64,000 bases of DNA from Aphrocallistes beatrix (lineage: Eukaryota; Porifera; Hexactinellida; Sceptrulophora; Aphrocallistidae), in contig OY725498.1 of the NCBI GenBank assembly GCA_963281255.1, positions 1,054,001 to 1,118,000 on the forward strand, given 5' to 3'. Below, piece after piece: positions 1-64,000 of the stretch. The notes under the pieces are model-generated. The model saw only the letters and a program-made list of their open reading frames with translations, was not told the origin of the DNA and made no database searches. A program made the position numbers and the translations under genes. Within the stretch, counting starts at the first letter, position 1. Each line of letters starts with the position of its first letter.

Positions 1-20
1 TTTACGATATTACTGAATAG

Positions 21-2104
21 GAATGGAGCATGGTACTGGAGACGATGGCCTCATATACCGCCGCTCAGTGCGTGGAGCAAGAGAGGAACGAAGGGGACAA
101 AGAGGGCTGCGGTGGTTTCGGGGCTGTAGGGTATAACCAAGGATTCGCCAAGTACGTGTCAAGGCCCGACTACTCCACCTATGAGGATCTGGTTCGCAGC
201 TGGTACGACCTGGGCGGTTATTACAACTTCGATTACAACCTCTGCTATGCAGATGAGGAGTATACCTGTGCCGCCTACCTACAGGTAATATATGCGTGTG
301 TATTGGTTTATACATATTTCGTATTTCTTATGGTTTAGTTAAGGGTTTTATATGCACTTTTCAATCTTAATTTAGTTACGTTGGTGAAAGCATGTCTTTT
401 CAAATGTTAATTCTGTTAATTTATGCCTAGAACAAGGTTTCATTTGTATATTATTAGCATGACATTATCGATTTAATGCATATAATTGCTGTAGACTCGT
501 CAGTTCTAGTTTAATCAAGTTTCTTTCAAATACTTCAATACGTATTCGATTGGGTATCAATATCTGGTATCAGATCTGGACATTTGACTGATTAACAGTC
601 GATAAGTGGTGCATCACAGAACAAATCAAAGCGTTGCTGCCCATTACGCTTCCTGTACTGAACTGTATGGGATTCTCTCAGATGCATTATCCATTGATTC
701 CTTATGATACTCGATCATGCGTAGCCTGGCTATAGATTTCCTCTAAAGCAGCCTTATCCTTTGCATTTTAAATGCAGCTTTTGCCGATTAAGAAACCCAT
801 ACACAAGTGGAACGCACAATAGCATTTCATTACCACTTCCTAATTTAGTTGTTATCGTGTGTGTTTACTTGTAACTGCATTTAGGCCGTGTTTGCTAACG
901 TGACTGCAGTTGGATGCGCTTCTAACATGTGCTACTTGGACGTGAAGGATGACGGGCAGTACATCGGAACCGTATTGGTCTGCTACTACACTCCAGGATG
1001 GATGTAAGTTGAATTGTTTCAATTTTGTTATTTGACGACGAAAGCCAAAAATTCACAAATTCATTCATTTGTATTTACATCAATTTGCATTAAATTAAAT
1101 GGATTCTGTTTGAAAAGGTTACTTGCATGGTTTTAACACTATTTTAGTCATGCATATTCGTTGTTTTGTGCCTTTTTTGTTTACTAACATGCTCCACTTC
1201 CACCTTTCTAACTAAAAACAAAAGTTTAAAGATTAGACAAAAAACAGCAATGCACAGTTTGTAATATTTATTATTGCAACTTCTCCTTGACAACACAACA
1301 TGATGATACCACACGTGTTATTGCCATAATCACGTTATTCAGTCAGGAAGAAGTATATACTACTGTCTATAAGTCACGAAGTTTTATCAATGCTTGAAGA
1401 TCGTAATCAGTCCAGTTAGAAGCATTTTGCGAAATTTGTACACGTGAACTATCCACCAGATGGCTGAGCTGTTTTAAGTTTTCAATGGAATTTGCATTAA
1501 CATGTTTTGAGTAGCTAAGAAGCCTCTTTATATTTTTGCCTCGCGCCTAGCAAGTAGAACATTTCCAAAGGTTTTCATATTGAGATAGACAGCGATTGCT
1601 AGAAATCTATTGAACCTGACAAAGTACTAAAGTACCAGTCTCTTAATCTGAACGTTAACTCCGATTTTGTCCGACTTCTGATCGGATATGTTTCCTAATC
1701 CCTTCCAAATGAAACTGTAAAGTTTTGAATACTTGTTATAGTATGGCCCTCTCACTCCTAATGAATACTCTGACCTGTCTTGTAGAATGAACCCTGAAGA
1801 AGACGACAACAATAACAACAACGACAATGAGAACGGACTCAGTTCACCAAGGCCCTACACACAGGGAACCAGCTGCCAGAAATGCCTCAGCGATGCCCCT
1901 TACTGCTACAGGGGACTTTGCTGTAAGTCTCGTTACTATTGAATAGGCTTATCATTTGAATCTCTGCGTCTGTTTTATAACAATTATCTCCATTCCTTAG
2001 CTCCTTACTACGACGCCTACGGAGCAGGGTCAATGGTGTCACACAGCAGCCTCCTGATGCTAGCTCTCACAGCCATGATCCTAGGCATCTTCTCCTATTT
2101 GTAG
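21..2104 (+). CDS. CAP-domain (CRISP/GLIPR-type) secreted protein, 5' partial
   Basis: Exons are 21-284, 885-1003, 1786-1922 and 2001-2104 (208 codons with stop). The first visible exon follows an AG at 19-20 and opens with EWSMVLETMASYTAAQC, so upstream exons with the signal peptide lie outside the window. The CAP signature spans the first intron: CAAYLQ then AVFANVTAVGCASNMC, followed by TVLVCYYTPGWM. A Cys-rich tail follows (CQKCLSDAPYCYRGLC), then a hydrophobic end (SLLMLALTAMILGIFSYL) that suggests a GPI signal or membrane anchor. An acidic Asn/Asp-rich linker separates the CAP core from the tail. CAP proteins are extracellular and usually disulphide-rich. The histidine expected in the usual HYTQVVW motif is replaced here (AYLQAVF), so the metal-binding CAP cavity may be lost; that is inference. 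The family assignment is firm but the exact orthologue is unknown. Confidence 0.8.
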
Positions 2105-2481
2105 ACTCAACTTTCTCAGCTTACCCCTCCTGTGGCTATTTTATTTCAGATGTCTATATTTATATTTGTATTTTTATATCGTATCTATTTACTAGTCTCG
2201 GCTGTCAGAGTCGTTTAGTAGTTACACCATATCCTTCTGTAGGCCCTGGATTCCTGGCTTCTTTACTTAGACACAAACAATGAGCTTTCCACATGTGTTC
2301 TATACCCGTTCTTGTCCGTCCCCTTGTTTGATAATTAGTATATTGTATGTTTATATGCGAGATTATTAAAGCTTGAGTCGTGTAATTAGACCAGTGTATT
2401 GTACCGGGTTGTAGACTTGTACTACGCACTGAATGAGTGGCACTTTTGTACGCGTGAATGGGTGGACAGGAATTTAATATT

Positions 2482-2487
2482 AATAAA
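2482..2487 (+). promoter_or_regulatory. AATAAA polyadenylation signal of the CAP gene
   Basis: AATAAA lies about 380 bp after the CAP stop codon, inside the 9-bp target duplication of the adjoining MITE, so a second AATAAA copy now sits at 3183-3188. Whether this signal or an upstream ATTAAA-like site near 2364 is used cannot be told from sequence. Confidence 0.4.
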
Positions 2488-2488
2488 G

Positions 2489-2805
2489 CAGAATACTTGT
2501 ATGGCGCTGAGCGACAATGTCGCTGACTCTAGCGATTGTATCGCTAGACTTACTCTAGTGATAATGCCGCTAGCTTAAAAACACCTGAAATACGTGGTTT
2601 TAAGCCCTATTTCCTCAACTAAAAACCTCGACAGCCAACGTCTCTGCAAGTAAATGCCCCACCGACAACCTGAGAGCCATATCTCTAACCCAAAATACTG
2701 CTAAATCGGTAAAAAAGTGAAATGTGTAGCAATCTCCACTGAAAACGATGCGTTATTATCTCTAGACTCAGCGACATTGTCACTCAGCGCCATATAAGTA
2801 TTCTG
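2489..2805. mobile_element. MITE with 9-bp target duplication (Mutator-like)
   Basis: Terminal inverted repeats of about 44 bp begin CAGAATACTTGTATGGCGCT at the left; the right end read in reverse is CAGAATACTTATATGGCGCT, and the repeats stay near-identical through GACAATGTCGCTGA. The 317-bp element has no coding capacity. The left flank is TTAATAAAG (2480-2488), and the same nine bases occur at 3181-3189. They are separated from the right end only because a second element (2810-3177) has inserted there. A 9-bp duplication is the hallmark of Mutator-like elements; the superfamily call rests on that. Confidence 0.8.
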
Positions 2806-2809
2806 TTAA

Positions 2810-3177
2810 CAGGGCTGGGGTTGGTTAACCGATTTTAGGGCTCGGTTATTTTGGTTTCCTCTAGGGCGGTTAACCGGTTAACCAATGTCAATACTAATTG
2901 GTTGAAATATGGATTTTTAGACTAATATTTAACCTGCTAGTGATTAATTTGATAATTTTCAGTTGTCTCGAATTATACTATATGGTTAAAAATAGAAATA
3001 ATAATGTATTATTAATTTTTTAGAAGTAATATTCATGAATCTCTGTCGAAAAACAATGAAATTAGTGTAAATATTTAGAAAATAAAGCAGATCGGCTAGC
3101 CGATCCAAGATTTTCTTAACCGTTAACCGAGATCGACGGCGGTTAGCCGGTTAACCGGTTAACCGAATCCAGCCTTG
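2810..3177. mobile_element. hAT-type MITE inserted at the end of the preceding MITE
   Basis: The element begins CAGGGCTGGGGTTGGTTAACC and ends with the near-inverse (GGTTAACCGAATCCAGCCTTG). It is rich in GGTTAACCGG palindromes near both ends. CTGTTAA is duplicated exactly on both sides (2803-2809 and 3178-3184), and an eighth base differs (T versus G), matching an aged 8-bp hAT duplication. It has no coding capacity. It cut into the right target duplication of the 2489-2805 element, so it is the younger of the two. Confidence 0.75.
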
Positions 3178-3195
3178 CTGTTAATAAAGGCTATA

Positions 3196-3334
3196 CAGTC
3201 GAAGTCGTTTTTCTTTGTGCAATTGATTTCATATCCTATGAACAACACCCTGACTATTCTGTAATGGAGTTACTACAGTACTAATAAAACAATTTTACAG
3301 AGACATAGCGGCGAAAAAAAACCGACTTCCACTG
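3196..3334. mobile_element. Short Tc1/pogo-type MITE with TA duplication
   Basis: The 139-bp element is bounded by TA dinucleotides, with ends TACAGTCGAAGTCGTTTTTC and, read in reverse, TACAGTGGAAGTCGGTTTTT. CAGT..GAA ends with a TA target site are typical of pogo-like members of the Tc1/mariner superfamily. A relative with very similar ends lies at 58623-58807. Confidence 0.65.
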
Positions 3335-3336
3335 TA

Positions 3337-3901
3337 AATTTTTGTGAATTGGGAGGAATCTAACATGATCAGGTTTCCAATAGCCCAGGCAACCTTTTGA
3401 TAGCATGACATGACTGAATCCGAGGATAGCAGTTATAACAATAGCATTCTGTGGAATGCTGTTTCAGTCTTGTAATATTTTATTGATTCCTTTCTCCTAC
3501 GTTTTTACATCAGCAATTCGTGCAATCTTGTTTCTATTATGCATCACGAGACATTCTGTCTAGGCCACTTCCTGAAGGGATTTATTTCTTCATGATTATG
3601 CAATGCTCGACCAGATTTGATATAGATTGTTCAGTTGATGTGTTATATGTCATTCATGCTGGCTTCTTATTCATGGAAATTGTTGAATATTGTTTTACGT
3701 AGCCATGCTTCAACTAGAAATTATGATTTACATCAAAACGTAAAAAATTCGCCCTGTTTTAATTGAATATTTACTTTTTAAACCGCGCGTGGACTCGAAT
3801 TCTTATCAATACCTTAGTTGAATGTGATATTGAGAATGTTATTAAGATCTGCAGTAGCCTTCTTGGATCAAATACCTTCACAAAGTCTCATAAAGCTTGC
3901 A
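3337..3901. other. Intergenic stretch, no gene seen
   Basis: This stretch lies between the transposon cluster and the first Nudix gene. Short open frames (for example 3520-3702) show no recognisable protein. The promoter and 5' UTR of the Nudix gene presumably lie in the last few hundred bases. Confidence 0.4.
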
Positions 3902-4378
3902 ATGGCATCTGCTACTCCCAAAACCTGGAATCCAAAGAGCCTGGCAGTGAAAATGGACAAGTCGCTTGGGATCATTCCTTGCCGCTACAAAAACGACGCG
4001 TGGGAAGTGTTCTTGATACAACAGCGAGCTGGTCACTGGTGCTTCTGTAAGGGACATCCAGAGCCTAGCGACAAGAGCGAGTTCGAAACGGCTTGTCGCG
4101 AACTGGAAGAGGAGACCAATATGAAAGTTAAACGGGTCTTGTCTGACGAAACAGTAGCGGAGAAGTATGGGTTTGAGAAGAAGGGGCTTTGGAAGGATAA
4201 AACCGTGGTTTACTGGCTAGCTGAGGTACAGGACGATAGTGTGGTTAAGCTACAGGACATCGAAGTGAGGGATAGCAAATGGATGATAGCTGAAGAGGTA
4301 GAGAAGCAGATGACCTATTTTGAAGCTAAAGAACTCAGTAAGCAAGTAGCAGCTAGATTAGCCACGATCAAAGCTTGA
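3902..4378 (+). CDS. NUDT2-like Nudix hydrolase, tandem copy 1
   Basis: An intronless 158-residue protein. The Nudix box runs from GHPEPSDKSEFETACRELEE through ETN and keeps the catalytic R-E-x-x-E-E core. The segment between the first Gly and the Arg is one residue longer than the canonical G-x5-E-x7-REU spacing. KTVVYWLAEVQD closely matches the conserved KTVIYWLAEV strand of bis(5'-nucleosyl)-tetraphosphatase (NUDT2). That family cleaves diadenosine tetraphosphate asymmetrically to ATP and AMP, and some members also act on capped RNA. The frame stays open upstream to an ATG at 3818, but the ATG at 3902 places the first Nudix strand at the usual distance. The next gene, 128 bp downstream, is a clear paralogue, so this is a local duplication. 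Confidence 0.85.
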   Translation: MASATPKTWNPKSLAVKMDKSLGIIPCRYKNDAWEVFLIQQRAGHWCFCKGHPEPSDKSEFETACRELEEETNMKVKRVLSDETVAEKYGFEKKGLWKDKTVVYWLAEVQDDSVVKLQDIEVRDSKWMIAEEVEKQMTYFEAKELSKQVAARLATIKA

Positions 4379-4506
4379 ATAATTGGACCTGTATATTTAA
4401 CTGGTTTTATTCACAACTATTTAGACCCGATATTATTTGCCCTTTCATCAAAATCAAATAGAGTAAATTATTAATATTATAATTTCAAAAATCAGTTACT
4501 AGTATT

Positions 4507-4977
4507 ATGGCAGCGGTAGCCGATAGGAATCCCAAAGGTCTGCGTGAAAGAAAAGTGAATTCGTATGGGATTATTCCAGTTCGTTGTCAGGATGGCGTGT
4601 GGGAGGCGTTCATTATCCAGCAGAGAGCTGGGCACTGGTGTTTCAGCAAGGGACACCCCGACCCAAACGAAACTCAACTCCAAACTGCTTATAGAGAACT
4701 GAAGGAGGAGACGAATTTGAAAGTGAAAAAAATCCTCTTCGACGAATCCATTCTTGAGAACTACGAGCGCGCCAAGGCTGGTTATTGGGAAGTTAAGACA
4801 GTCACACTTTGGATCGCAGAGATTTTGGATGCGAGCGTGGTTAAGTTGCAAAAGGAAGAAGTGTCTGATTGCAAGTGGGTACCAGTCAGTGAATCTGATG
4901 TCCATGTCACGTACGAGCATTGCAAAGAAGCAGCGAGAACGTTACAAGCGAAAATGAGCTCCTTAAAGAGTGTTTAG
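4507..4977 (+). CDS. NUDT2-like Nudix hydrolase, tandem copy 2
   Basis: An intronless 156-residue protein. The Nudix box GHPDPNETQLQTAYRELKEE has exact G-x5-E-x7-REL spacing, unlike copy 1. It shares with copy 1 the run GIIP.R..D..WE.F.IQQRAGHWCF.KGHP, and KTVTLWIAEI occupies the NUDT2 KTVIYWLAEV position. The predicted role is hydrolysis of Ap4A-type or related nucleoside polyphosphates in the cytosol. The intergenic gap of 128 bp and the same orientation fit tandem duplication; the amount of divergence shows it is not recent. Copy 2 is the better candidate for the ancestral activity because its motif is canonical. Confidence 0.87.
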   Translation: MAAVADRNPKGLRERKVNSYGIIPVRCQDGVWEAFIIQQRAGHWCFSKGHPDPNETQLQTAYRELKEETNLKVKKILFDESILENYERAKAGYWEVKTVTLWIAEILDASVVKLQKEEVSDCKWVPVSESDVHVTYEHCKEAARTLQAKMSSLKSV

Positions 4978-5223
4978 ACATTCTTCTACTAATTTCCTCT
5001 TTATTTTAGCCAGAAGTTGTAATCTTTATTTTAGTCAGAATTCCTGTAATTGTTAGTGTATAATATCCTATATTATATGATTGAAAATATTCTCCTGTAT
5101 ACCACAGGCGTATAGTGTAATACCCTGCTAGCGTCTAAATAGCTAGCAGTATCGTAGCTGTACACGTACATTACGTACATTGTATGATTAATCCTATTAG
5201 CTGAATTGCTTTGGTCTGATTCG

Positions 5224-5721
5224 ATGACAACAGAAGAAGGAGAAATTAGTTTCCTACTTTTCATAACAAAAATGTATGAATCCACAGAGAATCATGAAAA
5301 AATGAGAGAAGCGATAACGAAGTTGACTAAGGTTAAATGTAATAAATCTCTCCTTTTGAGTGTAGAAGAAAGGAATTTGCTCTCGGTTGCTTACAATAAT
5401 TGCGCCGGAGAAAGGAGAAGCTCTTGGCGTGTGCTGTGTTGTATTGAAGAGAAACTTCTGGAATTTTCTGATGCGAAATCTGCGAATAAATTAAAAATTT
5501 TATCGGACTTTAAAGAATGTGTAAGAAGCGAATTAATTCAAATTTGTACTGAAATGATAGATCTCCTTGATTCATATCTCTTACCAGTCAGCGCAAGGAT
5601 AGTAAGGGAAGAACTTTTCTACACAAGAATGAAAGCTGACTACTGCAGATATCTGGGAGAGGTGGAGACAGGCGATAAGAAGGAGATTGCAACTGCAAAA
5701 AGGAAAAGAGAAATGAACTGA
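5224..5721 (+). CDS. Truncated 14-3-3 protein (N-terminal half only)
   Basis: A single exon of 165 residues from the ATG at 5224 (an in-frame ATG at 5206 is less likely). The 14-3-3 signature is plain: ERNLLSVAYNNCAGERRSSWRVL, then LLDSYLLP, then YCRYLGEVETGDKK. Family members are about 245 residues long and bind phosphoserine peptides as dimers. This frame stops just after the fifth helix with a basic tail (ATAKRKREMN), so helices 6-9 are missing. There is no GT donor at the break, so an overlooked intron is unlikely. Arg residues equivalent to R56 and R127 and the following Tyr are kept, but the phosphate-contacting Lys equivalent to K49 is Asn. It could be a retrocopy undergoing decay or a dimerising but non-binding regulator; the sequence alone does not decide. 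Confidence 0.8.
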   Translation: MTTEEGEISFLLFITKMYESTENHEKMREAITKLTKVKCNKSLLLSVEERNLLSVAYNNCAGERRSSWRVLCCIEEKLLEFSDAKSANKLKILSDFKECVRSELIQICTEMIDLLDSYLLPVSARIVREELFYTRMKADYCRYLGEVETGDKKEIATAKRKREMN

Positions 5722-6116
5722 AAACGATGAAATTAATTCTTCTGAACAATTGATTAGATCGCTTGTTTCTTAAATTTGTACATTTATTATATTTAAACGA
5801 AAAAGTGATTAATTAATTCTTATTTTTAGTAATTTCATATGTCTAAGCGTGTGCATCCAAACGCGCCATAGTTCACAGAAACACAAACACAACAACAGCT
5901 AAAGTTGGGTGGCAAGGTTTTTTACAAACTTTGAATATTTAACATTTTCTGAAACAAATCTTTACGTATTCATTTATGCAATACTGGTAAAATGTATTCG
6001 TATTCTGGAATTTGGAAAATTGTTGTTGGCTTAATCCTGAACTGTAAGATTATTTTGAAACAATTCCGCCATTTGATTGATTTTGAATTGCTCTTCTTAG
6101 CATTAAGTTAGTCCTG

Positions 6117-8789
6117 ATGTCTTGTGAAACTCGCTCCAGTAGCAGATCTGCTCCTGAAATCACGATCCCATCCAAACCAGGTTCCCTCCATCTCCCTCCT
6201 ATCAGTCCAACCCACCCCCCTAGAACTTCCACACTCCCCCCGTTCCCAGGGGAACACGCATTCACACCTTCCCCTACCTCCACCTACGACATCATCGTCC
6301 TACCACAGACCCCCAATAGCGTCACAGAGTCTGCATCCCTGGTTCGTGATGAAGTTAGGCTGGAGCAGCTATGGCAGTGGACAGGACGGTACAGAGACTG
6401 GCAGATACGACTCATGCTGGCCGTTATCGCTCAGTTCTGTAAGCTTCACATCATAGACTGCTTCAACACGATACTCCTGCCATTCCTCTCTTCAGCTAAG
6501 TACAATACTTTCTTGAATCCGACTGACACCGGAGTAGAGACCTCTCTTTCACGCTCTCTCTCACTCACACCTCACGCAGCAAGGAGAAGTTACGCGCACG
6601 TGAATATCCCACACCTCCCCCTCTCCGTACACTCCTCCGATTTCTTCCCCAAGCAAGAGATCCCCAGATCCTACATGCAGAGAAGAAACTTCAAACCGGT
6701 AAAGCGACCTAAAACGGGAATCCTGGTGGGGAAATTCCGTTCCGAGCTAAAGGCTATCAGCAGATGGATGAGTGAGGACTGGAATAGGCCTCTCACGCTT
6801 GTCAGGTTTCTGTGCGAGCTCGTGAAGCGATGCTCCGTGTCACAGCTCCACTTCTTCGCCGGATGTCTCCAGAAGAGGCTGAATGCGAGAGTGGATATCA
6901 GCTGTTTGTCAGATTCTCTACTGATGCACGTGTTCTCCTTCCTCGATCCTCGCACCCTCTCTCAGGTCTTGCTCGTGAATCGCCGCTGGAGGGGCCTGGC
7001 TCTGAACCCGATCATGTGGAGGAACAAGGTCAGTTGCAACGAATTCTATTATCCATAGTCCACTCACTTATGCGGACTGCATTCCAGCATTCCAGCACAT
7101 GTTTATCTGAGTTTTGTTTGATAGGTGAGAATGTTCGGAGAGAGAGAGGGAGTGCCAGACCTGGACCTATGCTTAGAACGGGGGGAATCTGGTCCTGTTG
7201 AGTGGAGGGAAGCCTACATCCAACTCTACAACGTGTTCAACAGTCTCCGTCTCGGTATCGCACTGCCAGAAGCTGAGAAACGTAAACCACAACAGGAGTT
7301 AGCACCTGGAGACATCAACGCCTCACAGTTCCACACAAAGCTGCTTTCTCGTGCTAGTCTAGACAGTATGAATGAGAAGCAGGCGCAGAAAGGTGAGAAA
7401 GAGGCGCCAAATGATGTTGTTCCGTTTCCATCCAGGGTTGATTGTATCAGCGAGAAAAATGAGAGGAAACAGGAAAGCGAGAAAAAAAGAAAGGTGAGAG
7501 TAGCAGTAAGTTCCAAAACTTCTCGTCTTCCTGCTATTGCGAAGAATGAATCGCCCAAACACTCAAAGCACGTTAAGAAGGATAAACTCCCTAAACCGCC
7601 TGCCAAATCCCCTCCAGCCAAGCAGCGGCAACAGCCGAGGATCTACGGACGAGAGGTTATTTGGAGAGTTTTCGATTTCATTCATATCTCTCCAACTTTC
7701 TACGTAACAGATCCCCCTGGGACCAGTTCCAAGTTCTACACCTATCTCGCTCTAGCTGGGTGCATTCCATCTAGCTACACATGTGACCAGGAAGTGAAAC
7801 TGCCACCTCCTCTCTTCCCGGTCCGCTCCGTGCGGCTTTTCACACAAGCTCCGCCTACGCCTATATTCAGTGTGGCCTGTGACTCGAGGCGCCTGTTAGT
7901 AGGCGGCACCGACCTCTGCGTCCGCCTGTACGACTGCAGGAGTGGGAGGGAATTCGGCTGTCTGGACGGACACAAAGGCGCGGTGAACTGCATAGACACG
8001 CTAGGCCCCCTCGTAGTGACTGGCTCGTGGGACTGCACTGTGATGGTGTGGGACGCTGTGCACTTTGAGGCTATGCACACCATTCACGCACACTCACACA
8101 GTGTGACGCGATTAGTGATTGATAAGAACTTCCTTGCGAGTGGATCTGATGGCGGAGAGGTGTCTGTGTGGAGTGTAGAGTCCTGGGAGTTGGTTTGCAA
8201 ACTCGAGCTCCACGAAAAGAGAATCACCGGTATATGCTTTTCGAAGCAAGAGCTCTACACCTCGTCTCTAGATGGGAAAGTCGGTGTGTGGGATATTTCA
8301 AGTTGGGAGCTGGTGACTGCGATTAATCACACCTCTCCCATCACGTGTATGTCAGTAAGGCTGGGACTCTGTGTGTCTGGCTGCGCTTCAGGCTACCTCA
8401 GATTCTGGAATTTATTCTCCTGTAAAGAAGAAATGTGTGAGTTGAACACTTCCAGTCAGCTGAGTCAGCACTTGAAGAATCAGGATCAACTCTCTCTCGA
8501 CTTCACATCTCCCTCTACCATACACTCAGTCTGCATCTTAGAGACACACGTATTCGCGACTAACTCTACCGCTGTTTGCCAGTGGAGTCTGGTAACCTGT
8601 TCACTCGTGAGGGTGTTGTTAGCACATGATGCTCCTATCACCTGTTTGGTGGGGGACAAGCACAAGCTGGTGTCTGTAGGAGGAGACGGACGTGTTGTTG
8701 TATGGCACACGCGGAACAAACCACATGCTCTCTCCAACTATCCCAATTCGATTATTGTTTTTGGAGACTTGAAACGCATCAATCTTTGA
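6117..8789 (+). CDS. F-box and WD40-repeat protein
   Basis: Two exons, 6117-7028 and 7125-8789 (phase 0), give 858 residues. An F-box lies near residues 259-305 (ISCLSDSLLMHVFSFLDP, VNRRWRGLALNPIMWRNK) and is cut by the intron at its end. A Lys-rich low-complexity linker covers roughly residues 390-480. WD40 repeats run from about residue 545 to near the C-terminus (for example LLVGGTDLCVRLYD, VVTGSWDCTVMVWD, FLASGSDGGEVSVW). F-box/WD proteins are substrate receptors of SCF ubiquitin ligases: the F-box binds SKP1 and the propeller binds substrate. The long N-terminal region with a helical segment (QLWQWTGRYRDWQIRLML) and the central F-box recall FBXW10-type proteins rather than beta-TrCP or FBXW7, but I cannot confirm that. 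A pyrimidine tract and AG just before the ATG hint at a 5' UTR intron. Confidence 0.85.
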
Positions 8790-8946
8790 GACTTATTTTA
8801 GAAATTTGTATATTTGTATGTTACTCAGATAGGATTCATGTTTTAGTATTTTATGATTAACTTATCCTCTTCTCTTAAACTTGAAATTGAACATGCGAGT
8901 ATGTGTTATTGTTTATTATAACATCTTAAGTTCTAAGTATAGCATA

Positions 8947-11900
8947 ATGGCGGAATGTTCCAGTATGATGGTGGATAGCACTCCTCAAACACGCCAACTC
9001 AAAGACATCATCGATTCTCTCACGGACCTAGGGTTAGTTCTTATCCATGGTCCTGGAGTTAATTATTTAATATTATTTCTGTTAATCGATTTAGTTATGA
9101 TGGTCCCTTGCTACAAGAGAGGAATCTAGAAGCGTGTTTGAACGGGGGACTCGAGAGCACAGAATTCATTCAGTTTGTCACTTGGTTAGGTAACGATATT
9201 GCCGAGCTCCTCAAACTCGAAGATTCCATTAGCACAGGTCTCGGTGAGTTGATCCAAGCATTTGCTCCAACAAATTACAGACGGACTTTCAGTCCTAAAT
9301 TACAATTTGTGTATTTTAATTGGTAATTTCCCTGCTTTAATCTACTCTGCATAGTATACTTTCTGCGAATCGAGTTTTAAACTTCATACCTGCGACCACA
9401 GTATAAGTTTTCCAATCATATATGGTTTAGTCACTCTGTTTAATGCTCTGACATTCCAGAATACAGATAATATAATGTAATATGCTCACGGCATCACTAA
9501 GCACTTATTTGATCCAGCCAGATAGTGCTGAGGACAACATATGGACATAAACACATGTTTTTGATGTTACATAAGCACTTCACTTTATAACTGAATGTTT
9601 AATTAGTGGTGGAGTACTTAAATATTTCTACATCTTCATAGTTATGCAATGCTATTCGTGTTTGAATTGGTGATAATTATTAGGCAATTATTTTGTCCTC
9701 TTTCGTTTCTGTTCATATTCATGCAATTCAAGTCCGTTTACGTTTTGCTTGTGGCCAGTTTTAGTGTCTTTGAGTATAGACACAGAAACCAGAACTTCAC
9801 TTCTGCGTTTGGAAATCAAAAGTATTTAGTTATATTCCGCTTGAGCCATGTGAATAATTTATTATGCATTAGAAATAACATGATGACTTCTGGTGTTTGT
9901 AGACATACTTATTACGGGCAATAGTTTTAATTATCTATCTTAAATTTTGTAAAATAATCGTGAACTTATAATTACTTATCTCAGATGACTAACAGCAATG
10001 CATTCCCTCAAATGACTAAATCTACGTCTTGTGTGCATGTTCTACGTAAGCGTAATAGAATCTGTAATTTGTTGACCCTGAAGCGTATTCCGCTAACTTA
10101 ATCTCTTCTCAAGATTTGGTATAAGCACAAGGCAAATCAAGAACTGTTCTGTTAAAATGATTACACTTCTAGCGAAACTTCAAACATTTTGTTATTAATT
10201 TAAACTTAAACAACGGAACTGAGTTAGCTTACCTCAAAACTGAGTAATCTGGGATAAATTATTATATTGAACACGAAAATCATTCTACAAATTTTTTTTG
10301 TCCTTTACAAATTTGCGAGTTTAACCAAATTATTGTAGATTATTCATGATAGCTCTTAAGACTTCCTGTCGGATTGGCGTATTTTAATTTATCAAAATGA
10401 TTTTCATTTGTGATCATTATTTTCTAATAATAGAATCTGATGTTCTATAATAGACAGGTGATTACACATTAAAATCAATTGCGTCTTTTTAAATTCGCTT
10501 TGCGAGCAATTAACGCGAGCAAATAAACCACCTGATGGAATTGAACGGTATGGTGGAAATAGTTCGACTTTCCAAAAAAGGAAATAGTTCACATAAAAAC
10601 CACCATTAATCCTAATGATAAAAAGTCGAACCATTTCCGCATTACCGAATTGAACATAGCATCACAGTCGATTCAGTTGTAACAATAGCAAGGTTGTTCA
10701 GAGCATAGGCGTAACTAGGGATATTTTAGGCAGGTTCGCGCGCCCAGAATTGTTCAACCTAAATGCAGAATATCCCCACCCAGCCGTCAGAACCTAGTTA
10801 CGAAGGTTGTCTCCCACAGTGCTTAGAATTACATAGACATACTAATAGAATTCAATAAATAATTGTAGGAGCTGCAAATTCTTTCCCCTCTTTCTGTCTA
10901 TCAGTAACTCTTCAAGTCCAAATGCTGTGTCACCACCCATATACACATATAAACGTGTGTTGGTCAACAGAACGATAACGTTGTTCCGGAACACTAAACA
11001 TATTTTAGTGTTCCGGAACAGCGTTATCGTATTATTTTGTTATATAATTATTATTTTGTTATATAAATAAGCCCGAAAATCCTAGATAAACCGTTGAAGG
11101 CTAGTCTCTGAAAGGTTTACTCTGAAAAGATGCATTGTAAAGAAAACAAACAAGTTATTTATCATAGACCTCCGAAATACCACATTCGGAATCTACACCC
11201 TCGGATACCCAAGGTAAACCGTTGAAAGCTAGTTTCTGGCATATTTTTGAATAAATTCTTCAAAAGTATAAAATGCGTTTAATACCACAGAGTATGTTGA
11301 TTCAGACCAAATTTGTTAAGAATCGAACTATTAGCTTTCGCAGGAATACGGTCGGACAGACGTACAACCCCGCCCATGCCATTACGTCACTAACATGCCG
11401 ATTTGAGTGATTATTGAGTAGAAACGATTTTACTTCGTTGGACAGGATGTGCGTATTTAGACTAATTGCAGGTCAGCGTCTAGCTGGTTTATCTCATAAT
11501 CTAACGCGGAAATTGTGAATTCTGTGCTGTATTGGAATAATTATTAATATCAGTTTCAATTGTAAAATTATTCTCGCATTTTCTTTTCGAGAGAATTCTG
11601 TTTAATTCTAGCTTAATCATTGAAATTTGAGGTCTATTTTAAGAATATACATCTAATGATTTGCATACTCTTTTTATCCAATCTTTATTTTGACAAATAA
11701 CCTTTAGTTATATTAATTAATGTTTCCAGGGACTACGGATGCTGACGTAATAAAGGTTGAGTTAAAAGGACTTCTCACGAATTTGCGTAAGTTCAGCAGG
11801 ATATTCTAGATTTGTATAATTTCCTCTTGATAAGTTTAGATAATACTGAAACCTTACGTTTCGCTCGCATGATTATTAACAGTATAACTAACCGATTTAA

Positions 11901-14900
11901 CTTGTAATAATAGATTGCCCATACCGTTTTCTTACTAAAGACTTGGATATTCTACTCGAAGCAGAAAATCGTTATGTTCTAATCGGTAAGAGTAGCCATT
12001 TGTTGTGCATTAACATTGCGCTCTTCTAATCAAGGATAACCACGTTCTTACGTCCCATATTATTGCTAATTTTATTTGTTTAATAAGATCATATTTATGT
12101 ATACTAAGTGCTTTTAGAGGAAATTGATTCTCTGTCATTATACGTAGCATTTTCTATTTCTGTCCCTTCAGTATTACACGAAGTAATTAACCTACTTTTT
12201 CTAAATAGAATATTTGACATCTGAGCTCCAAGCTACCCGACTAATCGCTCTAGACCAAGCTAATGAAAAAGTTCAAAAGGTTGTTGTCGATTTATTCAAG
12301 TGATTTGTAGGATATTTTAAATTTATTTTTCATAGGCAGAAAACCCAGCTAATGTTTTGGCTCGAGACGCGACCATTTCTATATTGAAGCATCTACACTG
12401 TAGTGAGCCACCGGCTCATGTTACCTTTGAGAATATTTCAAACAAAATATTGGAGAAGGTAGGTAGGCCATTTTAATGTATGATCTAATCTAACCTTCCA
12501 CTTTACATTAAGATTATATTAGCGTTTACGTATATTAGCCATTAATTGAATTTTCACCCCAGAGCTTGATACGCAGCGTTTGCCCAAATTTGTTCTTCAC
12601 CGAAATGCATCCTAGTATAGCAAGCGCAGGAATTAATTAAATCTTTTTGATGAGAATAGTTACCTGAAAGGTATAATTATTCTGTTTTATCACTAGGATC
12701 TCCGATAATCCTAACTCGTTACCCACACACTCAACCAATTTTACAATGTTATTTTCAATGCAAACAAATCAATGATTGAAAATGGATTTCCTTTCTCGAA
12801 ACACAACACCACAATTATAAGAGGAGATTTGAAATTGAATTTGCGTTCTTGCTCACAAAATTTATTCGGAATGATTTGTCTGCAACACATGTTCCCTCAT
12901 CCGATCTGTGAGTTGCTATTCGCTATTCACAGCCATATGCACAGTGGGCTAATGAGGAGGGAGTGTGATACATCCATTTCATACTCTAGGTATTACTGCA
13001 TACTACTCTGGGGTGAAATCAGAATCGGGTTCATTACCATATCAGCATAACCTTGCATTGTTGTATCTAGAGTATTAGCTCCACCTATCTTATCAAAACA
13101 CCCAATCACTTTTAAAAGTTTATAGGTTTCACTTGCGACTGCATAGCATAATTATATGGGCTGCACATTCTGTAGTAAGTAGTATAGAATTGGAAAAACC
13201 AATATTGTCTCTACATTAACTACTGAGGGAGGAGAAGAAAAGATTAAGCGGAGTTTCCAATTAAATGATTAAATTTAGTGTTAGCTTCTATGTATGATAA
13301 TTCATTCCGTTCCTGGAGACTTGTCCCAATTAACCGGTGTCCCGATTAAGCAGAGTCATCTACTTATCCCATGACATAGTGGTATATTACGTAAATCATA
13401 ATATTTATTCATAACGTCAACATGGTTTGTTTTTATTGGCATTCTCATCTTTAAAAGGAAACCACAATAATTTTCGTGTTACTACACGGAATATCTTAAT
13501 TAATGAATTATTCATCAGCTAATACATCATTTCAGAGAGGAGATATTGTAACTAAGACTGTAATGTCAGTAAACCCAGGAAGACGGCGGAAACGAGGTAA
13601 GACTCCACTTTTCCACGGAGCGAAGCGAGTTGCATCTCATAGTGTGAATGAGCACACTTCTAAATGCTCAGATAAAGACGATTCTGAATGGGTGCAGACA
13701 AATGATGTCTCTGAAGTAACTAAAATCAGTTCGAAACGTAGTTCGAATAGGATAAGAGCATCGTTAGCATCCAAAGAATCCCCGGATACTGATCCATGCA
13801 TCGGCCAAATAAATCAGGTTCTAACCCCCAGTACCAGTACACCCATCAAAGTCGGTGTACTGGAGCCTAGCATGGAGAGCTTTGGAGAAATCGAACTGCA
13901 GTTCATAGAAGCCGAAATGGAGCAAGGAATCTGTCCAGAAGAGCGGAGCTTTATGCTCAACACTTCCCGCATTAGACAAACTAAACCTAACGATTCTAAA
14001 CCGATAAATAAATCCTACGAAAGTTCGTTTAGCCTCATCTATGAAAATGTAGATAACCTGCTTGGCGAAATTAGTTCTGTGATCGTTCGCGAGGATCAGA
14101 GTTTGAGTTGGCTTCCAGAGAAATTCTGGAAACTGTTGCGGGAGGAGAGAGGGATAAGCGAGCTCTACGACTGGCAGAAGGACTGTCTCCGCCTCGCTGG
14201 AGCCCACAGGGCTAAGAACTTGATCTACTCACTGCCAACGAGCGGGGGCAAAACCCTGGTCGCCGAGATAATAATCCTAGAAGCACTGCTCGCAAGAGAT
14301 TCTGACGCACTGCTCGTCTTGCCGTACGTCTCCTTAGTTCAGGAGAAAATGCGGGGTTTGTCCACGATGGCTTCAGAGCTCGGATTCTGTCTCGAGGAGT
14401 ACGCGGGGAGTAAGGGCGCCCTCCCGCCTAGAAAGAGGCGCAGACACTGCTTGTACGTGTGCACTATAGAGAAAGCCAACTCGCTGACCAGCTCACTGCA
14501 GGACGAGGGGAGACTGAGTGAGATCGGACTCGTCGTGGTGGATGAGCTGCACATGATTGGGGAGGAAGGAGGGAGAGGTGCGTGCTTGGAGATTTGTCTT
14601 GCGAAGATTATGCATTGTGAGTCGCGTACAAGAATCGTAGGGATGAGCGCGACATTAGCTAATCTGGAGATAATTGCTACGTTCCTAAATGCGGAACTCT
14701 ACACCTCCGATTTTAGACCTGTCACCCTCAAAGAGTACTTCAAGCTAGGACCGAATATCTTCACAATCAACATGAAGAAAGATACCGCCATGCTACAGCT
14801 GGCCAGGGCGCTACCAGACAGCAGGTCTAGGTGCAAGAAGGGAGGCAATCCAGACCCTGATAACATCACAGCACTGGTCACAGAAGTGATACCAGAGAAA

Positions 14901-17900
14901 TCGTGTCTCATCTTCTGTGCCAGCAAAGTTAATTGCCAGAACGTATTGACCATGATAGCTACTCAGCTTCCTAAGGACTTCAGAAGTATTAAACGTAAAG
15001 AGAAGATAAAACTACTCGAAATTCTATCAGACGATGCGAGTGGAGTCTGTCCCGTTCTTAGGAAAACAATTCCCTTCGGTTTAGCTTACCACCACTCAGG
15101 GCTTACAATTGAAGAGCGGAAGGTGATTGAGGAGGGTTTTCTCTCGGGCACGTTATGTCTGCTCACGTGTACCAGCACGCTAGCAGCAGGCGTGAACCTC
15201 CCAGCCAGTAGAGTAATCATACGCAGTCCCTACACCGGAAATGTTTTCTTGACTCGGACACGCTACTTGCAGATGGTCGGGAGGGCAGGAAGGGCAGGGT
15301 TCGGAGAAGAAGGAGAGAGCATTGTGATCGGAGACTTCAGGAATAAACGTGAAATAATGCACCTCATGTCTGCACCACTAGAATCATGTGCTAGTACTTT
15401 GTTGAGCGATGGCGGAGTGCACCTGAGACAGATGTTGCTAGCTGCTATCGGGTCGGGAATAGCCAACACTCCGGAAGAGGTGGAAAGGCTCATGAGTAAA
15501 ACATTTCTAGCCAGTTGCATTGAGCAGGACGTGATCAGAAGTCAAGCGATCGAAGCAGTGAAAGAACTGCATAGCAAACAGCTTATATGGGCCGCAGATG
15601 AAGGAGAAGTTAAATACTATGTTACCTGCCTAGGCAAAGCTGTTTACAAGTCTAGCATAGAACTGGACAGGGCAGCAGAAATCAAGAGAGAGCTGGAAGA
15701 TACCCAGAGCTGCTTGGTACTCACAACTGACCTCCAGCTCATCTACCTGGTCATTGCACCCGATCTCCTCTTCAGCATAAAACCGGACTGGAAGTATGCG
15801 TTTAACTGTGTTACGGGTGAGGGAGAGGAGCTGCTCAGGGTAGCTATGCACCTAAAAGTGAACCCAGGATTCCTTTCAAAACTTATGACAGGAAGTGGAT
15901 ACAATAGCAGTGAACAGGAAGTTACGTACAGACGATTCTACCTCTCACTCTTGCTCCACCAACTCGTGGTGAGAGGCGGAGGGGAAGAGGGGGTGTGGAG
16001 GGTAGCAGAAGAGTTCAACTGTAGCAGAGGCTTCGTACAGAGTTTGTTAGCATCGACAGCAGCCCACTGTTCCTGTCTCATCAGGTTTTCCGAACATATC
16101 GAATCTTTGTGGCCGTTAAACCATCTGCTTCCTGTTTTAATGCAGCGAGTCGCCTACGCCAGTAAACCAGAGCTCATCCCTCTGATGGAACTGAGTGGGG
16201 TGGGACAAGGGAGAGCTAGACAGCTGTTGGCTGCAGGCTACAAGAGTGTGAAAGAGTTGGCAAAAGTAGATCCCTTCGAATTAGAACAGAACATTCATCA
16301 CCTGAATAAGAAACAAGCTGCACAGATAGTAGCATCTGCTAAGCTGTCTCTTCAGGAGAAGGCAGAAGCCCTCAGAGAAGAGGCAGAAGAATTACTTACA
16401 CTATGACACACTGGCATAGACTGGGAATTAGAATGGCCATATACTTATGGTAATCTAAATGAACACGATCAAAACTTAGCAGGTGTTCTGATGAAATTAG
16501 TGGAGTTACTCCTACTAATTCAAGGTACAATAATGTCGTTTTATTTGACACTGATACTGCATGTTACATGGGGATGGCTACCCTATCAAGATTCATGAGA
16601 TTACTCTTTCTGGAGGTAATTAGGGCACGAACTATCCACAAAATTTCTGAACTTACGTATCTATATCCACATGTTTGTACCCGATGAAATTGAATTCATA
16701 AATCTACCCTCAAAACCGTGCAACAAACCTCCATTATGCAAAGTGAGCTTAATTGATTCGCCTAGCTCAGTGATAATAAGGTGGAATTTACCTCAAATGA
16801 TACTATTTAGACTAATCTCTGACCTTATTTTATTGTATAATAAGCACGATCAACCAATTGAATTGGAACATACATTGCGAATGTGTTTAATGTATAATTT
16901 TCCGGAATATAACTTGGTGTTACGTTGCTGTATTCTATAGGTTAAGCAATTATCTGTAAACCCAGGCTATTTCGGGACATCTTTTATCTCAAGACAGTTG
17001 CACAGAGAGCAATGGGTAAGAAATTACTTGAGCCAACATCATCTTCAGTAAGATAGTTATGCAATCCAGTAGATTGACGCACATCTGTATTGAAAATGTC
17101 TCCCTGGCGTTTTACTTCAGTTTCATTTTAATACTCATTCTTAAAACTTGGTAACTTATTTAGGCATATGTTGAAAGATTGAATACTTCGTTGGAAGATG
17201 AATTCAGAACAAGAAGACAATTGCTGTTAACACGACTGGAGGTCACATTGCAAGCATTCACTTGGAAAAAGGTTTCAAATACTCCGAAGCATTTAAATAA
17301 TACTCTTTCATTTCAAATTGAAATTGCCATATTTGCCACAATATTCAAAATATGTTTAATACGTACTTAGTACTAGTGAAAGAAACCACAACATCATTAC
17401 GTATTGAAATATATTAGGATAAAGCTGATGGAGTTGAAAAGGCTATTCAGAAGGAGATGCGGTCTGGCCTCTCGCCTGGATGTTCCATCCCACTGCACCA
17501 CCTCCTGGCAGCCAGAGAGGGTAGATTAAGAATTAAAATTGTGGACTTTGTGGCTGTTTTATTTTAATGTTACATAATTAATTATTTAAAACTCCATTAT
17601 TAAATGAGAATTCTTTTTGCTTTTACAGATCTCGCTTACCAATCGAAGACGTCTAATCAATCTGTTTTGAAGAATACTCACTCAACAATACACAAGTTTA
17701 AGATGGGAAATGTCAGTCGAACTAATCGGATTACTTACCACAGCTAAATATTCTATATTAATTAGCAGTTAAATAATTACTTTTATTTTTTCAATATTTA
17801 CATTTCATATATGTTAGGTTCCTGACAGAGGTGGGCGGGCCTGGGAAACAAGACCGCCCCCAGAAATGCCTGCGTTTCAACCTCGTGTTGAACATCCCAA

Positions 17901-18846
17901 ACTCGATCGAGGTAAGTCATATAACGAGTGCAGAAGCTCATGACACAATTTACTCAGTAATAATGGCGTATCATGAGAAGTTCTTGGTTTTCCTACGTAG
18001 AATTAGTAATTATATTTTATTGAGATTTGCTCTTCTAGTTTACCATAGCATCGAGTGGGCATATATGTTTTGGGAGTGTTTTACTTGTAAAGCTTTGTCG
18101 CAACATATTACATGTTATTCGTCATGAACCATTTATATGTAGTTACAGCCATGAAATGGAATAAATTCAATAAAAGCCTAGCTCCGTACTCTTATGCTAT
18201 ATTGCGTTTCTACAGGAGGTAAGCAAGGTCAATTCCGACCGGGCGAGTTTCAAAAGACCCAGAATTGGGAGAGATCGTGTAATGAGCCTAGGGGTCACCA
18301 GTACCAACAGAGGTCGTATGATAGTGAGCCTAGAGGGCGACAGTATCAGGAGGGAATGATATATGTCTCCCATGCTCCTCAGCAACATCACCAGTATTAT
18401 GGAAATCCCCCTCTACACCAATCCATGAGTTATGACCAGCCACGCTACACAACACGAGAACCTCAATATGAGAGAACTGTGAGCTATGAGCATCAAGGCC
18501 AGGGTATGCTTTTATTCGTAAGCAAGCAAATGTTTTCAAATAGTAGGGATTTATACTCGACAGCTATAATTGTTTGTAATCAGGATTTTTCAAATAGCTA
18601 ACTGATATTGCACAACATATGAACAATTTTACAGCAAAACCTTTGATTCGAAGTGTCATTTTTATATTTCCCGAAAACTCTTCCCTTGTAATGCAGTGTA
18701 AATATTAAATTATGTCTGTATACCCTTACATTAGTATTGTCATTGTATTTTTAGGCGATCACCACCGGAGACCACGTGGCTATCAGAGAAGAGGAAGGGG
18801 CCCGAATCCGGGACAAGGAAATATATTATTCGACAACACTTATTAA
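8947..18846 (+). CDS. FAM98: FAM98 family protein (tRNA ligase complex subunit type)
   Basis: Thirteen exons: 8947-9032, 9095-9243, 11730-11786, 11914-11985, 12209-12279, 12336-12458, 16941-17015, 17164-17271, 17418-17520, 17629-17711, 17818-17911, 18216-18503, 18755-18846. The spliced product is 466 residues with every phase matching. Family landmarks are LTDLGYDGPLLQERNL, HCPYRFLTKDL, YLTSELQATRL, CSEPPAHVTF, RRQLLLTRLEVTLQAF, LHHLLAARED and the near-invariant VPDRGGRAWETRPPPEMP. The C-terminal Gly/Arg/Tyr-rich tail (RRPRGYQRRGRGPNPGQG) is typical. FAM98 proteins join the RTCB-DDX1 tRNA-splicing ligase complex. Intron 6 (12459-16940, 4.5 kb) contains the whole HELQ gene on the same strand. 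Confidence 0.9.
10704..10810. repeat. Possible small inverted-repeat element in FAM98 intron 2
   Basis: GGCGTAACTAGG near the left and CCTAGTTACGAAGG near the right form an imperfect inverted pair about 100 bp apart. This resembles the ends of many small transposons, but no target duplication is clear. Confidence 0.3.
10972..11030. repeat. Near-perfect long hairpin in FAM98 intron 2
   Basis: An inverted repeat of about 27 bp per arm (ACGATAACGTTGTTCCGGAA in the left arm) is separated by a loop of about 5 bases. The arms differ at one or two positions. Each arm contains the palindrome TTCCGGAA. Downstream, an imperfect direct repeat (TAAACCGTTGAA followed by GCTAGT) occurs near 11085 and 11213. 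Confidence 0.7.
13503..16406 (+). CDS. HELQ: HELQ (POLQ-like superfamily 2 DNA helicase), intronless, nested in FAM98
   Basis: A single uninterrupted frame of 967 residues. Motifs in order: Walker A LPTSGGKT (near 243), VVVDELHMIGEEGGRG with the DELH box (near 346), MSATLAN (near 381), YHHSGLTIEERKVIEEGF, and QMVGRAGRAGFGEEGES, motif VI (near 590). The C-terminal helix-hairpin-helix ELSGVGQGRARQLLAAGYKS lies near 896. The order and spacing match HELQ/Hel308 rather than POLQ, and no polymerase domain follows. HELQ is a 3'-5' helicase in replication-fork repair and works with RAD51 paralogues. The poorly conserved N-terminal 200 residues are Ser/Lys/Arg-rich, as in the family. The gene lies entirely inside FAM98 intron 6 on the same strand. 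All motifs are intact, so it reads as functional rather than a decayed retrocopy. Confidence 0.93.
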   Translation: MNYSSANTSFQRGDIVTKTVMSVNPGRRRKRGKTPLFHGAKRVASHSVNEHTSKCSDKDDSEWVQTNDVSEVTKISSKRSSNRIRASLASKESPDTDPCIGQINQVLTPSTSTPIKVGVLEPSMESFGEIELQFIEAEMEQGICPEERSFMLNTSRIRQTKPNDSKPINKSYESSFSLIYENVDNLLGEISSVIVREDQSLSWLPEKFWKLLREERGISELYDWQKDCLRLAGAHRAKNLIYSLPTSGGKTLVAEIIILEALLARDSDALLVLPYVSLVQEKMRGLSTMASELGFCLEEYAGSKGALPPRKRRRHCLYVCTIEKANSLTSSLQDEGRLSEIGLVVVDELHMIGEEGGRGACLEICLAKIMHCESRTRIVGMSATLANLEIIATFLNAELYTSDFRPVTLKEYFKLGPNIFTINMKKDTAMLQLARALPDSRSRCKKGGNPDPDNITALVTEVIPEKSCLIFCASKVNCQNVLTMIATQLPKDFRSIKRKEKIKLLEILSDDASGVCPVLRKTIPFGLAYHHSGLTIEERKVIEEGFLSGTLCLLTCTSTLAAGVNLPASRVIIRSPYTGNVFLTRTRYLQMVGRAGRAGFGEEGESIVIGDFRNKREIMHLMSAPLESCASTLLSDGGVHLRQMLLAAIGSGIANTPEEVERLMSKTFLASCIEQDVIRSQAIEAVKELHSKQLIWAADEGEVKYYVTCLGKAVYKSSIELDRAAEIKRELEDTQSCLVLTTDLQLIYLVIAPDLLFSIKPDWKYAFNCVTGEGEELLRVAMHLKVNPGFLSKLMTGSGYNSSEQEVTYRRFYLSLLLHQLVVRGGGEEGVWRVAEEFNCSRGFVQSLLASTAAHCSCLIRFSEHIESLWPLNHLLPVLMQRVAYASKPELIPLMELSGVGQGRARQLLAAGYKSVKELAKVDPFELEQNIHHLNKKQAAQIVASAKLSLQEKAEALREEAEELLTL

Positions 18847-19584
18847 CATGTGGCAAATATTGTGACATGCTTTTAATTTTAGGGAAATTTAGACATCGAA
18901 ATTGATTAATATAGAATTGTTTAGTATTGATTGTTTCATATAATGATTTCACTTTCTATTAATTCATTCTATATTTGGAAACGACACGATCGGATCTCTT
19001 ATCGTCATTGAAATTAAGTGGTAATGACAATAGTATTGAATTGAATTGAATTATGGATCTGTACTTCCAGTGTTCAGTCTCTGATGGTAATCTATACCTG
19101 CTAGTGGTACAGATTGCTAGGTTAATCCTATCACCAGCCTAGCGGGAATGATATAATGGTTTATAATTAATTGCCCCGTACTTTCCATGAAACTAAGACA
19201 ACTATTTGTCTAGTTGCAAAGGGTTCACGAATTCTATTTTTAATTTTTCATTTACTATTGAAAACCAAGTATGTTTCAGTTCCAGCAAACTTTTAATTCC
19301 CCATGTATAATTTTTAAATAATAGTTGTATTCATCATTTTATCGAGACATCACGAGTTGAATCTTGACTAAGAATCTTGCTTTGAAAATATTTGTAATAA
19401 TAAATTAATTGTCTGTTAACACAACAGTGAATATAAACTCGAAATTTTCACCCCAATAAAATATCCTCACTGTATGTCCTTTATGTTTATAATTAATTAA
19501 ATGTACTTGCGTCATCCTACTCGTATTGAATAATCAGTGTCCCCACATCTCTAAGACTGATTTGGTTGATGCTCACTCATTAGA
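18847..19584. other. Intergenic spacer between FAM98 and OCIAD1
   Basis: AT-rich sequence without a recognisable gene. It holds a short GAATT run near 19038 and an AATAAA near 19456. The OCIAD1 promoter is presumably at its right end. Confidence 0.4.
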
Positions 19585-20292
19585 ATGTTCAATAATAACG
19601 TAGACAATGTTCACCCCAAACTGAGAGATGACGAACGGCAGCAACTGGCTATGTGTAGGAGGAGTGCATTTGGATCTGGTTTCTTCTTTGGAGGGCTATC
19701 TTGGATTGCAACTCGATATTTGCTCAACAGCACTGGGTTGGGTAAAACCATCTTGGGTCGTTACCCTTCGCTGGTGTACAGCGTTGCCATTGGGTTTGCT
19801 TTCATTCAAGGAATTTCCTCGACTGCTAGCAGTTGTTTCAAAAAGTTAGCTAGTCTGGAGAATTCAAGATTCGGCGAGTTCGGCAAGCGAGCTCTACAGA
19901 TGCGTGAAGATGAAAAAAAGCTTTCAAAGGCGCAATTCTTTGAAAAATATCCCCGTGGAATGCAGAATACACTTTTTGATACTTTTTCCAAAAGTGGTTC
20001 AGAAACATTAGCTCCTGAACAGCCCCAATCCTCTCACATTCCTCAAGAAGATATGTTCTGCCCTGCCAAAGAACCTGAGATTCCAAATCAACCCAAATCA
20101 TTCCAGGAACTGCAAGATGAAAACCGCTCGAAAGGAGAAGGCTCCTCTTACCATTTTCGTGATCGAAAACCTCAATATGATTTGCGAAAAGACACAACGA
20201 AGCAGATAGATCCGATTAACTTGCCTCCCGGTCCAGAAGGGAAGTTGAAAGCGAAAAGGAACAAATACGGAGATGTAGTTTACGAAGATTAA
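19585..20292 (+). CDS. OCIAD1: OCIA domain-containing protein
   Basis: An intronless 235-residue protein. The N-terminal OCIA domain covers about residues 14-105: DDERQQLAMCRRSAFGSGFF, a first hydrophobic segment, then RYPSLVYSVAIGFAFIQGIS and a conserved Cys (SSCFKKLASLENS). Two membrane-spanning helices are expected, as in OCIAD1/OCIAD2, which sit in mitochondrial and endosomal membranes and help assemble respiratory complexes. The C-terminal half is hydrophilic and disordered, with a basic end (KAKRNKYGDVVYED) like vertebrate OCIAD1. The start matches the family length. Confidence 0.87.
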   Translation: MFNNNVDNVHPKLRDDERQQLAMCRRSAFGSGFFFGGLSWIATRYLLNSTGLGKTILGRYPSLVYSVAIGFAFIQGISSTASSCFKKLASLENSRFGEFGKRALQMREDEKKLSKAQFFEKYPRGMQNTLFDTFSKSGSETLAPEQPQSSHIPQEDMFCPAKEPEIPNQPKSFQELQDENRSKGEGSSYHFRDRKPQYDLRKDTTKQIDPINLPPGPEGKLKAKRNKYGDVVYED

Positions 20293-20885
20293 TTTCCTAA
20301 TTACATAAGTGAAATACATAGAAAACCTTAATTTACTAATTTAACCTTCGAAATTGTTTCGTGGTAACGCAAGAATTTACACTGTCTGTACAAAACTTAG
20401 CCACAAATTGTAACTAACAAGTTTCAGTCCCGTTTCATCAAAACCATTTTAATTAAAAGGAAAAAGTTTCTATTTCAAAATAAGTTGAATGTTTTGTTAA
20501 TTGTGTTGATACCATTTAAATGCGCTGGCGATTATATTCACAAAAATTTATGTAAGGCAGAAACAGCTCCCTTACCTAGTTTATGTTGATTGTCCATTTC
20601 CCAATTAAAACAGAATGATACTTACTTTTTCATCATTTTGTGGTGGACTAATTTGGTAAACTACAGTTCTGTTATTAGAAATTAAAAAAGGCATTTTGCG
20701 TAATCAAATGAATTGCACCACTATAACGCCTTAACTGACAATTGAATAATCAAACTATTTCCCCATAAGCTTCTATGTGCATCATTTTTGCGTCAGCAAA
20801 AATCCCGACCATTTATACTATTTTAAGCTACAAAACAAAGCGCTTTCTACCTTGATTATGACTCAATGTTGTGATACATTACTAA
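20293..20885. other. Intergenic spacer
   Basis: AT-rich; I see no gene, RNA gene or repeat with clear ends between OCIAD1 and the next four-exon gene. Confidence 0.4.
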
Positions 20886-21958
20886 ATGTTAGGCAGTGAT
20901 TCTTTCTCACCTGTGACTGTCGAATCACTGTGTACACTTTCACAGCAATATGATATTAGTGCTGAGAGATTTCTTTGGCGATTTACATTCTTTCTTGAGA
21001 GAAATGACGATTCTGCCTATCTCAGCAACTTTTGCCTGAGTTTATCCAGACTGCTTCCTTTTGGAGGCTTAAGGTTAGATTAATCAATTAATTAACTGAC
21101 GTTATTTCTTGAATAGTGCAGTATGCTCTGATCCCTCACAGCAATTAGGACACATTCTGTGTTTAATTTGCGTCAAATTATTGTGGTCAAATCTTTCCTA
21201 ACATCCTTGTTTAATCTTGCTTTCATAATTATAAAATTGCTTCATGGGACGTATATCATCGAGTTGAGGTCCATACTGCTTCTAACCCTCATTGTTTCAA
21301 TCAACATTTGTTCTAACCTCGAGTTAGATCATGTTTTGACAATGTTTAATTTAACAGCTCCTATTCCTCATTCTTTGTGAATGCTACGTACTTTCAATGA
21401 AATGTAGTGAGCAATTATAACTTTTTTTTGTTCTACTAAGAATGATCCCTAAATACCGTGTGGTTATATTGGGATATTGGAGGTGTGATCTTCTTATTCT
21501 TATATTAGTCATTCTTTTCCTCAGGTCTGTGAGAAGTGTAGCTTCCGTTCATCACAAATTTACTCATCAACAAAATGCAGTAACCAGAATATTATTGGAG
21601 GTAAGTTATTCATAATTTTGATTTATTAAATCATTTGCTTCTCTAAATTTCCCTTTCTAAAATTTGTTGGAGTGTTGATTATCTTGCATGTAAATCTTTA
21701 TCTTTACAGAAAAATACATTAGACAATATTAATGCTACGAAAGGGCCTCTAGATGATATATCTTCAGTCATATTACATGAATTAATTTTGGTGTTTTTGT
21801 GCTTCTTGAAAATTCCAAAAGAACTCCTGTACTCTCCCACTTGTCCAGTAGGCAATTATTTTTTCCTTATTTTACATATTTTTCTCCTTTCAAAAATTGT
21901 TCTATTTTTAAAATGAAATCAGATTACACGTGATGATATGGCGAGCTGTGGTTGCTGA
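20886..21958 (+). CDS. Hypothetical protein, four exons
   Basis: Exons 20886-21073, 21525-21600, 21710-21847 and 21923-21958 join in phase to 145 residues. Donors GTTAGA, GTAAGT and GTAGGC and acceptors TCCTCAG, TTTACAG and AATCAG are acceptable. The protein looks helical (ISAERFLWRFTFFLERNDDS, ISSVILHELILVFLCFLKIP) with no signal peptide and no motif I recognise. The last exon is only 11 codons and its acceptor is weak, so the C-terminus is the least certain part; another reading of the final exon carries a longer frame (LHVIWRAVVADENEPFP) but is out of phase. Possibly a fast-evolving subunit of a larger complex, which is a guess. Confidence 0.5.
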
Positions 21959-22255
21959 TGAGAATGAGCCTTTTCCTGCGTCATTGAATATTCCCACACA
22001 AAGCCATATATGGGATTTAGAACTATCCAATTTCAATTTCTATAAATACACTAAGTTTAGCTATCATAGTCTATTTTAATTTCATTACTCGTACAAGGAA
22101 GTGATTGATCAAGGGCCATTTACGTATACTAGACATTTCTTACTTTCATTCATTACAGTTGCACTACTTATTCTCGTATAAATACAATCCCGTTTTAACA
22201 AAAATTCATAAGATAAAGATTTAAATCTCAAAATACAACTTATTTCAGGAACAAA

Positions 22256-23353
22256 ATGACGGATTTTATTGAAGTTGAGGCAGATTGTTGTCACAAATGC
22301 GAATTAAAGGATTGCCAAATCGAAGAGATGCAAACTTCACTCTCCACAATTAAGCAAGAAAATATATTATTAAAACATAAAATACTTATATACGAAAATA
22401 GCCTTGCTATTGCCCCTTCAATTTATAACTCGACTTCACAAGCCGCACAGTTATTGATTGACCCTCATACAAACACACCAGTCGTCGGAGTCTTCGAATC
22501 GCTACCGGTTCGTGCCTCACCGGAGATCTTCATCCCTACGGTGTACATCAACCAGATAAACTCAGTTGAAGATGTCCGACTGGCAGAAACAGAGGCCGCA
22601 GACTCAACAGGAACTTCTGCTGCTTTTGATTCAGATAACTCAGCTGAAATGGATCAATACAACAACGCTGGAAACGGAGAAGAACAGAAACCATACACCA
22701 GTCTTTATCCAGACACGATTTATGATTTTTCTAATGATGTTTGCTCTTACATTTCAGCGAACATAACTCGTGGAGTTTCCTCAAGTACCATTCAGAAGTG
22801 CCTTGCCACAGCTCACAATGAAGCTCACTTCGCTGCGAGACTTGCGCAAAAAATGTTCACAAAAGAAGAGCTTTCCACTTCCAACATCACGGGGAGGACT
22901 TCCATTCCTGGAAGGGTGATACACAAACTAGACTCAACTCGGTTAGAACTTATCAAGCAGGCTGTGTGCCATGCTTACAAGATGGACTCTAACACGGAAG
23001 AAATGAAGGGTATTTGGAAAAAGTGTCGCATGAGCATCAACGAAGTTTGTAGACGTCCCAGAAGAAGTCGGGTGCAGCTATCCAACTCTCCACACAAATA
23101 CGTTACCACAAAAGGACTGACTAAAACCCCGAAGAGGGAGCTTATGCCCACCCAACTGATGACATACCTTGCTCCTTCTCCTAACAACATGGCGCAAGTA
23201 ATTTCGTATCAAACTGATGCCCAAATTGTGCCCAGTGGATCTGATTTAGTTTTATTTCAGAATGGCATTGACATGTCAACTCTGTCCCCTCAGAACCTCA
23301 CAAACCTGAAGGAAGAGCCTATCTCAGAACAGGACTCAGAACCTTCAAATTAA
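22256..23353 (+). CDS. BEN-domain protein
   Basis: A single coding exon of 365 residues; TTATTTCAG ends six bases before the ATG, suggesting a spliced 5' UTR. An N-terminal Cys cluster (DCCHKCELKDC) and a short coiled coil (EEMQTSLSTIKQENILLKHK) are followed by an acidic, disordered stretch. A C-terminal BEN domain covers roughly residues 165-265: MFTKEELSTSNITGR, then HKLDSTRLELIKQAVCHAY, then WKKCRMSINEVCRRP. BEN domains bind DNA or chromatin proteins and often act in transcriptional repression. The coiled coil plus BEN layout resembles insensitive/BEND-type regulators. The C-terminal LKEEPISEQ resembles a sumoylation consensus. Confidence 0.75.
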   Translation: MTDFIEVEADCCHKCELKDCQIEEMQTSLSTIKQENILLKHKILIYENSLAIAPSIYNSTSQAAQLLIDPHTNTPVVGVFESLPVRASPEIFIPTVYINQINSVEDVRLAETEAADSTGTSAAFDSDNSAEMDQYNNAGNGEEQKPYTSLYPDTIYDFSNDVCSYISANITRGVSSSTIQKCLATAHNEAHFAARLAQKMFTKEELSTSNITGRTSIPGRVIHKLDSTRLELIKQAVCHAYKMDSNTEEMKGIWKKCRMSINEVCRRPRRSRVQLSNSPHKYVTTKGLTKTPKRELMPTQLMTYLAPSPNNMAQVISYQTDAQIVPSGSDLVLFQNGIDMSTLSPQNLTNLKEEPISEQDSEPSN

Positions 23354-24061
23354 TTTTTATTTATTTTATTGGTTGTCACTTTTAATTATCTTCTTTTTAC
23401 ACTTTCAAAATATGAGATATTCAACATTAATTCTGTATCATATCACATGCTAAGCTAATTTTAAAATAGAACTAAAAATAGTCTCAAGCAAAACGCTACT
23501 TCCTATTTACTTCGGACCTAAATTGGATATATGCAGAGCATTCTCCATTTGCATCACAGTTAGATTACCTGTCTAAATTTATGCACTCTATTCCTGTTGT
23601 GGATGAACCTAATACATTTTTGTAGAGTAGTTATTTTCATATTGATTTAATTGTCGGCTTGTGGTCATCTACTGCATAATCCCACTCTCCGTCATGCTTT
23701 GTGGAGATATATTGAATTACTTGTTATTAGCGTATCAAACTACCTCATTTCATTCATAGTAATAGTGATAATAGTTTCAGGTTTACTTCTCACAGGATGG
23801 CGCGAACTCGCATGTATTGATGATCTATTATAAAACTATTATATTACCCCACGTGTGGATAGGTCGTAGTTCGACAGCAACTAATAACCACAAGTCATCC
23901 TATGCCACTTTTCTAGTTGATACCACTTCCTACGCCACCATAGTCTCCTACGAACCATTGATGCGATGAAGTTTACATTTTTTAATTATGACATATTACC
24001 CCAAGAAATATTTTAGATTCACATTATTTCCTTAAAAGTCTTTGTTCTCAAACTGTATCAG
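23354..24061. other. Intergenic spacer
   Basis: No gene seen. A 60-codon frame at 23651-23833 is hydrophobic but has no homology that I recognise and is probably chance. Confidence 0.4.
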
Positions 24062-25372
24062 ATGCGGTTTTTTGGAATTCAGATTGGTTTTACCGTCTTG
24101 GTATTCCTGTTATACAGGAAGTTAGGGACGTCCTACTCCTTCGCTCACTGGATTCTTGAGAAAGGCAATCTGTACCTGTACTACCCATCTCTAACCTCGT
24201 TATTGGAATGTCAAACAGAGCAGAAAACTAAAGCTAAGAAGAGTAACAAGGATTCTCAAATCACAAAACTAGACTTTGCACTGAATACTCGTGATGTCAA
24301 ATTGCACAAAGAAAAGTTAGGTTCTGCTTTACTAAAGACTTCACAGTTTTTCGATGAATTTACGACTCAAGTTGATGCTTGCATCTTAACATTCTTGGTA
24401 TCAGTCTTCACTCAGCTGTTCTTCCTGATTTCTCCCTCTAGTGGGGAGACTCAGCTTAACTTAGCTCTTTTTTGGCTACTCGGTTTGTTGCTTACCCTAA
24501 TTTACCGATCTGGCAAGCTTGTTATATTGTTTTTCACGGACACTTTAAGTTACGAATGGTCGCTATGTTTATTGTTCGGACTGATTTACTTTCTATTGTC
24601 TTATGTCACCATCAGTCTACCATCCACACGAGATGAGCTTAGCATTGATGTGATTGAGACTTCTTTATTCTCTCTTTTAGATAGTTTTAATGTCACTTAT
24701 GATGGTTACTCTAAGGATAGTGGGATTGTCTTGATCCGGTTGAGTCTCTGTAGTTTTGCAGGCCTCATGGGTACTGTGTTACTATTCCCAAGTAACCGTA
24801 TTGCAAGATGCCATGCTAAATGCGTACAGGTATATGGACGCAGTTTTATCAGCTACCTCTGGTACCAGTTCATTTTCTGGCTGCCCTTGTTCCCTTCTCT
24901 CTTCTGGATTCCAACGACAGGTAGAGAAATGCTAGCACTAGGCTCTCATGCAGTTATAGATATGTCGACTTTTATTCTACTGCGAAAGTTCTCTGTCCTA
25001 TTAGTTATAGTTCTACGTATTCTATCATTCCGGAGTTACATACAAGCTTTCCTGGAGCGCCCAAGAGACATTCTAGCTTCATTTCAAGCTAAGAACTCCC
25101 GAATGAATGCACTGCTCTTCTACACAACACTCACACAGCCAAATTCCTATATTAACGTGGTTGCAATTCATCTTTCATTACTGCCTTGCTACCTGATTTG
25201 TTTCTCGCTTTTGGCTGTATTTCTAAGCGTTTTCTCTACTCCCACTTATACCTTTTTCTATCATGTTTCTGTGTTCTATGTTTGGTGGTGTTGCCTGACA
25301 AGTCTTATCAGTAGCACAGCAGCTCTGCTCTACCAAAACTATATTGAATCGGGAAATCAAAATATTGATTGA
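24062..25372 (+). CDS. TMEM161: TMEM161-type multi-pass membrane protein
   Basis: An intronless 436-residue protein starting MRFFGIQIGFTVLVFLLYRK, close to the IGIQLV start of TMEM161A/B. Landmarks include YSFAHWILEKGNLYLYYPS (family: YSLARWLLCNGSLRWYQ), a hydrophilic Lys-rich loop near 55-100, and the C-half motif CSFAGLMGTVLLFPSNRIAR (family: CSFIGAFLTFPGLRLAQ). About eight hydrophobic helices can be counted. In vertebrates TMEM161B is needed for normal cardiac rhythm and brain development, but its molecular activity is not settled. There is a CAP-gene-like spacing of about 700 bp to the upstream gene and no shared promoter. Confidence 0.85.
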   Translation: MRFFGIQIGFTVLVFLLYRKLGTSYSFAHWILEKGNLYLYYPSLTSLLECQTEQKTKAKKSNKDSQITKLDFALNTRDVKLHKEKLGSALLKTSQFFDEFTTQVDACILTFLVSVFTQLFFLISPSSGETQLNLALFWLLGLLLTLIYRSGKLVILFFTDTLSYEWSLCLLFGLIYFLLSYVTISLPSTRDELSIDVIETSLFSLLDSFNVTYDGYSKDSGIVLIRLSLCSFAGLMGTVLLFPSNRIARCHAKCVQVYGRSFISYLWYQFIFWLPLFPSLFWIPTTGREMLALGSHAVIDMSTFILLRKFSVLLVIVLRILSFRSYIQAFLERPRDILASFQAKNSRMNALLFYTTLTQPNSYINVVAIHLSLLPCYLICFSLLAVFLSVFSTPTYTFFYHVSVFYVWWCCLTSLISSTAALLYQNYIESGNQNID

Positions 25373-25554
25373 CAAATTTTGTAAATTTATTTAGAGCAGA
25401 TTTAGTGTAATATGATCGATTAACATAAACTTTTGTGATTATTTTTTCTAAAATTTGTTGTCTATAATTTTTTATCATTTATAGACAATGGATTTATCAG
25501 CTTCTGTAATTTTCTATCACATTTTATCTCAGTTATCTTACACTGCCATGATTA

Positions 25555-25802
25555 CAGGGTTGCCATGGAAACTGGAATGTCCATAGGATTCCCATAAGGG
25601 TGGGAATGTGAAAATAATTCACTGTAGGAGTTCCCACATGTAGGAATCCTGTGTGACAATCTTGTGTGGGAATCCTGTGTGGAATCCTATGTGGGAATTA
25701 TATGTGGGAATCCTGTGTGGGAATTATATGTGGGGATTCTCATAGAAATTGAGTGTGAGTTAGAATGAGAATTGAAATTACATTCCTTTGGTAACTATTT
25801 TG
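25555..25802 (+). mobile_element. MITE with GTGGGAATCC tandem core, copy 1
   Basis: The left end is CAGGGTTGCCATGGAAACTGG. The core is a degenerate tandem array of about 10-12 bp units of the GTGGGAATCCT type. The right end is decayed (AATTACATTCCTTTGGTAAC). TGATTA flanks both sides (25549-25554 and 25803-25808), a possible target duplication. The copy at 29773-30082 is the same family in the other orientation. Confidence 0.6.
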
Positions 25803-26389
25803 TGATTAATAAATTTAGTCAGAAAATCACTACATTGCATTACTATGCATGATTATTTCGATCTTATTTAATCTTATTTGCAAGTAGACTGATTTATAGA
25901 TAAGTATCCAATATTTAAATTTATTTATACTCGTGTTTAATTAATATGAACAATTTCCAATATAAATGGGTTTCAGATTTGTAGTGAAAATTATTTTGCT
26001 TCTAGATATGTTGTTTCATAAGATATTTTCATCGGTTATATTATAATTTCAGGTATAATTTTCAAATCATCTGTAAAAATAAAAAGTTTTATTATTATTT
26101 TACGAAACCTTATTCTACTCTTTCACAACTTCCTTGGAACTTACATAAAATTTCCTCTTTTCTATAACTTCTTATTGTATAATCAACCACACTTGCCACA
26201 ACATAATGCAATGCAAACCGCACACACTAAATTAGCAATACACTTATTCATGCAGTTTAATGTCTCTGCCACAGGGATCATGCTTATTTGGATAAGTACA
26301 AGCATTATTTCCCCTTGCTGATGCAATTGCGTGGTATACAATTACTCTATTATAATTAGTGAATATCACATTAAACCGGATTTATTATT
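25803..26389. other. Intergenic spacer
   Basis: AT-rich sequence with no gene seen; it presumably holds the promoter of the downstream glycosyltransferase gene. Confidence 0.35.
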
Positions 26390-27640
26390 ATGAAAATACG
26401 ATTGAGACGCTCGCTCAAGTTTGTTCTATTTACAATATCAACAATACTTTTTCTCACCTCCTTGTATACGCATACAGAAAAACACCAACTGCACCCACTC
26501 GTTCTAGATCATGAGACCTTTATGCAGTTGAACAGCAAGGTTAAATATCTCAGTTATCAGCCTTGCGATCATGGTTGGAACAATCAAAGAATCGTGTTTG
26601 AACACGCGGTTGTTTTTGCAAAACTTTTAAATCGTACTTTAATCGTACATCCGGTGTCACCTCACCCACTGGGACAAAATATGGTTAGAAGAATGAGAAT
26701 AAAAGGTTATGAAGCTTATAATATGATGAACAGGTCTCAATTATTGCCGATTTCCAGAATAATCGATTTGAACCACCTTTCTAAATTGGTACCTATTGTA
26801 GAAAACACGAAGCCACATCCTGAATTTGTAAACGAATTCTCACACCTCAACTGGCACAGCATATGCCACAGTGTGGCATACGGATTCTGGATTGACAGGA
26901 GACCCGCAACACCAGAAGAAAAATTTTTAATCGACAATCAGTTTTTACGTGAAAAAAAGGATATGGAGGATAAATGCAGGAATGTAAGAGGTGCAGTGAA
27001 ACCGATAGTAAAGTTTATTTTTCCTGACTTATTGCAGGATGATTCAGATATTATTTACTTTTCGGAAGGAACTCTATTTGCTATAGACGTGAGGTTTTTC
27101 AGTGAGCAGTTAGCAAGAAATGCTCAAACATGGATTTCCGATTTTATCAGATACCATCCCAAGATCCTAGCCACTGTTGATACTTTTATTTCGCACTTTC
27201 TTCCCACGAATTATTGTTCTCTCCATGCGCGTAGAAGCGGCCACACCCGGGGGTACCTGACTTCGGAGTATTTCCTTAACCTCACTCAAAACCTAGGCTG
27301 TGCCCAGGGAAACTATCTTTACATCGCAACTGATTTACTTGAAAATTCATTTTTCGAAATCTTCAATAATTATAAACTTTTAAATTCAACTTCATTTCTC
27401 CCATTAATTGACCTAGACAGCATCCCTGAACATTTCCATCTAACCTGGGTGGGGATTCATGAACAAATGGTGTGTGTTAGCAGTTCCATATTCGTCCCTA
27501 GCAACCACAGCACACTTTCATACTATGTGAGAAGAATGCGGAAAGAAGTTCCACAAAGAGATGGACTATTGCTTAAGTATATTTACTTTTATTATATCAA
27601 CCACTACGAAAAAGAATTTATCTCGAAATTTTACATTTAA
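26390..27640 (+). CDS. GDP-fucose protein O-fucosyltransferase-like type II membrane protein
   Basis: An intronless 416-residue protein. A short basic cytoplasmic tail (MKIRLRRSLK) precedes a membrane anchor (FVLFTISTILFLTSLYT), the layout of a type II Golgi enzyme. The N-terminal donor-binding region has PCDHGWNNQRIVFEHAVVFAKLL and NRTLIVHP, matching the G.NNQR...E.A..LAK.LNRTLV.P motif of the O-fucosyltransferase superfamily (PF10250). Later motifs are SLHARRSGHT and YLYIATD, which correspond to the conserved arginine strand and the following acidic strand. Several N-glycosylation sequons are present (NRT, NRS, NLT, NHS). It is not POFUT1 or POFUT2 by obvious sequence; it belongs with the lineage-expanded invertebrate and plant-like O-FucT proteins. 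The substrate is unknown. Confidence 0.75.
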   Translation: MKIRLRRSLKFVLFTISTILFLTSLYTHTEKHQLHPLVLDHETFMQLNSKVKYLSYQPCDHGWNNQRIVFEHAVVFAKLLNRTLIVHPVSPHPLGQNMVRRMRIKGYEAYNMMNRSQLLPISRIIDLNHLSKLVPIVENTKPHPEFVNEFSHLNWHSICHSVAYGFWIDRRPATPEEKFLIDNQFLREKKDMEDKCRNVRGAVKPIVKFIFPDLLQDDSDIIYFSEGTLFAIDVRFFSEQLARNAQTWISDFIRYHPKILATVDTFISHFLPTNYCSLHARRSGHTRGYLTSEYFLNLTQNLGCAQGNYLYIATDLLENSFFEIFNNYKLLNSTSFLPLIDLDSIPEHFHLTWVGIHEQMVCVSSSIFVPSNHSTLSYYVRRMRKEVPQRDGLLLKYIYFYYINHYEKEFISKFYI

Positions 27641-27751
27641 TCGATTATTGAGATCACTTAATTTTTACTTGAATGTTAATACAATTTCAATGTTATTATA
27701 CTTTTCAAACTAATGATTAATTTGCTGTTATATGAATCTAGGATTTGTGTT

Positions 27752-28858
27752 ATGAACTCTCAAGATGTGTTGGAGTGTTTCACAATTTTCATAAAGGACA
27801 GTGTCATCTCTCTTCTGATTACCGGGGCCAACTTCACTCTGTATTACGCATCCAAAAAACTTCTTCAGTCTAGCCAGGATAACTTGAATCAAATCGAAAG
27901 CGCACCTCTATTTCGCGATTTTTCTCAAATAAAGAGTGGAAAATCTGAGTTTCCGTATGCAGTTGTAGAAGGAAAGGTTTGTCCCAATTCGGAGACAATT
28001 TCTAGTCAGTTCGACGAGCGCACGAAAGGCGTAGTCCAAAAGTTAAAAGTTTGGCAGTTAAAAAAGGTTTGGAATGTAGTTATCCAAACTTGGGAAAAGA
28101 GCAGAGATCTGTTTGGGTCTTATGAGAGACATGTACCCATGAATATAGTTGATCGAAAAAATAACAAAATATTCATTGATAACTTTTCAGAATGTTCACA
28201 GCACAAACTCCTTGAAGAAATTTCCAGTATTTCAGAACCAAATGACGATCATTTCGTTAAGAAAATCCTTGATAACATTCTTCAGAGAGAAGTGGTTGTT
28301 GGGTACAAACGTGTGGAAAAAATGCTCCGCGTAGGTCAGACAGTCATTTTCTGTGGAAAAGTTGCGAAACATTTGGAAGGCAGCAAATATGTCCTGCGGC
28401 TTTCTAAACCAGAATCTCCTTTAAGCTTTGAGTGCACAGCACTCTCCTACGAATCTCTCCTGAACATGAAAAGATTCGACGTGAGAATGCTGAAGGTTAT
28501 AACCGTTGTGTTAGGAGCAGGTGCTACTTTGATGGCAGTTTACTGTGCACTCAAATTCGCGAATGTTTTGATAGATAAGATGCAGGAACAGAGAAGGGAA
28601 GTGCTAAGAATGGGTGACTTTATTCTAGAGCCTGAGACGCTGGAAATTGCAGAGCCTCCAGAAGACTCGCGTACTCTGATCGCCCCTAACACACAGGGTC
28701 GCCTGGTTTGCTCCATTTGCTACGAGCGTCCCATCTGTCTCATGGTTAAGAACTGTAACCACGCATGCCTGTGCTTAACTTGCGCTCCCAAGGTTGATAG
28801 GAAGTGCCCCATATGCAGGGCAGCGATACAAAAATTTGAAAAGATATATTTACCTTGA
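27752..28858 (+). CDS. MUL1: Mitochondrial E3 ubiquitin/SUMO ligase MUL1
   Basis: An intronless protein of 368 residues from the ATG at 27752; an upstream in-frame ATG at 27713 adds 13 residues that do not fit the family start. The first membrane helix is near residues 12-33, followed by the intermembrane-space BAM/GIDE domain (FPYAVVEGKVCPNSETISSQ, GVVQKLKVWQLKKVWN). A second helix is near 249-270 (VITVVLGAGATLMAVYCAL). A C-terminal C3HC4 RING runs CSICYERPICLMV to KCPICRAAIQ. MUL1 sits in the outer mitochondrial membrane with its RING facing the cytosol and modifies DRP1, mitofusin and others. The gene ends 112 bp after the O-fucosyltransferase stop begins its own frame, a tight head-to-tail pair. 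Confidence 0.9.
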   Translation: MNSQDVLECFTIFIKDSVISLLITGANFTLYYASKKLLQSSQDNLNQIESAPLFRDFSQIKSGKSEFPYAVVEGKVCPNSETISSQFDERTKGVVQKLKVWQLKKVWNVVIQTWEKSRDLFGSYERHVPMNIVDRKNNKIFIDNFSECSQHKLLEEISSISEPNDDHFVKKILDNILQREVVVGYKRVEKMLRVGQTVIFCGKVAKHLEGSKYVLRLSKPESPLSFECTALSYESLLNMKRFDVRMLKVITVVLGAGATLMAVYCALKFANVLIDKMQEQRREVLRMGDFILEPETLEIAEPPEDSRTLIAPNTQGRLVCSICYERPICLMVKNCNHACLCLTCAPKVDRKCPICRAAIQKFEKIYLP

Positions 28859-29772
28859 ACTATTAGTAATTTTTCTTTCTCTTGTTACTTTTTGTTGCCA
28901 GAACTTATACTTAGTATTCTACTACTCATTTTTACCATTTATTCGATTATCGATATTTACTCTATTATTTAGTTTAGAGGTTTATTGTTCTAATTTAAAA
29001 TAATTAGTTTTTAAATTTTAGTCTTTTTTCTGACGGGTCATGAACTGATCGGATGATGATCAAACTTTCGGAAGTTTTCGGTAGATTATTGAAATTTAAA
29101 GTAGAGGATTCCTAGAATGATTCCCTCAAAAAAAATTATGTATCTGCCCTATCTGGTATTCTGGAATCTTACCGTTAAGTACCGTTCATTTAGAAAGATT
29201 CATACAGCAATAATTATAATTATGCATGTGTACATGCATTGTATAATGCCAAGTTGTAGTCTATTTAAATAATAATAATAACGTAACATCATAATCTACC
29301 TGATTTGCCCTCATATTTGTCCCCAGATTTTAATCAGTAATCCTTTCACATTGAACGACATAATTCCGATAAAAATTAGTCAATTTGTTTTAGTTCAAAT
29401 GCCTTTACATCAGACATTTTCTGATATAGACATGTCGTCGGAAGTTCATGGTAATCTTATTGATTACTTTTAATCCTTTGAATTTAATGCAAGACTGAAC
29501 TAAAGTGACATTACGTAAGGTTGAATTACTTCTATCGTAAGTTAATTACTAAAACACATTCTATTTGGAAAGTACCTTGGCCAAAGTTTGACTATTTTTG
29601 TATATGATTAATTAAATATATGTATATGCATGAATAATTCTAAATTCTCGATTTGCTTTTTCATTGAGAGAAATAAGTCTGCCCGGGTTCATTCCTGCAC
29701 GTGGATTCCTTCAATTGTGGTATTACACGTGCCGATTATATAATGATTATTATTCCAATTACTTTTGAATTT
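28859..29772. other. Intergenic spacer
   Basis: AT-rich; no gene or structured repeat recognised before the MITE that starts at 29773. Confidence 0.35.
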
Positions 29773-30082
29773 CTGGGTTGCCGTGGAAATGGAATTTTAA
29801 TTCTCATTCTTATGCTATTTCCAGTTCCCACGTAATTTAGGTGGGAATTTACACATGATTCCCACAAGATATCCCACGGAATTCCCACAGAATTCCACAG
29901 GATTCCCACATATACCCACAAGATTCCCACATAATTTTCTACAGGATTCCCACATATACCCACAAGATTCCCACATAATTTTCTACAGGATTCCCACAAG
30001 ATATCCCACAGAATTTTCAACGGATTTCCACATGTAGGAATCCATAGGATAAATGTTATTTTCAATCCTTACGGCAACCCTG
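29773..30082 (-). mobile_element. MITE with ATTCCCACA tandem core, copy 2
   Basis: Same family as 25555-25802, inverted. Ends read CTGGGTTGCCGTGGAAATGG at the left and GGATTGAAAATAAC-type sequence ending GGCAACCCTG at the right, an inverted pair of about 10-13 bp. The core repeats ATTCCCACA every 10-14 bp, including two identical runs of about 50 bp (ACAGGATTCCCACATATACC). No target duplication is visible. Confidence 0.6.
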
Positions 30083-30387
30083 GTATATCTTTAGTTTTCA
30101 AGGGACAAATATAATAGTCGTCTAGTCTCATAGACTCTTTATATGATTAAAATAATCTGTCTCATCAAAAGAAATATACATATGAGAGCAGTAGACTTTG
30201 ATCAAGTAAGCTCCAAGGATTTGAATTCATTTTCTGTAGAAGTCCCTGGAGAAAATAAAATTTGGAAAACATGGATACATTTTGGTCTGAACCACACAAA
30301 TAAGAGGGTATTTCCTTGTTTGATTGTTACTGAGATTTAGATATACAATTTAATTTCGTATACAGGTACTATAGTTTGGTATTCTTC

Positions 30388-31242
30388 ATGTCTAACCAGT
30401 TGATTGCATCCAACTGGAGGTCTGTATACAGTGATCTGCAGGAGCAGCAGAGGAAACCTCACAAAGACTACCCCGCCATCCTAACCCTAGCTAGCCACCT
30501 GATCACACGGCATAGTAGGGGTCTGGGACAGAATGTGTGGGCTGTCTACGAATCCATAGTCGTAGCTTCTCTGGACTGCAACCAATTTGATATTGCAAAG
30601 TCAGCTCTAGGGAAGCTGTCAGCTCGCTTTCCCAGGAGCACTCGAGTTCTCGTCTTGCAAGGCATGCTGCTTGAAGCACAGGGCATGGAAGAAGAGGCGC
30701 TGTCTCTCTACCAAGAGGTCATAGAAAATGAACCCATGAACCGCGAGAGTCGCAGGCGAAAGGTTGCCGTATACAAGTCGAAAGGTCAGCCTAAGCTCGC
30801 GATGCAGGAGCTGTGCAGCTACCTGGCTAGGTTCTTAGGCGATATTGAAGCCTGGCTTGAACTGGCCGAGCTGTATACTGTAGAGTTCGATCTGAATCAG
30901 GCCGGATACTGCGTTGAGGAGGTCATTCTTACCAACCCACTCAACTACCTGTACCACTTGAAGTACGCAGAGATTTGCTACTCTCGCGGGGAAGACTATT
31001 GGGATTCAGCAGCTAAGCACTACACGAAGGTTCTGACTCTAAACAGAGATTGCGTCAGAGCTCTGTACGGCGTCATTCTCACGTTCTATGCCATTATGAA
31101 ATTCTCAAAGCAGAACCTCCAGACTAAAGAGAGTAGTTTGGTTGAATGGGCTAGAGGGAGACTCGTAGAGGTATACACTAGTGCGGGTAATGAGATGGGG
31201 ACTAAGATGCTTCGGAACACTTTAGGATATTTTGAGAAATGA
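30388..31242 (+). CDS. EMC2: ER membrane protein complex subunit 2 (EMC2/TTC35)
   Basis: An intronless 284-residue protein from the second ATG (30388); the first at 30376 adds four residues. TPR repeats cover most of the protein: VYESIVVASLDCNQFDIAKS, SARFPRSTRVLVLQGMLLEA, EALSLYQEVIENEPMNRESR, LAELYTVEFDLNQAGYCVEE, YHLKYAEICYSRG. These match EMC2 closely in order and spacing, and the length is near that of human EMC2 (297). EMC2 is the cytosolic scaffold of the EMC, which inserts tail-anchored and multipass proteins into the ER membrane. An AATAAA lies about 50 bp after the stop. PPIL1 starts 122 bp downstream on the same strand. Confidence 0.92.
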   Translation: MSNQLIASNWRSVYSDLQEQQRKPHKDYPAILTLASHLITRHSRGLGQNVWAVYESIVVASLDCNQFDIAKSALGKLSARFPRSTRVLVLQGMLLEAQGMEEEALSLYQEVIENEPMNRESRRRKVAVYKSKGQPKLAMQELCSYLARFLGDIEAWLELAELYTVEFDLNQAGYCVEEVILTNPLNYLYHLKYAEICYSRGEDYWDSAAKHYTKVLTLNRDCVRALYGVILTFYAIMKFSKQNLQTKESSLVEWARGRLVEVYTSAGNEMGTKMLRNTLGYFEK

Positions 31243-31364
31243 TGTGATTTGCTCATATTAGTTGTAGAAAATCAATGAGTAACAAATAATAAACTTAGAA
31301 TCATTCTCCTGAATTATATATGTTCAATTAATGATTTCTATTAGCACTTTTCCAATACACTTAA

Positions 31365-31850
31365 ATGTCCGTGTCCAAGGCTCGGTACGCCATCCTGGAG
31401 ACCAGCATGGGCAAGATAACCTGTGAGCTGTACTGGGACCATGCACCTCGCACCTGTCAGAACTTCTCATCCCTATCCCAGCAGGGCTACTACGACGGTT
31501 GCAAGTTCCACAGAATCGTGCAGGATTTCGTAATTCAAGCCGGAGACCCGACGGGTACAGGTAGAGGGGGGACGTCCATCTACGGAGAGAATTTTGAAGA
31601 TGAAATCCATCCGGACTTGAAGCATACAGGTGCCGGTATCCTCTCCATGGCCAACAGCGGACCCAACACCAACGGCAGTCAGTTCTTCATCACGCTGGCG
31701 CCGACTCAGAGCTTGGATGGGAAGCATTCGATATTCGGGCGCGTAAGTGCGGGAATTGGAGTGGTCAGTCGTATCGGTCTGGTGCCCACCGATGCAGGGG
31801 ACCATCCAACAGAGGATGTGCGTGTCCTCAGAGCTTATATAGAGGAGTAG
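31365..31850 (+). CDS. PPIL1: Peptidyl-prolyl isomerase PPIL1 (spliceosomal cyclophilin)
   Basis: An intronless 161-residue single-domain cyclophilin. The core is ARYAILETSMGKITCELYWD, then CKFHRIVQDFVIQAGDPTGT with the catalytic Arg, then GILSMANSGPNTNGSQFFIT and SLDGKHSIFGRV. LETSMG, GDPTGTGRGG.SIYG..FEDE and TGAGIL are specific to PPIL1 rather than cyclophilin A. PPIL1 is recruited to the activated spliceosome by SKIP. One oddity: the Trp that contacts cyclosporin and the loop (QWLDGKH) is Ser here (QSLDGKH), so drug binding may be weakened although catalysis should remain. The start fits the family. Confidence 0.92.
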   Translation: MSVSKARYAILETSMGKITCELYWDHAPRTCQNFSSLSQQGYYDGCKFHRIVQDFVIQAGDPTGTGRGGTSIYGENFEDEIHPDLKHTGAGILSMANSGPNTNGSQFFITLAPTQSLDGKHSIFGRVSAGIGVVSRIGLVPTDAGDHPTEDVRVLRAYIEE

Positions 31851-31948
31851 AGAAAACTTGTCTAATCCTGTACCTGTGTTCATTATTCTGTAGTGTTAAT
31901 ATTGCGAGCTTATTGTTGCTAGCTAAATTCGCACCAAGGATTAGAAGT

Positions 31949-38577
<6,629 letters not shown>

Positions 38578-38908
38578 ACACAGCATTAAATGCGGCGGTG
38601 ATTGGCTGAGGAGCGTGATTAACTCGCTGAATGAATTACTCTAGTTTAGGATCAATTGTGTAAAGACAGTGTTGAGTACCTCACCATCAGATTTTCTTTT
38701 TGGATCACTTTATTATTATTATTGCTGGATCAATGTTATAAATACAACTCTTGTCAAGTACTTGAGATGTACCTTGTCTCAATGGGACTACTTCTAGCTT
38801 ATTCACACCTTTTAATCTTGACCTTTTGACGGTATTTAATAATTCTCAGTGCATTATTTTATCCATTGTTAGTCCCAGGAATTATATACAATTGACGCGC
38901 CGAATAAC

Positions 38909-38931
38909 GATATATATATATATATATATAA
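38909..38931. repeat. AT microsatellite
   Basis: An uninterrupted run of about ten AT dinucleotides in the spacer downstream of ISWI. Confidence 0.9.
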
Positions 38932-38976
38932 ACATACATGATATTGTCAGGTCCAGCGGAACTACATAAATATGAC

Positions 38977-39038
38977 TTACAATCCCGGGATTCATTTTTC
39001 AATCTCGGGATCCTATTTTCAATCCCGGGATCCCGAAG
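38977..39038. repeat. Three 20-bp tandem copies containing CCCGGG
   Basis: CAATCCCGGGATTCATTTTT and two variants occur with an exact 20-bp period (starting 38980, 39000, 39020). Each copy carries CCCGGGAT or CTCGGGAT; the unit is palindromic around the CCCGGG core. Confidence 0.75.
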
Positions 39039-39039
39039 A

Positions 39040-39858
39040 TAGGAAGTTAATTGCTTTAACCACCTTGACTAATAGAAAGAGTATCCATAGTATATTTACA
39101 CAGGAATAGACACACTAATTCCTTACCAACGATTTTTCACTTGTATGTTACTTCTCCAGTATCAAATCATAGCATAATTTAATAAGAAATGAGGTATTTG
39201 TGTTCATTATAAATAAAACGATTCTATATGCGATGACGTAATCACTTTATTTTCTGTCTGTCATACATTATGGCTGAGAGTAGTAAGATCATTGATTTTC
39301 CTGGTCTGTTATTTAGCAACATTATTTATGATCTACTTGTGGGAAATAGCTTGATAATGCAAAGTGCAAGAATTTGAAAAAAAAAGTCAGAAAATGACTA
39401 CAATTGATAGTCAACGATACCACTCTCAGCAGTTCAGTTAATAAGGAAAAAATATCCGGGATTGATTGCCCTATACATAAACCCATGGCTTTTATCACTT
39501 AATTGGCCCAAAGATGGACTAAGGATTTTGCTAACTCATTTCCACCGGTTAAGTCATTTTGTGCGGGAAAGCCATGTAAAGTGAGGTCCAAACTATAAAT
39601 AGAACTCAAGTTTAAGATATTATTAACAGCTCTCACCGCACTTATTGATCTATCGTTTTCCCATTATTCTATTTCTTCAGTAAATGTTTTTGAGAGCAGT
39701 AGTATACGTTTTCTCTACATAATTATACATACGTATTGCAGTATACTAGAAAATGTTGACTTAGTCTTCATCAATCTTGTACTATTAGTAATTGCAACTT
39801 TTCGTATCGTTGTTACAAGTAATTATGACTACTGGGAAAATTGTGGATTTATCAGGTA
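39040..39858. other. Intergenic spacer
   Basis: No gene seen between the short tandem repeat and the mariner insertion. Confidence 0.35.
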
Positions 39859-39860
39859 TA

Positions 39861-41215
39861 CTAGGGCATTCAAAAAGTCTTGCGGGTCATACCATAAAAT
39901 AATAAATAAATGTCATAGAATATGTTTCAATGTATTATTTATTCGAAATACCCCCCTCCTAATTCTACACAGCGTTTCAATCTTTCCACCTACTTTATGA
40001 ATGCATTTCTGTACTCTTCTTCGGGGATGGATTTGAAGCAGTGGTACAGGGCCGACCCGAGGGTTTGTTTCGGCTCAAGTTCCCTGCCTGAAGGTAGATT
40101 TTGAGCTTGGGGAATAGCCAAAAATCACAGGGAGCTAGGTCTGGTGAGTAGGGTGGGTGGGGAAGTAAATTTAACCCCTCTGATTCCAAGAAATTTTTAG
40201 TGAGCTTGGCTGTATGGGAGCTAGCATTATCTATCAATAATTTTATTCCCCTCGTTTTAGCCTTGGCTCGGAGCTCTTCCGCGTTTTTGATTAGGTTTGG
40301 AAGTACTTTCTCTGTAAAAACGTTGCGTTTACTGTTTTACCACTTTCAGAAGGTATTTGCAAGACTATTCCACTACTATTGAAGAAAATCGGGTACATGA
40401 CCTTCGGTTTTCTGAAGTCGGGCCTAGGAATTTGGGTCGGTCTTTCGTCCCCTCTCACCCATGATCGCATTTTATACTTGCTGTAAGGGGTTGAATAATA
40501 GACCCAAGTCTCATCCCCGGTTATAACTTCAGCTAGGCGTCTAGGATCACAACCGTCATAGGTTTCCAGGAGTTTCTTGGCAGTCTTTACACGTGCGAGC
40601 TTTTGTTGATCGCCGAGGTTATGTGGGACCCACTTACCGCAAATGGATCGGAAACCAAGCTGAGTAGTCAGAATGGAATGAATGGCCCCCGAAGAAATCT
40701 CCATACTCTGCTCTAACTGCTCGATTGTTATACACTTATCTTCCCTGACTTTGCTCTCGATTAGAGCAACATTCTCTGGGGTGCTGACGGACACCGGTCT
40801 CCCAGATCGAGGTAGATCTGACACGTCTGTATTTCCAGACTGAAATCGTGCAGCCCATTGCTCAACCGTTGATCTGGAAGGGCAGTCCATGCAAAATACC
40901 TCCTGCAACTCATTGTAGATGAGTACCGGCTGGATGCGGAGTTTTGTGCGAAACTCAATGTAAGCTCTCCATTTCAGATTAAAATTGTCATCCTTGGAAG
41001 CCATAATTTTACCAGTATGTTGAAATGATGTGTGAATAAATTGATCAGAAATTTGTAATTTTCATTCAATCAAGCTAAGATTTTCAGTAAATCAAGCTAA
41101 GATTTTCAGTAAATCAAGCTAAGATATAAGGTTGTGTTATAGATGAAAACTGATTAGTTTACTATTATAGTCTGCGAAATATACCATGACCCGCAAGACT
41201 TATTGAACGCCCTAG
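39861..41215 (-). mobile_element. Mariner-family DNA transposon, decayed
   Basis: A 1355-bp element flanked by TA on both sides (39859-39860 and 41216-41217). Terminal inverted repeats of about 30 bp begin CTAGGGCATTCAAAAAGTCT at the left and, in reverse, CTAGGGCGTTCAATAAGTCT at the right, sharing TTGCGGGTCAT. It holds a broken transposase on the minus strand. Just upstream of the transposase start are three copies of a 22-bp unit (41068-41130) containing CAAGCTAAGA. Confidence 0.93.
39995..41004 (-). pseudogene. Mariner transposase, frameshifted
   Basis: The first frame (41004-40291) carries an N-terminal helix-turn-helix half and the first catalytic Asp region (VITGDETWVYYSTPYSKYK). The reading then shifts frame: the second part (40237-39995) has IDNASSHTAKLTKNFLES and HPPYSPDLAPCDFWLFPKLK, which hold the second and third catalytic Asp residues with the DD34D layout of mariner. 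At least one frameshift between about 40290 and 40240 and a shifted, truncated C-terminus make the copy non-autonomous. Confidence 0.9.
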
Positions 41216-41404
41216 TAAAACGAAATTTCTTCCAACTTTGAATATTACTCTCTAAAAGAGCAACCAATAGTTAATGGACCCAACCAGTTGATTTGGCATT
41301 GCCATACTATATGTACATATGTACAGGAGTGTATTGCACATGTGTGAAAAAGCGCAGGTCGAGATTAGCTATCTGACTGAATTGTGAGTTATTGACCAGT
41401 TAGC

Positions 41405-42481
41405 ATGAGCGGAGATAACTTGGGACATTCCATCAATGGCCTGACACTAAGTCTCAGAGCTGAAGTTATTAAGAAAAAGAAAGAATTCGACCAGTCAAAG
41501 ACCCAAAAGGATTCAACATCCCATAAACCAAATAAACCCTTGTTTACAAAGAATAAACGTAGTAAATCAGACAACAAAAACAAGTCAAAGAGTAAACACA
41601 AACAAAGTGAATCAAATCCGGAAACGGAAGAGCTAATGAATAAATCTCGTTTCTGTCTTGAGAAGAAGTCTCAATTCTACGAAAAGATGAACAAAATGGA
41701 GAATTTTAATTCTGCTATTAAGCATTCAGAATCCTATCTTGTTGATTTTGAAAGCAAAATTACAGATTCAAAACTTGATGATTCCCATTTGAATACTGCA
41801 GATGAGAGTGTCAACACGAGTAGAATATCCAATAGCCTGGAATACAAGAAACTAGCATCGATGACAGTGAAAGCACCAGAAATCTCAGAGGACATTATAA
41901 AACCATTCAATGTGAATGATTATCAACATTTACACTACCAAGAGGCAGTGGGGAGGGAAATACGGGAACGTGGGGTGGGATATTTCGCGTTTTCAACTGA
42001 TGAGGCAACCAGACGGCAGCAAATGGAGGACATTGAGATGATTCATGCAGACACAGAGAATAATATTGCGAAGAGACAGAGGATGTTGGAAACGAAGGAT
42101 AGGACGAGAAGGGGGCATTTAGCTCAAGGAAAGGACCCGATGAGCTTGTTAGAAAATGCAATAAATGGTGAAAATACTATGAATAGCGAAGTAGAGCCAT
42201 CTGAACTTGAACCCGATGCTAAAGAGAACACGACCACCGCAGTTGAAAGGGATGCAATTCTGAAGAGAAAAGAGTTGGACAGGCAGAAAGAGCAAGTTTT
42301 CAAGCTGATAGACTCGATTCGAGAATCGACTAGGAAGCATAGCAGGGAGTGGGACAGGGACAAGTTTAGTGAGGTAGTTGGGTTGTCACGTTTTCAAGAA
42401 GAAAGGGGAGATGGCAGAAATCCTGATTTCGCACCTCCAGACTTTTACACTGCAAAGAAACAAAGATATTTTGATTATTGA
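41405..42481 (+). CDS. CCDC174: CCDC174 (nuclear, exon-junction-complex associated)
   Basis: An intronless 358-residue protein. Conserved blocks match CCDC174: SLRAEVIKKKKEFDQSKTQK near the start, YEKMNKMENF with YLVDFESKI, then the signature GVGYFAFSTDEATRRQQMED with IEMI and an R-rich stretch, and the C-terminal REWDRDKFSEV then DFAPPDFY. The central region is shorter than in vertebrates (467 residues). The human protein is nuclear, interacts with EIF4A3 and is linked to RNA processing. AATAAA lies only seven bases after the stop (42488-42493), so the 3' UTR is probably very short. Confidence 0.88.
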   Translation: MSGDNLGHSINGLTLSLRAEVIKKKKEFDQSKTQKDSTSHKPNKPLFTKNKRSKSDNKNKSKSKHKQSESNPETEELMNKSRFCLEKKSQFYEKMNKMENFNSAIKHSESYLVDFESKITDSKLDDSHLNTADESVNTSRISNSLEYKKLASMTVKAPEISEDIIKPFNVNDYQHLHYQEAVGREIRERGVGYFAFSTDEATRRQQMEDIEMIHADTENNIAKRQRMLETKDRTRRGHLAQGKDPMSLLENAINGENTMNSEVEPSELEPDAKENTTTAVERDAILKRKELDRQKEQVFKLIDSIRESTRKHSREWDRDKFSEVVGLSRFQEERGDGRNPDFAPPDFYTAKKQRYFDY

Positions 42482-42786
42482 TTGAACAATAAATCTTATA
42501 GTTAAGTGAGTATGATCTTATCAGTATAAATACATTTTAATATAATTCATTTGTTTCCCAATTACGTTCTATTACACGTTTAGTATATTCAACCTAGCTA
42601 CACAATACGATTATATAAGTATATACTACGATGTATGTAATGTAATGTTTAATTAAGAACATGAATTTGCTAAAAATAAACACGGCTACACTCAGAAAAT
42701 AATAGTAAATAGGAAACCTAACTAATCATTTCAATTTTAGGGTTCTTTATGTCACGATTGGAAAGCCTAGTTTCGCTCTCCTTAAC

Positions 42787-45312
42787 TCACAAACTTTGGA
42801 TACTCTTGTCTTCTACCTTTCCTTGTTCGTTTTCCTAAGATATATTTTATATATGTTTAAATAATGAACATATACTTATAACTGACAACTTTGCAAATAT
42901 CGAAGATATTCAATTAAAAGTTGTTTAGTTAGCATAAGACTTACCTTTCTGAAATAATGAGGAATGTAGTCTTTTAAAACCTTTGGTACTTGAGGAAGCT
43001 TCTCCCAGATGCTCTAAATTGAAATAATTTCCATCAACTTCTGAAGTCAGATAAATGGATCTGCTCAGTTTGAATCATGTTTAGATTATTTACTTAATTA
43101 ATATTATTTTAAGTTACTGACCTCTGGAATAATCCCTGGTCCAGGTACCGTTTTCATAGAAGGCAACATGTTTGCTGTTACTCTCAGTTTCCCCATTAGT
43201 CTCCTCTGGATTCGTCTCGTTAGTTTCACCGCGTGTCCGATGCTCCCCCTCTCGATCTCCTCGCTCGCTTCAGGGCTAGAAGCCCTCTCAGGCAGGTATT
43301 TATCCACAACTTCCTCAGCCGAGAGAACAGCCTCTCCGAAATTCTTTGACAGCCTTTGAATCATGGACACAGTCTGCATGTAATCTCTCCCAACCTGGAA
43401 TCTTTGGCTGATATCATAGCCTTTCGCAGCTGTCACCTCGTAAGCGTAGCCCTTAGCTGCACCAATATTCTCTTTCCCTTTCGAATATTTCTAAATTGAT
43501 ATTTTTAATATTTTTCTGAATTAACTGTCTATATTGTGAGGTTCACTATATGTTCCGTCATGTGTGTTAAATGTTGATATGGAACAAAGTTAGATACGCA
43601 TGCTTGTAATGAAGATCAAAGCAAATATTCAAAGAAATGTACCAAATTGCATACAGTTGTAATATAGTACTATCTGTACTTTGGTTGATTTAAGGCAGGA
43701 CAAATTGTAGTCGCTTTGTATGAACGTAACACACTGATCAGTATTAACCCACTGATATGTACGGACTCAGCACTTAACTGAACCTACACGCAACTACAAA
43801 TAGCTATTGCATTATCACCTTTCTACAAAGCTACAAAGCTGTATAATGATATTCTAATGTCGCTTATAATTCAATTCAGTCCATTACTAAGTTCGTGTTT
43901 ATTTTCAATAAAAGTCAATAAATTACTTACTGTGCTGATGTAGTCTCCCGTTTGATAATATTTATTCGCCACAAGGGATGTCAGTCTACCCTTTGCCTTG
44001 CTGGTGACCTCTTTCCCATGTCCCCATACTCCCTCTTCTGCACCATGTTCCTGTTGCGTCTCTTCTCCCGGTAGCAGATAGTCTATGACGCCGTCCGCTG
44101 CATTCAGTCCCTTTTCCATTCCACTCTTCATCACATGTCCTATTCGGGTTGACTGGACGTATTCAGAATTGCTAGTAAGTTTGTCTTTCACGTATCCAGT
44201 GCCTGTCCCTATCTTAGTCCCGACTTTGTCTCGAGCATTTGATAGCAGTTCTGTCCCATTTGTTAACTTGTCGCCTATGTAATCTTTTCCTACGAGGCAA
44301 AGATTGGTGATCTGAAATCAACGGTCCAAGTTTCACACACACAAAAACACATCAAATTACATATACTTACCACCGTTCAATTTCTCTCCGATATATTCCT
44401 TACTGCTATTCAGACTTTCTTTAGGATTTGCATAGATATTTGAGATTGTGGTCGATGCATCAGAATCTAAATACATCGTTTCTCTTTCAATTCTATTTTA
44501 AAATTTTCAAGATTTTTTATTTATTCAATCAATCATACCTGAATTCAGTTAGAATCTAATAATCTACTTTTGAGGTTTTATGGATCAACAGATCGTAAAT
44601 ACAGATTAATATGAGCTATTATTCAGGTATCCCTGTGAAATCGGGGAAGGTGTAAATCCTTCCGTCAAGAATTGCAATATCCAGGATGAATTACTTGTCT
44701 CGATTCTGTTTTAATTAACATACACACTCGACCAAACATATGGTGCATATTCTATGAATAACGAGGTGAAATCTCGTTATGTAGTCTAGTTATCACTAGA
44801 TCTTGAGACAAAAACAAATTTTTAGAATTTATGTCTGACGTACGTATATGGAATTGCACTACACAAAAGCAGTCACGAGTATTTGATCTAAAACCGCATA
44901 TTGGACACAAGTTGCTCAGCTTTTTCTCCTCTCTAATTTAATTGATCCTCTGTTAGAGTCTAATGATAAGGTTTCATATGGAGATATAACCGATGCGTTA
45001 TTGACGTACGTATCAGGTATTTATTATTTCAAAATAATCAAATAACTGTGCTAATTATCAGAGAACAATTCGGAGAAGTACTGTTTTAGAACTTAATTGG
45101 ATAATGAATTAATAGCGATTGTTAATTAGCTCACAATACTGTTGTGCTATTCCTGGAGTTATGTAGGAGACAGTTGAGATAGATTTTTCAAGTCCGCTTT
45201 GTACGTAAGGGTTCTCTTTGATCTTTTCGTATCCTTGCCAAAGGGTTCCGGTCACGAAACTTGTCAGTCCTGCAGCTGTTTCTTTCACTTCCGGTTCGGA
45301 ATTCAGTTCCAT
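42787..45312 (-). CDS. Perilipin-like lipid-droplet protein
   Basis: Six exons on the minus strand: 45312-45135, 44466-44371, 44289-43931, 43490-43122, 43013-42945, 42834-42787, giving 372 residues with all phases matching. The N-terminus GLTSFVTGTLWQGYEKIKEN followed by PYVQSGLEKSISTVSYI has the PAT-domain style of perilipins. A long run of amphipathic repeats follows (SSKEYIGEKL, GKDYIGDKL, VGTKIGTGTGYVKDKL), resembling the 11-residue repeats that coat lipid droplets. Two segments share the pattern of helices ending in a D.YLP motif (ADGVIDYLLPG, AEEVVDKYLPE), as in the perilipin four-helix-bundle region. The assignment rests on this pattern rather than a single diagnostic motif. The exon 3 start was fixed at the internal acceptor CTTTGCCTCGTAG because it alone keeps phase. 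Confidence 0.6.
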
Positions 45313-45986
45313 TTACTCGTTTTGAGACTTTAAGAATTTAATTAACTCTAATGTATTCTTATTAATATTAAGTTCAGTATCGATTCTTATATAGTAAGGA
45401 GAAAGGCATATTAATTACGAAGTTGATGTTTCTGAACAAGTTTAGTAACCTGATGTCTGACTTAATGTGATATTTATATCACGAGGAGTTGCAACTTTTG
45501 AACTTCGTACTAGGTCGTGAGCAAGTGTAAATAATTAGGTGCATTTACTTTTGACGTACTTCATGTTACAACACTAATAACAACTCGATACTATCCATTC
45601 AGTATCGCATATATCAATCAGCACAAACAACACGTTACTGTGCTAGTGTTTATTGGTTCAACTTCCTACACTGAACTTAATAATTTTATTATATTGCGTA
45701 ACTAAACAATGGTTAAATCACGGACACGATAAATTTCTTCTGAACCCTTCTGTCATTACTATAGAGCAAGCATCTATTGTCATCATTGTACTATGTATAT
45801 TGGTCCATTTTTAAATAATCATGTTTTCCTTGAACTCGTGCAAGTTCAATATAATATATACACATCCTTAATTCAGTCTCAATTTCATTGATTAAATATT
45901 ATGCGTGCAATTTGTAGCCAATAATTTGTTACAGGACAATATATATTATCACCAGTAGACCTCTACTCAGTGACCCTCCCTCTCCT
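45313..45986. other. Divergent promoter region
   Basis: This 674-bp spacer separates the minus-strand perilipin-like gene from the plus-strand ankyrin/FYVE gene, so it presumably holds both promoters. I see no gene or clear repeat. Confidence 0.4.
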
Positions 45987-47588
45987 ATGAATAACTCACA
46001 AATCTCTCTAACAACCTCTCTAACTGAGCCTGTGACTAAGATCACCATCCTCTGTACCCTCTGCTCCAAGACCTACAAACATTGTGTGTGCAGGAATTGT
46101 TCAGTTTGTCAGAATACTTTCGCCAAATTAAAAATTGGCGTTCGTTCCCATTGTCGGTTTTGTCATGGTCCTATCTGTAAGTCCTGTGTCGCCCCCCATG
46201 GGAGTTTGGAGAAAATTTGCATTAACTGTAAAGAGACAGAAGAACGCCAGAACGAGACTACAAGAGAAGCGTTGAGGGATATTACCAAATTGAAGCATGG
46301 CATTGACGTTCCTCTACAATTCGATTCTCCGAAGTCAAGCGGGTTTTCTGAGGACCTTCTAGGTGCCGCGAAGAGAGGAGACCATCACATTCTCGTCACC
46401 CTCTTGCAGAAAGGTGTCAACCCTAACCTCACCGACTCAGATAAGAACACAGGACTGATTCTAGCTGCTAAGAATGGGCAGTACCCGTCACTACTGCTGC
46501 TGCTAGAGCATAAAGCTGATGTGAACCTAGCTAACAATCTGGGCTGGACGCCTCTGCACGCGATTGCATGGAAAGGCGACTCGAACGAGCACTTGGAATG
46601 TGCTGACACTCTCGTTAGGATGGGGAGGGCTGATCCTATTGCCAAAACGAAGAGTAACGAAACTCCTTATCAACTCGCTGTGCGAATGGGTCTGAAGAAT
46701 GAAGCTTTATTGAATTTTTTCCGTGAGCAAGAATTGAAATGTTATCAGAAGCTGTTAGCGGATGTTATCGAGAAGGAACAAAATTGTTCTGTTCGAGTTG
46801 ATGAAATTAAAAGACCTATCGCATTTGTTCTTGAACAACTGGAAGATCTCATGTTGGAGAATGGCCCCTCCAAAGAACCGCTCCCTAACTCATGCACACC
46901 TGTACTCGACCGATCTATCTCAGCTCTCTCTTCCTATCCATCTAACCTCAGCGATCCTGGAACGGATGTCCAAACCGACGAAAAGTTCCGACGCTTACAG
47001 AAAGATAACCAAAAGTTGATGTTCAGTCTCTCTAACAAAGTTGGAGAAATCGACCGAATCAAGCAGAAACTTCGCAAACAGGAAGAAATGCATCTTCTTG
47101 ATATACAGAGACTCAAAACAGCTCAAGAGAACCAAATCGCAAAGCTCCGCAGTGATTGTGAGGCCATTAACCATCAGTATAAACAGCAATCTGAGGAAAA
47201 GCAAGCAGCTTTCGATGACTTACAGTTCTCTTTGAATAAGCACAAACTCGTGTGGGTACACGACTCGCTGGTTACACAGTGCATGAATTCTAAATGTCTC
47301 TCACAGTTCGATAGCAAGAACAGGAAACACCATTGTCGCTGTTGCGGGCGTGTTTACTGCCAATCTTGTGCCAATAACCAAGCTCCGATAGAATGCATCG
47401 GCTACTATAAGCCTGTGCGGGTCTGCAAGACCTGTTATGCACTTTTGGAAGTGATTTTTGTCGACATATCATCTAAAGAAAATAAGATTACTATGGACTC
47501 TGTTTCCTTGTATACCAGCAACGGTCAAGATAGTCCTAGCGAGTTCACGACATCCTCGCAGCGTCATATCCAGGAGAATTTACTATAA
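45987..47588 (+). CDS. Ankyrin-repeat protein with N-terminal zinc finger and C-terminal FYVE domain
   Basis: An intronless 533-residue protein. Residues about 22-85 form a Cys-rich FYVE-like/RING-like zinc module (CTLCSKTYKHCVCRNCSVCQ, RSHCRFCHGPICKSCV). Residues about 120-235 hold ankyrin repeats (DLLGAAKRGDHHILVTLLQK, NTGLILAAKNGQYPSLLLLL, GWTPLHAIAWKG). Residues about 330-420 form a coiled coil. A canonical FYVE domain follows at about 420-485 with all three signature elements: WVHD, RKHHCR and RVC. That predicts PI3P binding on early endosomes. N-terminal zinc finger, ankyrins, coil and FYVE together are an arrangement I cannot assign to a named family; ANKFY1 has ankyrins plus FYVE but begins with a BTB domain. 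Confidence 0.82.
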   Translation: MNNSQISLTTSLTEPVTKITILCTLCSKTYKHCVCRNCSVCQNTFAKLKIGVRSHCRFCHGPICKSCVAPHGSLEKICINCKETEERQNETTREALRDITKLKHGIDVPLQFDSPKSSGFSEDLLGAAKRGDHHILVTLLQKGVNPNLTDSDKNTGLILAAKNGQYPSLLLLLEHKADVNLANNLGWTPLHAIAWKGDSNEHLECADTLVRMGRADPIAKTKSNETPYQLAVRMGLKNEALLNFFREQELKCYQKLLADVIEKEQNCSVRVDEIKRPIAFVLEQLEDLMLENGPSKEPLPNSCTPVLDRSISALSSYPSNLSDPGTDVQTDEKFRRLQKDNQKLMFSLSNKVGEIDRIKQKLRKQEEMHLLDIQRLKTAQENQIAKLRSDCEAINHQYKQQSEEKQAAFDDLQFSLNKHKLVWVHDSLVTQCMNSKCLSQFDSKNRKHHCRCCGRVYCQSCANNQAPIECIGYYKPVRVCKTCYALLEVIFVDISSKENKITMDSVSLYTSNGQDSPSEFTTSSQRHIQENLL

Positions 47589-48213
47589 ATATTTGTGTTG
47601 CACAAGATTTATAACCTTTGTTCTTTTCAGATTAAACATTTTTATGTACTCTAATTTTTCAATTATGCCTTATTGAATCCTCTGAAAGATCTTATGGCCT
47701 GTGCAGTGTCCCGCTTTTATATATATGCCAGTCATGTTTGTTTGGATATAATACCGGTTGCATTAAACTGAGTGAATCTGATATCTGTTTTTGGATTTGA
47801 AGCTTGAAATGAAGTGAGTTGCGACTTTTCTTTTTAAATTTAATGCGAAAGGTATTTTTGCTTTATGTGGATTTAACTTTTCTGATTAGCTTTATGATTT
47901 TTTTTAACGATATTGTGTTAGTTTTGCAACATATATCGGAACACACTATCTAATTTAAGAACTGTGTAAATTTTATTCAAATCTTAATGTATAAATAGAT
48001 CTCAATTTCTTTTTGTTGAAAGAGGGTTTTTGTCAACCTTTAATTGCTAATTTTTTTTTTGTTTATACCTATTTGCTGACGTTAATTATTAACATGCCAG
48101 ATGATAGGTAAGTCATAATTACAAATGCAATGTTTCAGTGTTATTTATATTGTACATATATATGTGTGTGTAGAACCTATAATAGAGTGATTTAGGAAAT
48201 TAAATACGTTGCC
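47589..48213. other. Intergenic spacer
   Basis: T-rich sequence with no recognisable gene between the FYVE gene and CMSS1. Confidence 0.35.
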
Positions 48214-49008
48214 ATGGATGATTTGTTTGGAAATATTCAACTTGAGACGTCTGCAGTTATTTTGCCAGAGGAAATGATTGACAAAAATAAAAGGAAACGC
48301 GAAAAAACTACCGAAATTCCAGATGAAATTGCAACTCCGTTGAAAAAGAAGAAGAAAACGTGTTCTGTTGAAACATTTCAAGAAAAAGAATTAACTCTCA
48401 ATATTATTCCTCGAAAAATGCAATTTACTTATTTTCTAGAATTTTGTACAGACGTTTTTATGGAAATCGGTGACGCACAGGAAATAATACTTTCTAAATT
48501 GACATATAAAAATTTCGCGAAATGTAACCTAACAGAATCACCAGATAATATAAATTCGCTTTGTCAATTACTTCCAATACTTCTCCCGAACTGGGAGGGC
48601 GACAAATCTAATCTCAAGACTAACGGAGCTCCGTTAGCGATGCTGATTAGTTCATCTGCTCTGAGATCTCTTGAGCTTGCGAGAGAAGCCAAACAAGCGC
48701 TTGGAAATGATTGCATTGTGGCCAAACTTTTTGCTAAACATATGAAAATTAGCAAACAACAATCTTTTCTATCCTCTCGAATTTGCCATTTCGCAACAGG
48801 TACCCCGGAGAGATTGTTACAGCTGCTGCCGAAACATGAACAAATTGCCAGTTCCCTCAAACTCATTGTCCTCGACTGGCAGAGGGAAGATCTGAAAAAT
48901 CGTAGATTAATCGATATTCCGGAGACTAGAAAGTCCCTCGCTTTGCTTCTCCGGGAATACTTGATTCCTTTAGTACTAGCTAGTCGAGCTAAGTTCTTTA
49001 TTTTCTAA
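48214..49008 (+). CDS. CMSS1: CMSS1 (Cms1 ribosomal small subunit homologue)
   Basis: An intronless 264-residue protein. A Lys-rich N-terminal stretch (KNKRKREK, LKKKKKTCSVE) probably drives nuclear/nucleolar localisation. The Cms1 domain follows: GAPLAMLISSSALRSLELAR, then VAKLFAKHMKISKQQ, HFATGTPERLLQLL, LIVLDWQREDLKNRRLIDIP and a C-terminal LLLREYLIPL. These resemble the DEAD-box helicase fold without intact ATPase motifs, as in yeast Cms1, which travels with small-subunit processome factors in ribosome biogenesis. Length fits human CMSS1 (279). Two AATAAA signals follow at 49198-49211. Confidence 0.88.
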   Translation: MDDLFGNIQLETSAVILPEEMIDKNKRKREKTTEIPDEIATPLKKKKKTCSVETFQEKELTLNIIPRKMQFTYFLEFCTDVFMEIGDAQEIILSKLTYKNFAKCNLTESPDNINSLCQLLPILLPNWEGDKSNLKTNGAPLAMLISSSALRSLELAREAKQALGNDCIVAKLFAKHMKISKQQSFLSSRICHFATGTPERLLQLLPKHEQIASSLKLIVLDWQREDLKNRRLIDIPETRKSLALLLREYLIPLVLASRAKFFIF

Positions 49009-49197
49009 ATTTCATGAATTCTCCTAACATTGCATGTTCTAGGCTCTTTGTCTAAATTCATAGAGACACTGCAATTTTAATTATATTCAGTCTTATATAA
49101 AATGCACGCCAATAGTTGAGATATTCTGTAATTATAGTACAATTATTAGGCCTTTGATTCTTTTAAAGATCAATGCTCCTTCTATTGAAAATTCTTC

Positions 49198-49211
49198 AAT
49201 AAAGGAATAAA
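49198..49211 (+). promoter_or_regulatory. Twin AATAAA polyadenylation signals after CMSS1
   Basis: AATAAA occurs at 49198-49203 and again at 49206-49211, about 190 bp after the CMSS1 stop codon and before the next gene. Confidence 0.5.
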
Positions 49212-49450
49212 GATTAACTAAAACCCATTCCGTTTTTTAGGCTTCTTCATAGAAGAATTATTTATTTGCTTGAATTGTACTATAGCCTTTAAACTGGCGT
49301 ATTCCATCATCTTCTAACTCTTTAACATTGCATTATCAGTGTATTGTAAATTAATTATCAGAGGAGCCGTATCTCATATGTTATCCTGGAATATTTCTTT
49401 CTAGCTTGAACACTTATTAAGAGCACAAAATCATTTATTAACATAATAAC

Positions 49451-52400
49451 ATGGCAGAACACTCTATCGAACTTGGTCTGGGAGTCACAATCATCCCCCG
49501 TACACCTCCTTCTCCCGCAGATTCCATTACATGCTTGTTGGAGAAGAAACTTTCATTGCACTCGGATGAGGATAATTTTGAGTTTACACCCGTTAAATGC
49601 GACCGAACAGAGAATTCTCGACGAGACAAGAACAGCCTCGATCCCCATGCACCACCTGAATCTCCTGTCGTGCACGCACGTGCTGTCCCAGACGGATGTA
49701 CGGGTCAAGAAATGAATACTTCCCTCTCCAAATATGGTCCGATTAAGTAAGTGCCACGTCTATGTTGTATTCGCTTATCGAATACTTCGTAACTGTAATT
49801 ATGTCTGTCTACTCACATGTGCATGCGTCTAATACCATGTCATCCTAAGTAGATATAATTTCTACTCGTCGACCTGATTCGTTTGCACATTCTCGAATAT
49901 TTTCAGGAACATAGATTCCAACTGAACCACATTACTTGTGATGTAGGTATATTACAATGATGCCGAAGCTCAGACAAGCTCTAATTGAATTCGAGGTACG
50001 GATTAACATTAATTCAATTTGATTGTTGTCTGAATTAAAATGAGAATTCTATTCCATCTAATACTGGGAGTCCCACCCAGTGCAATTCATTGAATCGGAT
50101 TGTTTGGCATTTGCTTCTTATTTCGAATTAACGTTTTCTTGATTCTAGTTATGCGACTCTGCGCTTAATTGTGTGAAAGATGCCCAAGAAAACCAGCAAT
50201 ACATAATGGGAAGACCTGTCTTTTTCAATTATTCCACCAGTCAAGAGATTACACGGTATGTGTTGAGGTAAATCACGATTCTGAACAACTTTACATATTT
50301 TAACTGCTATTAAATTAACAAGATTCATTCCCAGCATTGTAGCATTAACAACTGCGTTGTAGTAATCCCAATTGTCTCTCAGGTCACCCTATGGTTTTGA
50401 TCCTGGAGCACCCATCTCACACAATTCACATTCCCCTACCCATATCCACCCAACTCACATTCTTCTCTACACTATACTCAACCCCATCTACCCTATATCT
50501 GTGGTATGTGTTATATACATTTACAAAATGTGATCAGCTAATCCTAATTGTAAATTCAATGATTTAAGCATGATTATATTGCATTAGATATTTGAAAATT
50601 TAATATTTACTTCATCACTAAATAGTTTTGTCAAATTTTCTTAATTTATACATTTTTCAATTACATTGCTTGATTCGTGCTCCAATTTGATACATCACTC
50701 TTGTAGGATATACTACACACGATTAGTAGTCCTTGCGGTGCTGTCCAGAAGATTGTCATTTTCAGCAAGAATGGCGTCCAAGCACTTGTCGAGTAAGATA
50801 TTTTATCATCAAAAGTTTTACATGTGTGTAGTGTAGAGCATTTTACTATGCCAAAGTTGAGATCAATTGATATGGCAGAGCAAGTTTCTTTCATTAGAGA
50901 CTCGATGCAGCTGGCAAAAATTATCAATTCTACAATATAAAAAATATAATTAATAATGGCAATCATATTCTTATAAAATTTATCAATGGCATGGCAGACA
51001 TGCAATTTAATGGTGAGACTCTAATAGTTTGCGAGTGGTGGTATCCAATTAAATTTTGTCGCGAAATGAGAATAACTTTGTTCCACTTTTTATTAACCTT
51101 TGTACCTTTCCCACTTGGTATGCAGAGCTAGGTTTCTGAATTGATGAGTCAACAAATAAGATGTATTGTCGATATATCCTAGCTACTTTATTCTTCTTCA
51201 CTCAATTATTGAATTATGTCGGCGAATCCATTATCGTAAAAGCTAGATTCATTTGAACACGTTACCTAGTCCTAACTCATTTATTTCATAATGATGAATA
51301 TAAGGAATCTTGTCAGTTTTCTTAATTGTATAAACTACGTAATTCTATTAGGTTTGACTCAGTGCAGTCTGCAATTCGCGCTAAAGAAGCGCTAGATGGC
51401 GCAGACATTTATGCGGGATGTTGTACATTACGGATTGAATTCTCAAAGGTATGCTTTGTACGTAAACCACTGATATTCTGAATATGTCTAGATTATTATG
51501 CACGCGTTCGTACGCTAAATTAAAATTTAGTTAACGGTCACTTCATATCTAGACTGAACGGTTAAACGTATTCAGAAATGATCGCCTGACATGGGACTAC
51601 ACCCTCGATAGATCATCATGTAAGTTATAATTCAGTTTCTAAGTTTCTATACGCTAAAGCTAGTGAGGACTAACTTACAAGTACATTTCACATATATACG
51701 TAGTTACGAAAAATGTTTTGTTTGTTTAAAATTTAAAAGTTGTTTGTTTAAAATTTGAATTATTATCTCTTAGCATCATTTCACAATCTCACATACACGC
51801 CTGCCGGACAGCACTTGTTAGCAAGTCAGGGACATCTCCCACCAGGGGGGTTCTCTGTCCCCACCTCCCCATTCAGGAGTAAGTTGTTACGATACACATC
51901 GCAGTCCTAAATGCACCCTCTAATTATAAGCTTCCACCACTCACTCCCTTACCAAACTGTTCGGGATAAAGTAATGCATTGGTTTCAAAGCAAACATTGG
52001 AATTTTTAAAATTTTATAAATATTGGGATTCATACAAACGGGAATCGGCAGAAAAAGGTGCTACAAAGTAAGCATTCAAAGGTCAATTCATCATTCCACT
52101 AGATATCCCCAACCAAGAAGACACCCCCGCTGCTCTTCACGCCATAGTGGAGTCAGACACTGTGATAATGCTTTACGGAATCCACGAGAAGTTCAACTGT
52201 GATCACATCTTCAATCTATTGTGCAGCTATGGGAACATCATCAAAATTAAAATCCTCACTAATAAAAACGGGATTGCAATGGCGCAGTTGCATTCCAAGC
52301 TGTCGACTAGTAACGCCGTCAGACATCTCAACCAACAAAAATTAATGGGAAATACCTTAGAATTATCGTATGTTGGTTCTAATTATTTTTTTATCCCTAC

Positions 52401-53511
52401 TTGCATTTTGCATTATCATTGTTATTTGCGTCACAGGCTATCTCGACACCCTTATATAGCAGATCCGCCTTCTGGTTACATCGCAGAGCTATGCGACAAC
52501 TCTCTCGCTGTAAAAGAGTATGCTAATTCCAGAAATAACAGGTAGTTCAATGTCGAAGAATATTTTTTACATAAGTGTTCGATTTAGACTGCATCCCTTT
52601 TAACCCTAATGTCCATTTCTACGCATGTTTGATGTAAACCAACAAAGCAAATTAAATGCCTGTTAAGTCTCATTAATTAAGACTTGATTAGTACTAAAAG
52701 CTTTTGGCTCCATAACTATCCCCACAGATAATTGTAATTAATTGATTTTAAATGCAATAATGAAGGCCAATATCGACCACTCTAGAGCCATTCTAGATAA
52801 TGATCACTTGTACACAGGTCAAAGTCATTTAGGCCAGTCCTTTAAAATTAATTTTACACATACTTTTTCTTTCTAGATTCATTCCCAATGACGCTACTTC
52901 CAAAAATCGTAAGTACACATCATCTTAGCATTTACGCAATTCGTGTAATCTCTACATGATTTCTTTATATAAGCCAATTGTTCGACAGGCATTCTTCCTC
53001 CAACAAAAGTACTACATTTTTACAACGCACCTCCTGACAGTACGAATGACTCACTCCTGAATGTAAGTGAACTAATATAGTATAGTATACCAGAACCAGA
53101 TGCTAAACTGATATGAGCGTTTATCTTTTGATTGTTTGATTTTGTAGATTTTTAAACACTTGCAAATCACTGAACCACATGCAATTCGTTTCTTCGAATA
53201 CAGTGAGTTTAACTAATATTTATACCTTAGATGCAGGCTATTTTTGTATATTTATTTCAAGGTTGAAACATGTTCCCCTTTTCAATTTTCAGATTTCAGT
53301 TTATGTAAAATTGTATGATAAAGCCGCTTCAATGCATTGTCTAGATGGAAAGGCTCGAGCAGGATTAATGCAGTGGTTAGATGTGGAGTCTGCACTCAAT
53401 GCTTTTGTATTAGCTAACCATGCAACAGTTCACACTTCGTCAAGTAAGCTCCCTGATACCCGCGTTCTAACTCGACTTCTCAGTTATAACATTGCCAGTG
53501 TCGCCAGCTGA
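49451..53511 (+). CDS. HNRNPL: hnRNP L-type RNA-binding protein (four RRMs)
   Basis: Fourteen exons: 49451-49746, 49947-49995, 50149-50255, 50383-50503, 50707-50792, 51352-51448, 51553-51619, 51774-51878, 52103-52367, 52437-52541, 52877-52908, 52989-53062, 53148-53202, 53300-53511; 556 residues, all phases consistent. RRM1: SPVVHARAVPDG, YITMMPKLRQALIEFE, FFNYSTSQEITR. RRM2: ILLYTILNPIYPIS, VQKIVIFSKNGVQALVEFDS, GCCTLRIEFSKTERLNVF. RRM3: VIMLYGIHEKFNCDHIFNLL, GIAMAQLHSK. RRM4: VLHFYNAPPD with LMQWLDVESALNAFVLANH. hnRNP L binds CA-rich RNA and regulates splicing. The small intron between exons 9 and 10 (52368-52436, 69 bp) has no stop and keeps frame, so its retention would add 23 residues. 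The last acceptor is the inner of two AGs (53299), chosen because the outer one gives an early stop. Confidence 0.9.
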
Positions 53512-53534
53512 GTTGTTTGGCATTTCATTCACAT

Positions 53535-53705
53535 TCAAATGTTCATGCCATGTTCATGCCAAATCAAAGTCTTTTGCCATGTTCATGCCAAAAGTCAAAA
53601 GTTCTTGCCATGTTTATGTCAAAAGTCAAAAGTTCATGCCACGTTCATGCTAAAAGTCAAAAGTTCATGCCACGTTCATGCTAAAAGTCAAAAGTTCATG
53701 AAAAT
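53535..53705. repeat. Minisatellite of about 30-bp units (GTTCATGCCACG type)
   Basis: About five imperfect units containing GTTCATGCCA and AAAAGTCAAAA lie directly after the hnRNP L stop codon. The last two units (from about 53632) are nearly identical, so the array has been active recently. It is transcribed if the hnRNP L 3' UTR extends this far. Confidence 0.8.
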
Positions 53706-54118
53706 AGTCAAATCTAACTTTGTTCATTGATATGGCAACATTGAATATTACGTATATCTTATCCTGTAGCCAATAATTCAGCTTACACCTTCAAACTAGC
53801 ATTCTCTTCCAGCAGTTTTGAGTAACTCCACTAATCTATATACCGCTCCAACTTGCTTCCTTCCCGCCTTGTCCCGCCCAGCAGATATTATATAATCAAT
53901 CTTCCAGCCTGCATGCTTTCAGTCAGAACAGTATATTTATTTTGTCATTTTTCATTTTCATTTAGGATTGTACAATTTGTGATTGTCACTTCGAACTGGT
54001 ATCAGTATTGCTTCTGAGCTAAATTATTCTCATTTTCATCTGTACATATTTTGAACTGCCAATCAAATCATTGAACAGATCTAATAAACTGATATTCACA
54101 ATATTTTCACTTCAACCA

Positions 54119-55272
54119 GGGATGTTTTCCAGGGGGAACGCAGGGGAACACTGCTCCCCTAATAATGATTCATATGAACAACTGCAGGTTACCATTTAGG
54201 ATACGGCTCATTACATTCTTATTCGTCTTACACTTTCCATGAAGAAATAGTTTAATATATTAGTTAAGAGTATCTTGCCATAGTTATCTTTCAATCGAGG
54301 CACAGTCAAGACTTTCGAATAAATATTTCAACAAGTAATTGTCAATCAAGGTTGCAACCGACTAGTTCAATATTCGGTTAGACCAAATACTATTTGGCAA
54401 ATAGTTGATATTCGGTTGGGAACCGAATGTCAGTATTCGTATTCGGTTAGGGAACTATTCATGAATGCTGATATTCGGTTCAATCGGTTTCAACCTTGTT
54501 GTCAATAAATTATTTTAGTATTAACGCTGACACATTAATTAAAAAATTGCTCGATACAATGAACAATCACCTTTCTGCTACGAATGCAGCTAGATCTGTT
54601 CGAACGCATACCTACCGAAGCTTCTCGATCAAATGTGCGTTCTTTTTCCCGACTTTTGGCACAAAGTTGGATGTTGACTATGGTGTGAAGAGGTCCGATC
54701 ACCCTGTGTAATCACTTCGACCTCGAAAACAATTCTACAGTGTCTGCATTCCAAGATTATGTTGACAATCACGAGTTCCTGATGATCTTTATCCTTTACT
54801 GTGAGATGCTGCTCCTGTATCCCAGTTTCATCAGCTGAATGCTTTCAGTCAAACGAACTTAATTAGCAGTTCTTCAAGAAATCGTTTACTCATCGAGCAG
54901 ATTGCAAATTTGATGTTTGTAAAGCTATATAGCCCTCCAATTAATGCCCGGAATCCAAGTAAATATGCCAAATTTTGGTTGCACCTTCTTCCACCATCTT
55001 GTAAAAAACACAAGATGGTAGGTGACCAAGAGGAGACAGAGCGACGAAGTGAGTATGGGAACTACTATAGTACAATTTATGTTTGTCCGATATTTTTTTG
55101 ACAATAAAAACGAATTTTATTTGATATACAATATAATCAATTGACTTTTCTCTAATCTGCATATAGACTCAACTTTTTTTCTCTGCTTAGAAGCCTTTCT
55201 CTGCTTAGAAGCCTGGACACCCCTTTAACTTCCGTGACCGCTCCCCCACTTCTAAGATTTGAAAAACATCAC
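54119..55272. mobile_element. Non-autonomous hAT-like element
   Basis: The left end CAGGGATGTTTTCC and the right end, read in reverse CAGTGATGTTTTTC, form imperfect terminal inverted repeats. Flanks ACTTCAAC and ACTTCTTC agree at six of eight bases, fitting an old 8-bp hAT duplication. Internal frames of 60-70 codons have no transposase motif that I recognise. A smaller hAT MITE sits inside at 54347-54498. Confidence 0.5.
54347..54498. mobile_element. hAT MITE with exact 8-bp target duplication
   Basis: A 152-bp element with terminal inverted repeats CAAGGTTGCAACCGA and, at the right in reverse, CAAGGTTGAAACCGA. TTGTCAAT is duplicated exactly at 54339-54346 and 54499-54506. The interior repeats ATTCGGTT several times. 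The perfect duplication implies a fairly young insertion. Confidence 0.88.
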
Positions 55273-55745
55273 TGACTTCTTCATCCATTAATATGCTTTA
55301 TTGTCTGGACAAAACAGTAAATCCTCTGATATTATTAGACAGGATAATCAGTTTTCTGAATTGAATAATTGAGCACATTAAAGTATCCATTTATTACACG
55401 AGCATCGATGTGGGGCTTTACTGAATTAAGAATTAAATTTCACATTTCTAGCACTTCACAGTTCCTCAATCAACTTTGACAAACAAAACAAACATTGAGT
55501 TTTAATATATAAGATGAAGTGAGCTAATTGATACGTATGCTTATATAAAATTCCATTATAGTACTCTCGTCTCATAAAGGGATTATGAAGTATGTATTTT
55601 CATATTCAAATACGAAAAAATAAAGGTATTAATGAAGGAAATAATACGATATAAACAATTAGGCTATTCCTAAACACTACAACATGAAGTGATAAAACCT
55701 ATTCATTAATAACTATCTGTAAGTCGACAAAAATAGTATACTAAA

Positions 55746-58700
55746 TCAAAGTAACGCGAATAAGGCTTGAAGCAGTACCACAGCTATGAAGAGTGGGAAG
55801 AGAGAGACGGACACAGATGCACCAGATGGTGTAGTGGGTACAGAAGTAGTAGATTGTGTCGGAGTCGTAGGAGCCACACACGAATACGATCCAACTGTAT
55901 TCACACATATCTCTGTGGCAGGACACGCGACAGTGAATATATCATCACACTCATTGAAATCTCCACAACTCAAAGAGTCTGTTCGCAGCACGTAGCCACT
56001 CCTACACGAACATGTGTAAGTCTTCTCGACGTTTGTACAATTATGTTCACAACTATGCAATGGTGGATCCGCACACTCATTAATGTCCACACAGGAATCA
56101 GCCACCGATCCTTCCTCATAGCCATCGTCACAGAAACAGACCTCACTTCCATTCACGACACCACACACTCCGTTACTACAATTCAGATTACAAGTTTGGT
56201 TTGTAAAACACATACCAGTGGTAACGTTCAGTTGGAAGCCATCATGACATTTACAAACAAAGCCACCAACCGTGTTCTCACAGATCTGTTGACATGGGTT
56301 CAGAGCACATTCATTGATGTCGACACAGGTGCCTGATGCCTGTTGGATATAGCCTTGTGTGCAATCACATCGGAAGCTGCCGACCACGTTCACACAAGTT
56401 TGTGAAGGAGACATGCATGTGTGAAATAGTCCACTCTCATTAACACATTCATTCAGGTCTGTGCAGATCATACCATTACCGGAAGTACCAGTTGGACAAG
56501 GGCCACATTGTCCACTAATAGAAGGGGGTGGGAGATCAGTGCATGTGACACCTGGGTAGCATTCCTGCTGCAAGCAACCATCCGAGTCCATCTCGCACAG
56601 ATCTCCAGTATAACCAGCAGTGCACTGACACGCTTCTAGTTTGTAACGCAAAGATACAGACTCGAAAGAATAGACACCCTGTCTGCACATGCCCCCATTC
56701 TCACAGGCGCATGCAATTATGTCGAAGTTGATGGAAGCATTGGCTCCTTGGACGTCAATACCTATCAGGGAGAGAAAGAAGGGAGTGCTAGCGGGTTGAG
56801 GGAGGGAGAGGGAGATAGTGAACTGCTTAGATAGTACGAGGCCTGGAACCATCGGTAGGAAAACGCTATGATTCGAGTTCACCTGTAATATGGCGCCCGT
56901 GTCCTCATCAGTAAGTTGAACAGAAAAGTAGTGAGGCTGCTCTCCTCGAATTAAGCGGATTTCACTGCTCCCGTTCAGTAGAAACAGGAAAGGCGGAGAG
57001 TTGGATATTCCCATTTGTTGGACAAAGAAATCCGTATTTTGGTCTGCACTATTGGTTGCTATCATTTCATTCCCAGTCTGTTGGAAATCAAACAGACAGG
57101 GAGGACTGGTATCACACAGCGCAATAGCTTCGGGTGAGTATGTAATCTCGTCTGAGAATAACGGTTCAAACGCGTTGTTTGTGTAAGAAGAGCTATCTTG
57201 ACCACTGGGATAGAAAAAAAGAGGAGTAGTCATGCTAAGATTCCAAGTTTGGCCGAACTCGTAATGGATTGCTCTCTGAGAGGAATTAATCGAGATTGGA
57301 ATAAAACTGTTATAAGGTATCAGATCATCTTCTTGGTTATCATTCCAGGTACCCATGAGACCTTCTGTGTTGTACTTGTGTTCAGGAGGGAGAGCAAGCA
57401 AGTAGTCCAAGATCCCGTTCTTAACTGAAACAATGAGAGACAAACTACCGCCTAGAATAATGAGAAAGTTGTTCGAAGAGTCAACTTCAATATCCAAAGG
57501 AGCGTTGGAGTAGCTGTCACCTTGTTGTAATAGCATCGGAGTCAGGTTAATGGGCATACCGCCACTGATGGAGAAAGTCACATTCATTTGTAGTGGTGCT
57601 GAAGGTTCAAGCAGTATCTCCATTCGAATCAGGTTATTGAACTGAAAAGCTAGACCAGTTAGAACTGTGGCTTGAGTCACATTTAGAGAGGTGCGAGTTC
57701 TCCCTTGAAGCTCGAAAGAGGGAAAGACAGAAGGCATCGTGCGTACCAATAAATACTCTCCGAACCCGTTGAAAGTGTATTCGAAATTGTCTAGTGTAAT
57801 GTAGTGAGGATCCCCGTAGATGCAGATGAACCGAGGAGGTCTATATCCCTGACATGTGTTCCTTCTCCTTAATTGGTAGTAGCCCTGCTTCAATGAATCG
57901 CTGTAAGAGCAAGCAATCGCTGAGCTTATGGAGTCAAAGATATTATAATTGTCAGGGTCTAGTCGTTGGGAGTATCTGGTGTAGAGTGAGAGGTCCGTGT
58001 TCAAGATGAAATTTGTGTAGCAACAACGTACGAACTGACCACCACTACCACCTCTGTTTTCATAGCAAACTGTGCCGGATGTAGAATCACCGATCACCCT
58101 GAACCTTCTATCAAACCTAGCCTGTCCTCTCCAACACGGACATGGAATTGAATCAGAGATCCCAGGAACTATACCGAAAAATAAATCAAGATCTAAATTG
58201 ATGAAGTTATTGCATATTTGCAATTGATCTTGTATAAAGTTGTTGTAGCTGTCCAATGAGATCTGGTATCCCAACACCTACAACATTTATAAATAAGAAT
58301 ACATAGATAGAGACACGTACATTTTAAGTGGTAGGAAGTAATCCACTACTAGAAATTGTTAATATCAACGACAGTCCAATAACATACCTGCCAGCTCATT
58401 ACAGTCAATTTCCTAGGCGAATAACTAATTTCCCCTGGACATTTGCTCATTTCCCTGAAAGCGATTTTTTTTATATCTAAAAAAATATCTCACTTGCTCC
58501 GCCCGTTCGTTTGCATAATTTGTCTTTTCGGGAAAATATTAAAATCGTACAATTCTTAACTCGAGGTGCGTGTTGTCTTAATTTGTAAATATGTGAGATT
58601 TTCTTTTCGTAACTAGTTAATACAGTCGAAATCGGGTTATTTTGACACCGGGTTTTTTTGTCCCATTGGGTTATTTTGTCGTCAAGTCAGTGTAAAAATT

Positions 58701-61680
58701 GTTTTATTCATAATTCAATTATAAAATAATCGGATTATTTTGTCTATCAGGTTATTTTGTCGTTTTGGCAGTGCAATCAAATGGACAAAATAACCCGATT
58801 TCGACTGTATGCAAAATATTTTTTTAAGTATCAGGATTATTTAACTTAAAAACAAAGTAAAAGGAGTTTTCAACATACATTTCTCGCTATTTCTTCTCCA
58901 TTTTCATTCAAACATCCAATATTATTAACCCCTGTCTTCCCAGAGAACGGATGGAGACCAAAATGTTGAGGTAGGTTGAATCCGATCACTGCACCGCCTT
59001 CCCATGTAACGCCTCCGCATAAGTACTCACAGATGAAGTATGCCTTGTCTCCATCTGTCGTCAGGATACACTGGTAACTATTCGTTCTCCCACACGCTTC
59101 TGAGTAGTCGGGACCAAACTGAGCACACTTGATGTATGTGCTACGGTCGGCCGGGAATGGGGGCACACCGATCCATGTTGCAATTATCGACCAATCAGGA
59201 TTAAAGTTGGAAGTGTTAAAGTGTTCTTGTACGATGCCTATATTAATTATACGAGAAATATATAATAATTGGTCATATAATTACAAAGAAAATAACTTTT
59301 AAGTTCTAATTACTAATTAAACAATTAACTCACTTGAAATATTCGATAGAATGTATGGATCTACTGAATAACGATAGTAGACATCTCCAAACTCTCTATG
59401 GTCATGAGCTGCCCAGTAAGCAGCCAGGATAGGAGAACGAATAGAAGTGTCAGGGAAAGTTCTGGGATTTACTCCGGCGCCACAACTCCCGAGACTTATA
59501 AACCCGTTTGAACCAACATACGCGCTAGCCTGAATCGATTCACCTGCCGGCAGGAAGATGGAGACTCTCAATTCTTCTCCGCAGACATTTAATTCTTTTG
59601 GCACTTCATTGTCACCTGCGCTTGAACCATAAGGGAAAGTAAAGTTCGGTAGCAGAAATGCACTCAACGAAGACACTTTCACTTCAGAAATATCGAAAAT
59701 TACATCTTTCTCTAAACTATCACTAGATATATTCAGTTGTCCAGAATAGATTAGCTGGGGAGTGAGAGGCTCAGTCAAATCGCTGCAAATGTAAAATATT
59801 GAATTGTTAAAACTTCCGTCATATATACAGCTTGCAAATATCTTCTCTGCTACATCAGTTAGCTGGTTGTTTTCCAATGTCAATTCAAGGAAGTTGAGAG
59901 TATCTACTGGACTGGTATAGACATCAGATTGTCCGACCGAAAAGAAGTCATTTCGATGAAAACAAAAACCATATCCTCGTAACTCGATAATAACGCTCTC
60001 TTGAACGGCTGATGCTAAAACGGTTCCGTCTTGATTCTCAGCTATGAAAGGTAAGAAATAAGTGGTATTGATTAGAGTGTATATCTCATTAGAGGGACAG
60101 TATCGGCCGATTACGATTTCTAACTCTTCCCTCTCATTTTGATTAACTCGATCAAAGGACTCGAAAAAGAAATAATCTCTCCAATAACCATTTCGAAAAG
60201 ATAGAATTTGAGCAGTGAGAAATTGTTCAGCTGTTGCAAGTTGAGTTCTTGTAGTGTACAAGTTCCCACTATTTCTTCCGATTGCTGAAATAGTGAGATA
60301 TTCTATTCCATTGCAAGTTGAACCAAAATCTATTGCAGAATCAATGCGAATTAAATTGTACTCGAACGAAAATTCGTGAGCACAAAATGGTTGGAATTCA
60401 AGAGATTGTGCAGGCTGTGTATACATGACTTCTATTTCCTCTTTGTTAAGAACATGTGTAGATGCAATATCAATAAAATAAGAGCGACTGGCTAATAAAC
60501 TACCAATTCGTACAAATGTAAAGTCTGTTCCATTAGCTACATTAGCCAAGGTAGTATTCATTGGGAGATGTCCAATGCCAAAGAAACTGCGTTCTTGAGA
60601 ATCGTAACGTGCTGCCAACCGAGATGTAAAATTTAAACCTTGAAAGGATAGGGTTACTTCGAAAGAAGTAGAAAAATCATTGAAGCACAGATTTCCATCA
60701 GTTAGATTAGAACATCTCAAATTCTCTCGTAGTGCTCTACTGCAAACTCCAATGTTTTGTTGAATTGGAAATGTTACCGTGAATATGTCTATGCCAAACT
60801 TAAAACGAGCATCCTCGAAAAAGGATCCATTTATTAGATCAGAAGTACGCTCAAATCCTCCAAACATAAACTGAAAGGGCAACGGTTTTATCGTAACAAG
60901 ATAAGAAATCGTGAAATCTTCAACGTCCAAATCATTCAGCATTATTTCAAAGGAATTCCCTTCAGTTTGATAGGTAAAGGTTCGTGTACGTGCATCATCA
61001 GTCTCGAAAAAAAACTGACTGTACAAGGGGGAAAATATAGTAAGAGAAATCTCATACCTGTCAGGTTGAATTTCTGATATAGTATTCCAAGTTAGATTGA
61101 ACTTCAGTTTATTTTCCATCGTACAATAAAACGCAGAATTAGTTATCTCAATATAAATGGAAACATAGGGAATAATAAATTCAGGAGCTGACCATCCTTC
61201 TTGTTTAAAGAAAAAAAAGTTATCACTAATAAAGTTTTTTGTCTGACTATTTTCAATTCGAATAAAAAAAGAAGAAATAGAGCGAGCGATATATTCGTGT
61301 AGAAGGATAAACCTAAAATCTGAAGAAGAAAGTTGGAATTGCTGGACATACGAATTGCTTGCAAATTGAGAATAACTAGTTTTTTCACCACCAGCAAAAT
61401 AATATGTTTCCTTAGTACCATTGCTACAAGTCTCAGCACAGTTAGAGTAGGCGATAGCATCCAAACTGTAATCCAGGTCTCTAGTCCGGTTTTGAACGAG
61501 TGATACATCCAGATCTGTGGTTACATTAAAAGTTAATAGGAGTCTCCCCGCGTCTAAATCCAAATCGTAGTTGGATAGTTGAATTGTAGCCTCTGGTGCT
61601 GGTGCCTGACAATGAACTACAAATGTGCTGTCTATAGAGAAGAGGATCAACAGTGACAAGGGAAGAAGAGTCCAAGTCAT
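55746..61680 (-). CDS. NIDO-AMOP-VWD-EGF adhesion/mucin-like surface protein
   Basis: Three exons on the minus strand, 61680-59334, 59237-58879 and 58277-55746, join in phase to 1745 residues. A signal peptide (LLPLSLLILFSIDSTFVV) is followed by about 640 extracellular residues with many N-glycosylation sequons and no family that I recognise. A NIDO domain is split by intron 1 (VGSNGFISLGSCG, SPILAAYWAAHDHREFGDVY, then WSIIATWIGV and CILTTDGDKAYFICEY). AMOP follows (PCPCWRGQARFDRRF, RCCYTN), then VWD (CIYGDPHYITLDNFEYTFNG). A run of about five to six EGF and calcium-binding EGF modules comes next (DINECALNPCQQICENTVGG, DINECADPPLHSCEHNC). The C-terminus is hydrophobic (SLFPLFIAVVLLQALFALL), a membrane or GPI anchor. 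NIDO-AMOP-VWD order matches MUC4/SUSD2-like and coral mucin-like proteins. Confidence 0.9.
58623..58807. mobile_element. pogo/Tc1-type MITE in intron 2 of the mucin-like gene
   Basis: A 185-bp element flanked by TA (58621-58622, 58808-58809). Terminal inverted repeats of about 24 bp are nearly perfect: CAGTCGAAATCGGGTTATTT and its exact inverse. The phrase GGTTATTTTGTC is repeated internally. It is related by its ends (TACAGTCGAA.TCG) to 3196-3334 but much better preserved. Confidence 0.88.
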
Positions 61681-62262
61681 TGCAGTAGTAGGAGATCAAT
61701 TTGAAAGCAGTGAAACAATTGGAGTATTCTGGAAATCGTTTGGGATATATAATTAATTCATAATGCCTATTGCAATAACACTTCTTACTGTTACTATATT
61801 TGTTACTTTGTAATGATGTAATCACAATATGCTGTTGCTAGGAATGATCGCAGTAACTTCCAATCCGGATACAAATTGCATTAAAACAAATATTACACAT
61901 GTTAGATCGGGAAATCCTGCACTGGACTTATAGTACGTACCAGTTAGCACACTTTTGCCATTCTATCATAACTTAAATAAAAGTTGGCAGGTCACAATAG
62001 CACATAGATGGAATAATTATGGTAAATATTTGAGGTAAGCTGCCATTTCTGGACAATGTTTCCAGGGTTACATTTTAGGAATGGTATAACCTCAGGATGG
62101 AAGCATTTTTGAGTTCCTTATGTCAACTTGATCCACCTAAGTTGGCTGTGATCCTCGCCTATTGACATGGTTAAACTTGCAGCCGTGACAAATGCTGCTG
62201 TATCACTTAAACTGAATCTGGAAGTGGGAAAGAATTAACTTAACTATACACATATATACATA
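61681..62262. other. Upstream region of the mucin-like gene
   Basis: This region presumably contains the promoter of the minus-strand gene. I see no other gene and no repeat with clear ends. Confidence 0.35.
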
Positions 62263-62790
62263 CAGTGCGTTCGGAAATTATTGGTAGTGAATTAAATTAG
62301 GTGTAATTCAACATCTATACTAAGACATAAGACTGATCACTTTTTTGAAGACAACTATTAATTCGGGACTCCCTCTTAAAAAATATGATGGAGTAACTAA
62401 TGTATTGCTAATAATTTATTTTTTGTCATTTCTTTTGACACATAACCGAATACTTTTGTCCATGCTTAGAAAATGACTGTAAAAAATCAAATGTGTCCCA
62501 TACCTCCAAAATACCTTTCTTAAACTCATTTGTGCTGGTGAATCTCTTTTTAAGGAGTCTTTTCTTCATTACAGCCCAAATATTCTCAATTGGGTTGAGA
62601 TCTTATCTTGTTGCAATATCTACACCATTCCATTCGCTTAGCAATATGGAGAGGTGACAAGGCGGGAATTCTGACTGCCTGGCGATATTGTAGGCCTCTC
62701 CTCTTCATTTCTTCCGAGAGTATACTTTTGGCAACTAGAGTACTCAATTTTGCTCGGCACTCATTCAGGGCGATCCTTTTTTAGAATAGG
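62263..62790 (-). mobile_element. Tc1-like transposon remnant with internal deletion
   Basis: A TA followed by CAGTGCGTTCGGAAATTATT marks a Tc1-type end at 62261-62263. On the minus strand, 62603-62452 reads DLNPIENIWAVMKKRLLKKR and onward, the C-terminal end of a Tc1 transposase with its third catalytic acid region. Immediately upstream (about 62770-62605) are residues such as ALSPLHIAKRMEW, which belong to the N-terminal DNA-binding half. The central catalytic region is missing, so the two parts were joined by a deletion. The other end is not recognisable. Confidence 0.7.
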
Positions 62791-62911
62791 TTTAGTAGAA
62801 AAACTTTGTATCCACTGGAGGCGCCTTTCGGGCGCCTGGGGTAATATGGATTAATTATAAGGAAGATAACATCTCTAAAGATGTATGTCTTACGGTTATA
62901 ATCGATATCAC

Positions 62912-63114
62912 TCGAAAAATCACAAAATTTGTCAATTTTTTATGCGTAATGATGACGTTATAACAGAGTGATGAGTCATCATTTTCGGTGATAGTTGCAT
63001 CACATGTGAAGAGTATTAATATACACATTCTATTAAAATTTCAGCCTATCGCCTAAAATGGCTGAATTATAATCTAAAAACTGAAATTTCTAATTATGAA
63101 AAAGGTGACAATGT
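62912..63114 (+). repeat. Left arm of a long inverted repeat
   Basis: About 200 bp matching the reverse complement of 63787-64000 along most of its length (for example GTAATGATGACG, AACAGAGTGATGAGTCATCA, CTGAAATTTCTAATTATG). Divergence is perhaps 15-20 percent with small indels. Confidence 0.85.
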
Positions 63115-63368
63115 AATTACACGTGCAATTACACATGTAATTACACATGTAATTACACGTGTAATTACACATGTAATTACACATGTAATTACACATGTAA
63201 TTACACATGTAATTACACATGTAATTACACATGTAATTACACGTGTAATTACACATGTAATTACACGTGTAATTACACATGTAATTACACATGTAATTAC
63301 ACATGTAATTACACATGTAATTACACGTGTAATTACACATGTAATTACATATGTAATTACACGTTTAA
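63109..63368. repeat. Minisatellite of 12-bp ACACATGTAATT units
   Basis: About 21 consecutive 12-bp units with almost no length variation. The main variants are ACACATGTAATT and ACACGTGTAATT; the second contains the E-box CACGTG. Edge units are degenerate (CACGTGCAATT at the left, ACGTTTAATT at the right). The array begins directly at the end of the left inverted-repeat arm. Confidence 0.95.
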
Positions 63369-63559
63369 TTTTCGTTTTGTCATCTCTCTTTTGACGGGAC
63401 GAAAAAGGAACGGAAAAATTGCGAAATAAAGACGAAAACTAACTTTCATAGGTTGATCTAAGGTTTTTGGCGGCGTAGATTTAGAATATTCTATTTTCGA
63501 AACTGTGCGATAAATTGTTTATTTATTTTGTTTGCAATATATAGTACATTAATTGAACA

Positions 63560-63640
63560 TCCTTACTATTAAAACTCGATTCATGTTTGTTTGTTTGTTT
63601 GTGTATATCCTTACTATTAAAACTCGAATAATATTTATTT
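63560..63640. repeat. Direct repeat with TTTG microsatellite
   Basis: CCTTACTATTAAAACTCGA occurs twice, about 46 bp apart, separated by a (GTTT)n run. This kind of start sequence with a TTTG run is common at ends of invertebrate Helitrons and related elements, but no diagnostic terminus is visible. Confidence 0.5.
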
Positions 63641-63786
63641 ATATAGTATATATATCTGTAACGAATTGATTGAAGAAACTGCCGGGCACAGAAAGCTGAT
63701 TTTTGGCATGCGGGAGTCTTTTGGCTATGGCTCCACTAAGTTCTGAGCTCAGATGAAAATGTTGACGCAACATGGAATTATGACGT

Positions 63787-64000
63787 CATTGTCACCTTTT
63801 TATAATTAGAAATTTCAGTTTTTCGAACATAACTCAGCCGTTTTAAGTGATAGAAGGCTGAAATTTTATTAGAATGTGTATAAAAACATATCTCAAATAT
63901 GATATAACTATCATCCAAAAATGATGACTCATCACTCTGTTATGACGTCATCATTACGTATAAAATTTTTTAAAATTGACAAATTTGGTGATTTTTCGTG
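63787..64000 (-). repeat. Right arm of a long inverted repeat (runs to window end)
   Basis: Inverse of 62912-63114. It holds TGACGTCA at 63943-63950, with another at 63781-63788 at its inner edge, and TGACTCA at 63925-63931. The element may continue past the window. Confidence 0.8.

Follow-up and report, generated by a model that had tools for sequence, protein, structure and literature searches.

A predicted intron-free HELQ gene nested in parallel within a FAM98 intron of the glass sponge Aphrocallistes beatrix

Architecture of the FAM98 host gene

The window, meaning the whole stretch of DNA analyzed here, comprises 64,000 nucleotides of contig OY725498.1 of Aphrocallistes beatrix. On its plus strand lies a FAM98 gene (8947–18846) that consists of 13 exons separated by GT–AG introns and encodes a product of 466 residues. 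It starts with an ATG at 8947, its stop ends at 18846, and all exon joints are in phase. Residues 1 to 186 are encoded by exons 1 to 6 (8947–9032, 9095–9243, 11730–11786, 11914–11985, 12209–12279, and 12336–12458), and residues 187 to 466 with the stop by exons 7 to 13 (16941–17015, 17164–17271, 17418–17520, 17629–17711, 17818–17911, 18216–18503, and 18755–18846), all on the plus strand. The exon boundaries were picked manually at GT and AG; hence, their independent support comes from phase and homology. Exons 6 and 7 are separated by intron 6 (12459–16940, plus strand), which spans 4,482 bases between the donor GTAGGTAG and the acceptor TATTCTATAG. The phase is 0 at the end of exon 6 and again at the start of exon 7.

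Both groups of exons match the profile PF10239. The joined protein reaches 251.5 bits (cut-off 30.5) with residues 40 to 332 aligned to profile positions 2 to 300 of 302. Exons 1 to 6 alone reach 88.0 bits over profile positions 2 to 149, and exons 7 to 13 alone 148.6 bits over positions 157 to 300. Since these profile segments are complementary and do not overlap, the two halves read as parts of one protein. A solved FAM98B chain, 9i8v_D (listed without its organism), aligns to residues 19 to 315 of the joined protein with an E value of 3.2e-36, and this alignment crosses the exon 6/7 joint at residue 186 unbroken. Reading through from exon 6 into intron 6 adds only five codons, VGRPF, before a stop, and the first methionine of the 3′ half does not occur before exon 9. 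In the genome (100.5 Mb, 28 contigs), the FAM98 locus takes all 10 matches obtained with the first 342 residues as well as all three matches of the PF10239 profile search. Judged by phase and homology, the exons on either side of HELQ belong to one FAM98 gene. The sequence-only reading had placed the end of exon 6 at 12458 and the start of exon 7 at 16941; these coordinates are correct, with a phase 0 joint and homology that continues across it.

Upstream, a WD40 frame on the same strand ends at 8789, so only 157 bases (8790–8946) separate it from the FAM98 start, an operon-like spacing. A scan of 8790–8946 for 12 poly(A)-type hexamers found none of them.

The HELQ guest gene

HELQ is encoded on the plus strand by one uninterrupted frame (13503–16406). 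The stop-to-stop frame from 13500 to 16406 comprises 968 codons and is open throughout; it yields 967 codons from the ATG at 13503 or 947 from the ATG at 13563, and the latter may be the real start. The coding frame lies wholly within FAM98 intron 6 on the same strand (13503–16406 inside 12459–16940). Five Pfam domains score above cut-off: DEAD, Helicase_C, HTH_61, POLQ_helical, and HHH_5. With an intact frame and these five domains, the earlier claim of a complete 967-residue helicase on the same strand within a FAM98 intron is borne out, and chance would not be a serious alternative for the nesting of HELQ in FAM98. The GC content by codon position (0.53/0.41/0.52) is similar to that of the PIWI, EMC2, and WD40 frames.

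HELQ, a Hel308-type Ski2 helicase, contains a helicase core and winged-helix, helical, and helix-hairpin-helix domains and has no polymerase domain. The window gene fits this domain set, and DNA_pol_A belongs to a separate POLQ gene. In a profile search, POLQ_helical is found at two places in the genome, the HELQ locus and contig C11. The match on C11 is located in a single frame of 1,864 codons that is 36% identical to HELQ and also carries DNA_pol_A. Holding both helicase and DNA_pol_A domains, this frame is POLQ, which leaves HELQ as the name for the window gene. Among solved structures, its protein comes closest to helicase chains of DNA polymerase theta, aligned over residues 215 to 958. 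No chain named HELQ occurs among the 60 solved relatives listed, so the assignment to HELQ is a prediction from domains and exclusion. No second HELQ, intron-bearing or otherwise, was found in the genome (11 matches, 20 candidates scored); the next match and nearest relative is POLQ. Three DNA_pol_A places are clustered within approximately 85 kb on contig C1 (10702464–10786440).

Flanks of HELQ and neighboring elements

The 5′ flank of HELQ contains a dispersed repeat of approximately 115 bases (13242–13356, plus strand), recognized by its matches in the genome. Fifty-two other matches are listed (40 of 733 candidates scored), some of them partial, with identities of 74 to 90%. Inverted partners are present in two of the three copies fetched (L045 and L047, not L046), which suggests that the repeat is the terminal inverted repeat of a DNA transposon. 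Its ends may resemble those of pogo/Tigger elements.

The 3′ flank extends over 534 bases up to FAM98 exon 7 (16407–16940, plus strand), and its single match in the genome is itself. It contains neither AATAAA nor ATTAAA, so the 3′ end of HELQ is not obvious, and its longest A run is four bases. One of these two hexamers lies within 500 bases of the gene end in 12 of 18 window genes and is missing in the other six, HELQ included, and FAM98 introns hold approximately 0.9 poly(A) hexamers per 500 bases. Hence, the hexamer test does not discriminate, and poly(A) signals were dropped as evidence of separate 3′ ends. The longest word common to the 5′ and 3′ flanks is 12 bases long and is equaled by 10 of 200 random window pairs, so a target-site duplication is borderline at best.

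Two further elements are located in FAM98 intron 2. The first (10547–10646) is approximately 100 bases long and has inverted ends of 26 bases that are 85% complementary. Its listed copies of at least 84 bases are 92 to 100% identical (40 of 1,063 candidates scored), and it is probably a young miniature inverted-repeat transposon. The second (10972–11030) is a 27-base hairpin, 96% complementary, with a 5-base loop; among 40 of 1,063 candidates scored, its only match is itself.

Gene structure and nesting in the window and the genome

Of the 18 window genes recognized by Pfam matches that exceed the cut-off, a non-exhaustive list in which small extra exons are possible, 13 are single frames: two NUDIX genes, HELQ, BEN, TMEM161, O-FucT, GIDE/MUL1, EMC2, cyclophilin, NHL, DUF4078, FYVE-ankyrin, and CMS1. 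The five genes with more than one exon or frame are FAM98, ISWI, F-box/WD40 (a pair of frames counted as one gene), an RRM gene, and a VWD/EGF gene. An additional OCIA-like single frame scores below cut-off (17.3 versus 25). Three stretches of 10 kb were sampled elsewhere in the genome. One holds a single-frame PIWI gene (883 codons) and an NDUFS7-like gene, also single-frame; the other two hold frames that look mobile-element–like by eye.

A second nested gene is found in an intron of the ISWI-type gene (34745–37127, plus strand). The frames on either side of this intron join in phase after HRIGQTKQ, as judged by eye, and the adjoining exons carry SNF2, HAND, and SLIDE domains. Herein, an NHL-repeat protein is encoded antisense to its host as a single frame (34949–36652, minus strand; PF01436 NHL, 1e-19). 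Gene-in-gene arrangements and intron-free genes are common in compact animal genomes such as this one.

Elsewhere in the window, a frame on the minus strand (40291–41061) is similar to mariner transposase by eye, and positions 63111 to 63370 form an array of approximately 22 copies of the 12-base unit ATGTAATTACAC. Rfam and tRNA scans of the 64-kb window returned no matches, and neither did an Rfam scan of five loci.

Proposed working of the nest and alternative explanations

At the level of sequence, FAM98 is a gene in two parts, the HELQ frame is intact, and each of the two is detected at a single locus. The best explanation, to which we assign a probability of roughly 0.78, is that of an ordinary nested gene in a compact, intron-poor genome. 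HELQ would be a self-contained, intron-free unit in FAM98 intron 6 on the strand of its host. Its own promoter would be located in the 1,044 bases downstream of FAM98 exon 6, and its transcript would end in the 534 bases that precede exon 7. When exons 6 and 7 are joined in FAM98 transcripts, HELQ would then be discarded along with the intron. Its lack of introns would reflect the trend of the genome to single-exon genes, reached either by intron loss or by an old retroposition followed by loss of the parent.

Retroposition is compatible with this ordinary nested-gene explanation and may be held tentatively, at somewhat less than even odds. HELQ would herein be a retroposed copy in the FAM98 intron, whose intron-bearing parent was replaced and later lost. 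The single frame of HELQ and the dispersed repeat in its 5′ flank are consistent with such an origin, and the Aphrocallistes paper suggests that retrotransposition may be the chief cause of broken synteny (PMC10282587). The argument that HELQ is intronless and so may have been retroposed holds in its first part, and the second is weak: POLQ and PIWI elsewhere in the genome and 12 or more window genes besides HELQ are single-frame as well, and a general loss of introns accounts for the HELQ frame equally well. A search of the genome for an intron-bearing parent copy found none (11 matches, 20 candidates scored). The 3′ flank, which matches only itself, shows no poly(A) tract, and its A runs do not exceed four bases. 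The 12-base word shared by the flanks, equaled by 10 of 200 random pairs, makes no convincing target-site duplication. Poly(A) tracts and target-site duplications fade with time, so an old event may no longer show them; an origin of HELQ by retroposition is possible but unproven.

A different working of the nest would follow if HELQ had no promoter of its own and a spliced leader, joined in trans at an acceptor shortly before the HELQ start codon, released it from the FAM98 pre-mRNA; host and guest would then be two outputs of one transcript. We regard this as unlikely. Trans-spliced leaders are reported for a glass sponge (PMC10282587) and a ctenophore (PMC8527503), and acceptor-like sites occur upstream of both candidate starts of HELQ. 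The site at 13457 has a score of 7.44, which is attained by 8.7% of random flanks, and the site at 13535 a score of 4.35, attained by 36%; true FAM98 acceptors, each left out in turn, score 1.6 to 9.2. However, the 13457 site has an A at −3, unlike all 12 FAM98 acceptors, and no leader gene was identified in the genome. Moreover, acceptor-like sites at 18 starts are not clearly above random flanks (one-sided p 0.08; 19 starts scanned, with the first and higher-scoring ATG of HELQ excluded), so their excess is not significant. The leader end of the ctenophore Hormiphora californensis, searched together with a donor GT, occurs at control level in the present genome (44 versus 54 matches); as Wnt was not found either, a ctenophore as the source of the DNA was rejected.

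It is very improbable that a single transcription unit yields both FAM98 and HELQ, be it through a fusion splice from exon 6 to 13535 or through spliced-leader release. From the acceptor-like site that ends at 13535, the HELQ frame is open in phase 0, which matches the phase 0 of exon 6. Splicing of exon 6 to this site, in addition to the splice that leaves HELQ out, would result in a FAM98(1–186)–HELQ fusion protein. By score, the 13535 site is unremarkable, and because a stop directly precedes the HELQ frame, acceptors upstream of 13500 cannot yield an in-frame fusion. Least credible of all are two separate FAM98-like genes flanking HELQ, which have as their sole point in favor that no transcript has been seen and which are rejected by a single PF10239 profile divided at residue 186 without overlap, by phases that join at exon 6/7, by a solved FAM98B chain that spans this joint, and by an upstream half that stops five codons into the intron and a 3′ half that lacks a methionine before exon 9.

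Comparison with known nested-gene systems

By its sequence, the nested HELQ gene is real but ordinary, another example of a well-described kind. As the class is already known from glass sponges, ctenophores, and mammals, the FAM98/HELQ locus adds a case and not a principle; no paper describing HELQ in a FAM98 intron was found in the literature search. It represents a clean case, in which a long, conserved DNA-repair gene lies intact on the same strand inside an intron of another gene, and is useful for testing how compact genomes separate parallel nested transcripts.

In mammals, internal genes are described as typically intronless, and in same-strand pairs, a minority class there, the guest lies in an intron on the strand of its host, as does HELQ (PMC8467205). 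The sequence-only reading had called same-strand nesting uncommon. This goes too far. Host and guest share a strand in 76 of 296 simple nested pairs in human and in 55 of 248 in mouse, as derived from the opposite-strand counts given in the same paper. Same-strand nesting is a minority but not a rare class and makes up approximately one in four of the simple nests in mammals.

Nested genes have been described for small genomes of non-bilaterian animals (PMC8527503 and PMC10282587). In the ctenophore Hormiphora californensis, 1,654 host genes are reported to contain 2,357 nested genes. Many of these run parallel to their hosts, and 1,109 nested genes have transposable elements on at least one side (PMC8527503).

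Among glass sponges, Oopsacas minuta is reported to be without wnt and dishevelled and to retain frizzled B. The present genome looks much the same, with no match for Wnt or Dishevelled by Pfam profile, zeros that stand without a positive control genome, and with Frizzled present; the Frizzled profile has three matches here versus the single frizzled of Oopsacas minuta. By these profiles, a glass-sponge genome is likely. A close parallel in gene architecture is Aphrocallistes vastus, for which PMC10282587 gives 19,578 genes, 2,432 nested genes, and 12,409 single-exon transcripts, the latter being the majority. A small genome, mainly single-exon transcripts, and nested genes are herein found as in Aphrocallistes beatrix, with a genome size of 80 Mb versus 100.5 Mb here.
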